Assembly (NCBI RefSeq): GCF_012843435.1
Contig: NZ_JABAFC010000003.1
Location: 1-64,000 of the forward strand
Length of the DNA: 64,000 bases
Direction: 5' to 3'
DNA from: Psychrobacillus sp. BL-248-WT-3
GTDB taxonomy: Bacteria > Bacillota > Bacilli > Bacillales_A > Planococcaceae
In this document: piece after piece, positions 1-64,000 of the stretch
Position numbering within the stretch: the stretch's first letter is position 1
How the letters are laid out: every line of letters begins with the position of its first letter
Program-made: the position numbers and the translations under genes
Notes under the pieces: model-generated
Database searches by the model: none
What the model was told of the DNA's origin: nothing
What the model saw: only the letters and a program-made list of their open reading frames with translations

Positions 1-83
1 TCCAACAGATCCTCCAGCTGTCCGGATCAACTGGAAATTCTATCGGAAAGAGCTCTTATTACTAATATACGAGGGGGAATTGA

Positions 84-557
84 ATGGTTAAATTTACAGC
101 TGTGTTATCGATCATCCCAAAAGCCTTGCAAATGTTTTTAAACCTCTGCTTAGTCTTCTTGGCCTTTATACTGGCCTTTTTGTTAGTGAAGGAGCTGACT
201 ATTTTTATAAAGGTGCTGCTCACAGTAGGTCCGAGCGATTATAAAATGTTCCTTGCTAATATCCTCATATTCTTTTTGTATTTTGAATTCATCACTATGA
301 TCGTGAAGTACTTCAAAGAAGACTACCACTTTCCGCTTAGATATTTTTTATATGTAGGTATCACAGCAATGATCCGTCTAATCATCGTAGAGCATGACCA
401 TCCAATTGATACTCTTTTTTACTCACTCGTTATTCTAATTTTAATTGTTGGTTATTTTATTATGAATATTACACCACTTGAAAGACCTAGTAACCCATGG
501 TTTATAAAAGGAAGGGAAAGAGAAAATCCATCAAACTTGGGAGAAACGAATGCATGA
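84..557 (+). CDS. psiE: PsiE family phosphate-starvation-inducible membrane protein
   Basis: A 157-residue integral membrane protein with four hydrophobic segments at about residues 14-36, 55-75, 85-103 and 109-128. The conserved PsiE block is visible: a YFEF sequence, then IVKYF, then HFPLRYFLYVGITAMIRL ending near an HDHP motif. The family is named for induction by phosphate starvation in E. coli; its biochemical role is unknown. The ATG follows a strong GAGGGGG ribosome binding site. A hairpin terminator lies about 70 bases past the stop, so it is probably transcribed alone or as the last gene of a unit that begins left of the window. The family call is firm, the function is not. Confidence 0.85.
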   Translation: MVKFTAVLSIIPKALQMFLNLCLVFLAFILAFLLVKELTIFIKVLLTVGPSDYKMFLANILIFFLYFEFITMIVKYFKEDYHFPLRYFLYVGITAMIRLIIVEHDHPIDTLFYSLVILILIVGYFIMNITPLERPSNPWFIKGRERENPSNLGETNA

Positions 558-628
558 AAAATACAAAATACCTATTTAAGTCGTGAAATTATTCCTAAAA
601 AAATAAATAAAACCTCTATAAATGTTGC

Positions 629-667
629 AAAGAGGATGGTTGTGAATAAACCACAACCATCCTCTTT
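629..667 (+). terminator. Rho-independent terminator after psiE
   Basis: A perfect 16-base-pair stem (629-644 with 652-667) around a 7-base loop, followed by a T/A-rich tail. It lies 72 bases past the psiE stop. The minus-strand tail is poorer in T, so it mainly serves the plus strand. Confidence 0.75.
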
Positions 668-676
668 ATTTATATA

Positions 677-799
677 TAGAAAAGCGTAAGCCCCTGTGCT
701 TGCGCCGACAGGCAAATGGAAAAAGCGAGGAGGCAGCCTCACAGCCACCGGAGCTTTTATCCATTTGGCCCCGAGGGGCAAGGGGCTGAAGCTAGCCAA
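677..799. repeat. Intergenic repeat, first copy
   Basis: GC-richer than its surroundings. It begins TAGAAAAGCGTAAGCCCCTG and carries the word GAGGAGGCAGC and self-complementary arms around ATCCATTTGG. A second, truncated copy starts exactly 124 bases later in the same orientation. It resembles short dispersed repeats common between genes in Bacillaceae genomes (recalled, not searched). The whole psiE-to-lipoprotein gap (558-871) is made of the terminator plus these two copies; no gene is visible. Confidence 0.7.
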
Positions 800-800
800 A

Positions 801-863
801 TAGAAAAGCGTAAGCCCCTGTGTTTGCCCCGACAGGCAAATGAAAAAAGCGAGGAGGCAGCTC
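801..863. repeat. Intergenic repeat, second copy, truncated
   Basis: Repeats the first half of the element at 677-799 nearly base for base and breaks off after the GAGGAGGCAGC word, eight bases before the stop codon of the minus-strand lipoprotein gene. Confidence 0.7.
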
Positions 864-871
864 CGCTCATA

Positions 872-2581
872 CTAATATACTAAACCAATGCGAGTATGCG
901 TTTTTTGGAAAAACTCTTCATCAGGGTCAAAATAATCTTCACTAAAACTAGCTATAAATTCCTTGTTGTCATTTAGGTAGCCTGCACCCCATGTAGGATC
1001 CATTGTGACCCACCGATCATCGACCTTAGCCTCTACCCATGCATGTCGATCTGTCGTGTATCCTTCTACAAATCGGGCTTCGATATTGCTTGCACGTAAG
1101 AGTGCAATCGTAAGGTAGGCGTAGTCCTGACATACCCCAGTTTGAGAATTTAAAGTTTTTAAGGCACTGTCATCCCATTTGAAGTCGTCATTTTGGAATT
1201 TAACTACGTCATAAGAGATGGTGCTAGCTACAAAGTCATAAATAGCTTTTGACTTTTCTAATTCGGAAGTTTTTCCTTTTGTAAGGCTGTTTGCTAGGTC
1301 ACTAATTTGCGGTGCATCAGATTCAATGCCTCTTGAAGGAAGAATATCTCGTTTATCCTGTTCAGCTGAAGAAATTATATCGAACTTAGCAACCTCATAA
1401 TATCTAAAGAAATCATTTTTAGTTTCAGTAATCTCAGGGACGCTAATAGATACTTCATATTCTCCAGGGCCAAATCTTAAATGAAAATAATCGTTAAATG
1501 TAAAGTCTTGGATGGGAATGACCTCTAGAGCATGATCTTCACCTTTTTGAGTTTGCACATAGAGATGGGTAGTTTGTTTTGATAGTGAAGCTTCTGGATC
1601 TATAAAACCCTTAATGTGAAACGTGTGTCCTGTTGTCTTTTCTCCACTGACAGGCTCAACCAGATTTATCCCGCGTTCAGCATATAGGGAAGAATAAGAA
1701 ATTGGTTCCAATATCTCTAACGATGTATTTTCTATAAGCAAATCAGTTGCAGTCTTGTAAAAGTTATCTTTCTCTAAATCGGGAATCATAACTTCTAGCT
1801 TATGCAAGCCTTCGCCAAACAAAAGTGGAATATTGGCAGTAAATTGACCTTTTTTTATTGGAATAACATTACTCCACGTTTGACCGTCTTTTGATAGCCG
1901 AACCATAATATCCTCGTATAATCCACCATTCTGTAAGTTCCCTTGCAATGTATAAATACCGTCTTCTTCTACATAGCCGACCTCTGTATTAAGGGTCAGT
2001 CCGGCTTCTAAACCAATAGGTGTATAGGCAACATCTCTAATTCTATTTGGGTTTACATTTAGAACTTCAAAGTTTGCTGTATCATAGTAATGGTTTTCTC
2101 GTTCTGTGCTCGGTATCTGTACTTTAATCTTATACGTTCCCTCACCGTTAAAAAAATGAATGATTTTTTTAAATTTACCATCACTAATTGGAACAAAATA
2201 GTCCTGTTCCTGAATATAACTATTTTCTTTTTCTGTTTGGACATTAATCCATATGTAGTTAGATTTTAGTTCGTCAGTCTTCTTTATCTCACCTGCAATA
2301 GTAACTTCACCGTTAGCAGAAAACTTCTCATATTTTGGTTCATAAAAGGTGAGCCCTAGTTCACTTGCATAAGAGGAAGTGAGATCCAGCGGAGTAAGGT
2401 TTAAGCTTTTATTTTTTTCCTGAACTAAAATTTCATAAGGATCAGCTTCAACTTTTTCTATTGGAACAGGAATGTTAGGTTCTGTTGGTATTGGATTATT
2501 CAATGTTTCGGAATCATTACCACATGCAGAGAGAAGACTTAAAAAACACAATATAGGGAATCCACGTTTAAATAACTCCAT
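872..2581 (-). CDS. Lipoprotein with three repeat domains and a transglutaminase-like domain
   Basis: A 569-residue exported protein. A lipobox (LLSAC, Cys20) ends a hydrophobic signal, so it should be lipid-anchored on the outer face of the membrane. Residues about 70-405 form three related units of roughly 115 residues. Each has a GL.L or GI.L start, a beta-rich middle, and a closing motif of the type FGEG..K..V.IP or FGPGEY.VS..VPE, followed by a Y-T-A-type strand. Residues about 430-540 are a transglutaminase/protease-like fold with a complete triad: Cys484 in GVCQDYAY, His513 in DRHAW, Asp528 in TMDPTWG. Such domains act as cysteine peptidases or amide-transfer enzymes, often on the cell wall. 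The start follows AAAGGAGG. The substrate is not predictable, and the repeat domains may be binding modules. Confidence 0.8.
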   Translation of the reverse strand: MELFKRGFPILCFLSLLSACGNDSETLNNPIPTEPNIPVPIEKVEADPYEILVQEKNKSLNLTPLDLTSSYASELGLTFYEPKYEKFSANGEVTIAGEIKKTDELKSNYIWINVQTEKENSYIQEQDYFVPISDGKFKKIIHFFNGEGTYKIKVQIPSTERENHYYDTANFEVLNVNPNRIRDVAYTPIGLEAGLTLNTEVGYVEEDGIYTLQGNLQNGGLYEDIMVRLSKDGQTWSNVIPIKKGQFTANIPLLFGEGLHKLEVMIPDLEKDNFYKTATDLLIENTSLEILEPISYSSLYAERGINLVEPVSGEKTTGHTFHIKGFIDPEASLSKQTTHLYVQTQKGEDHALEVIPIQDFTFNDYFHLRFGPGEYEVSISVPEITETKNDFFRYYEVAKFDIISSAEQDKRDILPSRGIESDAPQISDLANSLTKGKTSELEKSKAIYDFVASTISYDVVKFQNDDFKWDDSALKTLNSQTGVCQDYAYLTIALLRASNIEARFVEGYTTDRHAWVEAKVDDRWVTMDPTWGAGYLNDNKEFIASFSEDYFDPDEEFFQKTHTRIGLVY

Positions 2582-3347
2582 TGAAAATCCTCCTTTTTAT
2601 CCGCATAAAACTCTTCTATTTATTCTCTCATAAATTTGGAAAAATAGTGGATTATTTTTTACATGTATTGATATCAGTAGCAGGTGTATCCAGTAGGAGA
2701 CGTGAGCTGTATAACCGATGACAGCGCGAACGCTTAATACAAGGGATAACTTAGAAATTTACGCATCCAACTGCCAGCTGCTTACTAAATTTAAAATAAA
2801 ATTAAATTATATACAAATAATAAAAAATGACAAAATTATGAACAATCGATTAATAATTTATGAATTAATAGTGAAAAAAAGAATAATAGTATAACAAAAA
2901 AATACAAAAGAGTTATACTTACGTTATTGTGAAATTATTCACAATTAATAATATTAAACCTATTCTTTTAAATGAAACAGTATCAAAACTCCTGCAATTT
3001 ATGAAACTTTACTTGGGAATTTCAGGTATAAAAAGTTTTTTTTATTACAAGATAATTTAGAAACTTGTATGAACAAATTATTAAGGTCCTAAAAGTGAAG
3101 TCCAAGTAAGAGAGTAGTTAAGAGAAAGAGGCGATTTCCAAAACTTAAAAGTTAAAATATCGTGTATGACAATAGAAGAAGATGGAATGATTAATAAGGA
3201 TAAATTAGGACAAAATACAGCAGATAAGTATACAGAGGTGCTTTAAGTTCACCTATTATTTTATCCACAAGTATGTTTAATCGCAAAGTAAAGATTCATT
3301 CTTAGTTAGTCTATTTGTAAATTTATAGAAGTAGAGGAGAAGAAAAG
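2582..3347. other. 766-base AT-rich intergenic region
   Basis: Lies between two divergent genes. It holds the lipoprotein ribosome binding site, a perfect Rex-type operator near 2927-2944 with a TATACT box just upstream, and an unexplained stretch near 3121-3246. In one frame that stretch reads as an open tail with no good start, ending ..TADKYTEVL-stop, which may be the remnant of a lost gene. I recognise no intact gene and no RNA. Confidence 0.5.
2914..2944 (+). promoter_or_regulatory. Putative promoter -10 with a Rex operator
   Basis: TTGTGAAATTATTCACAA at 2927-2944 is an exact TTGTGAA-N4-TTCACAA palindrome, the consensus of the NADH-sensing repressor Rex. A TATACT hexamer at 2914-2919 sits eight bases upstream, so bound Rex would block initiation. 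No clear -35 was found. The next plus-strand gene is the anion transporter at 3348, about 400 bases on. The site is seen; the target gene is inferred. Confidence 0.6.
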
Positions 3348-4805
3348 ATGAAAAAAAATAAAATGTTATTTGTTCTTCTGGCTTTTGCAGTATTTCTTAT
3401 CATTATTTTGTTACCAAATCCTGAAGGACTTCCTGTTGCTGGGCAGAGAGCTCTGGCAATACTTGCGTTAGCAGTAATTCTGTGGGTTACAGAGGCTGTA
3501 TCGTTTCCTGTAAGTGCCTCCATAATAATTGTGCTAATTTCCGTATTTATAGGTCTTGCTCCAACTATTGATGATCCTACAGTAGATTACACGACATCAG
3601 GTGCATTAAAGCTTGCGTTAGGTGGGTTTAGTTCTTCTGCAGTCGGATTAGTAGCCGGTGCTACATTTATCGCAGCAGCGATGGAGCTTACGGGATTACA
3701 CAAAAGGTTAGCCCTTTTCATCATGTCCAAGGTTGGTACAAAAACAAAGAGCTTAGTTTTTGGGACAATTGTTGTAAGTATTGTATTAGCTCTATTTGTT
3801 CCTAGTGCTACAGCTCGGGCGGGTACAATTCTTCCTATTCTTTTAGGAATAGTAGCTGCTTTTAATTTACCTAAAACAAGTAGGCTTTCCGCTTTATTAA
3901 TAGTTACGGCAGTGCAGTCTATATCTATTTGGAATGTTGGTATTAAAACAGCTGCAGCCCAAAACATGGTTGCTCTTGGATTTATTGAAGAAACTTTTGG
4001 CATTAATATTACCTGGGGGCAATGGTTTATATATGCTGGTCCCTGGTCCATACTGATGTCTGTCTTACTATTTTTTCTAATGAATAAGCTTATCAAACCA
4101 GAGCTATCGGAATTAGAAAACGGTGACGTAGTTATTAAAGATCAATTAAGAGATTTGGGTCCTATAACAGGGAAAGAAAAAAGATTAATTATTATTTCGG
4201 TCGCATTACTAATTCTTTGGGCAACAGAAGGTATACTTCACCCACTAGATTCAACGACAGTGACTTTTATAGCGGTCATGGTTATGCTCTTACCTGGAAT
4301 TGGTATTTTTTCTTGGAAAGAAGTGCAAAATAAGATTCCATGGGGAACTCTTGTAGTATTTGGAGTTGGGATATCAATGGGTACAGTGCTTTTACAAACG
4401 CAAGGAGCTGCTTGGTTATCGCAAAATACTTTAGAAGCAGTCGGTTTGACAGAAATGCCTCTTATTTTTATTATCATGGTTCTTTCGTTATTTAATATTT
4501 TGATTCACTTAGGATTTGCAAGTGCTACGAGCTTGGCTTCCGCTTTTATACCTATTGTTATCGCTTTAGTGGTCTCCATGCAGCCAACTTCTTTTAACGG
4601 TCCTGGTCTTGTATTAATCCAACAGTTTGTTGTTTGCTTCGGTTTCTTGCTACCTGTAAGCGCACCCCAAAATATGCTTGCATATGGTACCGGTGCCTTC
4701 ACAACAAAGGACCTTTTGAAATCTGGTCTTCCAATAACTATAGTAGGATACTTATTAATCATTGTCTTCAGCATGACTTATTGGCAATGGGTTGGTCTTC
4801 TTTAA
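3348..4805 (+). CDS. DASS family sodium:dicarboxylate/anion symporter
   Basis: A 485-residue polytopic membrane protein with about 11-13 hydrophobic segments. It opens with the family block GLPVAGQRALAILALAVILW followed by VTEAV. It has the two duplicated helix-break motifs of the CitT/SLC13 fold, SATARAGTILPI near residue 152 and SATSLASAFIPI in the C-terminal half, and a late conserved segment near LLPVSAPQNMLAYG. Substrates in this family include malate, succinate, 2-oxoglutarate, citrate and sulfate. B. subtilis YflS is a close type of the same length. Location just before odhAB and behind a Rex-type operator suggests C4/C5-dicarboxylate traffic tied to redox state, which is inference. 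The RBS is AGAGGAGAAG. Confidence 0.85.
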   Translation: MKKNKMLFVLLAFAVFLIIILLPNPEGLPVAGQRALAILALAVILWVTEAVSFPVSASIIIVLISVFIGLAPTIDDPTVDYTTSGALKLALGGFSSSAVGLVAGATFIAAAMELTGLHKRLALFIMSKVGTKTKSLVFGTIVVSIVLALFVPSATARAGTILPILLGIVAAFNLPKTSRLSALLIVTAVQSISIWNVGIKTAAAQNMVALGFIEETFGINITWGQWFIYAGPWSILMSVLLFFLMNKLIKPELSELENGDVVIKDQLRDLGPITGKEKRLIIISVALLILWATEGILHPLDSTTVTFIAVMVMLLPGIGIFSWKEVQNKIPWGTLVVFGVGISMGTVLLQTQGAAWLSQNTLEAVGLTEMPLIFIIMVLSLFNILIHLGFASATSLASAFIPIVIALVVSMQPTSFNGPGLVLIQQFVVCFGFLLPVSAPQNMLAYGTGAFTTKDLLKSGLPITIVGYLLIIVFSMTYWQWVGLL

Positions 4806-4820
4806 GACAAGTGGGATTAG

Positions 4821-5092
4821 TTATAAAAATAGGCTATGTTGAAGGGTAGGGTTGATTTATGATACAAAGAAATCTTAAATCAGAGAGTAGAATTGATTTC
4901 AGCCCCAGCCGGACGCTTTCCTCGGGGTGAGCGATAAGCCATCACCCATCGCTTACGCGCGTGGTTGTGATGTCTTATCTGTCTCCCTCATCCCGTAGGA
5001 GTCGCCGTCTGGTGCTCCAATCAATAAATGGAAAAGCTTTAGCATCTATAAATCTAATCAGTTTACTCGCATAAACAAAGCTAAAAAACTGT
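4821..5092. repeat. Long dispersed repeat, copy A
   Basis: About 270 bases between the transporter and odhA whose reverse complement matches 56683-56910. Shared blocks include AGGCTATGTT, the TTGATTTATGATRCAAAGAA word, CAGAGAGTAGAATTGATTT, a GC-rich core with CCGGACGCTTTCCTC and GTCGCCGTCTGG, and ACTCGCATAAA at the far end. Copy A carries about 48 extra bases in the middle. The core resembles a repeat widespread in Bacillaceae intergenic regions (recalled). The rest of the 402-base gap contains only the odhA leader. Confidence 0.8.
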
Positions 5093-5207
5093 CACCAATA
5101 GCCATTTGAAATTTCCTTGTGTATGTTTACAGTCACTATAAAAAAGAATTGTTAGTCAAAATCAACCATAACTTTAACAAAGCTTAAAAATATAAGGATG
5201 TGTAATA

Positions 5208-8003
5208 ATGAATAACAATTATCCATGGAATCAATTTCAAGGACCCAATTTAGCATATCTGTTAGAGCAATACGATTTATATGTACAATCACCTGATCAC
5301 GTAGAAGAGGAAATAGCAGCATTGTTTCAACAATATGGTTCACCAGTTGATTCTTTGAGTCAAAGTGAGACTAAATCGATATCAGGTAATATAAACAACA
5401 ACTTAGATAAAATTCTTCGAGCTATTCGGCTCGCAGATGCTATTCGTATACATGGACACCAAAATGCTAACATTTACCCCCTTAACAATGGGAAACAGGA
5501 CCCGTCGAAAATTAGTATGGAGTTCTATGGCCTCTCTGAACAGGACTTGGTAGATGTACCGGCAGCTCTTATAATTAATAATCCTCCTAAAGACATACGT
5601 AATGGACTTGAGGCTATCAATTATCTAAGGTCTGTTTACACGGAAAGTATTGCTTTTGAAATTACACATATCACAGACTCCAAGGAGAGACAATGGCTTC
5701 AAGATAAAATTGAAGGAAATGCTTTAAATCAAAGCCATTCATTAGAAGAAAAGAAAGAGTTACTAGAACGTTTAACTAAAATTGAAGGATTTGAAAAGTT
5801 TATTCATCGTACGTTTGTAGGAGCTAAGCGCTTTTCTATAGAAGGGCTTGATGCATTAGTTGTTTTAATCGATGAATTAGTTAATCAGGCTGGGATAACA
5901 AAAACTAAACAGGTGAATATCGGAATGGCCCACCGTGGCCGATTAAACGTTTTGACGCATGTATTAAATAAACCGTATGAGATGATGTTTGCTGAGTTCG
6001 CTCATGTACCGTCTAAGGCATTCTTACCTAAGGACGGATCTTTAGAGATTGCAGAAGGCTGGTTTGGTGATGTGAAATATCATAAAGGGGCTACCTATCG
6101 TTCAAATAATGGCGTCACAGTACAGCTGGCCTATAATCCATCCCATCTTGAGGTAGTGAGTCCTGTAGTGACTGGTCAAACTAGAGCAGCACAAGAGGTA
6201 AAAGACATACCTGGTTATCCAAAGCAAGATAAGAATGCAGCATTTGCAATTTTAGTTCATGGAGATGCCGCTTTTCCAGGGCAAGGTGTGGTAACAGAGG
6301 TGTTAAACTACAGCCGAGTGCGTGGTTTTCAAACAGGTGGATCCATTCATATTATCGCTAACAATATGATTGGATTCACTACAGAGCAATTCGACTCTCG
6401 TTCTACGAATTATTCCTCGGATCCTGCAAAGGGATTTGAGGTACCAGTCATCCACGTAAATGCTGACAAGCCGGAAGCTGTGTTAGAAGTAGCAAGGCTT
6501 GCTTTTGAGTATCGTCGACAATTTAGTAAGGATATAGTTATTGATCTTATTGGCTACCGTCGATATGGTCATAATGAAATGGACGAACCATCCATTACTA
6601 ATCCATTGATGTATCATATTGTCCATAAACACCCAACTGTAAGGCAAATTTATGGTGACCAACTTGTAGAAGAAAAGGTACTTAACCAGTCCCAAGTTGA
6701 GATGTTAGATGAGACAATATTAAAGGAAATGCAGGAGGCATATGACAGGGTCAAAGAACTTCCGCAGACAACTGCAAACGAGGTAGTGATTCCGCAGGTT
6801 GTATTAGACGGATATCCTGATATACCGACTGGTGTTGAGGAAGAAAAGTTAAGCAAGGCTAACGCAGAACTTTTAACCTGGGCCAAGGAGTTCACTCCAT
6901 TCAAAAAATTAGAGAAGATACTTAGACGTAGGGAAGAGCCTTTTACCGGAAGCGGAAAGATAGACTGGGGACACGCCGAAACACTTGCGTTTGCAACTAT
7001 TTTGCAAGATGGACATTCGATCCGCTTAAGTGGACAGGATGCCCAACGCGGGACGTTCTCTCACAGACATTTAGTACTACATGATGAGAAAACAGGAGAA
7101 GAACTTATACCAATGCATTTTATTAGCGATTCTGCTGCCTCTTTTGTTGTTCATAACAGCCCATTAACAGAAGCTGCTATTTTAGGCTATGAATTCGGAT
7201 ATACACTAGAGGATAAGAATACGTTAACGATTTGGGAAGCACAGTATGGGGATTTTGCTAACATGGCACAGGTAATGTTTGATAACTTTATCAGTTCTGC
7301 TCGAGCGAAGTGGGGATTGAAGTCAGGTCTAGTAATGCTGCTTCCACACGGGGCCGAGGGGCAGGGCCCAGAGCACACAAGTGCTAGATTAGAGAGGTAC
7401 CTACAGCTTTCAGCAGAAAATAACTGGACTGTAGCTAACCTTTCAAGCGCAGCAAATTACTTCCATATATTACGCAGACAAGCAGAATCTTTGAATGAAG
7501 AATTTGTGCGTCCGCTACTAATCGTCTCTCCTAAATCACTTTTACGGAATCCTTTGGTTGGTGCTGATGTCTCTGAATTGGTGGATGGTAAATTCCAAGC
7601 GGTGATTGAACAACCGAATCTTGGTGGCCAACCAGACGAGGTAAAGAAAATTGTTTTTGCTAGTGGGAAAATGGCAATTGATTTAGCGGAAAAAGTAAAA
7701 AGCGGCACTGATTTTAATTATTTGCATATCATTCGTGTGGAACAGCTTTATCCATTCCCTAAGGATGAAATCTTGGATATATTAGGACGTTACCCAAACG
7801 TAGAGTTATTGACATGGGCTCAAGAAGAACCTCAAAATATGGGTTCTTGGAATTATGCTCTCCCGTATTTATTAGAGATGGCAGATGGAAGAAGCATTGC
7901 TTATACAGGACGAGTGCATCGCTCAAGTCCGGCTGAAGGCGACGCAGATACTTATAAAGTAGAACAAGGAAGAATTATTGAAGAAGCATTAAAAAGTTTG
8001 TGA
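5208..8003 (+). CDS. odhA: 2-oxoglutarate dehydrogenase E1 component
   Basis: Thiamine-diphosphate-dependent E1 subunit that decarboxylates 2-oxoglutarate in the TCA cycle and passes the succinyl group to the lipoyl arm of OdhB. At 931 residues it has the usual length (B. subtilis about 944). Visible motifs are GMAHRGRLNVL near residue 243, the TPP/Mg signature GDAAFPGQGVV with NNMIGFTT, and the late C-terminal block LLTWAQEEPQNMG. The N-terminal YLLEQYDLY segment resembles the E1o-specific interaction tail. Start ATG after AAGGATGTG. odhB follows after 28 bases. No dihydrolipoamide dehydrogenase gene is next to it, so E3 must come from elsewhere, as in B. subtilis. Confidence 0.95.
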   Translation: MNNNYPWNQFQGPNLAYLLEQYDLYVQSPDHVEEEIAALFQQYGSPVDSLSQSETKSISGNINNNLDKILRAIRLADAIRIHGHQNANIYPLNNGKQDPSKISMEFYGLSEQDLVDVPAALIINNPPKDIRNGLEAINYLRSVYTESIAFEITHITDSKERQWLQDKIEGNALNQSHSLEEKKELLERLTKIEGFEKFIHRTFVGAKRFSIEGLDALVVLIDELVNQAGITKTKQVNIGMAHRGRLNVLTHVLNKPYEMMFAEFAHVPSKAFLPKDGSLEIAEGWFGDVKYHKGATYRSNNGVTVQLAYNPSHLEVVSPVVTGQTRAAQEVKDIPGYPKQDKNAAFAILVHGDAAFPGQGVVTEVLNYSRVRGFQTGGSIHIIANNMIGFTTEQFDSRSTNYSSDPAKGFEVPVIHVNADKPEAVLEVARLAFEYRRQFSKDIVIDLIGYRRYGHNEMDEPSITNPLMYHIVHKHPTVRQIYGDQLVEEKVLNQSQVEMLDETILKEMQEAYDRVKELPQTTANEVVIPQVVLDGYPDIPTGVEEEKLSKANAELLTWAKEFTPFKKLEKILRRREEPFTGSGKIDWGHAETLAFATILQDGHSIRLSGQDAQRGTFSHRHLVLHDEKTGEELIPMHFISDSAASFVVHNSPLTEAAILGYEFGYTLEDKNTLTIWEAQYGDFANMAQVMFDNFISSARAKWGLKSGLVMLLPHGAEGQGPEHTSARLERYLQLSAENNWTVANLSSAANYFHILRRQAESLNEEFVRPLLIVSPKSLLRNPLVGADVSELVDGKFQAVIEQPNLGGQPDEVKKIVFASGKMAIDLAEKVKSGTDFNYLHIIRVEQLYPFPKDEILDILGRYPNVELLTWAQEEPQNMGSWNYALPYLLEMADGRSIAYTGRVHRSSPAEGDADTYKVEQGRIIEEALKSL

Positions 8004-8031
8004 GCAATAGAACTAAAAGGAGGAAGTTTAA

Positions 8032-9255
8032 GTGGCAGAAATTATAGTTCCGGAATTGGCAGAGTCTATTACAGAAGGCACGATTGCCCAGTGGTTAAAA
8101 AAACCAGGTGATACCATTGAAAAAGGCGAGTTTATAGTTGAGCTCGAAACAGATAAAGTAAACGTTGAAGTTATATCCGAGGAAGCGGGAGTAGTGAGTG
8201 AGCTGTTATTTGGTGAAGGAGATACAGTTCAGGTAGGAGAGGTTATTGCCATCGTCGGTGCAGGATCTGGAACTTCTGCTGCCCAACCTCAGGCAGAGGA
8301 AGTAAAGGTTGAGGAAAAGGCTCCAGATATACCAAAGACAGACAATGCACCAATTACAAAGGTTGAAACTACCTCAGACACAAGTAGACCTATTGCTAGC
8401 CCTGCCGCGCGTAAGATGGCAAGGGAAAAAGGTATTGATTTAAATGAAGTGTCTCCTGTTGATCCAATGGGGCGTGTTCGTGTTCAAGATGTATCAGCCC
8501 ATGGCTCAAAACAAATAGCAGAGCCAGCTAAAATTGTCTCTGCTCCAACAGATGATGGTCGTACGACTCGCGAAAAAATGTCTCGTAGACGACAAACAAT
8601 CGCATCACGTTTATTAGAGGTTAAACAAAGCACTGCAATGTTAACGACGTTTAATGAGATAGATATGACGAATGTGATGGCTTTGCGTTCTCGTAAAAAA
8701 GATAAATTTTTCGAAGACAACCAGGTACGTCTAGGTTTCATGTCGTTCTTCACTAAGGCAGTCGTAGCTGCTTTGAAAAAATATCCTTATGTTAATTCAC
8801 AGCTGGATGGAGAATACATTGTTAAAAATAACTTCTTTGATATTGGTATTGCTGTATCAACAGAAGGGGGTCTAGTAGTGCCAATCGTTCGTGATGCGGA
8901 TCGCAAAAACTTTGCAGAAATTGAAGGGGATATTGGAGAACTGGCTAAAAAGGCACGTGATAACAAGCTAGCACTTTCGGATATGACGGGTGGTTCCTTC
9001 ACAATTACAAACGGGGGCGTATTTGGTTCCTTAATGTCTACCCCGATATTAAATGGAACACAAGTTGGTATCCTTGGAATGCATACCATTCAAAAACGAC
9101 CGATAGCGGTTGGAAGTGAAATTCAAATAAGACCTATGATGTATGTAGCTCTTTCTTATGATCACCGTGTAATAGACGGAAAAGATTCAGTAGGCTTTCT
9201 GAAAATGGTAAAAGAATTGCTCGAAAATCCAGAGGATCTTATGCTGGAATCTTAA
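8032..9255 (+). CDS. odhB: 2-oxoglutarate dehydrogenase E2 (dihydrolipoyl succinyltransferase)
   Basis: Core E2 of the 2-oxoglutarate dehydrogenase complex, making succinyl-CoA. Domains in order: lipoyl domain at residues 1-76 with the lipoylated Lys42 in ETDKVNVE; a hinge rich in Ala, Glu and Pro; a peripheral subunit-binding domain at about 120-158 (SPAARKMAREKGIDL); and a catalytic domain at about 180-407 ending with SYDHRVIDG, where His378 and Asp382 are catalytic. The start is GTG at 8032 after AAAAGGAGGAAG. Length 407 is normal. A terminator follows, so odhAB is a two-gene operon. Confidence 0.95.
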   Translation: MAEIIVPELAESITEGTIAQWLKKPGDTIEKGEFIVELETDKVNVEVISEEAGVVSELLFGEGDTVQVGEVIAIVGAGSGTSAAQPQAEEVKVEEKAPDIPKTDNAPITKVETTSDTSRPIASPAARKMAREKGIDLNEVSPVDPMGRVRVQDVSAHGSKQIAEPAKIVSAPTDDGRTTREKMSRRRQTIASRLLEVKQSTAMLTTFNEIDMTNVMALRSRKKDKFFEDNQVRLGFMSFFTKAVVAALKKYPYVNSQLDGEYIVKNNFFDIGIAVSTEGGLVVPIVRDADRKNFAEIEGDIGELAKKARDNKLALSDMTGGSFTITNGGVFGSLMSTPILNGTQVGILGMHTIQKRPIAVGSEIQIRPMMYVALSYDHRVIDGKDSVGFLKMVKELLENPEDLMLES

Positions 9256-9300
9256 GAGAGTTCAGGCGGAGTATTAATATTTACATTTTAAGTTTGTTAG

Positions 9301-9335
9301 AGGCTTACTGGATTATTCCAGTAAGCCTTTTTTTA
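9301..9335 (+). terminator. Terminator of odhAB
   Basis: A 12-base-pair perfect stem, AGGCTTACTGGA (9301-9312) with its complement (9317-9328), a 4-base loop and seven Ts. Confidence 0.9.
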
Positions 9336-9428
9336 TTCTTAATTATTTTCTGGGAAATACTATTAGCGGGAACTCTTTTATGTAAGTCGAATTACTAGTT
9401 ATTACATTAGAATGGGAGTGGCGTTATT

Positions 9429-10178
9429 ATGGTAAAAAATATGACTTCTGAAGATTCTATTAAGAGGTGGGACAAGTTTGCTGAAAAATATGCAGCCAAT
9501 CATCTGGAGCATGGAGATCCACATAAAGAGGTATATTTAAATCCAACCTTGTTTAGTCTTATGGGAAATTTAAACAACAAAAAAGTACTAGATGCTGGTT
9601 GTGGAGAAGGGTATTTAAGTAGACTGATGGAGAAGGCAGGAGCAGCTGTAACAGCTATTGACTATTCATCAAAGATGATTGAAATAGCAAAAAGTAGAAC
9701 AACATCAGAACTCAATATAGAATTTAAACAATCTAACTGTGAAAATTTACATTTTATAATGGAAGGAACTTATGACGTAGTTGTTTCTAATATGGTGATC
9801 CAGGATTTAGAAGGTTATCAGCAAGCATTTAATGAGATTTATCGTGTTCTTCGAGAGGGTGGGATTTTTGTCTTTTCTATTTTACATCCTTGTTTTCAAA
9901 CTCCAGAAAGTGGATGGGAGAAAGGGGATGACGGTAAAAAATTATATTGGAAAGTAGATAACTATTTTTATGAGGGAGCCTATGAGCAAAGAGGGATGGA
10001 CCAGGTAATCTTCTATCACCGCACATTAACAAGCTATGTAAAAGCCATCTGTGAAGCTGGATTTTTAATAGAAGAGATAGTAGAGCCTACCCCATCTGAG
10101 GAAATGTTGAAGAAGTACCCATCATTTCGTGAGGATTTTAGAAGTCCCGACTTCATTGTTTTTCGACTGAAAAAGTGA
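9429..10178 (+). CDS. Class I SAM-dependent methyltransferase
   Basis: A 249-residue soluble protein with the Rossmann-fold methyltransferase pattern: motif I VLDAGCGEGYL at residues 53-63, acidic Asp78 closing the second strand (AIDYSSKMIEIA), motif II/III YDVVVSNMVIQDL, and the Methyltransf_11-type block YRVLREGGIFVFSILHPCF. The substrate cannot be read from the sequence; small-molecule or quinone-type methyltransferases share this architecture. Start ATG after GGGAGTGG. It stands alone between two terminators (9301 and 10349). Confidence 0.8.
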   Translation: MVKNMTSEDSIKRWDKFAEKYAANHLEHGDPHKEVYLNPTLFSLMGNLNNKKVLDAGCGEGYLSRLMEKAGAAVTAIDYSSKMIEIAKSRTTSELNIEFKQSNCENLHFIMEGTYDVVVSNMVIQDLEGYQQAFNEIYRVLREGGIFVFSILHPCFQTPESGWEKGDDGKKLYWKVDNYFYEGAYEQRGMDQVIFYHRTLTSYVKAICEAGFLIEEIVEPTPSEEMLKKYPSFREDFRSPDFIVFRLKK

Positions 10179-10348
10179 TGTTAATTAAGTAGAATAGATT
10201 TTTCAAAGCTAAGCTAGAACAGTTTAACGAGTTGTGTAGTGGGGAGACTGTCGCTGGACATAGTGATAACTAATAATCCTTCTAAATTATTTTTTTCTTA
10301 TATTAAATTTATCTAAACTAATGATTAAACCTAATTTATATACCTTAA

Positions 10349-10384
10349 AAAAGGGCAATCTCTCATGAGATTGCCCTTTTTTCG
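10349..10384 (+). terminator. Terminator after the methyltransferase gene
   Basis: A 14-base-pair perfect stem (10349-10362 with 10367-10380), a TCAT loop and a run of six Ts. It lies 170 bases past the stop; the gap from 10179 to here shows no other gene. Confidence 0.85.
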
Positions 10385-10443
10385 TGGTAATCACCTATAA
10401 AAACTAGATACACAATTTTCTTACGGTTTAATAATTTTACTCA

Positions 10444-10471
10444 AACCTTTCTTTTGGCTCTACATATGATA
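10444..10471 (+). promoter_or_regulatory. Possible sigma-K promoter of the GH68 pair
   Basis: CATATGATA at 10463-10471 fits the sigma-K -10 consensus CATANNNTA. AACC at 10444-10447 fits the loose -35 (mACm), with a 15-base spacer, one or two bases shorter than usual. The predicted start is about 30 bases before the ATG of the first GH68 gene. The match is short and could be chance. Confidence 0.35.
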
Positions 10472-10506
10472 GCAATGTACGAAAATCTATTAAAGGTGTG
10501 TAAGTT

Positions 10507-12063
10507 ATGACAAAAGAAAATGATGAAAAACATTTTAATAGACTTGGGGAACATGAACATCGCTCAAATAAAAATAGGTATAAACTAACTTCGCAACAAT
10601 TTCCTGTTAGAAGCTCGAGAACAGAATCCGCAAATATAATGCCGAGTGCTTCTGTTAATCGGAACTCTCCTTCTGGAGCCACTGGAAATAACAATGTTCG
10701 TTATCGAACTTTTAATGGCAAACAAATTAGTCAGTTTTGTAACTATAACCCTAGAAGAGATTTCGGACGTTGCCTTGAATATAACCGCGACGCGATTCCA
10801 TCTGTTTGGACAAGGAGCCAAGTAGAACAAATTCGAATTAATTCTACTAATGTTGCACCGCTAATTGAAGCCCCATTCCCTCGTATATCAGCCGATTTAT
10901 GGATATGGGATATGTGGCCGTTAATAGAAAAAGACGGTTCAATCGCAGTGTTACCTGGTGGTTGGCGAGTGTTATTTGCTTTATCTGTCCCTCGTAGTGT
11001 TCTACCAGGAAAAAGACATGATGTTGCAAGAATCAGTTACTTTTATTCGAGAAACGGACTTGACTGGATCCAGGGAGGTTACGTATTCGAAGAAGGTACA
11101 GCTATAGGGTCTAGACAGTGGGCAGGCTCAGCAATGCTTGATGAAGATGGTCGTATTTATTACTTCTATACAGCTACTGGTAGAAGAGGAGAAGCTCAAA
11201 TCACTTACGAGCAGCGAATTGCATTATCGAGCAGTGATTATATTTCTAACTTAGATGGTGTGCAATTAGTAAACTTTGCCCCTCATCAAGTAATCCTAGA
11301 ACCAGACGGTATTCTCTACCAGACAGAAGAACAATCTAGTGGAGGAATAATTTATGCCTTCCGTGATCCCTTCTTCTTCAAAGACCCTGCGACAGGGTGT
11401 GAATATTTATTGTTTGAAGGAAATATAGCCGGTACGTCAGCAGATGTAGACTGTGGACCTGGAGTTCCAGCAGACGCTGCAGAATATACAGGCAATATAG
11501 GAATAGCATTACTTCGTAATAACAGCTTTTCCAGTTGGGAACTACTCCCTGCACTTTTAGAAGCAGGATGTACGAACCAACAAACAGAACGTCCTCACAT
11601 TGTAGTAAGTGACGGACTATACTATCTGTTTACAGATACGCATGCTTCAACATTTGCTCCGGGGTTGGTTGGTCCAGACGGGTTGTATGGATTTGTAGCA
11701 GGTTCCCTACGTGGGAATTATATGCCGCTAAATGGAAGTGGACTTGTAGTGTCTAATCCTCCTTCCGAACCTTTCCAGGCATATTCCTGGCTCGTTTTAC
11801 CCGATTTTTCAGTCTTGAGCTTTATAGATAATTTTGATTTGCAAGGTATTCCAATTGAAGAAGTTGGTTTTTTACCAGAACAATTTCAATTTGAACATTT
11901 TGGTGGGACATTAGCTCAAACATTACAGCTAGGTGTAAGTGGCAGAAATACGGAGATTATAGATGTTTATGAGTATGGACTAATGATGGTATCAGAAACA
12001 GAAAGTCCTAAATGCAGAGCATGTAATGATGATTATTCTTCTGAGAATCATCACAGACGTTAA
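10507..12063 (+). CDS. Family 68 glycoside hydrolase (levansucrase/fructosidase type), first copy
   Basis: A 518-residue GH68 enzyme. Family members split sucrose and transfer fructose to water or to a growing levan or inulin chain. All three catalytic positions are present: nucleophile Asp135 in LWIWDMWPL, transition-state Asp287 in AFRDPFF, and acid/base Glu361 in QQTERPHIV. WTRSQVEQIR at 101-110 matches the family's opening helix. By eye it resembles the Zymomonas-type branch (TERPH, GPDGLYGFV, PLNGSGLV) more than B. subtilis SacB. There is no signal peptide, although most Gram-positive GH68 enzymes are secreted. Residues 1-95 are polar, with Cys78 and Cys89 shared by the second copy, and the end is short and His/Cys-containing. 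A possible sigma-K promoter precedes it. RBS AAAGGTG. Confidence 0.85.
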   Translation: MTKENDEKHFNRLGEHEHRSNKNRYKLTSQQFPVRSSRTESANIMPSASVNRNSPSGATGNNNVRYRTFNGKQISQFCNYNPRRDFGRCLEYNRDAIPSVWTRSQVEQIRINSTNVAPLIEAPFPRISADLWIWDMWPLIEKDGSIAVLPGGWRVLFALSVPRSVLPGKRHDVARISYFYSRNGLDWIQGGYVFEEGTAIGSRQWAGSAMLDEDGRIYYFYTATGRRGEAQITYEQRIALSSSDYISNLDGVQLVNFAPHQVILEPDGILYQTEEQSSGGIIYAFRDPFFFKDPATGCEYLLFEGNIAGTSADVDCGPGVPADAAEYTGNIGIALLRNNSFSSWELLPALLEAGCTNQQTERPHIVVSDGLYYLFTDTHASTFAPGLVGPDGLYGFVAGSLRGNYMPLNGSGLVVSNPPSEPFQAYSWLVLPDFSVLSFIDNFDLQGIPIEEVGFLPEQFQFEHFGGTLAQTLQLGVSGRNTEIIDVYEYGLMMVSETESPKCRACNDDYSSENHHRR

Positions 12064-12185
12064 GTAAGAAGAATTATAAATAACATTTGATTATATGAGT
12101 GGTAAATTTTTTAAATTAGATTAAATTAGATTTTCGTACAAACCATTCATTTGATTGAATTGAAAATAAGAAAAGGTGAAAATAT

Positions 12186-14108
12186 ATGTCAAAAAAAAGA
12201 GATATGGGTCAGAGAGTTCCAATCGCTGGGTCAGGTAATGAAATGCTATCTCCAATAACTGGAGGTTCATCAAATAGAAATTTCCCAAGTGCTGCAACTA
12301 ATTCTGGAACTACTCAGTACAGATCATTTAACAACAATGATATTAAAAGATTTTGTGATTACAACCCACAAAGAGATTTTAAAAGATGCTTAAACCAAAG
12401 CATTGACGCAGTTCCTTCGGCTTGGACGAGGGCGCAAGCAGAGCAAATTAGAATTACTGCTTCTAATAGCGCTCCTGTTATACAAGAACCATTCCCACGA
12501 ATTTCAGATGATTTGTGGATATGGGATATGTGGCCACTTCAAGAAAAAGATGGTTCTATAGCTGTACTTCCGGGTGGATGGAGAGTTCTGTTTGCCTTAT
12601 CAGCACCTAGAAGCGTATTACCAGATAACAGACATGACGTAGCGAGAATCGCATACTTCTATTCTAGAGATGGCTTAAATTGGATACAAGGTGGACTAGT
12701 TTTTGAAGAGGGTACTGCATTTGGATCAAGACAATGGGCAGGATCTGCAATCATCGATGGAGGAAGAATCTATTACTTCTATACAGCCTCCGGTAGACGT
12801 GGTGAAGCTCAAGTAACTTTTGAACAACGCATTGCATTAACAAGCAGTAACTTTAGATCCAATTTAGATGGTGTCGAGCTAGTTAACTTCGCGCCACATG
12901 AAATAATTTTAGAGCCAGACGGAGTGCTTTATCAAACGCAAGAACAATCTGAATCGGGTGGAAGTAGTATTATTTACGCATTCCGTGATCCTTGGTTCTT
13001 TAAAGATCCAGCAACAGGCTGCGAGTATTTATTGTTTGAAGGTAATATCGCGGGAAACAACTTAGACATTGATTGTGGACCTGGAGTGCCAGAGGAAGCA
13101 AGGCTTTACACTGGAAATATTGGAATTGCCCTACTACGAAACAATGAGTACACTTCTTGGCAATTACTACCGGCTCTCTTAGAGGCGGGCTGTACAAATC
13201 AGCAGACGGAACGTCCACACCTTATTGTAAGGAACGGTTTATACTATTTATTTACAGATAGTCATAGATTTACGTTTGCTCCTGGTTTAACTAATGGACC
13301 TGGACCAGATGGTTTATATGGTTTTGTGGCAGGGTCATTAAGAGGAAATTATCAACCATTAAACTCTGGAGGCTTAGTTATAGCAAACCCAGTTTCTGAA
13401 CCGAACCAGGCTTATTCTTGGTTAGTGTTACCGGATTTCTCTGTACTAAGCTTCATCGATACTTTCGATTTACAGGGAATAACGACAGATGAGCTTACTA
13501 ATTTACCTGAATCTTTCCGAAGAGCACATTTTGGTGGAACTCTTGCGCCTACTCTTCAATTAAGAGTTTCAGGTAGAACAACAGAAATTGTAGCTGAATA
13601 CGAGTACGGCTTGGTTATGGTATCTGAAACGGAAAGTCCGAAGTGTTGCCGAAATGGTGCCGAAAACGGTAATGGTGGAAACGAACACGATCATGATTGC
13701 CACTGTAAAGATCATGGTGATTATAATTGTAACCATCATCGTAATAGAGGCAAAGACAATTACGATTGTCAATGTAACCATCAACACGGGAAAGACAGAG
13801 ATAATGAGGATTGCAACCATGATAGAAGTGATGAGTGTGATTATGATAATTACGATTCTAATGGGCAATGTTATAGATGTGGAAAAAAACATAGTAACCC
13901 GTCCTATCCAAGAAGTCATAAGTCTTGGAAGGAAGATAACCATTGGAAGGATTCCAAGCATAAACACAAGGATGACTGCGACTCAGTAGATGATTGTGCA
14001 TGCAAGGACAAGAATCATCAGCATAATGATTATGATTGCATCAGCTTCCCTAAGCCAGATAGAAAAAGATTTTACAATGATCCCAACTGTGGATGTAGAA
14101 ACAGGTAA
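12186..14108 (+). CDS. Family 68 glycoside hydrolase with Cys/His/Asp-rich tail, second copy
   Basis: A 640-residue paralogue of the preceding gene, similar from about residue 35 to 487. The catalytic set is intact: Asp114 (LWIWDMWPL), Asp268 (AFRDPWF), Glu342 (QTERPHLIV). It also lacks a signal peptide. Residues about 487-640 form a low-complexity tail dense in His, Cys, Asp, Asn and Lys, with many HDHD, CHCKDH and CNHH words. Its composition recalls spore-coat or metal-binding segments. The genes differ at many synonymous positions, so the duplication is old. The 122-base gap has no terminator, so the two are probably co-transcribed; RBS AAAAGGTG. A spore-surface location is my inference. 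A levan-making, levan-cutting or sucrose-splitting role cannot be told apart. Confidence 0.82.
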   Translation: MSKKRDMGQRVPIAGSGNEMLSPITGGSSNRNFPSAATNSGTTQYRSFNNNDIKRFCDYNPQRDFKRCLNQSIDAVPSAWTRAQAEQIRITASNSAPVIQEPFPRISDDLWIWDMWPLQEKDGSIAVLPGGWRVLFALSAPRSVLPDNRHDVARIAYFYSRDGLNWIQGGLVFEEGTAFGSRQWAGSAIIDGGRIYYFYTASGRRGEAQVTFEQRIALTSSNFRSNLDGVELVNFAPHEIILEPDGVLYQTQEQSESGGSSIIYAFRDPWFFKDPATGCEYLLFEGNIAGNNLDIDCGPGVPEEARLYTGNIGIALLRNNEYTSWQLLPALLEAGCTNQQTERPHLIVRNGLYYLFTDSHRFTFAPGLTNGPGPDGLYGFVAGSLRGNYQPLNSGGLVIANPVSEPNQAYSWLVLPDFSVLSFIDTFDLQGITTDELTNLPESFRRAHFGGTLAPTLQLRVSGRTTEIVAEYEYGLVMVSETESPKCCRNGAENGNGGNEHDHDCHCKDHGDYNCNHHRNRGKDNYDCQCNHQHGKDRDNEDCNHDRSDECDYDNYDSNGQCYRCGKKHSNPSYPRSHKSWKEDNHWKDSKHKHKDDCDSVDDCACKDKNHQHNDYDCISFPKPDRKRFYNDPNCGCRNR

Positions 14109-14137
14109 AAAAATTAAATATAAAATTTAATCTTCAG

Positions 14138-14167
14138 TCCGGCTCCTTTATGGAGTCGGATTTTTTT
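14138..14167 (+). terminator. Terminator of the GH68 pair
   Basis: A 9-base-pair stem with one G-T pair (14138-14146 with 14152-14160), a 5-base loop and seven Ts, about 30 bases past the stop. The stretch from 14168 to the amt promoter shows no credible gene. Confidence 0.8.
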
Positions 14168-14438
14168 ATATGAGACATCTTTCTAAAACTAATAGATGGA
14201 GAGAAGGTATGAATTCTTGCATCATCTGCCCGATAGAAAATGGCCAAAGCGAACATAAGAGAATGGGATTGCTAGAAGACATCAAGCTGGTACAAGTTAC
14301 TCTAAATACATGTAAGCTATTCATAATTCCAAAAAGTACAAAGTATGAAGAAATGTAGCTAACAAGCCTGTTATTGCCGATAAACACAATTATGTAATGA
14401 AAGTTAACATAAAATAAAATAAATTCAGAAAAATGTAT

Positions 14439-14466
14439 TGACATTCAATTTGTATTAAGTAAAATA
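14439..14466 (+). promoter_or_regulatory. Sigma-A promoter of the ammonium transporter gene
   Basis: A perfect TTGACA -35 at 14439-14444, followed by about 16 bases and a TAAAAT -10. Two GlnR/TnrA boxes lie just downstream of the -10. Confidence 0.6.
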
Positions 14467-14483
14467 AGGATATAAATAAATGA

Positions 14484-14522
14484 TGTTATATTTCCTAACA
14501 TTTAATGTTAAGGGATGTAACA
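14484..14522 (+). promoter_or_regulatory. Two perfect GlnR/TnrA boxes
   Basis: TGTTATATTTCCTAACA (14484-14500) and TGTTAAGGGATGTAACA (14506-14522) both match TGTNA-N7-TNACA exactly and are centred 22 bases apart, two helical turns. They lie between the predicted -10 and the ribosome binding site, a position expected for repression by GlnR when nitrogen is plentiful. Confidence 0.8.
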
Positions 14523-14544
14523 TAAAGAAATAGGAGGGGTCAAA

Positions 14545-15813
14545 ATGGAAGATGTAATGTATTTGATGAACAGCTTATGGACCATGGTTGCTGCAATTTT
14601 AGTTATTTTTATGATTGGTGGATTTATACTTTTAGAGGCTGGTTCAACAAGAATGAAGAATGCTGGGCACGTTGCCGGTAAAACCATTTTTACTTTTGGG
14701 TTGGCATCATTAGTATTTTGGGCAGTAGGATATGGTTTTATATTTGGAGGGAATGCTAACTTCTTCGTAGGAATGACAGACTTCTTCTATGCTGGTGGAG
14801 GAGAGGATGGAGCAAGTGTTTCTCCTACCGTGTTTTTTGTTTTCCAATTAGCATTTGCTGGTATTGCAATAACGATTGCTCTTGGCGGGTTTGCCGAACG
14901 TGCTAAACTGTCTGCTTACGTAATTTTCACTATTCTTTTCGGCATAATCGTTTATCCAGTAATCGCTCATTGGGTGTGGGGAGGCGGTTGGTTAGCTGAA
15001 CATGGAAAACAAGATTTTGCAGGGTCTACAGTAGTTCATTTAACTGGTGCAGCAGCAGCTCTAGCGGCAACGATGATACTAAAACCTAGAATAGGGAAAT
15101 TTAACAAAGATGGTTCTTCTAATAACTTAGCGGGTCATAACCAAGTTTATACTGCATTAGGTGTACTGATTTTGTGGGTTGGTTGGTTTGGTTTTAACGC
15201 GGGTAGTACGGTTTCCGTTGATGCAGCATTCTTTGGGTATGTAGCATTAAATACTGCTTTAGCAGCAGGAGCAGGAGCGGTTGCGGCAACATTTATCTCC
15301 TGGGTAGCTTTAGGGAAATCAGATATTCCTACTATTTTAAATGGAGCATTAGCAGGTTTAGTTGCTATTACGGCATCGTGTGCATTTGTAGACGTATGGG
15401 CGTCAGTTGTGATTGGTTTAATAGCTGGGGTACTTGTATTTTATAGTGCACGATTCTTTGAAAAGAGAAAAATTGATGATCCAATTTATGCACTTTCTGT
15501 TCATGGAACTGCTGGTATTTGGGGTACTTTATCTACCGGCTTCTTTGCTACAACCGAGCTTGCGACGACAGGGAAACCTGGTTTGTTTTATGGTGGTGGC
15601 GTAGATCAGCTGTTAGTTCAATTAATGGGAGTTGCAGCTTGCGGAGCATTCGCTTTCGCCGTATCATATGCTATTCTGTTTATAATGAAGAAAGTCATGG
15701 GTGGTATCCGAGTGACAGAAGAAGAGGAAATAATGGGTCTGGATATGAGTGAGCACGGGAATTATGGCTATCCAGAACAAATGGTTTTAGAGGAAGCGAA
15801 AGGTACTAACTAA
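14545..15813 (+). CDS. amtB: Ammonium transporter Amt/Rh family
   Basis: A 422-residue channel with 11 predicted transmembrane helices, conducting ammonium/ammonia across the membrane. The twin pore histidines are His165 (STVVHLTGA) and His320 (ALSVHGTAGIWG), near the E. coli AmtB numbers 168 and 318. The family block GGFAERAKL is at 114-122. As usual for Gram-positive members there is no cleaved signal. The ATG follows AGGAGGGG. Two GlnR/TnrA boxes upstream indicate control by nitrogen status. No glnK (PII) gene follows, unlike B. subtilis nrgAB; a terminator and a DUF294 nucleotidyltransferase gene come next. Confidence 0.95.
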   Translation: MEDVMYLMNSLWTMVAAILVIFMIGGFILLEAGSTRMKNAGHVAGKTIFTFGLASLVFWAVGYGFIFGGNANFFVGMTDFFYAGGGEDGASVSPTVFFVFQLAFAGIAITIALGGFAERAKLSAYVIFTILFGIIVYPVIAHWVWGGGWLAEHGKQDFAGSTVVHLTGAAAALAATMILKPRIGKFNKDGSSNNLAGHNQVYTALGVLILWVGWFGFNAGSTVSVDAAFFGYVALNTALAAGAGAVAATFISWVALGKSDIPTILNGALAGLVAITASCAFVDVWASVVIGLIAGVLVFYSARFFEKRKIDDPIYALSVHGTAGIWGTLSTGFFATTELATTGKPGLFYGGGVDQLLVQLMGVAACGAFAFAVSYAILFIMKKVMGGIRVTEEEEIMGLDMSEHGNYGYPEQMVLEEAKGTN

Positions 15814-15831
15814 AACAAATAAATAAACGTC

Positions 15832-15860
15832 AAAAAGCCTCTGCTTCAGAGGCTTTTTGT
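15832..15860 (+). terminator. Terminator after the ammonium transporter gene
   Basis: A 12-base-pair perfect stem, AAAAAGCCTCTG (15832-15843) with its complement (15847-15858), and a 3-base loop. The T-run is part of the right arm. Confidence 0.85.
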
Positions 15861-15878
15861 ATAAAAGGGAGTGTGGTC

Positions 15879-16829
15879 ATGGAAACCTATGAATTCTTAA
15901 GAGAATGGAAGGACCAAAATATCATGTCCTATTTGAAAGATACCATCTCTCTCAATGATTTTCATGATCAAGTCATGCAACATGTGATGCATATTGCTAA
16001 AAGTAAACTAAAAGAGGAACCGCCCTGTAACTTCACATGGTTTATAACGGGCAGTGGAGGCAGAAGAGAGCAAGGCTTAATCAGTGATCAGGACCATGGA
16101 ATTATATATGAAAAGTCGGACAAAGAATATGAGGAATATTTTAAAGTGCTGGGAGAGGAGCTAGCATTCGGGTTGCATGCTGTAGGGTATCCATATTGTC
16201 AAGGGAACGTTATGAGTTCTAACCCATTATGGTGCAAGTCTGCGGGGCACTGGAAAAGTCAGCTTGAGGAATGGATGAGAGAAGAAAGCTGGGAGGCTAT
16301 TAGACATCTTCAGATTTTTTTTGATGCTCGTACTTTGTGTGGAGATCAATGCTATATTAATGAATTAAAACTTTTTATCTATCAATTTCAGCTAGGTCAT
16401 TCTTCTTTATTAAGACGGTTTTCTGCCAATATTGAACATGTCAAAAATGTTATAGGACCAGTGGGGCAGATTTTAGTGGAGCAGCATGGTAAATATCAGG
16501 GATGTGTCAACTTGAAATATGCCGCCTTTTTGCCGTATGTAAATGCAGTGCGTCTATTATCCATAAAGGAAGGCATCTATGAGACTTCTACGTTAAGTAG
16601 GATTGTTCAATTAAAGCATTCAAGTAAATACGATAAAATGCTACAAAACTGTGAGAAAAATTTCTTGGATTTATTAAAGTATCGGATTTCTTTAATTCAA
16701 ATAGAGAATTATACGGACACTCATTACTTAAGGATTCATAATTTGTCTAAGGAAGAGCGCAAGGAGATTAAGCGAATACTGAAGGATGGAAAAAGGCTTC
16801 ATGAAGAAGTAATTGCTTTAACTAGTTAA
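15879..16829 (+). CDS. DUF294 putative nucleotidyltransferase (GlnD-like)
   Basis: A 316-residue protein. Residues about 50-80 hold the nucleotidyltransferase signature GSGGRREQGLISDQDHGI, with Gly58-Ser59 and the metal-binding pair Asp70/Asp72. This is the pattern of the GlnD/DUF294 branch of the polymerase-beta superfamily. The C-terminal half (about 160-316) is helical, as in DUF294_C. There are no CBS or cyclic-nucleotide domains, which many relatives carry in front. I chose the ATG at 15879 because AGGGAG is seven bases before it; a GTG six bases upstream is too close to that site. It follows amtB and precedes a DnaQ-type exonuclease gene. The substrate is unknown; uridylylation of a nitrogen regulator is speculation. 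Confidence 0.75.
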   Translation: METYEFLREWKDQNIMSYLKDTISLNDFHDQVMQHVMHIAKSKLKEEPPCNFTWFITGSGGRREQGLISDQDHGIIYEKSDKEYEEYFKVLGEELAFGLHAVGYPYCQGNVMSSNPLWCKSAGHWKSQLEEWMREESWEAIRHLQIFFDARTLCGDQCYINELKLFIYQFQLGHSSLLRRFSANIEHVKNVIGPVGQILVEQHGKYQGCVNLKYAAFLPYVNAVRLLSIKEGIYETSTLSRIVQLKHSSKYDKMLQNCEKNFLDLLKYRISLIQIENYTDTHYLRIHNLSKEERKEIKRILKDGKRLHEEVIALTS

Positions 16830-16845
16830 AAAAAGGGTGTTGGCG

Positions 16846-17568
16846 ATGGCATTTGAACCATTTATGCAAATATTAAGAGGGCTACAAGGAAAACGTAACA
16901 ATGTTGGAATTGGTGATATTCAAAATGCTCAGCAAATGGCCTATTTACGTAACTTGGAAAAGGAAATGAATCAACAATATGTACTTGATGTTCCGCTTAT
17001 GGATTTAAAGGTAGTAGTTTTTGACATCGAAACGACGGGGTTTTCTCCTGAAAAAGGAGATACCATTATTTCTCTAGGGGCAATTAAGATGCGAGGAGAG
17101 CAAATAATCGAGGATGATGTGTTTTATTCGCTCATCCACACGAATCAAAAAATACCTGATGCTATTGTTCAATTGACAGGAATTACAAATGAACAGGTAA
17201 GCAATGCCATGCCGCTTTCGGATGTATTCATCAAATTCCTTCAATTCAAACAAGATTGCACATTAGTAGCACATCATGCTACTCATGAACGAAATTTTAT
17301 GGAGCACGCAAGTTCAACCTTGTTTCGTAAGCCTTTTAAGCATCGGATTGTAGATACTTCTTTCCTTTTAAAGGTGATAGAGCCTAATTTAAATTTTGTG
17401 ACGCTGGAAGACATATGTGTTCATAACGAAATTCCTATTATTGGACGACATCATGCTCTAGGAGATGCCAAAATGACAGCTAAGCTATGGAGTATTTATG
17501 TTAAAAAAGCCAAAGAAATCGGCTGCGAAACGTTAAGTGACGTCTATCACCGTCTCGCCAGACTCTAA
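16846..17568 (+). CDS. DnaQ-like DEDDh 3'-5' exonuclease
   Basis: A 240-residue protein with the exonuclease fold of DNA polymerase III epsilon. ExoI motif VVFDIETTGFSP holds Asp60 and Glu62; ExoII falls in TLVAHHATHERNF; ExoIII is RHHALGDAKMTAKL with the catalytic His and Asp. There is a helical N-terminal extension of about 50 residues and no helicase or polymerase domain. The ATG at 16846 sits eight bases after AAAAGGG. It starts 16 bases after the DUF294 gene, so the two are one operon. DUF294 and DnaQ-like genes are neighbours in other bacteria too, as I recall. A strong terminator follows. Confidence 0.8.
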   Translation: MAFEPFMQILRGLQGKRNNVGIGDIQNAQQMAYLRNLEKEMNQQYVLDVPLMDLKVVVFDIETTGFSPEKGDTIISLGAIKMRGEQIIEDDVFYSLIHTNQKIPDAIVQLTGITNEQVSNAMPLSDVFIKFLQFKQDCTLVAHHATHERNFMEHASSTLFRKPFKHRIVDTSFLLKVIEPNLNFVTLEDICVHNEIPIIGRHHALGDAKMTAKLWSIYVKKAKEIGCETLSDVYHRLARL

Positions 17569-17582
17569 AAGTGTAGTGGTAT

Positions 17583-17624
17583 AAAAATAAGCCTGACAGA
17601 CTATTAACTGTCAGGCTTATTTTT
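17583..17624 (+). terminator. Terminator of the DUF294-exonuclease operon
   Basis: A 17-base-pair perfect stem (17583-17599 with 17608-17624) with an 8-base loop. The right arm ends in a T-rich stretch and the left arm is A-rich, so it can work in both directions. Confidence 0.85.
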
Positions 17625-17689
17625 ATTATATGAGAAAAGGATATCTACATAGGTAAATCGAATATATAGTTGTGGGGGTGGATTGTTTA

Positions 17690-18556
17690 GTGGAAAATAT
17701 ACTATTATCGGATGGTTGTAATACGATTAATTACTATGAAGTCGGTGATCGACGAAATCCCTTAATTGTTTGTTTACATGGCCTAGCTGGAAATGCACCA
17801 TATACATTTGATCAGCTTTCTATATTATTGGAGAAGGATTTTCATCTTATTATGATCGATCAACCTGGTCATGGTCTTACAAGTCCACTAAGGAAGGAAA
17901 GTGACTATTTATTCTCATCACTGGCTCAGTGGCTTCAAAAAATAATTAGACAAGTAACTGATAAGTCTTTTTATATACTGGGACATTCCTGGGGAGCTGA
18001 TATTGCACTGCACTACAGTAAGGTTTTCCCGGAGAGTATATTAGGTGTAATATTGTTGGATGGAGGATATACCTTTCCTGTCAATCAACCAGAGATGACA
18101 TTTGAAGTTGCACTTTCCGGTTGGAATACATATATGGATCAATCTACTTTAGTAGAATGGGAAACAGTTTTAAAAGAATATAAGGAATACACAAGCAAAT
18201 GGGATAACCGAAAAGAAAAATATGTTCGAACGCTATTTTATGAGGAGAACAACCTTTTCACTTTAATTCCCTCTAAGTTTACAATTCTTTCTATTATTAA
18301 AGCCTTTTTCTCTGAGCCTTTCACAAGTGCCTACCCATACATTCGAGTGCCACTTTTACTTTTGCATGCAACTTTGCCGAGAACTCTTGATAATGCCCGA
18401 AGTCTAGGATTTAAGCAGCTAGAAGAGTCAATAAGTGAAGTGGCAATAATAGCTATGGAGAACGCCGGACATATGATTCAATGGGATCAGCCAGAACAAA
18501 CAGCACTCGAAATTAAAAAATGGGTTATACAACAAAAAATGAAGAGGAGTTATTAG
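17690..18556 (+). CDS. Alpha/beta-fold hydrolase
   Basis: A 288-residue cytoplasmic hydrolase. The oxyanion segment is CLHGLAGN, the nucleophile elbow LGHSWGAD puts the catalytic Ser at 100, and the late NAGHMIQWDQP gives His261. The acidic member is not obvious. This is the broad family of esterases, lipases and C-C hydrolases, and the substrate cannot be assigned. I place the start at the GTG at 17690, about seven bases after GGGGGTGG; an in-frame GTG at 17672 would add six residues and has no ribosome binding site. The oxidoreductase gene begins one base after the stop. Confidence 0.75.
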   Translation: MENILLSDGCNTINYYEVGDRRNPLIVCLHGLAGNAPYTFDQLSILLEKDFHLIMIDQPGHGLTSPLRKESDYLFSSLAQWLQKIIRQVTDKSFYILGHSWGADIALHYSKVFPESILGVILLDGGYTFPVNQPEMTFEVALSGWNTYMDQSTLVEWETVLKEYKEYTSKWDNRKEKYVRTLFYEENNLFTLIPSKFTILSIIKAFFSEPFTSAYPYIRVPLLLLHATLPRTLDNARSLGFKQLEESISEVAIIAMENAGHMIQWDQPEQTALEIKKWVIQQKMKRSY

Positions 18557-18557
18557 G

Positions 18558-19496
18558 ATGACAAAGACTACTTTTGCACTAATCGGAACGGGGATAGTTG
18601 GAGAACGTATCATTAACCAAATAAAAACTAATCCTAATTGTGAAATTTTATCTGTTTTTGATGAAAATAAAAAAAGGCTGAGAGAAGTTGCTGAAAGGTA
18701 TACGCTACCGGAAGCCTCAACGCTAGAAGAACTACTAGAAACAAAGCCTGATTGGATTTATATAGGAACACCCCCAGTTAGCCACGCACCGATTACAGAA
18801 AAGGCAGCAGCCTATGGATTAAATATTCTTTCTGAAAAGCCACTAGCACACGATGCGCAAGATGGAGAAAGAATGGTTAAAGCCGTGACCAAGGCAAACG
18901 TACATACAGCAATGCATTTTCCTTTAATGTACAGTCCAGTTATACATAGTCTACAACAATCGATTTCAGATGGTTCGTTAGGGGATATCCTTAAAATTGA
19001 GCTACATACATACTTCCCTCATTGGCCTAGAAAGTGGCAACAAAATGCATGGATCGCATCTCGTGCGCAAGGTGGTTTTATAAGAGAGGTATTTCCACAT
19101 TATTTACAACTCTTATATCGTTTATTTGGGAATTTCACGATAACAGCACATCATACGACATATCCTCAGGATGCAGAGCTTTGCGAACTTGGTGTCTCTG
19201 CCTTGGCAAAAACGGATAGTGATATTCCTATTGTTTTGAATGGCTTATCAGGGATAGGGCAGGAAGAACGACTAGAGTTTAAAGTATTTGGAACGAAAAA
19301 GGTTATCACGATTAGAAACTGGTCCGAGTTATGGGAAAGTGAATTGGATAAAGAGGCAGTACAAATCACTCCAACTACAGTGCCGGATGGATTAATTGAA
19401 GCATGTCATCAATGGAGGGGCGGTGAAAAGTCTACATTAGTTTCCTTTGAAGAGGGTTTGCAGGTACAGGGATGGATTGATGAATTATTAAAGTGA
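18558..19496 (+). CDS. Gfo/Idh/MocA family NAD(P)-dependent oxidoreductase
   Basis: A 312-residue protein with an N-terminal Rossmann fold (IGTGIVGERI at residues 9-18) and the signature SEKPLA at 92-97 with Lys94. The C-terminal alpha/beta substrate domain includes GGFIREVFPHYLQL. Family members oxidise or reduce sugars, inositols or related polyols. No sugar-specific neighbour helps to narrow this one. It is translationally close to the hydrolase gene (one base apart) and ends before a bidirectional terminator. Confidence 0.8.
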   Translation: MTKTTFALIGTGIVGERIINQIKTNPNCEILSVFDENKKRLREVAERYTLPEASTLEELLETKPDWIYIGTPPVSHAPITEKAAAYGLNILSEKPLAHDAQDGERMVKAVTKANVHTAMHFPLMYSPVIHSLQQSISDGSLGDILKIELHTYFPHWPRKWQQNAWIASRAQGGFIREVFPHYLQLLYRLFGNFTITAHHTTYPQDAELCELGVSALAKTDSDIPIVLNGLSGIGQEERLEFKVFGTKKVITIRNWSELWESELDKEAVQITPTTVPDGLIEACHQWRGGEKSTLVSFEEGLQVQGWIDELLK

Positions 19497-19667
19497 TAGC
19501 AAAATTGCTATTTCTATGGAAGCAGATGCACATCCTCTAAGAAATAACAAAACTTGTACGTCTTTAATTATTATTGTTTCCACTCTAGTCGGATGCTACT
19601 GCTATTTACGATAAAGAGCTACTTTATTGTTTTAAGAGTTTAGGACGTAACTATTAAATTAAAAAAC

Positions 19668-19700
19668 CGTGAAATCTGCAACAAGATTTCACGATTTTAT
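19668..19700. terminator. Bidirectional terminator between convergent genes
   Basis: A 10-base-pair stem, CGTGAAATCT (19668-19677) with its complement (19684-19693). Ts follow on the plus side and six As precede on the left, giving a T-run on the minus strand. It separates the oxidoreductase gene from the minus-strand endopeptidase gene. The other bases of the 19497-19793 gap show nothing recognisable. Confidence 0.75.
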
Positions 19701-19793
19701 TTCTTTGAAAAGACACTGATTTCTTGTAGTACGTCTCTCCATTACTACATGTTGTTTTAAGGAGAGTTATGTCCAATCCTCTTATGTTGCTCC

Positions 19794-20984
19794 TCACAAA
19801 TACAATGCTGCAAGAAAAATGCCTAATGCATCTTCATAAATTTCATCAAATTGGGTTAGTGGTAGGGGGTTCGTACCAATGCCTAGCTCGATAGTAAAAC
19901 CAGGCCTTCTCCAGTCTTGGATAAACCAGTCTTTATAGCCAGCATAGCTATTGGTAGTTTCTATTGGAATGTAGCCGCTCGCTTCACCGAATTGTATGGC
20001 TAGAACTTCATTTTCGGGAGGCTGAAGATTTTCAAATCCCCAGTAAATGACTTGACCCTGTGTATGAAAAGGGAGTACTCGAGCGAAATCTCTTCTTCTC
20101 GTTAAATCTGCCATTGCGATAGCTTCGGGCTGTGTTAATGGAGCTTCCCCGCCATAATCTCTTGGTCCTGGAGATTTAGGATTCCGATCTCTTTCTAGCT
20201 CCCATAACGCAGGAAATTGATCATTTAAATCTACACCGTTTATATTGGCCTTCCAACCTGAGAAGTTAGTACTTCCCTTATTCCATTCAATCACATTACT
20301 TCGATAAGGCTCGTCGGATGGTGGACCATTAATTACTAAATCCACTCCGTCTGGATTAACCATCGGCACTATGGAAAGAAAAGTTTGTTCGTACAAAGGT
20401 GTAGTTTGAATTCCTCTAATGGTGTTCCCATTAGTCAGTGAAAGTAAATAGTCATCTAAGAAGGTCATGATGATAGGAGTTGTAATCCATTCGTTGGCAT
20501 GAAAGGAACCATCAAAATGGACTCGCTTGTTTCCATTCCCAACTACTATTTCCTGGAGGTCTTTGCCCATAACAGAGCTGCCAATAGAAGAAATTTTTAA
20601 AAATGGATACACGGTTTGAAGGCGTCGAATATCAATGACTAAGGAATTGTAATCATAATTTCTTTTACCGGTGACTACTCTCCAAGTAATTCGCAAAGGG
20701 ATTTTAATCGTTTGTCCGACTTGTAATGAGGTTGGGGTAATATTGGGGTTAGCTAAAAGAATGCCCTCTACTGATATTTTTCTACTCTGTGCAATAGCCC
20801 AAAGTGATTCTCCTCTTCTAATTTGATAAGCTAATCCTACATACCCTGGTATTTGAATTTGTTGTCCAATGAAAAGGTTTTGGGGGGATATATTCTGGTT
20901 GGAATCGAGAATTAGTTGTAGGGGAATATCAAACAACTGACTAAAGTAATAGAGGGAATCTCCTTGTCTTACAAATACATCCAT
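19794..20984 (-). CDS. Gamma-D-glutamyl-meso-DAP endopeptidase (ENP1 type): two LysM domains plus M14 peptidase
   Basis: A 396-residue peptidoglycan hydrolase. Two LysM domains occupy residues 1-47 and 51-96; a zinc carboxypeptidase (M14) domain covers about 105-396. Zinc ligands are His162 and Glu165 (FHANEW) and His307 (PFHTQG); catalytic residues are Tyr347 and Glu366. These numbers and the length equal those I recall for the sporulation peptidase ENP1 of L. sphaericus, which cuts the D-Glu-meso-DAP bond. There is no signal peptide, as in ENP1, which fits action inside the sporulating cell. The start is the ATG at 20984 after GGAGGAAG; a longer in-frame reading to 21053 lacks a ribosome binding site. 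It is transcribed opposite to the preceding operon. Confidence 0.9.
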   Translation of the reverse strand: MDVFVRQGDSLYYFSQLFDIPLQLILDSNQNISPQNLFIGQQIQIPGYVGLAYQIRRGESLWAIAQSRKISVEGILLANPNITPTSLQVGQTIKIPLRITWRVVTGKRNYDYNSLVIDIRRLQTVYPFLKISSIGSSVMGKDLQEIVVGNGNKRVHFDGSFHANEWITTPIIMTFLDDYLLSLTNGNTIRGIQTTPLYEQTFLSIVPMVNPDGVDLVINGPPSDEPYRSNVIEWNKGSTNFSGWKANINGVDLNDQFPALWELERDRNPKSPGPRDYGGEAPLTQPEAIAMADLTRRRDFARVLPFHTQGQVIYWGFENLQPPENEVLAIQFGEASGYIPIETTNSYAGYKDWFIQDWRRPGFTIELGIGTNPLPLTQFDEIYEDALGIFLAALYL

Positions 20985-21051
20985 GCACTTCCTCCACTTC
21001 TTTCGGTTCATCTTAAAATTATATGTAAAAGAAAAGGAAAGATATGACTTC

Positions 21052-21083
21052 AAAAGAAAAACGTGCGAAATTTATTTCGCACG
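21052..21083 (-). terminator. Terminator of rraA
   Basis: On the minus strand, CGTGCGAAATAAATTTCGCACG forms an 8-9-base-pair stem, followed by TTTTTCTTTT. It begins seven bases after the rraA stop. Confidence 0.8.
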
Positions 21084-21090
21084 CAAACCT

Positions 21091-21573
21091 TTAGTCTACC
21101 AATTTTCTTTTTGCTATTACTATTCCGTCTTCGTCTGCATATAAATAATCTCCTGGATGCCAATCGATGCCTAAGAAAAACAGTGGTATATCCACTTCAC
21201 CTGTTCCTTCTTTTTTACTTTTTAAAGGATTACTTCCGAGGGCTAGAATGGCTATGTTAAGCCCAGCTAGTTCCTTTGAATCTCTCACGCATCCATTAAT
21301 CACGATCCCGGAAAGGTTTCTACTTTCGGCTATTCCAGCTAAACGGTCTCCCATTAGGGCGCACTTTTTAGATCCTCCACCGTCCACGACTAGAACGCTT
21401 CCCACTGGAATGTCTTCTAATGCTTGATTTATTAAAATATTATCTTCAAAAACTTTAACAGTACAAATGGGACCAGAAAAGCTAGTTTTTTTACCGTAGG
21501 ATTTAAATTCAGAACCTAGGACTTGGATCTCGCCTGAATATTCATCACATAAATCTGCTGTGCTAAATGTCAT
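21091..21573 (-). CDS. rraA: RraA/HMG-aldolase family protein
   Basis: A 160-residue protein of the RraA (MenG-like) fold. Conserved positions include VVDGGGS, GDRLAG at 75-80 and GCVRDS with Arg97-Asp98. In this family the G-D and R-D motifs bind a divalent metal and 2-keto acid. Members are either 4-hydroxy-4-methyl-2-oxoglutarate/oxaloacetate-acting aldolases or, in E. coli, an inhibitor of RNase E. The G-D and R-D residues are kept, so an aldolase or decarboxylase is plausible; Bacillales lack a classical RNase E. RBS AGGAGG before the ATG at 21573. A single gene with its own terminator. Confidence 0.8.
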   Translation of the reverse strand: MTFSTADLCDEYSGEIQVLGSEFKSYGKKTSFSGPICTVKVFEDNILINQALEDIPVGSVLVVDGGGSKKCALMGDRLAGIAESRNLSGIVINGCVRDSKELAGLNIAILALGSNPLKSKKEGTGEVDIPLFFLGIDWHPGDYLYADEDGIVIAKRKLVD

Positions 21574-21666
21574 TCATATAACCTCCTGGTTTTAAAAAAT
21601 ATATTTCTACCAATTTACTACTTATTTGAAATATTTGCAAAAATTTAAAAGGAATAGTTTTCAAGA

Positions 21667-21703
21667 CAAAAAAGCGACTGATAGAGTTATCCTACCAGTC
21701 ACT
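21667..21703 (-). terminator. Terminator of rqcH
   Basis: The minus strand reads a 12-base-pair stem with two G-T pairs (21703-21692 with 21684-21673), followed by six Ts. It lies five bases after the rqcH stop. Confidence 0.8.
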
Positions 21704-21707
21704 TTGT

Positions 21708-23402
21708 TTATTTTTTCATATGTCTAATTTTTTCTTCATCTGGTGTAACGAACAAAGTAGTTTGTTCGAAGTAAATGACAAAGCCAGGCTTCGATCCATT
21801 TGGTTTTTTCACTTGTTTGACTACTGTATAGTCAACCGGCACCGAAGAAGATTCACGGGCTTTACTAAAATAAGCTGCCAGGTTTGCTGCTTCTGATAGG
21901 GCTGTTTCAGATGGGTTATCTGAATGTATAACAACATGAGAACCAGGTATATCCTTCGTATGCAGCCAAGTATCCGTTTTCTTTGCTAGCTTAAATGTCA
22001 CATAATCATTTTGCTTGTTGTTCTTACCAACTGAAATTTCTGTGCCGTCAGAGGCAATATACTTTTCAGGTGTTGGTTTTACAGGCTTTTTCTTCTTTTT
22101 CGAAGCGCGCATTTTCAGCAAGCCTTGCTCCATTAACTCTTCTCGAATCTCCTCGATGTCAGTAGGAGATGCCTGCATAACTTGTTGTTGCAATAGCTCA
22201 AAATAAGCGATGTCATCTTGGGTTATTTCTAGCTGCTGTTCAATCTTTAATAAGGCAGTTTTTGCTTTTGTATAGCGGTTGTAGTAACTTTGAGCGTTTT
22301 GGGTAGCTGTCTTTCTATCATTTAATGGAATGACAACCGTTTTTTCATTTTCATCATAATAGTTAACTAATTCCACTTCTGACAAACCTTTATCAATTGC
22401 GTAAGCATTTGCCATTAGCAATTCTCCGTACAATTGGAATGTATCTAGCTTTTCAGCCTGTTCGAAATCCTTTTTCAATTTCTTCATTTTTAACTTTAGC
22501 TTATTTAGTTCATTTTGTAGCCATCGTTCTAAATCGCCAGCTTGCTGCTTCACTCGATCACGTTCAGCTTTGGCAAAATAAACACGGTCTAACAAGCTGC
22601 CTAAATTTTGTTCGTCAAACTTAGTGCCATCTAAATGATTTAAAGCATTAGGTGAATAATAAGTTTTACCGTTTATCTCTACGATTTGCTTTGAGGTACC
22701 ACCTTGCATAAATTCACTTATATAGGATTTATAAACATCCAGCTTTTCAGTAGTATTAGTAATTTCGTTCATGCGATATATCAATTCCTTCGCATGAAGT
22801 GGAGAAAACCCTGAAATCTTCTCTACTATTTCTTTAGGGTCGGATGCATTCAAAATCACATTTGTTAAATCCTCGGAATATACTAGTGGGTTCAGCTTGT
22901 TCTGTGTAGGTGGTGCAATATAGGGCTGACCAGGCAAAATGGTTCGATAGCTATTCATCGAAGGAGATAAGTGTTTAATGCTTTCTAGGATCAAGTTTCT
23001 GCTAGGGTCTACTAATAACAGGTTACTATGACGGCCCATTATTTCCATATGGACCTCGCGGGTAATATCGTCCCCGATTTCATTTTTGCTTAGTACTTCT
23101 AGTATAATAATTCGATCCGTTTCATGTTGGCGAACCTCAGTAATGATTCCGCCCTCTAGATGCTTGCGAAGTACCATACAAAACAGTGGTGGAGTAGCTG
23201 GGTTATCGATTGATTCATGAGTAAGTTGTATTCGAGAATAAGAAGGATGTACAGAAAACAATAGTTTAAAGTTTTTCCCTTGAGCTCGTATTTGCATAAG
23301 TATTTCTTGTGCATTTGGTTGGTGTATTTTAGAAATACGACCTGTTACAATTTGTTGTAATTCAGTTTTCATCGAAATGGTAAATAATCCATCAAAAGCC
23401 AT
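21708..23402 (-). CDS. rqcH: Ribosome quality control factor RqcH (NFACT/FbpA family)
   Basis: A 564-residue NFACT protein that binds stalled 50S subunits and recruits alanyl-tRNA to add C-terminal alanine tails. It has an NFACT-N domain with the diagnostic Asp96-Arg97 (ETDRIII; D97/R98 in B. subtilis), a helix-hairpin-helix and coiled-coil middle at about 260-420, a basic KKKKKP linker, and an NFACT-R domain at about 440-540 (SVGKNNKQNDYVTF, TWLHTKDIPGSHVVI). Older names are YloA and fibronectin-binding protein A. The start is the ATG at 23402 after AAAGAGG, giving MAFDGLFT as in homologues; an upstream ATG at 23438 adds 12 unrelated residues. In B. subtilis, yloB, yloC and remA lie between this gene and gmk; here they are absent. 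Confidence 0.92.
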   Translation of the reverse strand: MAFDGLFTISMKTELQQIVTGRISKIHQPNAQEILMQIRAQGKNFKLLFSVHPSYSRIQLTHESIDNPATPPLFCMVLRKHLEGGIITEVRQHETDRIIILEVLSKNEIGDDITREVHMEIMGRHSNLLLVDPSRNLILESIKHLSPSMNSYRTILPGQPYIAPPTQNKLNPLVYSEDLTNVILNASDPKEIVEKISGFSPLHAKELIYRMNEITNTTEKLDVYKSYISEFMQGGTSKQIVEINGKTYYSPNALNHLDGTKFDEQNLGSLLDRVYFAKAERDRVKQQAGDLERWLQNELNKLKLKMKKLKKDFEQAEKLDTFQLYGELLMANAYAIDKGLSEVELVNYYDENEKTVVIPLNDRKTATQNAQSYYNRYTKAKTALLKIEQQLEITQDDIAYFELLQQQVMQASPTDIEEIREELMEQGLLKMRASKKKKKPVKPTPEKYIASDGTEISVGKNNKQNDYVTFKLAKKTDTWLHTKDIPGSHVVIHSDNPSETALSEAANLAAYFSKARESSSVPVDYTVVKQVKKPNGSKPGFVIYFEQTTLFVTPDEEKIRHMKK

Positions 23403-24402
<1,000 letters not shown>

Positions 24403-24403
24403 A

Positions 24404-24628
24404 ATGTTATATCCATCAGTAGATTCATTAAAAAACCAAATCGATTCAAAGTATTCATTAGTAAGCGTTGCTTCTAAAAGAGCACGCCAGTTACAAGAAG
24501 AAGGCGGAGAGCGCCTAGGTATTTACGTTTCAGCGAAGCAAGTTGGTAAAGCACTTGAGGAAGTAGCTGCTGGAGAGCTTAAAATCGAATCCACTAACGA
24601 AAATGCTGTATACGAGGATGAAGTATAA
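24404..24628 (+). CDS. rpoZ: RNA polymerase omega subunit
   Basis: A 74-residue omega subunit that helps fold and hold the beta' subunit. The family core is seen in DSLKNQIDSKYSLVSVASKRARQLQ and in KQVGKALEEVAAGEL. The Shine-Dalgarno GGAAGGGG lies inside the end of gmk, and the ATG is one base after the gmk stop. The acidic C-terminus is common in this family. Confidence 0.92.
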   Translation: MLYPSVDSLKNQIDSKYSLVSVASKRARQLQEEGGERLGIYVSAKQVGKALEEVAAGELKIESTNENAVYEDEV

Positions 24629-24726
24629 GTAACTCTATTTAGCTTGCGTTAGACATCAGCTAAAATAGTTAAATGCCTCAACGGATACCTTAGGAGTAAA
24701 CGCCAAGGCGAATCGGATGAAAAGAC

Positions 24727-24768
24727 ACCTCCCAAAGAATGTATCTGTTCTTTGGGAGGTTGTTGTTT
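24727..24768 (+). terminator. Terminator after rpoZ
   Basis: A 13-base-pair perfect stem, ACCTCCCAAAGAA (24727-24739) with its complement (24748-24760), and a loop of eight. The tail TGTTGTTT is only moderately T-rich, so some read-through into coaBC is possible. Confidence 0.7.
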
Positions 24769-24785
24769 AGAGAGGGGATTAATAA

Positions 24786-25994
24786 ATGATAACTTCTAAG
24801 AAAATTCTTGTTTGTGTGACAGGCGGGATTGCAGTTTATAAAGCAGTTGCGCTAGTAAGTAAGCTAACGCAGGCTGGCGCAGAAGTGAAGGTAATGATGA
24901 CACCATCCGCTATGGAATTTGTGACACCATTAAGTTTTCAAGCGATGTCAAGAAATGATGTATACTATGACACGTTTGATGAAAAAAATTCGCAGGTTAT
25001 TGCACACATAGATTTAGCAGATTGGGCGGATTTGGTGCTCGTTGCTCCTGCAACAGCTAATACTATTGCCAAGCTTGCTAATGGGATAGCGGATAATATG
25101 GTTACCACTACTCTTTTAGCAACAACGGCAGATGTCTGGATTGCGCCTGCTATGAATGTACATATGTACGACCATCCAGCAGTAAAACGAAATATTGAAC
25201 AGCTTTCAAAAGACGGATATTCATTTATCGAGCCATCTGAAGGCTTTTTAGCATGTGGTTATGTTGGAAAGGGAAGATTGGAAGAACCAGAAAAAATTGT
25301 ACAGTTAGTCGAAACACATTTTTCTCCGAAAGACTTACCTCTAAAAGGGAAAAAGGTAGTCGTAACTGCAGGTCCTACAAGAGAAAAGCTAGATCCTGTT
25401 CGATTTTTAACTAATTTTTCAAGCGGTAAAATGGGATATGCTATGGCAGAGGCTGCTTCTAAGTTAGGAGCAGAGACTATTCTCATTTCAGGTCCAGTTG
25501 CAATAGATGCTCCTCAAAATGTAAAGCTTGTAAACGTCGAGAGCACAGAGGATATGTTTCTTGCAGTCCTTGATCATTTTGAAACAGCCTCTATAGTAGT
25601 GAAAACAGCAGCAGTAGCTGATTATAAGGCGAAAGAAATACACCCTCAAAAGATGAAGAAAAAAGAGGGGGAAGTTACAATCGCTTTGGAAAAAACTACG
25701 GACATATTATCAGAGTTGGGAAAACGTAAAAAAAGTCAAATATTAGTTGGCTTTGCAGCTGAAACTAATGATGTGGTGCATTATGCTAAAGGTAAGTTAA
25801 AAAAGAAAAATGCAGATTATATAATAGCTAATGATGTGACAGAAGAGGGTTCTGGTTTTGGGACAGAAACGAATGCCGTAACTCTTGTTGGAAAGAATGA
25901 TATCGATATTCACTTTCCACAAACCAGTAAGAAGGAGCTAGCCCTTCAGTTATTTCGCATGATAATCGAGCTAGAGAAAGATGAAACTCTATGA
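24786..25994 (+). CDS. coaBC: Bifunctional phosphopantothenoylcysteine decarboxylase/synthetase
   Basis: Catalyses two steps of coenzyme A synthesis. The N-terminal flavoprotein CoaC (about 1-185) has VTGGIAVYKA, the active-site His74 in AHIDLADWAD, APAMNVHMY and the substrate-recognition Cys in the ACGYVG loop. The C-terminal CoaB synthetase (about 190-400) has VTAGPTREKLDPVRFLTNFS and the KLKKKNADYIIANDV motif. Length 402 is standard. priA overlaps the end by four bases, starting the coaBC-to-spoVM gene train. Confidence 0.95.
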   Translation: MITSKKILVCVTGGIAVYKAVALVSKLTQAGAEVKVMMTPSAMEFVTPLSFQAMSRNDVYYDTFDEKNSQVIAHIDLADWADLVLVAPATANTIAKLANGIADNMVTTTLLATTADVWIAPAMNVHMYDHPAVKRNIEQLSKDGYSFIEPSEGFLACGYVGKGRLEEPEKIVQLVETHFSPKDLPLKGKKVVVTAGPTREKLDPVRFLTNFSSGKMGYAMAEAASKLGAETILISGPVAIDAPQNVKLVNVESTEDMFLAVLDHFETASIVVKTAAVADYKAKEIHPQKMKKKEGEVTIALEKTTDILSELGKRKKSQILVGFAAETNDVVHYAKGKLKKKNADYIIANDVTEEGSGFGTETNAVTLVGKNDIDIHFPQTSKKELALQLFRMIIELEKDETL

Positions 25995-28402
25995 TTGTAG
26001 AGGTTATTGTTGATGTAGCCGCATATCCGATTGACCGCCCGTTTGATTATGTAGTACCTGAACATTTGGAAGATTTAGTAGAACGAGGTAGCCGGGTTCA
26101 TGTTCCTTTCGGTAATCGAAAAGTGCAAGGGTTTATTACCAATATCAAAGGAGAAACAGATATAGATCGAACAAAACTTAAGGAAGTTCTATCGATTATA
26201 GATGTTGAGCCGGTTATTACGGAAGAATTGCTAGAGTTGTCTAAATGGATGACAAAGAAAACTCTCTGCTATGAAATTGACGCTCTTCAAGTAATGCTTC
26301 CAGCTGCCTTACGAGCATCCTATAAAAAAAATATTAAGATAGTTGACTCTACCCAATTAGAAGAAGAGATTCTAGCGCTTTTTGGAAAGAAAGAAGTTCT
26401 TCCTTATGAAGCTTTTGAAAAAGCAGGAATGCTACGTGTGATGAAAAGGCATTTAACAGAAGGTAGTCTATTGCTCGAAAATATTATTAAGCAGCAAACA
26501 AGAGTTAAAACAGTTACTAAATATACGCTAGTTGAAGATAAAGAATTTATAATAGATCAACTAAATAAACTCACCAAACAAGCAGTAAAACAAAAAGAAT
26601 TGATTGAGTGGCTTCTAGCACAAGAACAAAACTCTTTCACTATGCAAGAAATAATTCAGACTGCCGCTGTTAGTAATGCTACTGTTCATGCACTTATTAA
26701 TAAAAAGATATTAGTGAAAGAGCAAGAAGAGGTGTATCGGGAGGTTACTTCACTTGACTATCAAGATCGTGATAACCGAGTACAGCTAACTAATGAACAG
26801 ACGGCCGCATTATCTAAAATTACAAATGCTCAAAATAATAGAGAAAACACTACCTTTTTATTGCACGGTATAACGGGCAGCGGTAAAACAGAAATCTATC
26901 TTCATGCAATAGAAAAATCTATAGCAGAAGGAAAACAAGCAATAATGCTGGTACCTGAGATTTCATTGACACCCCAAATGACACGACGTTTCAAGCTGCG
27001 CTTCGGGGACCAGGTGGCAGTAATGCATAGTGGCCTATCAACCGGCGAGAAGTTTGATGAGTGGCGTAAAATTTGGCGTGGTGAAGTAATGGTTGTTGTT
27101 GGAGCTAGATCAGCAGTATTTGCTCCATTTAAGGATTTAGGTGTCATTATTTTAGATGAGGAACATGAGTCCTCCTATAAGCAAGAGGATACACCGCGCT
27201 ACCATGCCAGAGATGTTGCAATTTGGAGAAGTGAGTATCATAAATGCCCGGTTATTTTAGGCAGTGCCACCCCCTCATTAGAATCCTATGCACGTGCATC
27301 AAAAGGGGTATACACTTTACTAACTTTAACAATGAGGGCAAAAGAGCAAGCTTTACCAACCGTCAATATAGTGGATATGCGTGCAGAGCTAAAAAGTGGG
27401 AACCGTTCTATGTTTAGTGTTCCTTTAGCAGATGCCATTCGAGAAAAACTAGAAAAGAAAGAACAAATTGTCCTCTTTTTAAATAAGAGAGGTTTCTCTT
27501 CTTTTGTTCTTTGTAGAGATTGTGGAACAGTTGTAGAATGCGACCAGTGTGATATTTCTTTAACGTATCACCGAGAAGGCGAACGATTAAAATGTCATTA
27601 TTGCGGACATGAGGAGCCAGTGCCTCATCAGTGTCCGGAATGTCAGAGTGAACATATCCGTTTTTTTGGCACAGGTACGCAAAAGGTAGAAGAGGAAATT
27701 ACTAAATTATTTCCTTATGCCAGAGTTTTACGAATGGATGTTGATACTACTAGAACTAAGGGATCGCATGAACGCATTCTGAAACAGTTTGGAGATGGCG
27801 AGGCAGACATTCTATTAGGAACACAGATGATAGCAAAAGGACTGGACTTTCCTAATATTACACTGGTAGGTGTCTTGAATGCCGATACTACTCTCCACCT
27901 TGCGGATTTTAGAGCTGCTGAAAAAACATTTCAGCTAATGACACAGGTAAGTGGTCGAGCAGGAAGACACGATAAGGAAGGTATTGTATTCATCCAAACG
28001 TATACCCCTGAGCACTATGCGATAGAGTACTCTAAGGACCAACTGTACGAGCCCTTCTATCATAATGAAATGATTATGCGTAAGCAATATGAATATCCAC
28101 CATTCTATTACGTGACATTAGTGCAAGTTACGCATGAAAATGTTCTTCTTGCAGCAGAATATGCGAAGCTTGCTACCGATTGGTTACGAGGTAATCTATC
28201 GAGCTCGAGTATGGTAATAGGGCCGACTGCAAGCGCAATTAGCAAGATACAAAATAGATATCGCTACCAATGTTTGATAAAATACAAACAAGAACCACTA
28301 TTAATAGAAAAACTACAGCAACTGATTAAAATTTACCGTACGGAGTGGATAAAAAAAGGGGTTATACTTACAGTAGACTTAGATCCCTCCACAATTTTAT
28401 AG
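25991..28402 (+). CDS. priA: Primosomal protein N' (replication restart helicase PriA)
   Basis: An 803-residue superfamily 2 helicase that reloads the replisome at stalled forks. The N-terminal 3'-DNA-binding domain is followed by Walker A GITGSGKTE near residue 294, DEEH Walker B, the zinc-binding Cys cluster (CRDCG, CDQC, CHYCG, CPEC) around 510-555, and the helicase C-terminal block LGTQMIAKGLDFPN. The ATG overlaps the coaBC stop (ATGA), so translation is coupled. Confidence 0.95.
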   Translation: MIVEVIVDVAAYPIDRPFDYVVPEHLEDLVERGSRVHVPFGNRKVQGFITNIKGETDIDRTKLKEVLSIIDVEPVITEELLELSKWMTKKTLCYEIDALQVMLPAALRASYKKNIKIVDSTQLEEEILALFGKKEVLPYEAFEKAGMLRVMKRHLTEGSLLLENIIKQQTRVKTVTKYTLVEDKEFIIDQLNKLTKQAVKQKELIEWLLAQEQNSFTMQEIIQTAAVSNATVHALINKKILVKEQEEVYREVTSLDYQDRDNRVQLTNEQTAALSKITNAQNNRENTTFLLHGITGSGKTEIYLHAIEKSIAEGKQAIMLVPEISLTPQMTRRFKLRFGDQVAVMHSGLSTGEKFDEWRKIWRGEVMVVVGARSAVFAPFKDLGVIILDEEHESSYKQEDTPRYHARDVAIWRSEYHKCPVILGSATPSLESYARASKGVYTLLTLTMRAKEQALPTVNIVDMRAELKSGNRSMFSVPLADAIREKLEKKEQIVLFLNKRGFSSFVLCRDCGTVVECDQCDISLTYHREGERLKCHYCGHEEPVPHQCPECQSEHIRFFGTGTQKVEEEITKLFPYARVLRMDVDTTRTKGSHERILKQFGDGEADILLGTQMIAKGLDFPNITLVGVLNADTTLHLADFRAAEKTFQLMTQVSGRAGRHDKEGIVFIQTYTPEHYAIEYSKDQLYEPFYHNEMIMRKQYEYPPFYYVTLVQVTHENVLLAAEYAKLATDWLRGNLSSSSMVIGPTASAISKIQNRYRYQCLIKYKQEPLLIEKLQQLIKIYRTEWIKKGVILTVDLDPSTIL

Positions 28403-28427
28403 GCTGTTTGAAAAGAGGAATTTAGAA

Positions 28428-28919
28428 ATGGCAATTCGATCAATCGTTACACACCCTAATGAATTATTAACCCAAAAATGTAAAGAAGTTCATGCATTTG
28501 ATGAGAAACTCGGTAAGCTACTAGACGATATGTATGACACAATGATTGCTTCAGATGGTATCGGTCTTGCTGCGCCCCAGGTTGGAGAAGCCATCCAAGT
28601 GGCGATTGTAGACTTAGGAGAAGGTCAAGAGGTAATTGAAATGATTAATCCCGAAGTAGTCGAAATAGGTGGATCAGAAGTGGAAGTGGAAGGATGCCTA
28701 AGTTTTCCTGACATTTATGGAGAGGTTGAGCGTCCATTTTATGTGAAGGTAGAGGCTCAAGATCGTGATGGCTCTTTATATGAGTTAGAGGCAGAGGACT
28801 ACGAAGCAAGAGCAATTTTACATGAAATTGATCATTTACACGGTATTTTATTTACCTCTAAAATAATTCGTTATGTTGATATGGAAGAGTTGGAGAATGA
28901 ACAGGAGGATGAGCTATGA
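28428..28919 (+). CDS. def: Peptide deformylase
   Basis: Removes the formyl group from the N-terminal methionine of new proteins. Its 163 residues carry all three motifs: GIGLAAPQVG at 44-53, EGCLSFP with metal ligand Cys90, and HEIDH with His132, Glu133 and His136. Length and motif spacing fit the type 1 enzyme, like B. subtilis Def rather than the longer YkrB/type 2 form. Overlaps fmt by four bases. Confidence 0.95.
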   Translation: MAIRSIVTHPNELLTQKCKEVHAFDEKLGKLLDDMYDTMIASDGIGLAAPQVGEAIQVAIVDLGEGQEVIEMINPEVVEIGGSEVEVEGCLSFPDIYGEVERPFYVKVEAQDRDGSLYELEAEDYEARAILHEIDHLHGILFTSKIIRYVDMEELENEQEDEL

Positions 28920-29857
28920 CTTCTATCGTATTCATGGGCACACCTGCTTTCTCAGCACCAATCTTACGCATGCTAGTTGAGGAAGGCTACGAGATTAGTG
29001 CTGTTGTGACTCAGCCTGATCGACCAGTAGGTAGAAAAAAAGTGTTAACTCCTCCTCCGGTAAAGGAAGAGGCTTTAGAGCTTGGATTACCAATCATTCA
29101 GCCAAACAAGCTAAAGGGATCTGAGGAACTCAATCAAATCCTTAACCTGGCGCCAGATTTGATTGTCACTGCTGCCTTTGGTCAAATTTTACCGAAAGAA
29201 TTACTAGAAGCACCTAAATACGGTTGTATCAATGTGCATGCATCCTTACTTCCAGCCTATCGTGGAGGAGCCCCAATACACCAAGCAATTATAGATGGAC
29301 AAGAAAAAACAGGTGTCACTATTATGTATATGGAGGAAAAACTCGATGCAGGGGATATCATTTCTCAGCGTGAAATTCCTATTACACATCTAGATGATAC
29401 TGGAATTCTGTTTAACAAACTAAGTGAAGTAGGAACTCTCCTTTTAAAGGAAACATTGCCATTAATCATTACGGGCAGAAATGAACGAATTGTCCAAGAT
29501 GAGTCTCTAGTTACCTATGCAAGAAATATTTCACGCGAACAGGAAAGAGTAGATTGGACTAAGTCTGCAATAGAAATTCACAATCAAATCCGTGGTCTTC
29601 ATCCGTGGCCTGTAGCATATACCACATTAGATGGACAAACAGTGAAGCTTTGGAAAGCAGATACGATTGATACAGATACAATGGAATTACCAGGGACAGT
29701 CGTAAAAATTGAAACAGATTATTTTGTTGTTCAAACTGGTTTGGGAGAAGCTATCCGAATTGATGAGATACAGCCGGCTGGGAAGAAAAAAATGTCTGCA
29801 AATGACTATTTGCGAGGCGTAGGTTCTAAATTGCGAATAGGAGACAAATTTGAATGA
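28916..29857 (+). CDS. fmt: Methionyl-tRNA formyltransferase
   Basis: Formylates initiator Met-tRNA using 10-formyl-tetrahydrofolate. The 313-residue protein has the N-terminal Rossmann fold (IVFMGTPAFS), the catalytic segment NVHASLLPAYRGGAPIHQAI and the DAGDI motif, then a C-terminal tRNA-binding beta-barrel from about residue 205. It pairs functionally with def just upstream, and both overlaps (ATGA) indicate translational coupling with def and rsmB. Confidence 0.95.
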   Translation: MTSIVFMGTPAFSAPILRMLVEEGYEISAVVTQPDRPVGRKKVLTPPPVKEEALELGLPIIQPNKLKGSEELNQILNLAPDLIVTAAFGQILPKELLEAPKYGCINVHASLLPAYRGGAPIHQAIIDGQEKTGVTIMYMEEKLDAGDIISQREIPITHLDDTGILFNKLSEVGTLLLKETLPLIITGRNERIVQDESLVTYARNISREQERVDWTKSAIEIHNQIRGLHPWPVAYTTLDGQTVKLWKADTIDTDTMELPGTVVKIETDYFVVQTGLGEAIRIDEIQPAGKKKMSANDYLRGVGSKLRIGDKFE

Positions 29858-31206
29858 CAAAAAAGAATGAAAAAATATGGACAGGTAATGTAAGAGATGC
29901 AGCATTAACTATACTAATGGCTGTTGAAAAACAACAAGCTTATAGTAACTTGTTGCTACATCAAACAATTGAAAAGTATGACATTGAACCAAAAGATCGA
30001 GCATTATTAACCGAGTTAACTTATGGAACGCTTCAACATAAAATGACATTAGATTACTACCTTCAGCCCTTTATAAAAGGTAAGCTGGATGACTGGGTTA
30101 GACAACTTCTTCGATTGTCCTTATATCAAATACACTATTTATCGAGAATTCCAGACCATGCAGCTGTAAATGAAGCGGTTAACATTGCTAAGCGAAGAGG
30201 ACATAAGGGAATTTCCGGTGTAATTAATGGTATTTTACGCTCGATCCTTCGAGAAGGCGTCCGTTCCACGGAAGAGATTCAAGACAAGGTAGAGAGACTT
30301 TCTATCGAGACTAGTCACCCAATGTGGATGGTGAAACGATTTATTTCCGAATATGGTTTTGAAACAACTGAGCAAATGCTTAAAGAAAATAACGAGCCTC
30401 CTGTGACTACTTTACGTGTTAATTTATTCAAGCGAACAGTAGAACAAGTTATGCATTTAATGACTCAAGAAGGATATGTCGTGGCAAAGAGCGAAGTTAT
30501 TCCAGAGTGTATTTATTTGTTCAATGGCCAAGCAGCTAAAACGACAGCTTTTCAAAAAGGTTTTGTTACCATTCAAGACGAAAGCTCTATGATCCCGGCC
30601 TATGCTCTTCAAGCAGAACCAGGAATGACCGTATTAGACATGTGCTCTGCACCAGGCGGAAAAACGACACATATAGCTGAAAAAATGAAAAATACTGGAA
30701 AGCTTGTAGCGATGGATATTCACCAGCATAAATTGAAATTAGTAAAAGAAAATGCTGAAAGACTAGGCTTTAGTTTTATTGAAACAGTTGAAAAAGATGC
30801 ACGCCAAGCGTCAGAGTTATTTCCAGAGCAAACGTTTGACCGTATTTTAGTTGATGCTCCTTGTAGTGGTCTAGGGGTCATGAAAAGAAAGCCTGACATT
30901 AAATATACGAAAAGTGAAAAGGATTTCGATTCACTGAAGCCGATACAACTAAAACTATTAGACGAAGCATATACACTTTTAAAGCCAAATGGTTTAATAG
31001 TTTATAGTACGTGTACAGTGGACCGTGAGGAAAATGAAGGTACGGCCAAGTTATTTATGGAAAAACATCCAGATATGGAACTAAAAAGTTTTCCAGACGT
31101 TGTAAAGAATATAAAGCAACAAGAAGAGGATGGTATGTTACAGCTGTTTCCTCAAGACCTGAGAAGTGATGGATTTTTTGTGGCAGTTTTTCAAAAAAAG
31201 AGCTGA
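29854..31206 (+). CDS. rsmB: 16S rRNA (cytosine-967-C5)-methyltransferase
   Basis: Methylates C967 (E. coli numbering) of 16S rRNA. The 450-residue protein has an NusB-like N-terminal domain (about 1-140) and a Rossmann methyltransferase domain with LDMCSAPGGKTTH, then the two catalytic Cys motifs DAPCSGLG and STCTVDREEN. In B. subtilis rlmN follows; here the next gene, 38 bases on, is prpC and rlmN is absent. Confidence 0.95.
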   Translation: MTKKNEKIWTGNVRDAALTILMAVEKQQAYSNLLLHQTIEKYDIEPKDRALLTELTYGTLQHKMTLDYYLQPFIKGKLDDWVRQLLRLSLYQIHYLSRIPDHAAVNEAVNIAKRRGHKGISGVINGILRSILREGVRSTEEIQDKVERLSIETSHPMWMVKRFISEYGFETTEQMLKENNEPPVTTLRVNLFKRTVEQVMHLMTQEGYVVAKSEVIPECIYLFNGQAAKTTAFQKGFVTIQDESSMIPAYALQAEPGMTVLDMCSAPGGKTTHIAEKMKNTGKLVAMDIHQHKLKLVKENAERLGFSFIETVEKDARQASELFPEQTFDRILVDAPCSGLGVMKRKPDIKYTKSEKDFDSLKPIQLKLLDEAYTLLKPNGLIVYSTCTVDREENEGTAKLFMEKHPDMELKSFPDVVKNIKQQEEDGMLQLFPQDLRSDGFFVAVFQKKS

Positions 31207-31244
31207 TTGCAACGGGCTCTATCTATGAAGAGGTGAAGGGATAA

Positions 31245-31982
31245 ATGAGGTTCGTTGTTAAAACTGATGTAGGCTTGAAAAGAACCATTAATGAGGATCG
31301 TGTAGGTGTATTTAAACGTGAGGATGGTCGTATTTTAGCTGTTGTAGCGGACGGAATGGGTGGTCATAATGCTGGAGATGTAGCTAGTGAGATGGCTATT
31401 ACTGAGTTCGAAAAGTATTTTCATGCTTACAATCCTTCTGTTGTTCCAGCAAAAGATTGGTTAATGTACACGTTTCAAACCATTAACCAACTAATCGCCC
31501 AACATTCATCCTCTAATACAGGGTGTGAGGGTATGGGAACAACTTTAATTGCAGGTTTGTTTGAAAACAGCAAAGGGATTATAGCTCATATTGGGGACAG
31601 TCGCGTTTATCAAATTACACAAAACTTGGTTCGGCAAATTACAAGAGACCATTCTTTTGTAAATGTCTTACTCGACTCTGGGGAGATAAATGAAGAACAA
31701 GCAAAAACACACCCTATGAAGAATGCAATTATGAAAGCAGTCGGAACCGAACGAACTATTCACCCTGATTTTTTTGAAGTAGAATTTGCAGCGAATTCAT
31801 ATTTTCTTTTTTGCACAGATGGTTTAAGTAACAAAATAAGTGAATCCTATATACAGCACTTACTATACTCAAAGAAATCTCTTTACGAAATGGGAGATGA
31901 ATTAGTAGAGGAAGCTAATAAGTCAGGCGGAGAAGATAATATATCCCTGATCTTGTTAACAAATAAGGATGAGGAGGTGTAA
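31245..31982 (+). CDS. prpC: PP2C-type Ser/Thr protein phosphatase
   Basis: A 245-residue metal-dependent phosphatase that reverses phosphorylation by the neighbouring kinase PrkC. Metal-binding and catalytic motifs are present: NEDRVG near residue 17, VADGMGGHNAGD near 36-47, HIGDSRVY, and SGGEDNISLIL at the end. Start ATG after GAGGTGAAGGG. The prkC ATG is three bases after its stop. Confidence 0.95.
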   Translation: MRFVVKTDVGLKRTINEDRVGVFKREDGRILAVVADGMGGHNAGDVASEMAITEFEKYFHAYNPSVVPAKDWLMYTFQTINQLIAQHSSSNTGCEGMGTTLIAGLFENSKGIIAHIGDSRVYQITQNLVRQITRDHSFVNVLLDSGEINEEQAKTHPMKNAIMKAVGTERTIHPDFFEVEFAANSYFLFCTDGLSNKISESYIQHLLYSKKSLYEMGDELVEEANKSGGEDNISLILLTNKDEEV

Positions 31983-31984
31983 GG

Positions 31985-33979
31985 ATGTTAATCGGCAAAA
32001 GAATTAGCGGCAGGTATAAGTTGCTAGAGATGATTGGTGGAGGCGGCATGTCCAACGTATATTTGGGACATGATATGATCTTAGACAGAGACGTCGCAAT
32101 TAAGGTTTTGCGATATGATTTTTCTAATGAAGAAGAACTGCGTCGTCGCTTTCAGCGAGAAGCACTTTCTGCCACAAGCCTTACTCACCCTAATATAGTT
32201 AATATCTACGACGTAGGAGAAGATGAAGATATTCACTATATAGTTATGGAACATGTTAAAGGTGAAACATTAAAACAATACATACAGCATAATGCCCCGG
32301 TTTCGCCCGTTAAAACAATTACGATTATGAAGCAGCTAACTTCGGCTATTTCTAATGCACACAATAATCATATTATTCATCGGGATATAAAACCACAAAA
32401 TATTTTATTGGATGAACAAGAAAATGTGAAAATAACTGATTTCGGCATAGCGATGGCTTTAAGTGCGACTTCCTATACACAAACTAACTCCGTTTTAGGA
32501 ACCGTGCATTATTTGTCTCCAGAACAAGCCCGTGGCGGTACTGCTACTAGGGAATCGGATATTTATGCGCTAGGAATTGTGTTGTTTGAGTTATTGACTG
32601 GACAGCTTCCTTTTTCAGGAGAGTCAGCTGTATCCATTGCATTGAAGCATTTACAGGCGGAAACTCCATCGGTTAGAGCTATCAATCCAGTCATCCCACA
32701 AAGCCTAGAAAATGTTGTCCTAAAGGCAACTGCAAAAGATCCTAGAAACAGGTACCGTTCTGCAGAGGAAATGGAAAGAGACTTATCAACTGCCATGTCA
32801 CCAGAAAGGTCCAATGAACCAAAATTTGTTGTTCCTGTAGACGATGGAGCTACGAAGGTTCTTCCGGTTATTAAAGAGCCTGTTTCTTTTGAAGATGTTG
32901 CAGAAACTAAAAAATTACAAACGGAGGATAAGCCTCCTGAACAAACAAAACCAAAGAAGAAAAGAAGTAAATGGAAAATAATAACAGGGATAATAGCTGG
33001 CCTGATCTTGCTAGCATTAATCATCATCGTAGCTTTCCCTGGGTTGTTTAAACCGGACAAGATAGAAGTTCCTCCTGTAGCTGGCTTAGCAGTCGAGGAT
33101 GCTATAAAGCTACTTGAGTCAGAAGGCTTTATCATTGGAGAACAAATTTTAGAATTTGATGATGAGGTCGAAAAAGATCATGTCATAGGTACAACACCAG
33201 AAGAAGGAAAAATGCGTGACGTAGAAACTGAGGTAGATATAATTGTATCCCAAGGGAAGGAAACTTCTGTAATGGGTGACTACGAAAATCAGGATATCAC
33301 CCAGGTTATAGCTTTGCTTGAAAAACAAGGCTTTAAAATTGAGGAAGATAAAATCTACTCTTCTACAACGGCGGGTACCATTTTAAAGCAGGAGCCTGAA
33401 GCTGGACAAGAAATAATTCCAGAAGAAACAGTTGTCCGTTTTCAAGTAAGTCTTGGGCCAGAAATGATTACTTTGAGAGACTTAAGGGAATACAATGAAA
33501 AGAATTTAAACGAATATGCAACAAACTCTGGATTAAAGGTCGTTAAAACAAAAGAAGTAAACCACGATACAATTCCTAAAGGAGCAGTTGTAGAACAATC
33601 TCCTGGGCCAAACTCGAAAGTGGCAAAGGGAAGTACGGTTCAGGTAGTGATTTCTTCGGGGCCAAAAGCTAAGCCAACTAAGACGTTTGTAAGAATTGTG
33701 CCAATTCCTTATTTGGAGCAAGAACTTGATGGTGAAGGGGAAGAAGGAGAAGATGAGGAAAATCCTGAACAGGAAGTTGTTCCTCAAATAATTCAAATTT
33801 ACATTCAAGACAAAACGCATAAATTTACTGACCCTCCAGTTGAAGAGTTTGAAATTACATCGGCAGTAGAGAAAAAGATTTCACTAGAAATTGTGGAAGG
33901 CGAGGCTGGCGGATATCTTATTAAAAGAAATCAAGAGGTACTCGAACAGAAAACAATAAAATATGAAGATATAGATTAG
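31985..33979 (+). CDS. prkC: Membrane Ser/Thr protein kinase with PASTA domains
   Basis: A 664-residue eukaryotic-type kinase that senses muropeptides and, in Bacillus, promotes spore germination and stationary-phase signalling. The kinase domain covers residues 1-270, with glycine loop GGGGMSNVYLG, Lys40, catalytic Asp134 (HRDIKPQN) and DFG Asp152. A transmembrane helix lies at about 335-357. Three extracellular PASTA domains follow (about 363-565), then an acidic stretch and a C-terminal beta-rich tail of roughly 80 residues. Strong RBS GAGGAGGTG. Confidence 0.95.
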   Translation: MLIGKRISGRYKLLEMIGGGGMSNVYLGHDMILDRDVAIKVLRYDFSNEEELRRRFQREALSATSLTHPNIVNIYDVGEDEDIHYIVMEHVKGETLKQYIQHNAPVSPVKTITIMKQLTSAISNAHNNHIIHRDIKPQNILLDEQENVKITDFGIAMALSATSYTQTNSVLGTVHYLSPEQARGGTATRESDIYALGIVLFELLTGQLPFSGESAVSIALKHLQAETPSVRAINPVIPQSLENVVLKATAKDPRNRYRSAEEMERDLSTAMSPERSNEPKFVVPVDDGATKVLPVIKEPVSFEDVAETKKLQTEDKPPEQTKPKKKRSKWKIITGIIAGLILLALIIIVAFPGLFKPDKIEVPPVAGLAVEDAIKLLESEGFIIGEQILEFDDEVEKDHVIGTTPEEGKMRDVETEVDIIVSQGKETSVMGDYENQDITQVIALLEKQGFKIEEDKIYSSTTAGTILKQEPEAGQEIIPEETVVRFQVSLGPEMITLRDLREYNEKNLNEYATNSGLKVVKTKEVNHDTIPKGAVVEQSPGPNSKVAKGSTVQVVISSGPKAKPTKTFVRIVPIPYLEQELDGEGEEGEDEENPEQEVVPQIIQIYIQDKTHKFTDPPVEEFEITSAVEKKISLEIVEGEAGGYLIKRNQEVLEQKTIKYEDID

Positions 33980-33990
33980 GGAGGCATAGG

Positions 33991-34872
33991 ATGCCAAATG
34001 GTCAAATAAGAAAAGCACTTAGTGGTTTCTATTATGTATATGATAATGGTAAAGTGATTCAATGTAGAGGGAGAGGGGTCTTTAGAAATAGAGGCGAATC
34101 TCCTCTAGTTGGTGATTTTGTTGACTATACAGTCGAGGGAGAGAATGATGGTACTATAACTGTCATCCACGAAAGAAAAAATAACTTAGTTCGTCCACCG
34201 ATATCGAATATTGATCAGGCCATTTTAGTTTTTTCTATTAAAGAACCAGACTTCAATACGATATTATTAGACCGTTTTCTAGTAGTGCTAGAATCCTTTT
34301 ACATTGAGCCAATCATATGCTTGACGAAAAGTGATTTGATGGATACTAAGATGGAACAAACAATGAAGGATTATATCAACGATTATGAAAATATTGGTTA
34401 TGAAATATTAATGACCTACAAGGATGATCCAGATTTTAACGATAAAATAACCCCTATTTTAAAAGGGAAAACTACTGTACTAGCAGGACAATCAGGGGTA
34501 GGGAAATCTACTTTATTAAATACAATTCTCCCTTCCTTAGATTTAAAAACAGGAGTCATATCGGATGCTTTAGGACGTGGGAAGCATACAACCAGACATG
34601 TAGAACTAATCGAGGTTTGTGATGGGCTTCTAGCTGATACCCCTGGTTTTAGTTCTTTTGAATTTGATTTAATGGAAAAAGAAGAGCTCTCTAGTTGCTT
34701 TCCTGACTTTGTAAAACGACAGGACGAATGTAAGTACCGTGGGTGCCTACATGTTAATGAGCCAAAATGCGCTGTAAAAAAAGCAGTAGAGCTTGGAGAA
34801 ATTAAAGAATACCGATACAAACATTATTTACAATTTTATGAAGAAATAGTAGATAGAAAGCCGAGGTACTAA
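33991..34872 (+). CDS. rsgA: Ribosome small-subunit maturation GTPase RsgA
   Basis: Circularly permuted GTPase that acts late in 30S assembly (B. subtilis CpgA). It has an N-terminal OB-fold (about 1-70), G4-like LTKSD, P-loop GQSGVGKSTLLN, the DTPGFSSFE switch II segment, and a C-terminal zinc knuckle beginning at CKYRGCLHVNEPKCAV. Length 293 is standard. RBS GGGAGG. Neighbours prkC and rpe are conserved; in B. subtilis PrkC phosphorylates this protein. Confidence 0.95.
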   Translation: MPNGQIRKALSGFYYVYDNGKVIQCRGRGVFRNRGESPLVGDFVDYTVEGENDGTITVIHERKNNLVRPPISNIDQAILVFSIKEPDFNTILLDRFLVVLESFYIEPIICLTKSDLMDTKMEQTMKDYINDYENIGYEILMTYKDDPDFNDKITPILKGKTTVLAGQSGVGKSTLLNTILPSLDLKTGVISDALGRGKHTTRHVELIEVCDGLLADTPGFSSFEFDLMEKEELSSCFPDFVKRQDECKYRGCLHVNEPKCAVKKAVELGEIKEYRYKHYLQFYEEIVDRKPRY

Positions 34873-34875
34873 CTT

Positions 34876-35544
34876 ATGGTAAAGATTGCACCTTCTATTT
34901 TAGCAGCAAATTTTGCAAAACTTGGAGAAGAAGTATTAGAGGTAGAAAAAGCTGGAGCTGAGCTTATTCATATAGATGTGATGGATGGTCATTTTGTTCC
35001 AAACATAACGATGGGACCGATTGTCGTAGAGGCTTTGCGACCACTTACGAGCCTTCCATTGGATGTACATCTTATGATTGAAAATGCAGATCAATATATT
35101 GAGGCATTTGCTAAAGCTGGAGCTGATTATATAACAGTTCACGTAGAGGCTTCACCACATCTTCACCGTACAATTCAGCTGATTCGTTCATTTGGAGTGA
35201 AGCCAGGAGTTGTGTTAAATCCACATACACCTGTCGAATCAATTATGCATGTATTAGAGGATGTTGATATGGTTTTATTTATGACTGTCAACCCTGGATT
35301 TGGTGGTCAGAAATTTATACATTCGGTTATTCCTAAAGTAAAACAACTTTCTCAAATTATACAGGAAAGAAATCTTTCTATTGAAATTGAGATTGATGGA
35401 GGAGTCAACGAGGAGACAATTATTCCTTGTGTGGAAGCAGGAGCAACTATTTTAGTCGCTGGATCCGCTGTTTATAATGCACCTGACAAAGGGAAGGCAC
35501 TTCAAAGAATAAAAGCTGCAGGATTGAGTGTGGCTTCAAAATGA
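34876..35544 (+). CDS. rpe: Ribulose-phosphate 3-epimerase
   Basis: Interconverts ribulose 5-phosphate and xylulose 5-phosphate in the pentose phosphate pathway. The 222-residue TIM barrel has the metal-binding ELIHIDVMDGHFVPNIT motif, DVHLMIENAD, MTVNPGFGGQKFI, and the DGGVN phosphate-side loop. It overlaps thiN by four bases. Confidence 0.95.
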   Translation: MVKIAPSILAANFAKLGEEVLEVEKAGAELIHIDVMDGHFVPNITMGPIVVEALRPLTSLPLDVHLMIENADQYIEAFAKAGADYITVHVEASPHLHRTIQLIRSFGVKPGVVLNPHTPVESIMHVLEDVDMVLFMTVNPGFGGQKFIHSVIPKVKQLSQIIQERNLSIEIEIDGGVNEETIIPCVEAGATILVAGSAVYNAPDKGKALQRIKAAGLSVASK

Positions 35545-36197
35545 AGCGTGTCTTCATCTGCGCAGGTGGTCCTGTAGAGGAGGTTGTTGATCTTAGACAG
35601 CTTCCTTTTTTACAAGAGGAAACAATCTTTATTGGGGCTGATAGAGGTGCCTATCATTTGCTGAATGCTGATATTATTCCAACTGAGATTATTGGAGATT
35701 TTGATTCTATTAGTTATAAAGAGTTGGATACACTACGTAAACACGTGACACATGTATCTATAATGCCTTCTGAGAAGGATGAGACTGATACGCGTTTGGC
35801 TTTATTAGAAGCAATGAAATATAAACCAAACGAAGTTATTTTAACCGGTGTAAGTGGTTCTCGTTTGGATCACTATCAAGCAGCTCTTCATGATGTATAC
35901 CACTTTCAACGATTGCATCCTGAAGTCTCCTTTTATATCCAGAACAATAAAAATAAGCTTCAATTTCTACTTCCTGGAACACATAAAATAGATCAACAAG
36001 AAGAATATAAATATATATCTTTTTATCCTTTTGGTGAAGGACTGGAAGACGTTACACTAGACGGATTTTTGTATAATGTGGAAGAAGAACCAATAAGTTA
36101 TGGCCATGCAAAGTTTACTAGTAATGAACAAGTAGAGCGAACAAGTACTATCTCCTTTAAGTCAGGCATATGTTTAATGATAAGAAGCAGTGACTAA
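35541..36197 (+). CDS. thiN: Thiamine pyrophosphokinase
   Basis: Converts thiamine to thiamine pyrophosphate using ATP. The 218-residue protein shows GADRGAYHLL, IGDFDSI and the SEKDETDTRLAL motif, then the LTGVSGSRLDH block of the catalytic domain and a C-terminal beta domain. Overlap with rpe (ATGA) implies coupling. spoVM begins 16 bases after its stop. Confidence 0.93.
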   Translation: MKRVFICAGGPVEEVVDLRQLPFLQEETIFIGADRGAYHLLNADIIPTEIIGDFDSISYKELDTLRKHVTHVSIMPSEKDETDTRLALLEAMKYKPNEVILTGVSGSRLDHYQAALHDVYHFQRLHPEVSFYIQNNKNKLQFLLPGTHKIDQQEEYKYISFYPFGEGLEDVTLDGFLYNVEEEPISYGHAKFTSNEQVERTSTISFKSGICLMIRSSD

Positions 36198-36213
36198 AAG
36201 GGAGGAAATTCGT

Positions 36214-36306
36214 GTGAAGGTCTACACATTTAAATTACCTAAATCTGTTAGTAGTTTAATGAAGGTTTGTATTCGTCTTTTTAAAAAGGATGAGGAAAAA
36301 AAATAG
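36214..36306 (+). CDS. spoVM: Stage V sporulation protein SpoVM
   Basis: A 30-residue amphipathic peptide that senses the convex forespore membrane and anchors SpoIVA at the start of coat assembly. It begins MKVYTFKLPKSVSS, matching the B. subtilis start MKFYTIKLPK including Pro9, and ends LFKKDEEKK, four residues longer than the 26-residue Bacillus form. The start is GTG after GGGAGG, eight bases upstream. Position between thiN and rpmB is exactly the conserved one. The B. subtilis double glycine after the KLPK block is replaced here by SVSS. Confidence 0.88.
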   Translation: MKVYTFKLPKSVSSLMKVCIRLFKKDEEKK

Positions 36307-36320
36307 TTTTAAAAAGAAAT

Positions 36321-36353
36321 AATGCCAGGTCGACAATTTGTCGGCCTGGCATT
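36321..36353. terminator. Terminator between spoVM and rpmB
   Basis: A 15-base-pair stem with one G-T pair (36321-36335 with 36339-36353). The minus-strand side is followed by TTATTTCTTTTT, a good tail for rpmB; the plus-strand tail is weaker. Serves the convergent genes. Confidence 0.8.
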
Positions 36354-36367
36354 AATTATGAGAGCGA

Positions 36368-36556
36368 TTATACGCGCTCAATTTTTCCTGATTTTAAAGC
36401 TCTAGCAGAAACCCATACGCGTTTAGGTTTACCGTCTACAAGAATACGGACCTTTTGAAGGTTTGCCCCCCATGTACGCTTAGTGGCGTTCATTGCGTGA
36501 GAACGAGCATTACCAGAACGAGCTTTACGCCCAGTGATTGCACATACTTTTGGCAT
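36368..36556 (-). CDS. rpmB: 50S ribosomal protein L28
   Basis: A 62-residue L28, beginning [22 protein letters not shown] and containing [17 protein letters not shown] and [14 protein letters not shown], collinear with B. subtilis L28 of equal length. The zinc-binding Cys pairs of the C+ form are not present (a single Cys5). The ATG at 36556 follows AAAGGAGG; a longer in-frame reading upstream is not real. Confidence 0.95.
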
Positions 36557-36620
36557 TATAATTTCCTCCTTTAAAAAAGAAGCTGAAAGATTTTCAGTTC
36601 GATATTTCACATACTTTAAT

Positions 36621-36649
36621 AATTTACCACAGACTCTTTTGATAAGCAA
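36621..36649 (-). promoter_or_regulatory. Probable sigma-A promoter of rpmB
   Basis: On the minus strand TTGCTT (36649-36644), a 17-base spacer and TAAATT (36626-36621). Its start would be about 60 bases before the rpmB ATG. Confidence 0.4.
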
Positions 36650-37062
36650 GTATATCAAGAAAAAAACCTTTACACTATAAAATAACAGTTTAGGTTCAGT
36701 AGTTACTTGCAGTGTCGGGGTTTACATAGTTACTATAGTAACAGATGGCGTTTATACTGGAAAAATATTTTACTAAAAAATAACTTCCTAAATGAATTTA
36801 AGAAACTAAGAGGTTTCAGGTTACTTGAAAATAAGATAAAAAAGCAGGAAAAGAAATTGCTGATTTTCACTTTCTGCTTGATGAGCAATATGGATGCCCG
36901 TCATTAGCATACTCGAAAGTAATTCTGAATTATTTTTTTTCAAGTCATAGAGCACCTTATTGCTATAATTACAGGTTGTATAGAAAATAACGTATAATGT
37001 ATAAATCAAACCATCTTTTTTTTGAAAAGGAAGCGCTAAATAAAAACCACTTTTGCAAAAAG

Positions 37063-37091
37063 TAGACGAATAGAAACGTGTCTTTTATAAT
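37063..37091 (+). promoter_or_regulatory. Probable sigma-A promoter of yloU-fakA
   Basis: TAGACG (37063-37068), a 17-base spacer and a consensus TATAAT (37086-37091), about 55 bases before the yloU start. Confidence 0.45.
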
Positions 37092-37146
37092 TTTAAAGGG
37101 TGTAGTACAATAAGGGATAGTCAAAAAGGACTTGGGAGGTTTCAAC

Positions 37147-37509
37147 ATGTCAATAGAATTAACAAATGAATTTGGGCACATTGATATATCACAAGATACT
37201 ATTGCTCAAATTGCAGGCGGAGCAGCGATTGAATGCTATGGAATTGTTGGTATGGCATCAAAGCATCAAATCAGAGATGGTTTAACAGATATATTAAGAA
37301 AAGAGAACTTTACAAAAGGTGTAATTGTTAGACAGGAAAAAGATGATTTACATATCGATATGTATATAGTTGTAAGTTACGGAACAAAAATTTCTGAGAT
37401 CGCTTATCAAGTCCAGTCTAAAGTTAAATACACGCTAAATAAATCTCTTGGTATGTCGGTGAAATCCGTAAATGTTTACGTACAAGGAGTTCGCGTGGCA
37501 AACGTGTGA
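37147..37509 (+). CDS. yloU: Asp23/Gls24 family envelope stress response protein YloU
   Basis: A 120-residue Asp23/DUF322 protein, the same length as B. subtilis YloU. The family pattern appears as GHIDISQDTIAQIAGGAAIECYGIVGM at the start and KVKYTLNKSLGMSVKSVNVYVQGVR at the end. Relatives in Staphylococcus associate with the membrane and respond to envelope stress; the YloU role itself is unknown. The ATG at 37147 follows GGGAGG; a TTG 15 bases upstream is inside the ribosome binding site. Co-transcribed with fakA, 16 bases on. Confidence 0.9.
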   Translation: MSIELTNEFGHIDISQDTIAQIAGGAAIECYGIVGMASKHQIRDGLTDILRKENFTKGVIVRQEKDDLHIDMYIVVSYGTKISEIAYQVQSKVKYTLNKSLGMSVKSVNVYVQGVRVANV

Positions 37510-37525
37510 TTAAGGAGAGAAAACA

Positions 37526-39178
37526 ATGAAATCAATCAATGGTAATCAATTTGCGGATATGGTCAAGATGGGAGCACATCATCTTTTCCAAAACGCTGAC
37601 TATGTCGACGCATTAAACGTATTCCCTGTACCCGATGGTGATACAGGCACAAACATGAATCTTTCAATGACTTCAGGGGCTAAAGAGACAGCTGCTCATA
37701 CTAGTGAGCATATTGGCAAAACAGCTCAAGCATTGTCCAAAGGTTTGCTAATGGGTGCTCGAGGAAACTCTGGAGTTATTTTATCGCAACTTTTTAGAGG
37801 CTTTGGAAAGTCGATTGAGCAGCATGCAACCTTAGATGCAAAACAATTTTCCCAAGCTTTACAGTATGGAGTAGAAACAGCTTACAAAGCTGTTATGAAA
37901 CCAGTTGAAGGCACTATTTTAACTGTAGCAAAAGATTCAGCTAAAAAAGCAGTGGAAGCTAGTGAAACAATTACAGATATATCAGAACTAATGGCAGTTG
38001 TTGTAGAAGAGTCTAAACTATCACTAAACAGAACTCCAGATCTATTACCTGTTTTGAAAGAAGTAGGCGTAGTTGATAGTGGCGGACAAGGCTTAGTATT
38101 TGTTTATGAAGGTTTCCTTGCAAGCTTAAAGGGAGAAGCTCTTCCTGAGAGAACAATTAGTTCCTCTATGGACGATTTGGTTAGTGCTGAGCATCATAAA
38201 AGTGTTCAAGGATATATGGATACTGCTGACATTGAATTTGGTTTCTGTACAGAGTTCATGGTCCGTTTTGAAGAGGGCAAGAAAGCCTTTATCGAAAATG
38301 ACTTCCGTAATGATTTAAGCGAATATGGTGACTCACTTTTAGTTATCTCGGATGATGAGATTGCTAAAATTCATATCCATTCTGAAACACCAGGTGAAGT
38401 CTTAACTTATGGTCAACAATATGGGGACTTAATTAAAATTAAAATTGAAAATATGCGTCAACAGCATACAGATATCGTAGGTGAAGGCCATTCTTCTAAT
38501 ACTGCTAAGAAAGCAGAAGTTCATCCTTATGCAGTAGTAACAGTTGCAATGGGAACAGGTGTCGCTGAATTATTGAAGAGTCTTGGAGCTTCAGCAGTGA
38601 TAGAAGGTGGTCAGACAATGAATCCTTCTACTGAAGACATTGTAAAGGCGATTGAGTCTGTAGGAGCTGAGCGTGTACTAATCCTTCCTAATAACAAAAA
38701 CATCGTAATGGCTGCTGAACAAGCTGCAGAGGTTCTAGGGATTGAGGCTGCGGTTGTGCCTACAAAAACAATTCCTCAAGGAATGGCAGCGATTTTAGCG
38801 TTTAACGCTCAAGCGACTGTTCAAGAAAACCAAAAGAATATGACCGATGCTTTTGCTCACGTTAAAACTGGTCAAGTTACTTTTGCTGTACGTGATACGT
38901 CAATTGACGGTGTAGAGATTAAAAAAGATGATTTTATGTCTTTAGCTGAAGGGAAAATTATACTTTCACAGCCATCTAGAGTGGAAGCTGCAACAAAGCT
39001 AGCAACAGAATTGATTGACGAGGATTCTGAAATTGTGACAGTTATTTACGGAGAAGATGTCACGGAAGAGGAAGCTGGGAAATTTGCTTCGTTTATTGAA
39101 GAGACCTTCGAAGATGTGGAAGTAGAGCTTTATAATGGTAAACAACCATTGTACCCATATATTTTATCAGTAGAATAA
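37526..39178 (+). CDS. fakA: Fatty acid kinase subunit FakA (YloV, DAK2-DegV)
   Basis: A 550-residue ATP-binding subunit that, with a FakB partner, phosphorylates exogenous fatty acids for entry into phospholipid synthesis. The N-terminal DAK2/DhaL domain (about 1-200) has NVFPVPDGDTGTNM, with the Asp cluster that binds Mg-ATP, and LLMGARGNSGVILSQL. A middle DAK1-like domain and a C-terminal DegV-like half follow. Function fits the plsX-fab cluster 4 kb downstream. RBS AAGGAG. Confidence 0.92.
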   Translation: MKSINGNQFADMVKMGAHHLFQNADYVDALNVFPVPDGDTGTNMNLSMTSGAKETAAHTSEHIGKTAQALSKGLLMGARGNSGVILSQLFRGFGKSIEQHATLDAKQFSQALQYGVETAYKAVMKPVEGTILTVAKDSAKKAVEASETITDISELMAVVVEESKLSLNRTPDLLPVLKEVGVVDSGGQGLVFVYEGFLASLKGEALPERTISSSMDDLVSAEHHKSVQGYMDTADIEFGFCTEFMVRFEEGKKAFIENDFRNDLSEYGDSLLVISDDEIAKIHIHSETPGEVLTYGQQYGDLIKIKIENMRQQHTDIVGEGHSSNTAKKAEVHPYAVVTVAMGTGVAELLKSLGASAVIEGGQTMNPSTEDIVKAIESVGAERVLILPNNKNIVMAAEQAAEVLGIEAAVVPTKTIPQGMAAILAFNAQATVQENQKNMTDAFAHVKTGQVTFAVRDTSIDGVEIKKDDFMSLAEGKIILSQPSRVEAATKLATELIDEDSEIVTVIYGEDVTEEEAGKFASFIEETFEDVEVELYNGKQPLYPYILSVE

Positions 39179-39193
39179 AACTAGTAATACTCC

Positions 39194-39222
39194 GCGTGGG
39201 AGAAATCCCACGCTTTTTTTTT
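39194..39222 (+). terminator. Terminator of yloU-fakA
   Basis: An 8-base-pair stem (39194-39201 with 39206-39213) closed by a GAAA tetraloop and followed by nine Ts. Confidence 0.9.
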
Positions 39223-39267
39223 AGCAAGAAATTTCAGAGTTCTTTATAATCCTTTCGTACAATACTT

Positions 39268-39296
39268 TTGTTTAAAGTTCCCTAAAAGTGTAAAAT
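39268..39296 (+). promoter_or_regulatory. Probable sigma-A promoter of sdaAB
   Basis: TTGTTT (39268-39273), a 17-base spacer and TAAAAT (39291-39296), 32 bases before the sdaAB ATG and just after the fakA terminator. Confidence 0.6.
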
Positions 39297-39328
39297 AGAA
39301 ATATCAACATGAAAGTGAGGTCTGTCAA

Positions 39329-39991
39329 ATGAAATTTAAGTCTGTTTTTGACATTATTGGACCCGTTATGATTGGACCGTCCTCTTCCCATACTGCTGGA
39401 GCAGCACGAATAGGAAGGGTAGCAAGAGATTTATTTGGAAAGCAACCTACTTGGGCAAAAATCCATCTTTATGGCTCTTTTGCCGAAACATATAAAGGCC
39501 ATGGTACAGATGTGGCGATCATCGGTGGCTTATTGGACTATGATACCTTTGATGAGCGTATTAAAACGTCGTTTAGTGAAGCAGAAAAGGTCGGTCTATC
39601 CTATGAGTTTATACCTGAGACAGGACATACTGAGCATCCGAATACAGCTAGAATTGTATTAGGAGACGACGAACGTGAAATGTCGGTGGTTGGTATTTCT
39701 ATTGGTGGCGGGAAAACAGAAATAACAGAGCTAAATGGTTTTCCGTTAAGATTGTCAGGCAACTTGGCAGCGATATTAGTTGTTCACAATGACCGTTCGG
39801 GATGTATTGCAAGCGTTGCCAATTGTTTAGCTAAGCACAATATTAATATCGGTCATATGGAGGTTTCTCGAAAAGAGAAAGGAAATATGGCATTGATGGT
39901 AATTGAAGTGGATCAAAATGTGAGTAAAGATATTTTAGATGAAATTACAACTCTACCTAACATAACGAAGGTTACGAGAATTGTAGATTAA
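39329..39991 (+). CDS. sdaAB: L-serine dehydratase, beta subunit
   Basis: Small subunit of the two-chain, iron-sulfur L-serine dehydratase that makes pyruvate and ammonia. The N-terminal part has the conserved FDIIGPVMIGPSSSHTAGA. Residues about 148-220 are an ACT domain (LAAILVVHNDRSGCIASVANCLA). At 220 residues it matches B. subtilis SdaAB. sdaAA follows after eight bases. Confidence 0.95.
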   Translation: MKFKSVFDIIGPVMIGPSSSHTAGAARIGRVARDLFGKQPTWAKIHLYGSFAETYKGHGTDVAIIGGLLDYDTFDERIKTSFSEAEKVGLSYEFIPETGHTEHPNTARIVLGDDEREMSVVGISIGGGKTEITELNGFPLRLSGNLAAILVVHNDRSGCIASVANCLAKHNINIGHMEVSRKEKGNMALMVIEVDQNVSKDILDEITTLPNITKVTRIVD

Positions 39992-40002
39992 GGAGGGTTA
40001 TG

Positions 40003-40902
40003 ATGGAAGTCTTATTTCGCAATGTGCGAGAATTAGTAGAAAAAGCTGAAAAAGAAAATAAGCTTATATCTGAGATTATGATAGAACAAGAAATTCTTAT
40101 AACAGAACGCACTCGTGAAGAAATCATGTCACAAATGGATCGTAATCTGACAGTTATGGAAGAAGCAGTAGAAAAGGGACTAAAGGGAGTTCGTTCTACT
40201 TCTGGATTAACTGGTGGAGACGCTGTTCTTTTGCAAGCTTATATGAAAAAGGGGAATTCCCTTTCTGGAGAACTGATGCTAGATGCTGTAAGTAAAGCTG
40301 TAGCTACGAATGAAGTAAATGCGGCGATGGGAACTATTTGTGCTACACCTACAGCGGGCTCGGCAGGAGTAGTCCCAGGAACTCTATTTGCGGTAAAAAA
40401 CAAGCTGAACCCGACTCGTGAGCAAATGATCAGATATTTATTTACAGCAGGGGCATTTGGATTTGTTGTAGCGAACAACGCTTCTATATCTGGCGCTGCA
40501 GGAGGCTGCCAGGCAGAAGTTGGATCAGCGGCTGGTATGGCTGCCGCGGCGATAGTAGAGATGGCTGGAGGGACTCCTGCCCAAAGCTCTGAGGCATTTG
40601 CTATAACTTTAAAAAATATGCTTGGATTAGTATGCGATCCAGTTGCAGGGCTAGTAGAAGTACCATGTGTGAAAAGAAATGCGATGGGAGCCTCTAATTC
40701 CTTAGTGGCAGCAGATATGGCACTCGCGGGGGTAACAAGTCGTATTCCTTGTGATGAAGTAATCGATGCTATGTATAAAATAGGCCAAACGATGCCAACA
40801 GCATTAAAAGAAACTGCTCAAGGAGGCTTAGCTGCTACACCAACAGGAAAATGGCTAGAAGCTAAAATCTTTGGTGGGGCTGTGGTCAGCAGTGGAAAAT
40901 AA
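40003..40902 (+). CDS. sdaAA: L-serine dehydratase, alpha subunit
   Basis: Catalytic large subunit carrying the [4Fe-4S] cluster. Diagnostic segments are TGGDAVLLQAYM, TICATPTAGSAGVVPGTL, SGAAGGCQAEVGSA and LVCDPVAGLVEVPCVKRNA, with the cluster Cys residues. 299 residues from the ATG at 40003, six bases after AGGAGG; an ATG at 40000 is immediately in front and could also be used. Its last 11 bases overlap the recG start. Confidence 0.95.
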   Translation: MEVLFRNVRELVEKAEKENKLISEIMIEQEILITERTREEIMSQMDRNLTVMEEAVEKGLKGVRSTSGLTGGDAVLLQAYMKKGNSLSGELMLDAVSKAVATNEVNAAMGTICATPTAGSAGVVPGTLFAVKNKLNPTREQMIRYLFTAGAFGFVVANNASISGAAGGCQAEVGSAAGMAAAAIVEMAGGTPAQSSEAFAITLKNMLGLVCDPVAGLVEVPCVKRNAMGASNSLVAADMALAGVTSRIPCDEVIDAMYKIGQTMPTALKETAQGGLAATPTGKWLEAKIFGGAVVSSGK

Positions 40903-42940
40903 GAGAAGCAGTTTAGTTACTTCTCTAAAGGGTGTAGGTGCAGGAACAGCTAAAGCCTTAGAGGAACTAGGAATAGTTACACTAGATGATTTAGTAATGA
41001 CCTTTCCTTATAGGCATGAGGATTTTCGATTAAAAAACCTAGCAGAAACTGCCCATAATGAGAGAGTAACTGTAGAAGGAAGGGTCGAAAGTGAACCTTC
41101 TCTTCTTTTTTTAGGAAAAAATAAATCCAGACTGCAGGTTCGATTGTTGGCAGGCCAGCATTTGATCAAGGCTGTTTTTTTCAATCAAGCTTATTTGAAA
41201 TCTAAAATAACTCCAGGTTCTGTCATTACTGTTACTGGTAAATGGGATAGAGGACGACAAGTTATTAATGTTTCGACGTTCTCAGTAGGACCAAAGACAG
41301 ACCAACAGGATTTTGAACCTGTCTATTCGTTAAAAGGCTCCATAAGCCAGAAAGTTTTTAGAAGATTTATGCGGCAGGCGTTAGATGAGTTAAAAGGGGA
41401 TATCATGGATCCTTTGCCGGAGTCTATCCGCTCGATGTATAAATTGCCTGAAATGGTGGAGGCTCTCGAGGGAATTCACTTCCCGCTGGATGCTGAACAT
41501 TCCAAAAATGCTAGAAGACGGTTTGTTTACGAGGAATTACTTAACTTCCAGTTGAAAATGCAGGCCATTAAAAAGGTACGCAAAGAACAAAATGTTGGAA
41601 ATGGCGTTTCCTTTGATAATGAACGAGTGAAAAAGCTAATTGAATCCTTACCTTATGAGTTGACTGATGCACAAAAGAGAGTAGTTAATGAGATTTGTCG
41701 TGACTTGAAAGCACCTAATCGAATGAACAGACTTTTGCAGGGAGATGTAGGCTCAGGGAAAACTGTAGTTGCTGCAATCTGTTTATATGCCGTCATAACG
41801 GCAGGTTATCAAGGTGCTTTGATGGCTCCGACGGAAATTTTGGCGGAGCAACATGCAGCTTCCTTAGATGAGTGGCTCTCACCTATTGGTGTAAGAATAG
41901 CGCTATTAACTGGCTCTACTAGGCAAAAGGCAAGAAGAATCGTGCTAGAAAATTTAGCAGCGGGTAATATTGATTTACTCATAGGTACACATGCGTTGAT
42001 TCAACCTGATGTTTCATTTAAAAATCTTGGTTTAGTTATTATTGACGAACAACATCGTTTTGGTGTGGCTCAAAGAAGAGTTTTAAAAGAAAAAGGAGAA
42101 AATCCAGATGTACTTTTTATGACAGCGACACCTATTCCGCGCACCTTAGCCATAACAGCTTTTGGGGAAATGGATGTTTCTGTCATTGATCAGATGCCGG
42201 CAGGAAGAAAATCCATTGATACTCATTGGATGAAGGAAGATCAGCTTCCTAAACTTATAGGTCGTCTTAAGAAAGAGTTGGCTAATGGCAGACAAGCCTA
42301 CATCATTTGCCCTCTAATTGAGGAGTCCGAGAAACTAGACGTCCAAAATGCGGTGGATGTTTATAATATGATGTCTTATGAGCTCGGAAAAGATTACTCG
42401 GTTGGCTTGATGCACGGACGGCTTCATCCTGACGAAAAAGATGAAGTGATGAGGAATTTTACTGAGGGGCATATTCAAGTATTAGTCTCGACAACGGTAG
42501 TTGAGGTCGGAGTAAACGTTCCTAATGCATCCTTTATGATTATATTTGATGCAGAGCGCTTTGGACTAGCGCAGCTACACCAACTACGTGGTAGGGTTGG
42601 GCGTGGAGAACACCAATCGTACTGTATCCTTCTTGCTGATCCTAAGACAGAAGAAGGGAAGGAACGAATGATGTCCATGACGGAGACGAATGATGGTTTT
42701 GTCTTGGCGGAGAAAGATTTAGAGCTACGAGGACCTGGTGACTTCTTTGGGAAAAAACAAAGTGGATTACCTGAGTTTAAAATAGCAGATTTAGTTCATG
42801 ATTATCGTGCATTAAATACAGCGAAAATAGATGCCGAGCGTTTATTGGAATCTGAGCACTTTTGGAATTCCGATGAAATGGAAGGTCTACGGAATGCCTT
42901 GGTTGACTCTAAAGCACTAGATGGGGAAAGAATTGATTAA
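40892..42940 (+). CDS. recG: ATP-dependent DNA helicase RecG
   Basis: A 682-residue branch-migration helicase that acts on stalled forks and Holliday junctions. It has an N-terminal wedge/OB domain (about 1-235), Walker A LLQGDVGSGKT, DEQH motif II, the FMTATPIPRTLAI motif III region, and the C-terminal QLHQLRGRVGRGEH and GPGDFFGKKQSG. I place the start at the GTG at 40892, which gives exactly the B. subtilis length and a homologous beginning, inside the end of sdaAA. An upstream TTG at 40871 would add seven residues. Followed by a terminator. Confidence 0.93.
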   Translation: MENKRSSLVTSLKGVGAGTAKALEELGIVTLDDLVMTFPYRHEDFRLKNLAETAHNERVTVEGRVESEPSLLFLGKNKSRLQVRLLAGQHLIKAVFFNQAYLKSKITPGSVITVTGKWDRGRQVINVSTFSVGPKTDQQDFEPVYSLKGSISQKVFRRFMRQALDELKGDIMDPLPESIRSMYKLPEMVEALEGIHFPLDAEHSKNARRRFVYEELLNFQLKMQAIKKVRKEQNVGNGVSFDNERVKKLIESLPYELTDAQKRVVNEICRDLKAPNRMNRLLQGDVGSGKTVVAAICLYAVITAGYQGALMAPTEILAEQHAASLDEWLSPIGVRIALLTGSTRQKARRIVLENLAAGNIDLLIGTHALIQPDVSFKNLGLVIIDEQHRFGVAQRRVLKEKGENPDVLFMTATPIPRTLAITAFGEMDVSVIDQMPAGRKSIDTHWMKEDQLPKLIGRLKKELANGRQAYIICPLIEESEKLDVQNAVDVYNMMSYELGKDYSVGLMHGRLHPDEKDEVMRNFTEGHIQVLVSTTVVEVGVNVPNASFMIIFDAERFGLAQLHQLRGRVGRGEHQSYCILLADPKTEEGKERMMSMTETNDGFVLAEKDLELRGPGDFFGKKQSGLPEFKIADLVHDYRALNTAKIDAERLLESEHFWNSDEMEGLRNALVDSKALDGERID

Positions 42941-42988
42941 AAAGAATGCAAGGATGAACTAAATCATTTCTTGCATTCTTTTTTTATT
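42941..42988 (+). terminator. Terminator after recG
   Basis: A 12-base-pair perfect stem (42941-42952 with 42970-42981), a 17-base loop and a T-run. Its right arm contains the -35 of the fapR promoter. Confidence 0.85.
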
Positions 42989-43020
42989 GTTTATATACTG
43001 ATATTAGTACCAAGTGCTAA
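42971..43020 (+). promoter_or_regulatory. fapR promoter with FapR operator
   Basis: TTGCAT (42971-42976), a 17-base spacer and TATACT (42994-42999) form a sigma-A promoter. TTAGTACCAAGTGCTAA at 43004-43020 is a near match to the FapR box TTAGTACC-N-N-N-TACTAA. It lies over the predicted start point, so FapR would repress its own operon until malonyl-CoA releases it. Confidence 0.8.
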
Positions 43021-43036
43021 AATGGTGGTGAATAGC

Positions 43037-43603
43037 TTGAAATATACGAAAAAAGAAAGACAAAGGCTTTTACTAGAAACGCTAGATAAAAACCCTTTTA
43101 TAACAGACGAAAACCTGGCGGCAACTTTTCATGTAAGCGTGCAAACCATACGATTAGATCGAATGGAGTTATCCATCCCAGAATTGCGTGAGAGGATTAA
43201 ATCAGTTGCAGCTCATAATTTTGAAGAAGAGGTAAAGTCTCTCCCAATTGATGAGGTTATTGGAGAAATTATAGATATAGATTTAGACAAACAGGCAATA
43301 TCACTATTAGATATTAAGCAGGACCATGTGTTTGCAAGGAACGGTATTGCACGGGGACATCATCTTTTTGCACAAGCAAACTCATTGGCTGTAGCTGTTA
43401 TTAATGATGAACTGGCCTTAACTAGAAAATCTAATATTACATTTGTGAAGCCTGTAAAAGCCGGTGATCGTGTTATTGCAAAAGCAGTTGTCCTATCTAA
43501 TGACACTGAGAAGAAAAATACAGTTATTCAAGTGACAAGTAAGGTAGAAAATGAGACTGTTTTTGTTGGAGAATTCAATATGTATAGAGAAACTATGAAG
43601 TAA
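43037..43603 (+). CDS. fapR: Transcription factor FapR, repressor of fatty acid synthesis
   Basis: A 188-residue malonyl-CoA-sensing repressor of fatty-acid and phospholipid genes. It has a DeoR-like helix-turn-helix (about 10-45, [31 protein letters not shown]) and a hot-dog ligand domain ([20 protein letters not shown]). The start is TTG at 43037, preceded by GGTGGTGA; this gives MKYTKKERQ, collinear with B. subtilis MRRNKRERQ and the same length. Upstream in-frame ATGs would place the operator inside the gene. Heads the fapR-plsX-fabD-fabG operon. Confidence 0.93.
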
Positions 43604-43617
43604 AAAGGTGTGTAAAA

Positions 43618-44613
43618 ATGAAAATATCGATAGATGCAATGGGCGGAGACAACGCCCCTCATGAAATAGTAAAGGGAGCCTATGAGGCTCTAGAAGCTTT
43701 TGACGATTTGAACATTATCTTATATGGTGATGAAAGTAAATTAGAATCACTTGTAACTAAGCATGACCGCTTGACCGTAGTTCATACCGATGAAGTGATT
43801 GAAGGAACTGATGAGCCTGTTAGAGCTATTCGTAGAAAGAAAAATTCCTCGATGGTTAAAATGGCTGAATCGGTGAAAAATGGTGAGGCAGATGCATGTG
43901 TTTCTGCGGGTAACACAGGGGCTCTAATGGCAGCGGGACTTTTTGTAGTTGGTAGGATAGATCAAGTAGATCGTCCAGCGCTTGCTCCCACCCTCCCAAC
44001 AATAGACGGGAAAGGGTTTGTAATGCTTGACCTTGGTGCAAATTCAGATGCCAAACCGGAACATTTACAGCAATTTGCTGTAATGGGAAGTGTGTATGCA
44101 GAAAAAGTGCGTGGTATTCAAAACCCTCGAGTTGGCCTACTGAATATAGGAACCGAAGACAAAAAAGGAAATGAGCTTACTAAAGCCGCGTTTTTACTGT
44201 TGAAAGAGACACCTGTGAATTTTATAGGAAATGTTGAATCTAGAGATCTTTTAAATGGCGTAGCTGATGTAGTAGTAACAGATGGGTTTACAGGCAATAT
44301 GGTATTAAAAACGATTGAAGGTACGGCCGCGGCGATGTTTACCTTGCTGAAAGAAGCTTTTAATACATCGACAAAAACAAAAATATCAGCGTTGCTAGTA
44401 AAAGATCAGTTAAAAGGTATTAAAAATAAATTGGATTACTCTGAGTACGGTGGAGCTGGGCTATTTGGATTAAAGGCTCCAGTTATTAAAGCACATGGTT
44501 CCTCTAATAGCAGAGCGATTTTTCATGCGATCAGACAAGCACGGACAATGGTAGAAAATAATGTTTCTGAGATTATTTACACTACATTACGAAAGGAATC
44601 TTCCGATGACTAA
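43618..44613 (+). CDS. plsX: Phosphate acyltransferase PlsX
   Basis: Makes acyl-phosphate from acyl-ACP for phospholipid synthesis. The 331-residue protein begins [19 protein letters not shown] and has [25 protein letters not shown] and [14 protein letters not shown], all PlsX hallmarks. RBS AAAGGTG. fabD overlaps its end by eight bases. Confidence 0.95.
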
Positions 44614-45556
44614 AATTGCTTTTATATTTCCTGGACAGGGGTCTCAATCAGTAGGGATGGGGCAACAGCTAATAGAAAACAACAGTGAAAGTAAAAAGAT
44701 TTATGAATCAGCAGATCAAAAATTAGGTTTTTCTTTATCAGATATTATGTTGAATGGACCGGCTGAGGAGTTGACTAAAACCTACCATGCACAGCCTGCT
44801 TTACTTACAACCAGTACAATGATTGCAAAATTATTAATCGAGGCTGGAATTACTCCAGATTATACAGCTGGGCATAGCCTGGGAGAATATTCTGCTTTAG
44901 TTGCCTCTGGGGCAATTAGTTTTGAGGATGCGGTATTATTAGTTCATAGACGTGGTCTTTTCATGAATGAAGCTGTACCGGCAGGAGAAGGAACAATGGC
45001 AGCCATATTAGGATTAGATGCTACTTCTTTAGCTGAGGTAACTCAAAAGGTTACGCAAGCTGGTGACATTGTGCAAATTGCTAATCTTAATTGTCCTGGT
45101 CAAATTGTTATTTCTGGTACAGCAGAAGGAGTCAAAAAAGCTTCTGAACAAGCGAAAGAAGCAGGGGCTAAAAGAGCAATTCCTTTAACTGTGAGTGGTC
45201 CCTTCCATTCTGAATTAATGAGACCTGCTGCACATAAATTAGATGAGGCAATCAATTCTATTAAACTTTCAACTGCAAAACCTCCAGTAATTTCTAATGT
45301 TACGGCGCTTCCTGTAGAGGATGCAGCGGACGTGAAGTCCCTATTGGTCGAACAATTATATTCGCCCGTTCGTTGGGAAGAATCGATTCAACAAATGCTT
45401 GATCTTGGTGTCAACGTCTTTATTGAATGTGGTCCAGGTAAAGTGCTGAGTGGCTTAGTTAAAAAAATAGATCGATCTGTTACAACTTATTGTGTATATG
45501 ACGAGGCTTCCTTCCAGCAAGCCATTACGGAAATAGGAGAGGTTATCAATGGGTAA
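44606..45556 (+). CDS. fabD: Malonyl-CoA:ACP transacylase
   Basis: Transfers malonyl from CoA to ACP for chain elongation. The 316-residue protein has FIFPGQGSQ at 7-15, nucleophile Ser91 in [11 protein letters not shown], and the catalytic His in SGPFHSELM. The ATG at 44606 follows AAAGGAATC inside plsX; an earlier in-frame ATG at 44561 adds 15 non-homologous residues. Overlaps fabG by eight bases. Confidence 0.95.
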
Positions 45557-46295
45557 ATTAGAAGGCAAATCTGCAATTGTAACAGGTGCTTCTCGTGGAA
45601 TCGGTAAGGATATAGCTATTTACTTAGCAAACGAGGGAGCTAAGGTAGTAGTCAATTATAGTGGCAGCAAAGAGAAAGCAGAAGCCGTTGTAGAAGAAAT
45701 AAAAGCGCGCGGAGGAATTGCCTTTGCAGCTCAAGCTAATATTGACCAAGCCGATGATGTTCAACGTTTAGTTAAGCAAACTTTAGAAGTCTTCGGATCT
45801 ATTGATATTTTAGTTAACAACGCTGGTATCACACGTGATAATCTAATTATGCGCATGAAGGAACAGGAATGGGACGATGTATTGAATACGAACCTAAAAG
45901 GGGTATTTCTCTGCACAAAAGCTGTTACGAGACAAATGATGAAACAACGAAATGGTCGTATTATTAATATAACTTCTATTGTTGGAGTTTCTGGAAATGC
46001 TGGACAGGCTAATTATGTTGCGGCTAAGGCTGGTGTCATTGGTCTAACGAAATCTTCTGCAAAAGAATTAGCGAGTCGTAATATAACTGTTAACTCGGTT
46101 GCACCTGGATTTATAACTACTGATATGACAGATGCTCTTCCTGAAGAAGTTAAAAGTCAAATGTTGAGCCAAATTCCTTTAGCGAAGTTTGGGAATCCAG
46201 AAGACATAGCAAAAGCAGTAGCATTTTTGGCATCAGAGGATGCTAATTATATTACTGGGCAAACGCTTCATGTTAATGGCGGTATGTATATGTAA
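45549..46295 (+). CDS. fabG: 3-oxoacyl-ACP reductase
   Basis: NADPH-dependent reductase of the fatty-acid cycle. A 248-residue short-chain dehydrogenase with TGASRGIG at 12-19, NNAG at 90-93, and catalytic Ser143, Tyr156 and Lys160 (YVAAK). Ends with the family's [12 protein letters not shown]. It starts inside fabD, and acpP follows after about 110 bases with its own promoter. Confidence 0.95.
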
Positions 46296-46358
46296 TGACC
46301 ATCTGTAACTTAATAAGCACGATCTGATGTAAGTATTTATATTTCATGTGAATTAGCC

Positions 46359-46387
46359 TTTCATAGACTAAAAGTTTTTTGTATAAT
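46359..46387 (+). promoter_or_regulatory. Probable acpP promoter
   Basis: A consensus TATAAT at 46382-46387 with a weak TTTCAT 17 bases upstream. It lies about 20 bases before the acpP start and would give extra transcription of this abundant carrier. Confidence 0.5.
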
Positions 46388-46408
46388 CATTGAGGGGAGG
46401 TGACAAAT

Positions 46409-46645
46409 TTGTCAACAGTTTTAGAACGTGTAACTAAAGTGATCGTTGATCGTCTAGGTGTAGACGAGAGCGAAGTAAAATTAGAAGCATCTTTCCGTGA
46501 TGATTTAGGTGCTGACTCACTAGATGTAGTGGAGTTAGTGATGGAGCTTGAAGATGAGTTCGATATGGAAATTTCGGATGAGGATGCGGAGAATATTTCT
46601 ACTGTGGGTAACGCAGTTAGCTATATTGAAAGCAAGCAAGGCTAA
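46409..46645 (+). CDS. acpP: Acyl carrier protein
   Basis: A 78-residue acidic carrier of growing acyl chains. The phosphopantetheine site is Ser37 in [12 protein letters not shown], followed by [19 protein letters not shown]. The start is TTG at 46409, seven bases after GGGAGGTG, giving STVLERVTK like B. subtilis ADTLERVTK. A GTG at 46400 overlaps the ribosome binding site and is unlikely. Confidence 0.95.
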
Positions 46646-46825
46646 TATTAAATAGTCACCTTTATATATATATTCTTTATATAAAGGTGAATTAAGTTAA
46701 ATAGCAACAGAGACGTTTTTACTATTCGTATGAATAATTAAAAGCGTCTCTATTTCTTTTTGCACATTGCTATAGAAACAGGTAAACTTAAACAGATAGA
46801 TGTTAAGTAAGAAAGGCAGATCAGG

Positions 46826-47584
46826 ATGAAAGTAAATAGAAAAAGCAACCACCCTAAAAAAACAGGGTTCCCAGAGAGTGTTAAACAACAGTTTCAAAAA
46901 TTTCAAAGTCATTTTGAAATCGAGTTCAATAATCCAACATTATTGTATCAAGCCTTTACCCATTCATCTTATGTGAATGAGCATCGACGTAAATTTTTCA
47001 CCGATAATGAGCGTTTAGAGTTTCTAGGAGATGCCGTATTAGAATTATCTGTTTCTCAATACTTATTCCAGCAATACGAGGTTATGAGTGAGGGGCAGCT
47101 TACAAAGCTTCGAGCAGCGATTGTTTGTGAGCCTTCTTTAGTTGTGTTTGCAAACGAATTAGGATTTGGTAAGTATGTGCTCCTTGGAAAAGGAGAAGAG
47201 TTAACTGGCGGACGTGAAAGACCGGCACTTTTAGCGGACGTATTCGAAGCATTTATCGGTGCATTATATTTGGATCAAGGATTAGAGGTAGTCGTTTCCT
47301 TTTTGGAAAAGATTGTCTTCCCTAAAATCGAAGTCGGTGCTTTTTCGCATGTGATGGATTATAAAAGCCAACTACAAGAAGTCATTCAACAAAAAAACAA
47401 TGGTGCACTTAGCTATGAAATTGTAGAAGAAAAGGGTCCGGCACATAACCGTACCTTTGTTTCGCGTGTTATTTTAAATACAACGGAACTTGGCGTCGGA
47501 ATAGGACGTTCTAAAAAAGAAGCAGAGCAACAAGCAGCTAGACTAGCGATACTCGCAATAAAGGATCAAGAACAGGGGGAATAA
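46826..47584 (+). CDS. rnc: Ribonuclease III
   Basis: Cuts double-stranded RNA in rRNA and mRNA processing. The 252-residue protein has the catalytic signature [14 protein letters not shown], the second acidic motif [16 protein letters not shown], and a C-terminal dsRNA-binding domain (about 180-250) with the [14 protein letters not shown] motif. It precedes smc by three bases, the conserved rnc-smc-ftsY order. Confidence 0.95.
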
Positions 47585-47587
47585 TCG

Positions 47588-50500
47588 TTGTTCCTTAAGA
47601 GATTAGAAATTATAGGATTTAAATCATTTGCAGATCGAGTTGGGATAGATTTTGTCCCAGGAGTAACTGCAGTGGTAGGTCCGAATGGTAGTGGGAAGAG
47701 TAATGTTACAGATGCAATCAGATGGGTGCTAGGTGAGCAATCTGCCAAATCACTCCGTGGAACAAAGATGGAAGATGTTATCTTTGCAGGGAGCGATTCA
47801 AGAAAGGCGTTAAACTTTGCAGAGGTTACTTTAATATTAGACAATTCTGATCGTCGTGTTCCATTAGATTTTACTGAAATAAGTGTTACGAGAAGGGTTT
47901 ACCGATCAGGAGATAGTGAATATCTTCTAAACAAGCAAACGTGTAGATTGAAAGATATTATAGATTTATTTATGGATTCCGGTCTTGGAAAAGAAGCGTT
48001 CTCTATTATTTCACAGGGACGTGTTGATGAAATACTAAATAGCAGACCTGAAGATAGAAGAACGATATTTGAGGAGACCGCCGGCGTCCTTAAGTATAAA
48101 CAACGTAAGAAAAAAGCAGAATTTAAGCTGATAGAAACGGATGATAACTTAAATCGAGTGCTTGATATTCTCCATGAACTAGATGGTCGAATGGAGCCAC
48201 TCAAAATTCAATCATCTCTTGCTACAGATTATTTAGAGATGTCTACAGAACTAAAGGATATTGAAATAGCAGTGATTGCTCACGACTTGAATCTTTTTGT
48301 ACAAGAAAGTAAAGAGCTACATAATCAGCTTCAACAAATAGAAGAGCAAAAAACGGCGCTTTTGACAAAGATTAGTAATGCAGAGTCAGATATTTTATCT
48401 ATAAGAAGAACCATTAGCTCCACAGATGAAAAGCTAGACAAGGAACAGACTGAGTTACTTGAGGTAAGTTCTGAATTAGAACGTCTTGAGGGAAGAAAAC
48501 TGTTGCTTGCTGAGAAAAAACAAAATGCTAGTCAGCAAATATCGCAGCTAAGAAGAGCTTTGGAAGAAGAAAAGACGAGACTTCAAGTACTTGAAAAACA
48601 GCTAGAAGAAAATATTTCTTCTAGCTCTAAAAAGAAACTGTCTTTAAAAGAACTTCGAGCAAAAAAATTACAAATCGATCATGTTCTTAGTAGGTCAGCT
48701 TCAGAGGTTGAAGAGGAAATCGAAACTTTGAAGGGCACTTACATTGATTTGTTAAATGAAGAAGCAACAATGAAAAATGAAATGAAGCATATGGAACAGC
48801 AGCTTCAATTTGAACTAGTGTCTTCTGAGAAAATTATTGAAGATTATCGGGAGATCAAAGACGAGTTAGAAAAGCTTACAAATCGAAAAAAAGAGATAGA
48901 GAAGCAGCTGGAAGCATGTCAGAAAGATTTGGCACAAAAGGTGCAGGACTTTAAAACAAAGCGAGAATCATCGGAGCATTTAGAAGCCTCTTATGAAGAA
49001 CAGCAAACGTTGCTTCAAAAAGCCTATCAAATGAAGCATCAAATGCAGGCTAGAAAGGATTCTTTAACAGAGCTCGAATCCGAGTTTTCAGGGTATTTCC
49101 AGGGAGTTAAGGAAGTATTAGTTGCTCGTGATAAAAAAGAGCTCAAAGGGATTCATGGCGCAGTAGCTGAACTAATCCAAATTCCATCTAACTATATGAA
49201 TGCAATTGACACAGCTATTGGCCAGCAGTCTCAGCATATTATTACTGATACTAGTCAGGATGCACGGATGGCTATTGATTGGCTGAAAAAGAAAAGAGTT
49301 GGAAGAGCTACCTTCCTTCCACTTCAGGTTATGAAGTCGCGTAAATTGAACGAGCAGACGCTGGCTCCAATCAAGGAGCATCCATCTTTTGTGAATACGG
49401 CAGATATGCTTGTCAATTACAATACAGACTATAAAATAATCATTGAAAGTTTACTAGGTAATATTATTATTGCAAAAGATTTAAAGGGCGCAAACGAAAT
49501 GGCGGCACGTCTTCAATTTAGATACCGTTTCGTAACACTTGACGGTGATGTTGTAAATGCAGGAGGCTCCTTGACAGGGGGGTCTGTAAAACAACAGTCA
49601 TCTGTCTTTACACGAAAAGCTGAGTTAGAGCAATTAAATGATAAGCTTGTAGAACTAGAACAATCCGTACTTCAAGCAGAAAAATCAGTTGCTCATAAAA
49701 AACAGCAAGTTCAACAGATTAAAATTGCATTAGAGGAAGCGCGTCTCTCTGGGGAAGCTTTGCGAGAAGAAGAGCATAAACTATTGTCAGAAGACAGAGA
49801 ATGTGGAGCTATAATTTCTCGTTTAACCAATCGCTTGCTTGAATTTGATGAGGTTCAAACTGAAAAGAATAACCTGCATGAGAATCTAGTTCGTAAAAAA
49901 GAACAAACAGCTAAGCGTAGTGCGGAGATTAATGAATCGTTAGCTTCCATTCAAAAAACGATCGATCAACTGCAACTGTTAAAGCAGCAGTCTATGCAAG
50001 AAAAAGATAAAGTACAAAATGAACTTGGCGAACTGCTGTCCTCTATTGCTGTAGTAAATGAGCAAGTGACGCAACAAGAGAAAGAAAAGAAACAGCTGGA
50101 ACAGGATATTCAATATTGTGTTCAAAAAGTTGGTACTTTAGAAAAAGAGATCAGCTGGTTTGAGAATGATGACCAAACAGGTCCATCTCCAGAACAAATT
50201 GACCAAATGATTGCCACTAACAAACAGAAAAAAGATTATTTACAGGGGCAAATAACGAAGGACAAAGAGAAAAGAATTGGACTTTCTCAAAGAGTAAACG
50301 AATCTGAAGGCCAATTAAAGATGCTACAGCAACATTTAAGTATCTTTTCTAACGACGAGCGTGCATTAGAACTAAGGTTGAGCAAGCTGGAGGTGGAAAC
50401 TAATTCACTTCAAACACATCTAGAAGAGACGTATGAAATGTCCCTGGATGAAGCAAAGCGAGACTATCCTTTTGACATGGATGAGGAGCTTGCTCGCAAA

Positions 50501-51142
50501 AAAGTAAAACTATTAAAACGTTCTATAGAAGAGCTTGGACCTATTAACTTAGGGTCTATACAGGAATACGAGCAAGTCAGCGAACGTCACTCGTTCTTAA
50601 CAGAACAAAGAGAGGATTTGCTTTCTGCTCAAGATACATTGCATGAGGTTATTAAAGAGATGGACGAAGAAATGACTATACGCTTTGAATCTACGTTTAA
50701 TGACATTCAAAGAAACTTTAAGGTAGTGTTTAGACAGTTATTTGGTGGCGGACAGGCAGACTTAATTTTAACTGATCCTACCTCCATGTTGGATACGGGG
50801 ATAGATATAGTGGCACAGCCTCCAGGCAAAAAGCTACAGAATCTTTCTTTATTGTCGGGTGGAGAACGAGCACTAACTGCTATTGCCTTGTTATTTTCAA
50901 TTCTACATACTCGTCCTGTACCTTTTTGTATCCTGGATGAAGTGGAAGCTGCTTTAGACGAGGCAAACGTTACGCGTTATAGCGACTATTTAAAGAAATT
51001 TAGTCATGATACGCAGTTTATCGTCATTACCCACCGTAAGGGTACGATGGAGGGGGCAGATGTACTGTATGGTATCACTATGCAGGAATCTGGGATTTCC
51101 AAGCTTGTATCTGTAAAATTAGAAGAAGAATTAGTCACTTAA
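47588..51142 (+). CDS. smc: Chromosome segregation ATPase SMC
   Basis: An 1184-residue SMC protein of the condensin complex with ScpAB. Walker A GPNGSGKSN is near residue 33. Two long coiled coils (about 165-500 and 670-1020) flank a hinge around 510-660 (EVLVARDKKELKGIHGAVAE to GGSLTGGSV). The C-terminal head has signature LLSGGERALTAIAL and Walker B FCILDEVEAALDEAN. The start is TTG at 47588, preceded by CAGGGGGA; MFLKRLEIIGFKSFADR matches homologues from the first residue. Confidence 0.95.
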   Translation: MFLKRLEIIGFKSFADRVGIDFVPGVTAVVGPNGSGKSNVTDAIRWVLGEQSAKSLRGTKMEDVIFAGSDSRKALNFAEVTLILDNSDRRVPLDFTEISVTRRVYRSGDSEYLLNKQTCRLKDIIDLFMDSGLGKEAFSIISQGRVDEILNSRPEDRRTIFEETAGVLKYKQRKKKAEFKLIETDDNLNRVLDILHELDGRMEPLKIQSSLATDYLEMSTELKDIEIAVIAHDLNLFVQESKELHNQLQQIEEQKTALLTKISNAESDILSIRRTISSTDEKLDKEQTELLEVSSELERLEGRKLLLAEKKQNASQQISQLRRALEEEKTRLQVLEKQLEENISSSSKKKLSLKELRAKKLQIDHVLSRSASEVEEEIETLKGTYIDLLNEEATMKNEMKHMEQQLQFELVSSEKIIEDYREIKDELEKLTNRKKEIEKQLEACQKDLAQKVQDFKTKRESSEHLEASYEEQQTLLQKAYQMKHQMQARKDSLTELESEFSGYFQGVKEVLVARDKKELKGIHGAVAELIQIPSNYMNAIDTAIGQQSQHIITDTSQDARMAIDWLKKKRVGRATFLPLQVMKSRKLNEQTLAPIKEHPSFVNTADMLVNYNTDYKIIIESLLGNIIIAKDLKGANEMAARLQFRYRFVTLDGDVVNAGGSLTGGSVKQQSSVFTRKAELEQLNDKLVELEQSVLQAEKSVAHKKQQVQQIKIALEEARLSGEALREEEHKLLSEDRECGAIISRLTNRLLEFDEVQTEKNNLHENLVRKKEQTAKRSAEINESLASIQKTIDQLQLLKQQSMQEKDKVQNELGELLSSIAVVNEQVTQQEKEKKQLEQDIQYCVQKVGTLEKEISWFENDDQTGPSPEQIDQMIATNKQKKDYLQGQITKDKEKRIGLSQRVNESEGQLKMLQQHLSIFSNDERALELRLSKLEVETNSLQTHLEETYEMSLDEAKRDYPFDMDEELARKKVKLLKRSIEELGPINLGSIQEYEQVSERHSFLTEQREDLLSAQDTLHEVIKEMDEEMTIRFESTFNDIQRNFKVVFRQLFGGGQADLILTDPTSMLDTGIDIVAQPPGKKLQNLSLLSGGERALTAIALLFSILHTRPVPFCILDEVEAALDEANVTRYSDYLKKFSHDTQFIVITHRKGTMEGADVLYGITMQESGISKLVSVKLEEELVT

Positions 51143-51157
51143 ACAGGAGGTTCTACT

Positions 51158-52177
51158 GTGAGCTTTTTTAAAAAAATGAAAGAAAAAATGTTGGGCTCTA
51201 CACCAGAGGCTGAAGAAACAGTTTCGATTACCAATAAATTTAAAGAAGGACTATCGAAAACACGCAATCAATTTACTTCTAAAGTAAATGATTTAGTAGC
51301 AAAATATCGTAAGGTAGATGAGGATTTCTTTGAGGAACTTGAAGAAATTTTGCTTCAAGCAGATGTTGGATTTGAAACCGTAGTGGAGTTAATGGACAAA
51401 TTGCGTTTTGAGGTTCAGCGTAAAAATATTAAAGATACTGCCGGAATCCAATCTGTTATTTCTGAAAAACTTGTTGAGATATATGAGGCTGGTGATGAGG
51501 ATCTAACAGAGCTTCACATCGAAGAAGAAGGACTAACAGTTATCTTATTTGTCGGTGTTAATGGAGTTGGTAAAACAACTACTATCGGTAAACTTGCACA
51601 TCGTCTAAATGGAGAAGGAAAAAAAGTAATGCTTGCTGCTGGGGACACTTTCCGAGCAGGTGCTATTGATCAACTTCAAGTGTGGGGCGATCGTGTAGGT
51701 GCAGAGGTTATAAAACAGGCAGAAGGTTCGGATCCGGCTGCTGTTATGTATGATGCTATTCGTGCTGCCAAAAACAGAAAAGCTGATGTGCTTATTTGTG
51801 ATACAGCAGGTCGTTTGCAAAATAAAGTAAACCTGATGAATGAGTTGGAAAAAATTCACCGAGTTATTACTAGAGAAGTGCCTAATGCTCCGCATGAAGT
51901 ATTGTTAGCATTAGACGCCACTACAGGACAAAATGCGCTTGTTCAGGCACAGACATTTAAAGAAGTGACCAATGTTACTGGAATTGTGTTAACAAAGCTT
52001 GACGGTACTGCAAAAGGCGGTATAGTCCTTGCTATCCGCAATAAGCTACATATACCAGTTAAATTTGTTGGTCTCGGAGAGCAAATGGATGACCTACAGC
52101 CATTTGATGCAGAAAAATATGTTTATGGATTATTTGCTGAAGGGTTAGAACTAGAAGAAACATCAGAAGACAAGTAA
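51158..52177 (+). CDS. ftsY: Signal recognition particle receptor FtsY
   Basis: SRP-receptor GTPase that docks ribosome-Ffh complexes at the membrane. The 339-residue protein has an N domain (about 20-120) and a G domain with [33 protein letters not shown] and [12 protein letters not shown]. The acidic A domain is short, as in other Gram-positives. The start is GTG after AGGAGG. Confidence 0.95.
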
Positions 52178-52247
52178 TTTTACTTGACAGTTAAAGCTAG
52201 TCTTTATAAACTATTAGATGAACCATTCATGGTAAGGAGAGATGGGA

Positions 52248-52574
52248 ATGATTGAAAAAACGACTCGTATGAATTTTCTCTTCGATTTTTACCAGGCTTT
52301 ATTGACAGATAAACAACGAAGCTATATGCAGCTTTATTATTTAGATGATTTATCACTCGGCGAAATTGCAGAGGAATATAATATATCCAGACAGGCTGTT
52401 TATGACAATATACGTCGCACTGAAATGATGCTGGAAGAGTATGAAGAAAAGTTAAATCTTTTTTCCAAATTCGAAAAGAGACAAGAAACGACTAAACAGC
52501 TTATGCAAATAGCAAATGAACAATCATCAGAAGAACTGACTCAACTCATTGAGCAATTAAAAGAATGGGATTAG
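52248..52574 (+). CDS. ylxM: SRP-associated regulator YlxM/p13
   Basis: A 108-residue sigma-70 region-4-like helix-turn-helix protein ([27 protein letters not shown]). YlxM in streptococci binds the SRP and modulates its GTPase; the B. subtilis role is less clear. The ATG at 52248 is six bases after AAGGAGAG; an ATG at 52242 touches that site. Lies between ftsY and ffh as in other Bacilli. Confidence 0.9.
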
Positions 52575-52587
52575 GAGGCGAGCTTGC

Positions 52588-53943
52588 ATGGCATTTGAAG
52601 GTTTAGCTGAGCGTCTCCAAGGGACGATTCAGAAAATCAAAGGTAAAGGCAAAATTTCTGAGGCTGATGTTAAAGAAATGATGCGTGAAGTTCGTTATGC
52701 ACTACTGGAAGCAGACGTTAACTTAAAAGTGGTAAAAGAATTTGTTAAAAACGTCTCTGAACGGGCTGTTGGGCAAGAAGTGATGAAAAGCTTAACTCCA
52801 GGTCAGCAGGTCATTAAAATCGTAAAAGATGAATTGACCCAGCTAATGGGAGGCGAGCAGAGCCAGATCGCATTCTCTTCAAGACCCCCTACTGTTATTA
52901 TGATGGTCGGATTACAGGGTGCTGGTAAAACCACCACTACTGGTAAACTTGCAAATGTACTTCGAAAAAAGTATAACAAGAAGCCTTTGTTAATTGCTGC
53001 GGATATTTATCGTCCGGCAGCAGTGAAACAGCTTGAAACGATTGGAAAACAACTCTCCTTACCAGTATTCCAAATGGGTACGGACATTTCTCCTGTGGAA
53101 ATAGTGAAGCAGGGTCTTGAGCATGCAAAGGAAGAACATTATGATGTAGTGATTGTCGATACAGCAGGGCGTTTACACATTGATGAAACTTTGATGCAAG
53201 AGCTTAAAGATATTCGTGCATTAAAAGAGCCTGACGAAGTGTTCTTGGTTGTAGATGCAATGACAGGGCAGGATGCGGTCAATGTAGCTAACAATTTTAA
53301 TGACTCTATTGGTATAACAGGGGTCGTACTTACGAAATTAGATGGTGATACACGCGGTGGGGCAGCCCTTTCCATCCGTTCCATTACTCAAAAACCTATT
53401 AAATTTGTAGGTATGGGTGAAAAAATGGATGCTTTAGAGACTTTCCATCCAGAACGCATGGCATCCCGTATTTTAGGCATGGGAGACATGATGTCCTTAA
53501 TCGAAAAGGCTCAAGCTAATGTTGACGAAGAAAAAGCGAAGGAACTGGAAGAAAAGTTCCGTACGCAATCTTTTACGTTCGATGATTTCCTGGAGCAGCT
53601 AAGCCAAGTGAAGCAAATGGGACCTCTTGACGAGATTTTAAAAATGCTTCCAGGAGCAAATAAAATTAAGGGATTGGAAAATGCGAAAGTTGATGAGAAG
53701 CAAATGGATCGTGTCGAAGCCATTATTTATTCAATGACTACGCAGGAGAAAACTAACCCTGAAATTATTAACGGAGCTCGAAAAAAGAGAATTGCTAAAG
53801 GATCAGGAACATCTATTCAAGACATTAATAGACTTCTAAAGCAATTTGAAGAGATGAAAAAGATGATGAAGCAAATGACAAATATGCAACAAAAAGGAAA
53901 GAAAAAGATGAAAATGCCAGGATTTGATTCTCTTTTTAAGTAA
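52588..53943 (+). CDS. ffh: Signal recognition particle protein Ffh
   Basis: SRP54 GTPase that binds 4.5S RNA and nascent signal sequences. The 451-residue protein has N and G domains (GLQGAGKTTTTGKLA, DTAGRLHID, TKLDGDTRGG, GMGEKMDALE) and a methionine-rich M domain from about residue 325 to the end, with the RNA-binding RKKRIAKGSGTSIQDINRLLKQF. The C-terminus is basic and Met-rich. RBS AGGAGG. Confidence 0.95.
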   Translation: MAFEGLAERLQGTIQKIKGKGKISEADVKEMMREVRYALLEADVNLKVVKEFVKNVSERAVGQEVMKSLTPGQQVIKIVKDELTQLMGGEQSQIAFSSRPPTVIMMVGLQGAGKTTTTGKLANVLRKKYNKKPLLIAADIYRPAAVKQLETIGKQLSLPVFQMGTDISPVEIVKQGLEHAKEEHYDVVIVDTAGRLHIDETLMQELKDIRALKEPDEVFLVVDAMTGQDAVNVANNFNDSIGITGVVLTKLDGDTRGGAALSIRSITQKPIKFVGMGEKMDALETFHPERMASRILGMGDMMSLIEKAQANVDEEKAKELEEKFRTQSFTFDDFLEQLSQVKQMGPLDEILKMLPGANKIKGLENAKVDEKQMDRVEAIIYSMTTQEKTNPEIINGARKKRIAKGSGTSIQDINRLLKQFEEMKKMMKQMTNMQQKGKKKMKMPGFDSLFK

Positions 53944-53979
53944 TTTTCCTTAAAAAAATAAGGTGTTAAGAAAAAACAC

Positions 53980-54318
<339 letters not shown>

Positions 54319-54332
54319 TCGGAGGGGACATT

Positions 54333-54563
54333 GTGAAGCAGCTGATCGAAGCAATCGTTAAACCATTAGTTGATTATCCAGACAAAGTTCAGGTGGTAAA
54401 GGACGAAAGTGCAAACCGTATAGTTTACAAACTTTCTGTTCATCCTGAAGATATGGGAAAAGTAATTGGCAAACAAGGCCGAGTAGCTAAATCTATTCGT
54501 ACAATTGTTTACTCAGCAGCAGGCAGTCACCAAAAGAAAACATATGTCGATATATTAGATTAA
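54333..54563 (+). CDS. khpA: KH-domain RNA-binding protein KhpA (YlqC)
   Basis: A 76-residue single KH-domain protein with the GxxG loop in GKVIGKQGRVAKSIRTIV. KhpA forms a complex with KhpB/Jag in Firmicutes and binds many RNAs. The start is GTG after GGAGGGG. B. subtilis has ylqD next; here the gap to rimM contains only a terminator. Confidence 0.92.
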   Translation: MKQLIEAIVKPLVDYPDKVQVVKDESANRIVYKLSVHPEDMGKVIGKQGRVAKSIRTIVYSAAGSHQKKTYVDILD

Positions 54564-54627
54564 CTTCACTTGTGAAGCTAATACCTCAGGGAAGAAATTC
54601 TAAAGAGGTAAATGTAATATGAGAAGA

Positions 54628-54654
54628 GGGAGAACACTTTGTTCTTCCTTTTTT
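54628..54654 (+). terminator. Terminator between khpA and rimM
   Basis: A 9-base-pair stem with one G-T pair (54628-54636 with 54640-54648) around a 3-base loop, followed by six Ts. The rimM ribosome binding site comes directly after, so read-through must supply rimM-trmD unless a promoter is hidden nearby. Confidence 0.55.
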
Positions 54655-54673
54655 GATAGGAGGAATTTATTCA

Positions 54674-55189
54674 ATGGAATGGTACAATGTTGGAAAAATC
54701 GTCAATACCCACGGAATTTGGGGAGAGGTTCGTGTCATTTCTACTACTGACTTTCCAGATGAGCGTTATCAGGTAGGAAATGAGCTTGGTCTTTTTAAAA
54801 AAGATGGATCTAAACCAATCATCGTTAAAATTACAAGCTACCGTAAGCATAAAAATTTTGATTTATTAACTTTTGACGGTTATACCTTACTGAAAGATGT
54901 AGAAGGCTTTCGTGATGCAACGTTAAAAGTATCTGAGAAGTATCTAACAGAGTTAGAAGAAAATGAATACTACTATCATGAAATTATTGGCTGTACGATT
55001 GTTTCTACCGAGGGTGAGACAATTGGAACCGTTACTGAAATACTTCAAACTGGAGCAAATGACGTATGGACTGTGCAGCCGGTCAAAGGGAAGACACACT
55101 ATATTCCATATATTGAGGATGTAGTGAAAAAAATAGATGTGAATAAAAAAGAAATCACTATTGAGGTACTGGAAGGTTTATTGTCATGA
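54674..55189 (+). CDS. rimM: 16S rRNA processing protein RimM
   Basis: 30S assembly factor that binds S19. The 171-residue protein has the N-terminal RimM domain ([18 protein letters not shown]) and a C-terminal PRC barrel (about 95-171). The ATG at 54674 follows ATAGGAGGAA. It overlaps trmD by four bases. Confidence 0.95.
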
Positions 55190-55917
55190 TGAAAATTCAT
55201 ATTCTTTCGCTTTTTCCAGAGATGTTCACGGGAGTGTTCAACTCATCTATTTTGAAAAAAGCGCAGGATAAAAATGAGGTATCGATTGATGTAGTAAACT
55301 TCCGAGACTATTCTGGTAACAAGCATCATCAGGTTGATGATTATCCCTATGGTGGTGGGGCAGGGATGGTATTAAAGCCAGAACCTATTTTTAACGCCAT
55401 TGAGGCTCTTCCTCCAAGCTCTAGTGGGAACAGACGGATTATATTGCTCTGCCCCCAAGGAGAACGCTTTAATCAGCAAAAAGCAGAGGAATTAGCGAAG
55501 GAAGAGGAGCTTGTTTTTATCTGTGGTCATTACGAGGGCTACGATGAGCGAATTAGGGAGCATTTAGTTACAGACGAAATTTCAATTGGAGATTTTGTTT
55601 TAACCGGTGGAGAATTAGCTGCTATGACTGTAGTAGATAGTGTTGTGAGATTACTCCCCAATGTTCTTGGCAAGGCTGCTTCCCATGAGCAAGATTCTTT
55701 TTCTACGGGCTTGCTAGAGCATCCACATTATACTCGACCAGTAGAATATCGCGGCTACAAGGTTCCAGATGTGTTGCTGTCTGGAAACCATGCAGCTATC
55801 GACCAATGGAGAAGAGAGCAGTCTCTAAAACGAACGTTCGAAAGAAGGAAAGACCTTCTAGAAAATGCAGAACTAACAGATACTGAAAAAAGAATGCTTC
55901 AATTAAAAGAGTTATAA
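55186..55917 (+). CDS. trmD: tRNA (guanine-37-N1)-methyltransferase
   Basis: Methylates G37 next to the anticodon to prevent frameshifting. The 243-residue SPOUT protein has [17 protein letters not shown], the knot segments [11 protein letters not shown] and [15 protein letters not shown], and the [15 protein letters not shown] substrate loop. A second ATG at 55189 is an equally good start by homology. Overlap with rimM implies coupling. Confidence 0.95.
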
Positions 55918-55924
55918 TTTATAA

Positions 55925-55953
55925 TTGCATATAGCCAGTCAATATGATATATT
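55925..55953 (+). promoter_or_regulatory. Sigma-A promoter of rplS
   Basis: TTGCAT (55925-55930), a 17-base spacer and TATATT (55948-55953). The predicted start near 55960 gives a leader of about 80 bases. Confidence 0.65.
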
Positions 55954-55984
55954 TTACTATGTACTTTTATGTGAAGTACTGATT

Positions 55985-56040
55985 TTGGGTGTTCCGCTGC
56001 AACAGCTATGTGTGTAAGAGCATTCTATATAAGGAGAGAA
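55985..56040 (+). ncRNA. Probable L19 autoregulatory leader
   Basis: The 5' leader of rplS contains a structured stretch, GTGTTCCGCTGCAACAGC followed by a TAAGAGCATTC segment and the AAGGAG ribosome binding site. Firmicutes carry an L19 leader at this place through which L19 is thought to control its own translation. I identify it by position and remembered sequence, not by a covariance search. Confidence 0.5.
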
Positions 56041-56041
56041 A

Positions 56042-56389
56042 ATGATGCAAAACATTATTTCAGAAATCACAAAAGATCAATTACGTACAGATCTTCCTAC
56101 ATTCCGCCCAGGTGACACAGTTCGTGTACACGTTAAGGTTGTTGAGGGAACTCGCGAACGTATCCAAATGTACGAAGGTGTTGTAATTAAACGTCGTGGA
56201 GGCGGAATTAGCGAAACTTTTACAGTTCGTAAAATCTCTTCCGGTGTTGGTGTAGAACGTACTTTCCCAGTACACACACCAAAAATTGCTAACCTAGAAG
56301 TTATTCGTCGTGGTAAAGTTCGTCGTGCTAAATTGTACTACCTACGTGAACTACGCGGTAAAGCTGCTCGTATTAAAGAGCGTCGCTAA
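56042..56389 (+). CDS. rplS: 50S ribosomal protein L19
   Basis: A 115-residue L19 at the subunit interface, with [44 protein letters not shown] and the terminal [10 protein letters not shown]. Two adjacent ATGs (56042 and 56045) follow AAGGAGAG; homology favours the second slightly. A strong terminator follows. Confidence 0.95.
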
Positions 56390-56420
56390 TAGTGTAAGTA
56401 AGGCAAAGTTGCCTGATGTG

Positions 56421-56470
56421 AATGTTGCAGGAAAAAGTGATCTCACTTTTGCTGCAACATTTTTTTCTTT
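56421..56470 (+). terminator. Terminator after rplS
   Basis: A stem of about 18 base pairs with one internal mismatch (56421-56440 with 56443-56461), followed by a T-run to about 56467. Confidence 0.85.
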
Positions 56471-56682
56471 GTGGATAATTATTGTATTTAAGAGAAGTAT
56501 ATAGATTATCTATTTTTAAAGTAGTTGTTAAGATAACCCGTCAGTGTTTTCGAAGTGAGGTAACTAGCAGAACGTATCGGCCAAGAGTAGCAATTAAATA
56601 CATATACTAATTGGGAAGCGTATAGAAAGTGATCCTTGAGATTGATTGGGTTTTTTATAAGATTATGAAATTGGGATTGGGT
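56471..56682. other. Unassigned stretch between rplS terminator and repeat
   Basis: About 210 bases with no readable gene, RNA or promoter. With the repeat at 56683-56910 and the lepB promoter it makes up the 655-base gap between rplS and lepB. Confidence 0.4.
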
Positions 56683-56910
56683 ACAGTTTTTCGGCTTTAT
56701 TTTATGCGAGTAAATTTATAAGCAATTTATCGATGCATCAAAGATGTTCCTATTTTTTGATTGGAGCCCAGACGGCGACTCCTGCGGGATGGCTGATCGC
56801 TCACCCGGAGGAAAGCGTCCGGCTGGGGCGAAAATCAATTCTACTCTCTGATTTAAGATTTCTTTGCATCATAAATCAACCCTACCCTTAAACATAGCCT
56901 TTTTATAAAA
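56683..56910. repeat. Long dispersed repeat, copy B (inverted to copy A)
   Basis: Matches the reverse complement of 4821-5092 along its length, from ACAGTTTTT..TTTATGCGAGTAAA to CAACCCTACCCTT.AACATAGCCT. It lacks about 48 bases after GGCGACTCCTGCGGGATG. The two copies are about 52 kb apart and in opposite orientation. Confidence 0.8.
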
Positions 56911-56988
56911 GGATTTATGAAATCATCTCCAATGATCATTTTATTTTAGATATTTTCTCTATATATACTGAATTTAGACGATTTTATT

Positions 56989-57017
56989 TTGCCACTCTTA
57001 CATTTTCCTTGTACAAT
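56989..57017 (+). promoter_or_regulatory. Sigma-A promoter of lepB
   Basis: TTGCCA (56989-56994), a 17-base spacer and TACAAT (57012-57017), 27 bases before the lepB ATG. Confidence 0.65.
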
Positions 57018-57044
57018 ATAAGAGTATATAAAGGGGGCAAGTGA

Positions 57045-57605
57045 ATGGGACAAGCACAAAAAGAAAAGAATGAGTTATGGGAATGGTCGAAAGCTTTATT
57101 AATAGCTTTTGGACTTGCAGCATTAATTCGACTCTTTTTATTTACCCCTATAATTGTGGACGGAGAATCTATGATGCCGACCTTAGAAAATGGGGATAGT
57201 ATGTTAGTGAATAAAATTGGTTACGTGGTCGGTGAACCAAAACGATTTGATATCGTAGTTTTTCATGCTCCTGAGCAGAAAAACTATATAAAACGTGTAA
57301 TAGGGCTTCCTGGCGATCATGTCGAGTATAAAAACGACCAGCTCTACATTAACGGAAAAGAAGTTGCTGAGCCTTACTTAGAACAAAAAAAGAGCGAGTT
57401 AACAGAAGGAACATTAACTGGGGACTTTACGCTTGAAAGTATCACTGGAGACAAAAAAATCCCAGAAGGATATGTTTTCGTTATGGGAGACAACCGCTTA
57501 TACAGTAAAGACAGCCGAATGATCGGTTTAATTGAAATCGATGAAATTATAGGGAAAACAAATTTAGTATTTTGGCCAATTGGTGAGGCTGGTTTTGTAA
57601 AATAA
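57045..57605 (+). CDS. lepB: Signal peptidase I
   Basis: Membrane peptidase that removes signal peptides from exported proteins. The 186-residue protein has a short cytoplasmic start, one transmembrane helix (about 17-36), catalytic Ser42 in DGESMMPTL and Lys83 in YIKRVIGLPGD, and the GDNR box (VMGDNRLYSKDSR). This is the P-type (Sip) enzyme with the Ser-Lys dyad. Its place between rplS and rbgA differs from B. subtilis but is usual in B. cereus-type genomes, as I recall. RBS AAAGGGGG. Confidence 0.95.
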   Translation: MGQAQKEKNELWEWSKALLIAFGLAALIRLFLFTPIIVDGESMMPTLENGDSMLVNKIGYVVGEPKRFDIVVFHAPEQKNYIKRVIGLPGDHVEYKNDQLYINGKEVAEPYLEQKKSELTEGTLTGDFTLESITGDKKIPEGYVFVMGDNRLYSKDSRMIGLIEIDEIIGKTNLVFWPIGEAGFVK

Positions 57606-57682
57606 CCAAAGTAGTGCGTAAGAAGGTGATTCTTCTTCCCGGCTATTAGAAAATAGCTAGTGCTTTAAGAAGGAGGTGCAAT

Positions 57683-58537
57683 ATGACAATACAATGGTTT
57701 CCAGGTCATATGGCCAAAGCAAGAAGAGAAGTTACCGAGAATCTAAAGCTTGTAGACATTATTTTTGAACTGATAGATGCACGTTTACCATTGTCTTCAA
57801 GAAATCCTATGTTAGACGAGGTAGTCCATCAAAAAACGAGACTACTTATTCTAAACAAAGTGGATATGGCTGATGATATGCAAACCAAAAAATGGATAGC
57901 TTATTTCGAGTCAAAAGGGCACCCTACTGTTGCAATAAACTCTTTGGAAGGGAAAGGACTCCAAGCGGTTTTTAAAGCCTCTAAAGAGCTTTTAAAGCCT
58001 AAATGGGACCGTATGAAAGAACGTGGGATTAAACCTAGACCAATTAGAGCTATGATTGTAGGCATTCCGAATGTTGGAAAATCTACTTTAATTAATCGCT
58101 TTGCCAAAAAGAATATTGCTAAAACCGGAAACACTCCAGGTGTAACCAAAAGACAGCAATGGATTAAAGTAGAAAAGGAAATAGAGCTATTAGATACGCC
58201 GGGTATTTTATGGCCTAGATTTGAAGACCAAATAATAGGCTATAAACTTGCTTTAACTGGCGCCATTAAGGATGCTGTTATCAACATGGAAGACTTAGCA
58301 GTATATGGGCTACGTTTTTTAGAAGAACATTATCCAAAGAGAATGGAAGAGCGATATAATATTACAAAAATCAGTGAGGATTTAGTAGACACTTTTGATC
58401 ATATTGGTAAACTCAGAAGATGCTTTGCATCCGGCGGTGAAATTGACTATGATCAAGTGGCTGAGCTAATTGTTCGTGATATAAGAAATCAGCAATTAGG
58501 TAAGCTGACCTTCGATTTTGTAGATGAATATGAGTGA
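57683..58537 (+). CDS. rbgA: Ribosome biogenesis GTPase RbgA (YlqF)
   Basis: Essential circularly permuted GTPase for late 50S assembly. The 284-residue protein has G4 LNKVDMAD, then G1 [14 protein letters not shown], then G3 DTPGILWP, in the permuted order, and a C-terminal ANTAR-like RNA-binding region. The start [12 protein letters not shown] is conserved. Strong RBS AAGGAGGTG. Confidence 0.95.
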
Positions 58538-58574
58538 AAAAATTCCCTTTTTACCTTCTGGTAAAGAGGGTTTT
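58538..58574 (+). terminator. Terminator-like hairpin after rbgA
   Basis: An A-rich and T-rich stem of about 15 base pairs (58538-58555 with 58560-58574) around a TTCT loop. It lies between rbgA and rnhB and may only reduce read-through. Confidence 0.6.
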
Positions 58575-58636
58575 CTCGATTTATAATATTTTTAACCGAT
58601 ACATACAGAAAGCAAAAGAAAGCTGAAGTGATTTTA

Positions 58637-59416
58637 ATGTTACGTTTACAAGAAATAAAAGAAAAATTAATAGTTGCAGATGGCACAGAAGACTGGTTTA
58701 AAGAACTTGAAGAAGATCAACGGGCTGGAGCAAAGAAATTATTGGAAAGCTGGAAGAGAAAACAACAAGTCCAAAAACTAGAAAAAGAAGCTCATATTGA
58801 GAAGGTAATGTTTGATAAAAATTTTGTTGTTAATCGAAGTGGACTAATAGCGGGCGTAGATGAGGCCGGAAGGGGGCCGCTAGCAGGTCCAGTTGTAACT
58901 GCCGCGGTTATTTTAAGAGAAGATACAAATAACTTAATAGGATTAAATGACTCTAAACAAATATCCAGAGCAAAAAGAAATGAATTAGCTATGAAAATAA
59001 AAGAGAATGCTATTAGTTACTTCATACATTTTCAATCAGTTGAAAAAATTGATACGCTAAATATATATGAAGCAACAAAACAATCGATGTCAGAAGCTGT
59101 GCTTAGCTTAAAAATCCAACCGAGTGTTGTATTGGTAGATGCTATGAAACTACCAATAGATATAGAAAATCACTCCCTTATTAAAGGAGATGCTAAAAGT
59201 TTAGCAATTGCAGCTGCTTCTATTTTGGCAAAAACAGCAAGAGATGAATATATGGATAAACTTCACGAGGAGTATCCTGTCTATCTTTTCAATAAACACG
59301 CAGGCTATGGTACAAAGGAGCATATAGCAATGATTATGCAGCATGGTCCAAGTGAGCATCATCGAAAAACTTTTGAACCGATTAAATCTATATTAAAAAG
59401 CGAGGTGAAAGTATGA
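58637..59416 (+). CDS. rnhB: Ribonuclease HII
   Basis: Removes ribonucleotides from RNA-DNA hybrids. The 259-residue protein has an N-terminal helical extension (about 1-65, usual in Bacillus) and the catalytic domain with Asp75-Glu76 (GVDEAGRGPLAGP), Asp168 (LVDAMKL) and Asp185 (KGDAKS). I chose the ATG at 58637; a GTG nine bases upstream is possible because neither has a strong Shine-Dalgarno. ylqG overlaps the stop by four bases. Confidence 0.93.
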   Translation: MLRLQEIKEKLIVADGTEDWFKELEEDQRAGAKKLLESWKRKQQVQKLEKEAHIEKVMFDKNFVVNRSGLIAGVDEAGRGPLAGPVVTAAVILREDTNNLIGLNDSKQISRAKRNELAMKIKENAISYFIHFQSVEKIDTLNIYEATKQSMSEAVLSLKIQPSVVLVDAMKLPIDIENHSLIKGDAKSLAIAAASILAKTARDEYMDKLHEEYPVYLFNKHAGYGTKEHIAMIMQHGPSEHHRKTFEPIKSILKSEVKV

Positions 59417-61251
59417 GTGGACCTTCTTTTTCGTCCATCCAATTGAACGCACCAAATGTTATTTCATCGAAGGTATCAGTTCCTATGAAAGAAGGACAAG
59501 TCATACATGGAACAATTAAAAACCTATTCCCAAATCAAACAGCAGAAATTCAAATAGGGAACCAAAAGATAATCGCAAAACTTGAAACGCCTTTAAAAAC
59601 TGGGGATGCTCATTTCTTTCAAGTAACAAAGGCAGCACCTGAAATTCAGCTCAAAGTTGTGACTGGTCCCTTAAGTGGAGGAAATTCACTTGCCCATCAG
59701 TCTCAGCAATTGCTCCAGGCAATGAATTTAAGTAAATCAAGTGAGATGCAGGCAATCATTCAATTTTTTATAAAAGAACAATTACCTATCTCTAAGGAAA
59801 TACTTATACAGGCTGAACAGCTGATTAAGAATTTACCTCCTAATGCCACCTTAAAAGGAGGACTAGAAGCAATTCAAAAAATGATAGAGTTAAAAATTCC
59901 AATGACGTCTAAAATGTTTGATACTTTATTGAGTGGTAAAACTACTACTGGTTTTCCTTCACTTATAACTAATTTGAAAACTGCATTACAGCAGGAACAA
60001 CAACTTTCTCCATCACAAAAAGAAGCTATTGTCCAAAACCTACAGAAGATAGGGGAACCTTTTCATCTTCCTGTAGCAGGTGCTCTATTAGGTAAACAAT
60101 TACAAACTCTTCTAAATACACAGCTTCCATCTGCTGTTCGTTTACCTATATTACAACAGCTTATAAACGCTTCTATCTTACCTTCTGAGGCGACATTGAA
60201 TAATCCAGTGCCAATTTCAAATAACCCAGCATTAAAACAAACGGCAGGAGAAATCATTAGCAAATTAATGCAGCCAAATATAGAAAATAAACTGGTTGTT
60301 GAGCAGTTGCGAAGCTGGATTCAAAATCAGCCTTTGCTATCATCATCTCAAAAGGAACAAGTGTTAATGAATATTAAAGAAGGAGAAGCAAAACCTAATC
60401 TAGTAGCTCATTCATTAGTTAAGGTCTTCTCTGAGCAAAGCCAGCAAGCAGTTTTTAAAATTGACTCAAACGGTCTTACACCAAAAGATCATTTAGTGTC
60501 TATATTGGGAAAAGGAATGACTATTGATTCCATTAATCAAACTTTAGAGCAATTAACCAATCTTAATAAGGACTCTCCTCTTATCCAGTTTAGAAATCAA
60601 GCAGAGCAAACAGTACTGAGTCAACTAGATGGTAAAGCCTTTGAAATGGCAATGAAAGAAACTCTAAAAATGCTTGGATTTAGCTATGAAGGAAGTTTAG
60701 CGAGTGGGAAAGATGAAGTGCGTCAACTGGCAAGCCATCTGAAACCGCAACTTGTAGAACTACTACAAATGCCTAATATATCGGCTATTGTTAGAGATGG
60801 AGCCGAATCGATTGTTAGTCGGATGAATGGTTTGCAGCTCCTATCGGGAGAAAATGGTCCTCAACATCAATTATTAATGCAAGTTCCTTTAGAATTTTTA
60901 GGTAAACGAATGGATGCAACTCTTGAATGGAATGGGAGAATGAAGGAAGATGGGAAAATAGACTCGGATTTTGCTCGAATAATGTTTTACCTTCAATTAG
61001 ATTCACTTAAAGAAACTGTAGTAGATATGCAAGTCCAAAATAAAATAGTGACGATTAACCTCTTTAATGATGATCAGACGATTGAAACGATAGCTAACAA
61101 ACTTAAGCCTACATTAAAGGAGGGATTGGCAACTGCTGGTTATCAATTGTCTGGGATTTTTATAAAAACCTTTGCACAACAAAAAATGTCGAGCTTATGG
61201 CCAAATAACTCATCTTCCTCCAAAGAGCAAGGAGTGGATATTAGGATATGA
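59413..61251 (+). CDS. ylqG: YlqG-like protein with FliK-like C-terminus
   Basis: A 612-residue soluble protein of unknown function in the conserved ylqG position; B. subtilis YlqG is shorter (about 540). The N-terminal part (about 20-80) looks like a small beta-barrel (GQVIHGTIKNLFPNQTAEIQIGNQ). The middle is long, helical and rich in Gln and Leu. Residues about 490-600 (LLMQVPLEFLGKRMDATLEWNG to LATAGYQLSGIFIKTF) have the pattern of the FliK C-terminal hook-length domain. With the FlhB-like ylqH gene overlapping its end it forms a pair resembling the flagellar FliK/FlhB switch. The homology is by eye only. Confidence 0.65.
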   Translation: MSGPSFSSIQLNAPNVISSKVSVPMKEGQVIHGTIKNLFPNQTAEIQIGNQKIIAKLETPLKTGDAHFFQVTKAAPEIQLKVVTGPLSGGNSLAHQSQQLLQAMNLSKSSEMQAIIQFFIKEQLPISKEILIQAEQLIKNLPPNATLKGGLEAIQKMIELKIPMTSKMFDTLLSGKTTTGFPSLITNLKTALQQEQQLSPSQKEAIVQNLQKIGEPFHLPVAGALLGKQLQTLLNTQLPSAVRLPILQQLINASILPSEATLNNPVPISNNPALKQTAGEIISKLMQPNIENKLVVEQLRSWIQNQPLLSSSQKEQVLMNIKEGEAKPNLVAHSLVKVFSEQSQQAVFKIDSNGLTPKDHLVSILGKGMTIDSINQTLEQLTNLNKDSPLIQFRNQAEQTVLSQLDGKAFEMAMKETLKMLGFSYEGSLASGKDEVRQLASHLKPQLVELLQMPNISAIVRDGAESIVSRMNGLQLLSGENGPQHQLLMQVPLEFLGKRMDATLEWNGRMKEDGKIDSDFARIMFYLQLDSLKETVVDMQVQNKIVTINLFNDDQTIETIANKLKPTLKEGLATAGYQLSGIFIKTFAQQKMSSLWPNNSSSSKEQGVDIRI

Positions 61252-61529
61252 CAGAAGGAAAGTTTAAAAGGAAAGAAGCTATTGCCTTAACATATAAGCC
61301 TGGTCAATCGGATGCTCCTACTGTAGTAGCTAAGGGGAAAGGGAAAATAGCAGAAAATATATTAGAGAAGGCATTGGAGCATTCTGTACCTATACAAGAG
61401 GATGCTAGTCTAGTAGAACTGCTAGGAAAACTAGATATTAACCAATCCATACCCGAAGAACTTTATCAGGCGGTTGCAGAGGTTTTTGCATTTGTGTATA
61501 GGGTAGATAAAGAAAGAGGAGAGAAGTAA
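61248..61529 (+). CDS. ylqH: YlqH, FlhB C-terminal domain-like protein
   Basis: A 93-residue protein equal to the cytoplasmic domain of the flagellar export switch FlhB without its membrane part. It shows AIALTYKPGQSDAPTVVAKGKGKIAENI, VPIQEDASLVELL and IPEELYQAVAEVFAFVYR. The self-cleaving NPTH motif of FlhB is replaced by KRKEA, so autocleavage is not expected. Overlaps ylqG by four bases. Role unknown; such stand-alone FlhB tails can sometimes replace the C-terminal half of FlhB. Confidence 0.85.
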   Translation: MTEGKFKRKEAIALTYKPGQSDAPTVVAKGKGKIAENILEKALEHSVPIQEDASLVELLGKLDINQSIPEELYQAVAEVFAFVYRVDKERGEK

Positions 61530-61693
61530 TATTTTGTCCTTTTTATCACAGAATAGATTATGCAAGAGAAAGTTCTATAAAAGATTTAGAAGCTACGGAT
61601 AGAAAATAATCTTTTTTGTAAATCGGTGTCGTATAAGCTTATTTTGAACAAATATTTTAGCAAAATAGGAAGTGCATTGTCGATTTCTAAAGA

Positions 61694-61724
61694 TTGAATA
61701 TTCTATGTTTTTTGTAGTTATAAT
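61694..61724 (+). promoter_or_regulatory. Possible sucCD promoter
   Basis: A consensus TATAAT at 61719-61724 with TTGAAT at 61694-61699, though the 19-base spacer is long. About 80 bases before sucC. No CcpA-type operator was noticed nearby. Confidence 0.4.
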
Positions 61725-61806
61725 ACTTTTATGGACAATTTGTGACAGCTTTATTACAATGATAAAGGTAGCAAATAGTGACATAAGTTTGAGGGAGGAT
61801 GTATAA

Positions 61807-62967
61807 ATGAATATCCATGAATATCAAGGTAAACAGCTCCTTAGACAATATGGCGTAGCAGTTTCTAACGGAATCGTTGCTTTTTCACCAGAAGAAGCAG
61901 TGGAGGCCGCTAAGGAATTAGGTTCTGACGTTATTGTTGTTAAAGCCCAAATTCACGCAGGTGGACGCGGTAAAGCTGGTGGGGTAAAAATTGCAAAGAA
62001 TTTAGACGAAGTACGTGAATATGCAAAAGAGCTTTTAGGTAAAGTTTTAGTAACTCACCAAACAGGACCAGAAGGTAAAGAGATCAAGCGTCTACTTATC
62101 GAAGAAGGTAGTAAAATTAAAAAAGAATATTATGTAGGTTTAGTTTTAGACCGCTCAACATCTCGTGTAACATTAATGGGCTCTGAAGAAGGCGGTATGG
62201 ACATTGAGGAAGTAGCAGCAAATTCTCCAGAAAAATTATTCTATGAGGAAATTGATCCTGTAGTAGGATTAACTGGTTTCCAAGCTCGTAGAATGGCTTT
62301 CAATATGAACATTCCGGCTAAACTTGTAAATAAAGCAGCTAAATTTATGCTTGGTCTTTACCAAGTTTACAATGAAAAAGATGCTTCTATCGTTGAAATC
62401 AATCCATTAGTAGTAACTGAGGATGACAATGTATTAGCATTAGACGCTAAGTTTAACTTTGACAGTAATGCTTTATACAAACACAAGGACATCTTAGAGT
62501 TACGTGACTATGATGAAGAAGATCCAAAAGAAATCGAAGCATCTAAATATGACCTAAGTTATATTTCACTAGATGGAAACATCGGATGTATGGTTAATGG
62601 AGCAGGTCTAGCTATGGCAACAATGGATACAATTAGCTACTACGGCGGCTCACCCGCTAACTTCCTGGACGTTGGGGGCGGTGCTACAGCTGAAAAGGTT
62701 ACAGAAGCATTCAAAATTATCTTAGCTGACAAAAATGTAAAAGGTATTTTTGTTAATATCTTTGGTGGTATTATGAAATGTGACGTAATTGCAGAAGGTG
62801 TTATCATTGCTGCAAAAGAAGTTGGACTTCAAGTGCCATTAGTTGTTCGCTTAGAGGGTACAAACGTAGATTTAGGTAAGAAATTATTAAATGAATCAGG
62901 CATCAATATTGTTGCAGCAGATTCAATGGCAGACGGTGCTCAAAAAATCGTTAATCTTGTAGGATAA
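61807..62967 (+). CDS. sucC: Succinyl-CoA synthetase, beta subunit
   Basis: ATP-grasp and CoA-ligase subunit of the TCA-cycle enzyme that makes ATP or GTP from succinyl-CoA. The 386-residue protein begins [17 protein letters not shown] and has [34 protein letters not shown] and the C-terminal [14 protein letters not shown] phosphate segment. RBS GGGAGGATG. Works directly after OdhAB, which is encoded 54 kb away. Confidence 0.95.
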
Positions 62968-62985
62968 GAAAGGCAGGGACATAAA

Positions 62986-63888
62986 ATGAGCGTATATATT
63001 AATAAAGATACTAAAGTAATTGTTCAAGGAATTACGGGCTCAACTGCTCTTTTCCATACAAAACAAATGCTAGAATACGGCACTAAAATCGTTGCTGGGG
63101 TTACTCCTGGTAAGGGTGGAACAGAAGTAGAAGGCGTACCTGTATTCAATACAGTAGCGGATGCTGTTAAAGATACAGGAGCTAATGTATCTGTAATCTA
63201 CGTACCTGCTCCATTTGCTGCTGATGCAATCATGGAAGCTGTTGACGCTGAGCTAGATATGGCTATTTGTATTACTGAACATATTCCTGTATTGGATATG
63301 GTAAAAGTTAAGCGCTATATGGAAGGCAAGAAAACACGTTTAGTGGGACCAAACTGCCCAGGTGTTATTACAGCTGATGAGTGTAAAATCGGGATCATGC
63401 CTGGATATATCCATACAAAAGGACATGTAGGCGTAGTTTCACGTTCTGGTACGTTAACATATGAGGCGGTTCATCAATTGACTCAAGCAGGCATCGGTCA
63501 AACGACTGCTGTAGGTATTGGTGGAGACCCTGTAAATGGTACAAACTTTATCGACGTGTTAAAAGAATTTAACGAAGATGAAGATACTTATGCTGTAGTA
63601 ATGATCGGAGAAATCGGTGGTACTGCTGAAGAAGAGGCTGCTGAATGGATCAAAGCTAACATGAAGAAACCAGTAGTAGGATTTATTGGTGGACAAACTG
63701 CACCTCCTGGAAAACGTATGGGTCACGCTGGAGCAATTATCTCTGGTGGCCAAGGTACGGCAGAAGGTAAAATTCAAGCAATGGAAGCTGCTGGTATGAA
63801 AGTGGCTGCTACTCCATCTGTAATTGGCGAAACGTTAATCGAAGCTATTAAAGAAGCAGGAATTTACGACGCTTGTAAAACACATTAA
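62986..63888 (+). CDS. sucD: Succinyl-CoA synthetase, alpha subunit
   Basis: Carries the phosphorylated histidine of succinyl-CoA synthetase. The 300-residue protein has a CoA-binding Rossmann domain ([18 protein letters not shown]), GPNCPGVI, and the active-site His near residue 246 in [18 protein letters not shown]. It follows sucC by 18 bases and ends before a terminator. Confidence 0.95.
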
Positions 63889-63891
63889 TTA

Positions 63892-63930
63892 AAAAAGTGC
63901 GGCTCATCGAATGATGGGTCGTACTTTTTA
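63892..63930 (+). terminator. Terminator of sucCD
   Basis: A 16-base-pair stem with G-T pairs (63892-63907 with 63914-63929) around a 6-base loop, with a T-run in the right arm. The last 70 bases of the window show no gene; in relatives dprA comes next. Confidence 0.8.
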
Positions 63931-64000
63931 TAAACTAATAATTACCCATTTACCTGTTAGAGCATACATATGCTCATACTTTTCGTATAAAAAAATTCAT

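What the first reader, a model, noticed from the sequence alone, without database searches (positions are those of the whole stretch)
10507..14108. Two tandem GH68 fructosyl enzymes without a signal peptide
Both proteins keep all three GH68 catalytic residues (D135/D287/E361 and D114/D268/E342) but start with polar residues and no hydrophobic signal. Most Gram-positive levansucrases and inulosucrases are secreted. The core resembles the Zymomonas-type branch rather than SacB, so transfer from another lineage is possible. Enzymes made inside the mother cell and placed on the spore, or an intracellular fructan or sucrose route, would be unusual. No sucrose transporter or sac regulator is adjacent.
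Basis: partly seen in the sequence, partly recalled or inferred. Interest (0 to 1): 0.75.

Follow-up and report, generated by a model that had tools for sequence, protein, structure and literature searches.

The report
Fructan enzymes apparently built into spores
A pair of sucrose-acting enzymes of a kind that bacteria normally secrete here belongs to a branch with no export signal, cysteine-rich ends and often a late spore-formation promoter, so it is probably fixed on the spore surface, although nobody has yet tested this.

Summary
Confirmed: two intact tandem GH68 genes (10507-12063, 12186-14108) keep the catalytic triad and have no signal peptide; in-frame stops 6 and 9 nt upstream exclude a longer start. 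They are not isolated. All 12 form one clade (100/99), sister to haloarchaeal GH68 and far from SacB. The clade lacks hydrophobic N-termini (12 of 12), holds 7-28 cysteines per protein (0-3 in 49 other GH68), and 7 of 12 genes carry a sigma-K-type promoter (0 of 23 signal-peptide GH68, 3 of 212 other genes). The promoter test was written down before the last two genes were found; both passed. Ten of 10 host genomes searched encode sigma K. The own genome has no GH32, and its only PTS EIIC is GlcNAc-type, against an intracellular sucrose route. Best explanation: mother-cell-made fructosyltransferases built into the spore coat or crust, acting on external sucrose. Against: Rummeliibacillus and Sporolactobacillus lack the strict promoter; some GH68 are exported without signal peptides; location and activity are untested; the structure model was unusable.

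The parts
10347..10382 (.). 16-bp perfect inverted repeat ending in a T run; terminator-like, between the upstream methyltransferase gene and the GH68 unit
   Evidence: pair I6; not listed by the terminator scan
10444..10471 (+). sigma-K-type promoter AAC-N16-CATATGATA, its end 35 nt before the ATG of GH68a
   Evidence: consensus KCACM / GCATANNNTA from PMC3416734 (passage), gap 14-16 from PMC517825 (passages)
10507..12063 (+). GH68a, 518 aa, no signal peptide, triad D135/D287/E361, 7 Cys
10507..10797 (+). N-terminal region of GH68a (residues 1-97), polar, with two Cys (78, 89) before the WTR motif
12186..14108 (+). GH68b, 640 aa, no signal peptide, triad D114/D268/E342, 22 Cys, HRFT motif
13644..14105 (+). 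Cys/His/Asp/Asn-rich tail of GH68b (residues 487-640), perhaps for cross-linking or metal binding in the coat (inferred)
14136..14162 (+). intrinsic-terminator-like hairpin after GH68b
9256..14403 (.). segment holding a methyltransferase gene (9429-10178) and the GH68 pair, apart from one 23-nt match without similarity to the odhB-amtB gap (about 0.73 kb) of the nearest congener G001

Best explanation
The two genes form one transcription unit read late in sporulation in the mother cell by sigma-K RNA polymerase. The proteins need no signal peptide because they are made in the compartment that builds the coat around the forespore. Their Cys/His-rich ends, and conserved cysteines in and before the core, anchor or cross-link them in the coat or crust. 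There the intact GH68 active site works on sucrose from outside, either splitting it (giving glucose and fructose beside the dormant spore) or building fructan on the spore surface. Shown here: intact genes with catalytic motifs, no signal peptide, one clade, promoter and cysteine contrast, sigma K in every host genome searched. Inferred: co-transcription, expression time, place in the spore, activity, product and benefit.
For: (1) One clade: the 12 no-signal proteins group at 100/99 in a 58-row tree; an earlier set of 12 (with two conspecific rows, before G823 and G857 were found) groups at SH-aLRT 99 in a 70-row tree. (2) Promoter: AC-N16-18-CATANNNTA within 200 nt of the start in 5 of the first 10 clade genes, 0 of 23 signal-peptide GH68 and 3 of 212 other genes (Fisher p 3e-6 against other genes, 1e-3 against signal-peptide GH68); shuffled versions of the five regions match in 0.75-2.65% of 2000. 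One of the 3 other genes is an Ena endospore-appendage gene (PF13157). (3) Prediction noted, then tested on two newly found genes: 2 of 2 carry the motif, making 7 of 12. (4) Cysteines 7-28 per protein in the 12 against 0-3 in 49 other GH68. (5) No hydrophobic N-terminus in 12 of 12. (6) SigK gene (NF004471, over cut-off) in 10 of 10 genomes holding the clade; of 14 control genomes only B. subtilis rings. (7) S. kofuensis, G657, G729 and G808 carry both a clade member and other GH68 genes with hydrophobic N-termini, as expected if the functions are separate. (8) In S. kofuensis and G823 the gene lies near galU-like, UDP-glucose dehydrogenase, epimerase and glycosyltransferase genes (the dehydrogenase and last galU of G823 by eye only), the gene types of the ytdA-ytcABC spore-surface cluster (PMC2860764 and PMC7439481, passages). 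(9) Catalytic motifs kept in 12 of 12; dN/dS 0.05-0.09 between the conspecific pairs.
Against: No strict promoter match, even within 600 nt, for the first Rummeliibacillus gene, S. kofuensis or G688 copy 1. One-mismatch sites there mean nothing: 38 of 193 controls also have one. The 7 promoter-positive genes are not independent: G657, G729, G857 and G808 share one locus. In the two new regions 3 of 29 other ORFs also match, a higher rate than the 3 of 212. W_a has AAC where B. subtilis favours CAC, and the shortest accepted spacing. Lack of a signal peptide alone is weak: the haloarchaeal L017 also has no hydrophobic N-terminus, and some Gram-negative levansucrases are exported without one (recalled). 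Cys-rich tails are not unique to spores. The neighbours in the window are not spore genes. Sugar-nucleotide clusters also make ordinary capsules. No coat family of Pfam or NCBIfam matched the two window proteins. No expression, proteomic or activity data were seen.
Confidence: 0.68

Rival explanations
1. Intracellular sucrose or fructan metabolism: the enzymes stay in the cytoplasm of growing cells and split imported sucrose or store fructan.
For: No signal peptide; a cytoplasmic enzyme needs none.
Against: The genome has no GH32 (the only hit is GH68b itself, below cut-off) and a single PTS EIIC, which is the N-acetylglucosamine type. High Cys and the sigma-K-type promoters fit poorly. Non-PTS sucrose uptake was not searched for.
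Confidence: 0.1
2. Spore-coat structural proteins that keep the GH68 fold but work only as binding or scaffold proteins, for example holding crust polysaccharide.
For: Same promoter, cysteine and clade evidence; near surface-polysaccharide gene types in two genomes.
Against: All three catalytic motifs kept in 12 of 12, and purifying selection on the window pair; a scaffold would be free to lose the motifs.
Confidence: 0.15
3. Ordinary extracellular enzymes that leave by a non-classical route or by lysis of the mother cell.
For: The catalytic core is close to secreted Bacilli GH68; some Gram-negative levansucrases are exported without a signal peptide (recalled), and the haloarchaeal L017 has no hydrophobic N-terminus; mother-cell lysis would release any late mother-cell protein.
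Against: Other GH68 in the same genomes (S. kofuensis, G657, G729, G808) keep hydrophobic N-termini; the Cys-rich ends have no evident use in a freely released enzyme.
Confidence: 0.07

Closest known systems
Haloarchaeal GH68 levansucrase/inulosucrase (PDB 7bj4, its haloarchaeal source recalled; genes on Natronorubrum, Halostagnicola, Haloterrigena and Haladaptatus plasmids)
   Same: 7bj4 is the best solved-structure match (416.6 bits for a; 403.3 for b); the four plasmid genes are the sister clade (99/93); 45.7-47.6% identity to GH68b; HX(H/F)T motif (PMC8066391) as in GH68b (HRFT).
   Different: Short proteins of 443-451 aa without long tails; in 2 of the 4 loci examined GH32 or sugar-transport genes lie near, in the other 2 not; GH68a has HAST instead.
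Signal-peptide GH68 of other Bacilli (tandem two- or three-gene loci such as L049-L053)
   Same: Same side of the GH68 tree; likely ancestral form.
   Different: Hydrophobic N-termini; in L049-L053 a PTS permease and an antiterminator-like gene adjacent (recognised by eye); 0-3 Cys; no sigma-K-type promoter in 23 of 23 examined.
SacB-type levansucrase
   Same: GH68 family and catalytic triad.
   Different: Separated by the longest internal branch (1.51 changes per column); about 80-91 bits to SacB-type PDB entries (which entries are SacB-type is recalled); SacB-like rows have hydrophobic N-termini.
Spore-coat enzymes made in the mother cell without signal peptide, such as CotA laccase and the oxalate decarboxylase OxdD of B. 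subtilis (recalled)
   Same: A soluble-enzyme fold put into the coat; OxdD is a coat paralogue of a non-coat enzyme, the same kind of recruitment.
   Different: Different enzyme families; no GH68 member described from spores in the papers listed.

Membership tests
Glycoside hydrolase family 68 | Significant match to the family profile over the whole catalytic domain | tested here: met
   PF02435 E 6.1e-87 and 7.1e-88, profile positions 2-421 and 5-421 of 424
Glycoside hydrolase family 68 | Catalytic triad Asp nucleophile, Asp stabiliser, Glu acid/base | tested here: met
   WD, RDP and ERPH motifs in both proteins and in 12 of 12 clade members
Glycoside hydrolase family 68 | Five-bladed beta-propeller fold | tested here: inconclusive
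   AlphaFold2 model from a 5-row alignment had mean pLDDT 37.3; homology to solved structures implies the fold
Glycoside hydrolase family 68 | Activity on sucrose | not testable with these tools
   no assay
SacB-type secreted levansucrase | N-terminal signal peptide | tested here: not met
   hydropathy and in-frame stops 6 and 9 nt upstream (sequence)
SacB-type secreted levansucrase | Placement in the SacB clade | tested here: not met
   9 SacB-like rows form a separate clade, 100/100, branch 1.51
Mother-cell spore-coat protein | sigma-K (or sigma-E) promoter | tested here: met
   sequence match AAC-N16-CATATGATA at 10444-10471; transcription itself not tested; 7 of 12 clade genes match, 5 do not
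Mother-cell spore-coat protein | No signal peptide | tested here: met
   12 of 12 clade members by hydropathy
Mother-cell spore-coat protein | Host encodes sigma K | tested here: met
   SigK over the NF004471 cut-off in 10 of 10 host genomes; sporulation itself not tested
Mother-cell spore-coat protein | Found in purified spores | not testable with these tools
   needs proteomics
Haloarchaeal-type GH68 with HX(H/F)T motif (PMC8066391) | HX(H/F)T motif | tested here: inconclusive
   HXFT in 10 of 12 clade members including GH68b; HAST/HRST in the two a-type genes

The most novel reading that the evidence does not exclude
Dormant spores of several Bacilli lineages wear an active fructansucrase as part of the coat or crust. 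Meeting sucrose from a plant, the spore, without metabolism, would coat itself with fructan and/or release glucose and fructose beside its germinant receptors: a built-in sucrose sensor or glue. The trait would have arisen once, by recruiting a secreted Bacilli enzyme, and spread patchily.
Probability: 0.4. Interest if true: 0.85.

Novelty: new variant of a known kind. Interest (0 to 1): 0.7.

Why it matters
The levansucrases and inulosucrases that I know of (recalled) are exported enzymes of growing cells. A clade moved into the sporulation programme would show how such an enzyme becomes a coat enzyme: signal lost, cysteine-rich ends gained, late mother-cell promoter acquired. It would also give spores a chemical activity on plant sugar while dormant, which bears on germination, adhesion and spore display. 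It is directly testable with spores of the named Sporolactobacillus kofuensis and Rummeliibacillus strains.

Tried and rejected
Hidden upstream start with a signal peptide: rejected, in-frame stops at 6 and 9 nt. Pseudogenes: rejected. Phage origin: the one viral-contig scan (two 7-residue peptide patterns) found no relative. Plasmid collection: 75 records match, all below 60% identity; the best five are haloarchaeal. Intracellular sucrose route: see rivals. A cysteine-rich 119-aa ORF beside GH68 in G823 looked to me like a CotZ-type coat protein, but no Pfam family matches it even at E 10 and no NCBIfam family at 0.001, so it is not used. One-mismatch promoter sites: uninformative. Structure model: mean pLDDT 37.3, so no fold search was made. 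Print: searches listed no paper that describes a GH68 enzyme of spores; those lists are capped and were seen as titles and abstract starts only. Passages were seen of PMC8066391, PMC517825, PMC2860764, PMC7439481 and PMC3416734. Most subscription papers are not in that library.
Full report
What is there. The window holds two intact GH68 genes, a (10507-12063, 518 aa) and b (12186-14108, 640 aa), 72% identical. Both pass the Pfam GH68 profile over nearly its whole length and keep the catalytic triad. They are the only GH68 matches in the genome. In-frame stops begin 6 and 9 nt before the start codons (sequence), so no longer start can add a signal peptide. The unit is bounded by an inverted repeat with a T run at 10347-10382 and a terminator-like hairpin at 14136-14162. 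Protein b ends in a tail of about 150 residues rich in Asp, Asn, Cys and His.

Where it occurs. Among 261 genomes of the order only the window genome, a conspecific (G172) and G174 match at E 1e-10. G174 carries the pair on a 5542-bp contig, the length of the Rummeliibacillus sp. POC4 contig L009, so I take them to be the same assembly. None of the 17 genomes of other species of the genus matches at that level; G007 has a weak, partial match (E 7e-8). In the nearest congener, G001, odhB is followed directly by amtB, and apart from one 23-nt match nothing there resembles window 9256-14403. This suggests a gain here, though loss in G001 is not excluded. In a named-genome scan with two short peptide patterns only Rummeliibacillus sp. 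POC4 and Sporolactobacillus kofuensis NRIC 0334 were found. The class draw of 398 genomes gave no clade member beyond the window genome, but did give five genomes with three tandem GH68 of the signal-peptide kind (one copy in L053 is broken).

One clade. In a 58-row careful maximum-likelihood tree the 12 no-signal proteins form one clade (100/99). Its sister is the four haloarchaeal GH68 rows (99/93); the signal-peptide Bacilli GH68 lie around both, and the SacB-like rows are far away (branch 1.51). A 70-row quick tree, with two conspecific rows and without G823 and G857, agrees on the clade (SH-aLRT 99); there the long-branch Pseudomonas, Sphingobium and Nonomuraea rows fall nearby, so the haloarchaeal sister relation should be held with care. 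The a/b duplication predates the split between the window genus and Rummeliibacillus. PMC8066391 (passages) reports that haloarchaeal inulosucrases group with GH68 of halophilic bacilli; the present clade adds a Bacilli branch next to them. Those halophilic-bacilli sequences were not in my trees.

What sets the clade apart. (i) No hydrophobic N-terminus in 12 of 12, while 50 of the 53 GH68 proteins outside the clade have one (exceptions L017, L037 and L005). (ii) Cysteines: 7-28 in the 12 clade proteins, 0-3 in 49 other GH68 (L017, L018, L037 and L005 not counted). Each clade protein has three cysteines in the core and at least two before it; the tails differ in sequence but stay polar, and most are rich in Cys or His (not in the two a-type genes or G808 and G823 for Cys). 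(iii) Promoter. The B. subtilis sigma-K consensus is KCACM, gap 14-16, GCATANNNTA (PMC3416734 passage; PMC517825 passages), hence AC-N16-18-CATANNNTA. Within 200 nt of the start it occurs in 5 of the first 10 clade genes, 0 of 23 signal-peptide GH68 and 3 of 212 other genes in the same loci, the controls being given 60 nt more. One of those 3 is an endospore-appendage (Ena) gene, a fitting positive. For G688 copy 2 and G657 I moved the start to a downstream codon better placed after a ribosome-binding site, a choice made while looking at these regions; with the first start G688 copy 2 had no strict match. I wrote the prediction down before searching for more genes; the two new ones, G823 and G857, both carry the motif, and so do 3 of the 29 other ORFs listed in those two regions: an HSP20 gene (site inside the ORF), a glycosyltransferase and an epimerase. 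The total is 7 of 12, or 7 of 10 if the second genes of the window and Rummeliibacillus pairs are set aside as downstream members. G657, G729, G857 and G808 share a locus, so the independent lineages with the motif number about four (window, G688, G823, the G657 group); Rummeliibacillus and S. kofuensis lack it.

Host and neighbours. SigK is encoded in 10 of 10 genomes that hold the clade (in the own genome NF004471 is over cut-off while TIGR02846 is under its own). In S. kofuensis the gene directly follows a UDP-glucose dehydrogenase and an epimerase gene, with a galU-like gene and glycosyltransferases upstream. In G823 the same gene types lie within about 14 kb (the UDP-glucose dehydrogenase and the galU-like gene next to it were recognised by eye). 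These are the gene types of the ytdA-ytcABC spore-surface cluster (PMC2860764, PMC7439481, passages), though such genes also make ordinary capsules, and no direct comparison with the B. subtilis proteins was made. S. kofuensis and G823 are sisters in the tree, so this is one lineage. In the window the neighbours are odhAB, a methyltransferase gene and amtB: no spore link there.

Mechanism. Most likely the pair is transcribed by sigma-K polymerase in the mother cell and the proteins are built into the coat or crust without export, held by their cysteine-rich ends. The intact active site then acts on external sucrose. Glucose and fructose release near germinant receptors and a fructan layer are both possible; nothing here decides between them. 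A cytoplasmic sucrose route is unlikely because the genome lacks GH32 and its only PTS EIIC is the N-acetylglucosamine type. Lack of a signal peptide is not proof by itself: some Gram-negative levansucrases are exported without one (recalled), and for a haloarchaeal enzyme PMC8066391 reports that SignalP found none while PRED-TAT did.

Limits. Signal peptides were judged by hydropathy, not SignalP. Spore location, timing, activity and product are inferred. The AlphaFold2 model was too poor to use. Tests with related sequences are not fully independent.

Noticed in passing
L070:169-2745 (G627) and L076:799-4047 (G808): Single proteins of 858 and 1082 aa with a hydrophobic N-terminus and two GH68 domains each.
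   Followed up: partly
L084:8703-18854 (G688) and window 10507-16829: In both, the GH68 pair lies near an amtB-like gene followed by a similar nucleotidyltransferase-like gene (by eye), although the orientation differs; shared descent or coincidence is unresolved.
   Followed up: no
window 8032-9255 and G000:C11:7726-8961: The genome has two odhB copies (85% identical); 16 of the 17 genomes of other species of the genus have one match at E 1e-150, G001 has two.
   Followed up: no
L049-L053: Five Bacilli genomes carry three tandem GH68 genes of the signal-peptide kind beside a PTS permease and an antiterminator-like gene (by eye); in L053 the third is broken into two ORFs.
   Followed up: partly
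L087:10548-18410 (G808): Between the GH68 gene and the Ena gene lies a run of genes that look like a Pel-type polysaccharide cluster (PelF- and PelG-like by eye).
   Followed up: no
window 13654-13989: A 111-aa overlapping ORF in another frame of the repetitive tail of GH68b; most likely a by-product.
   Followed up: no
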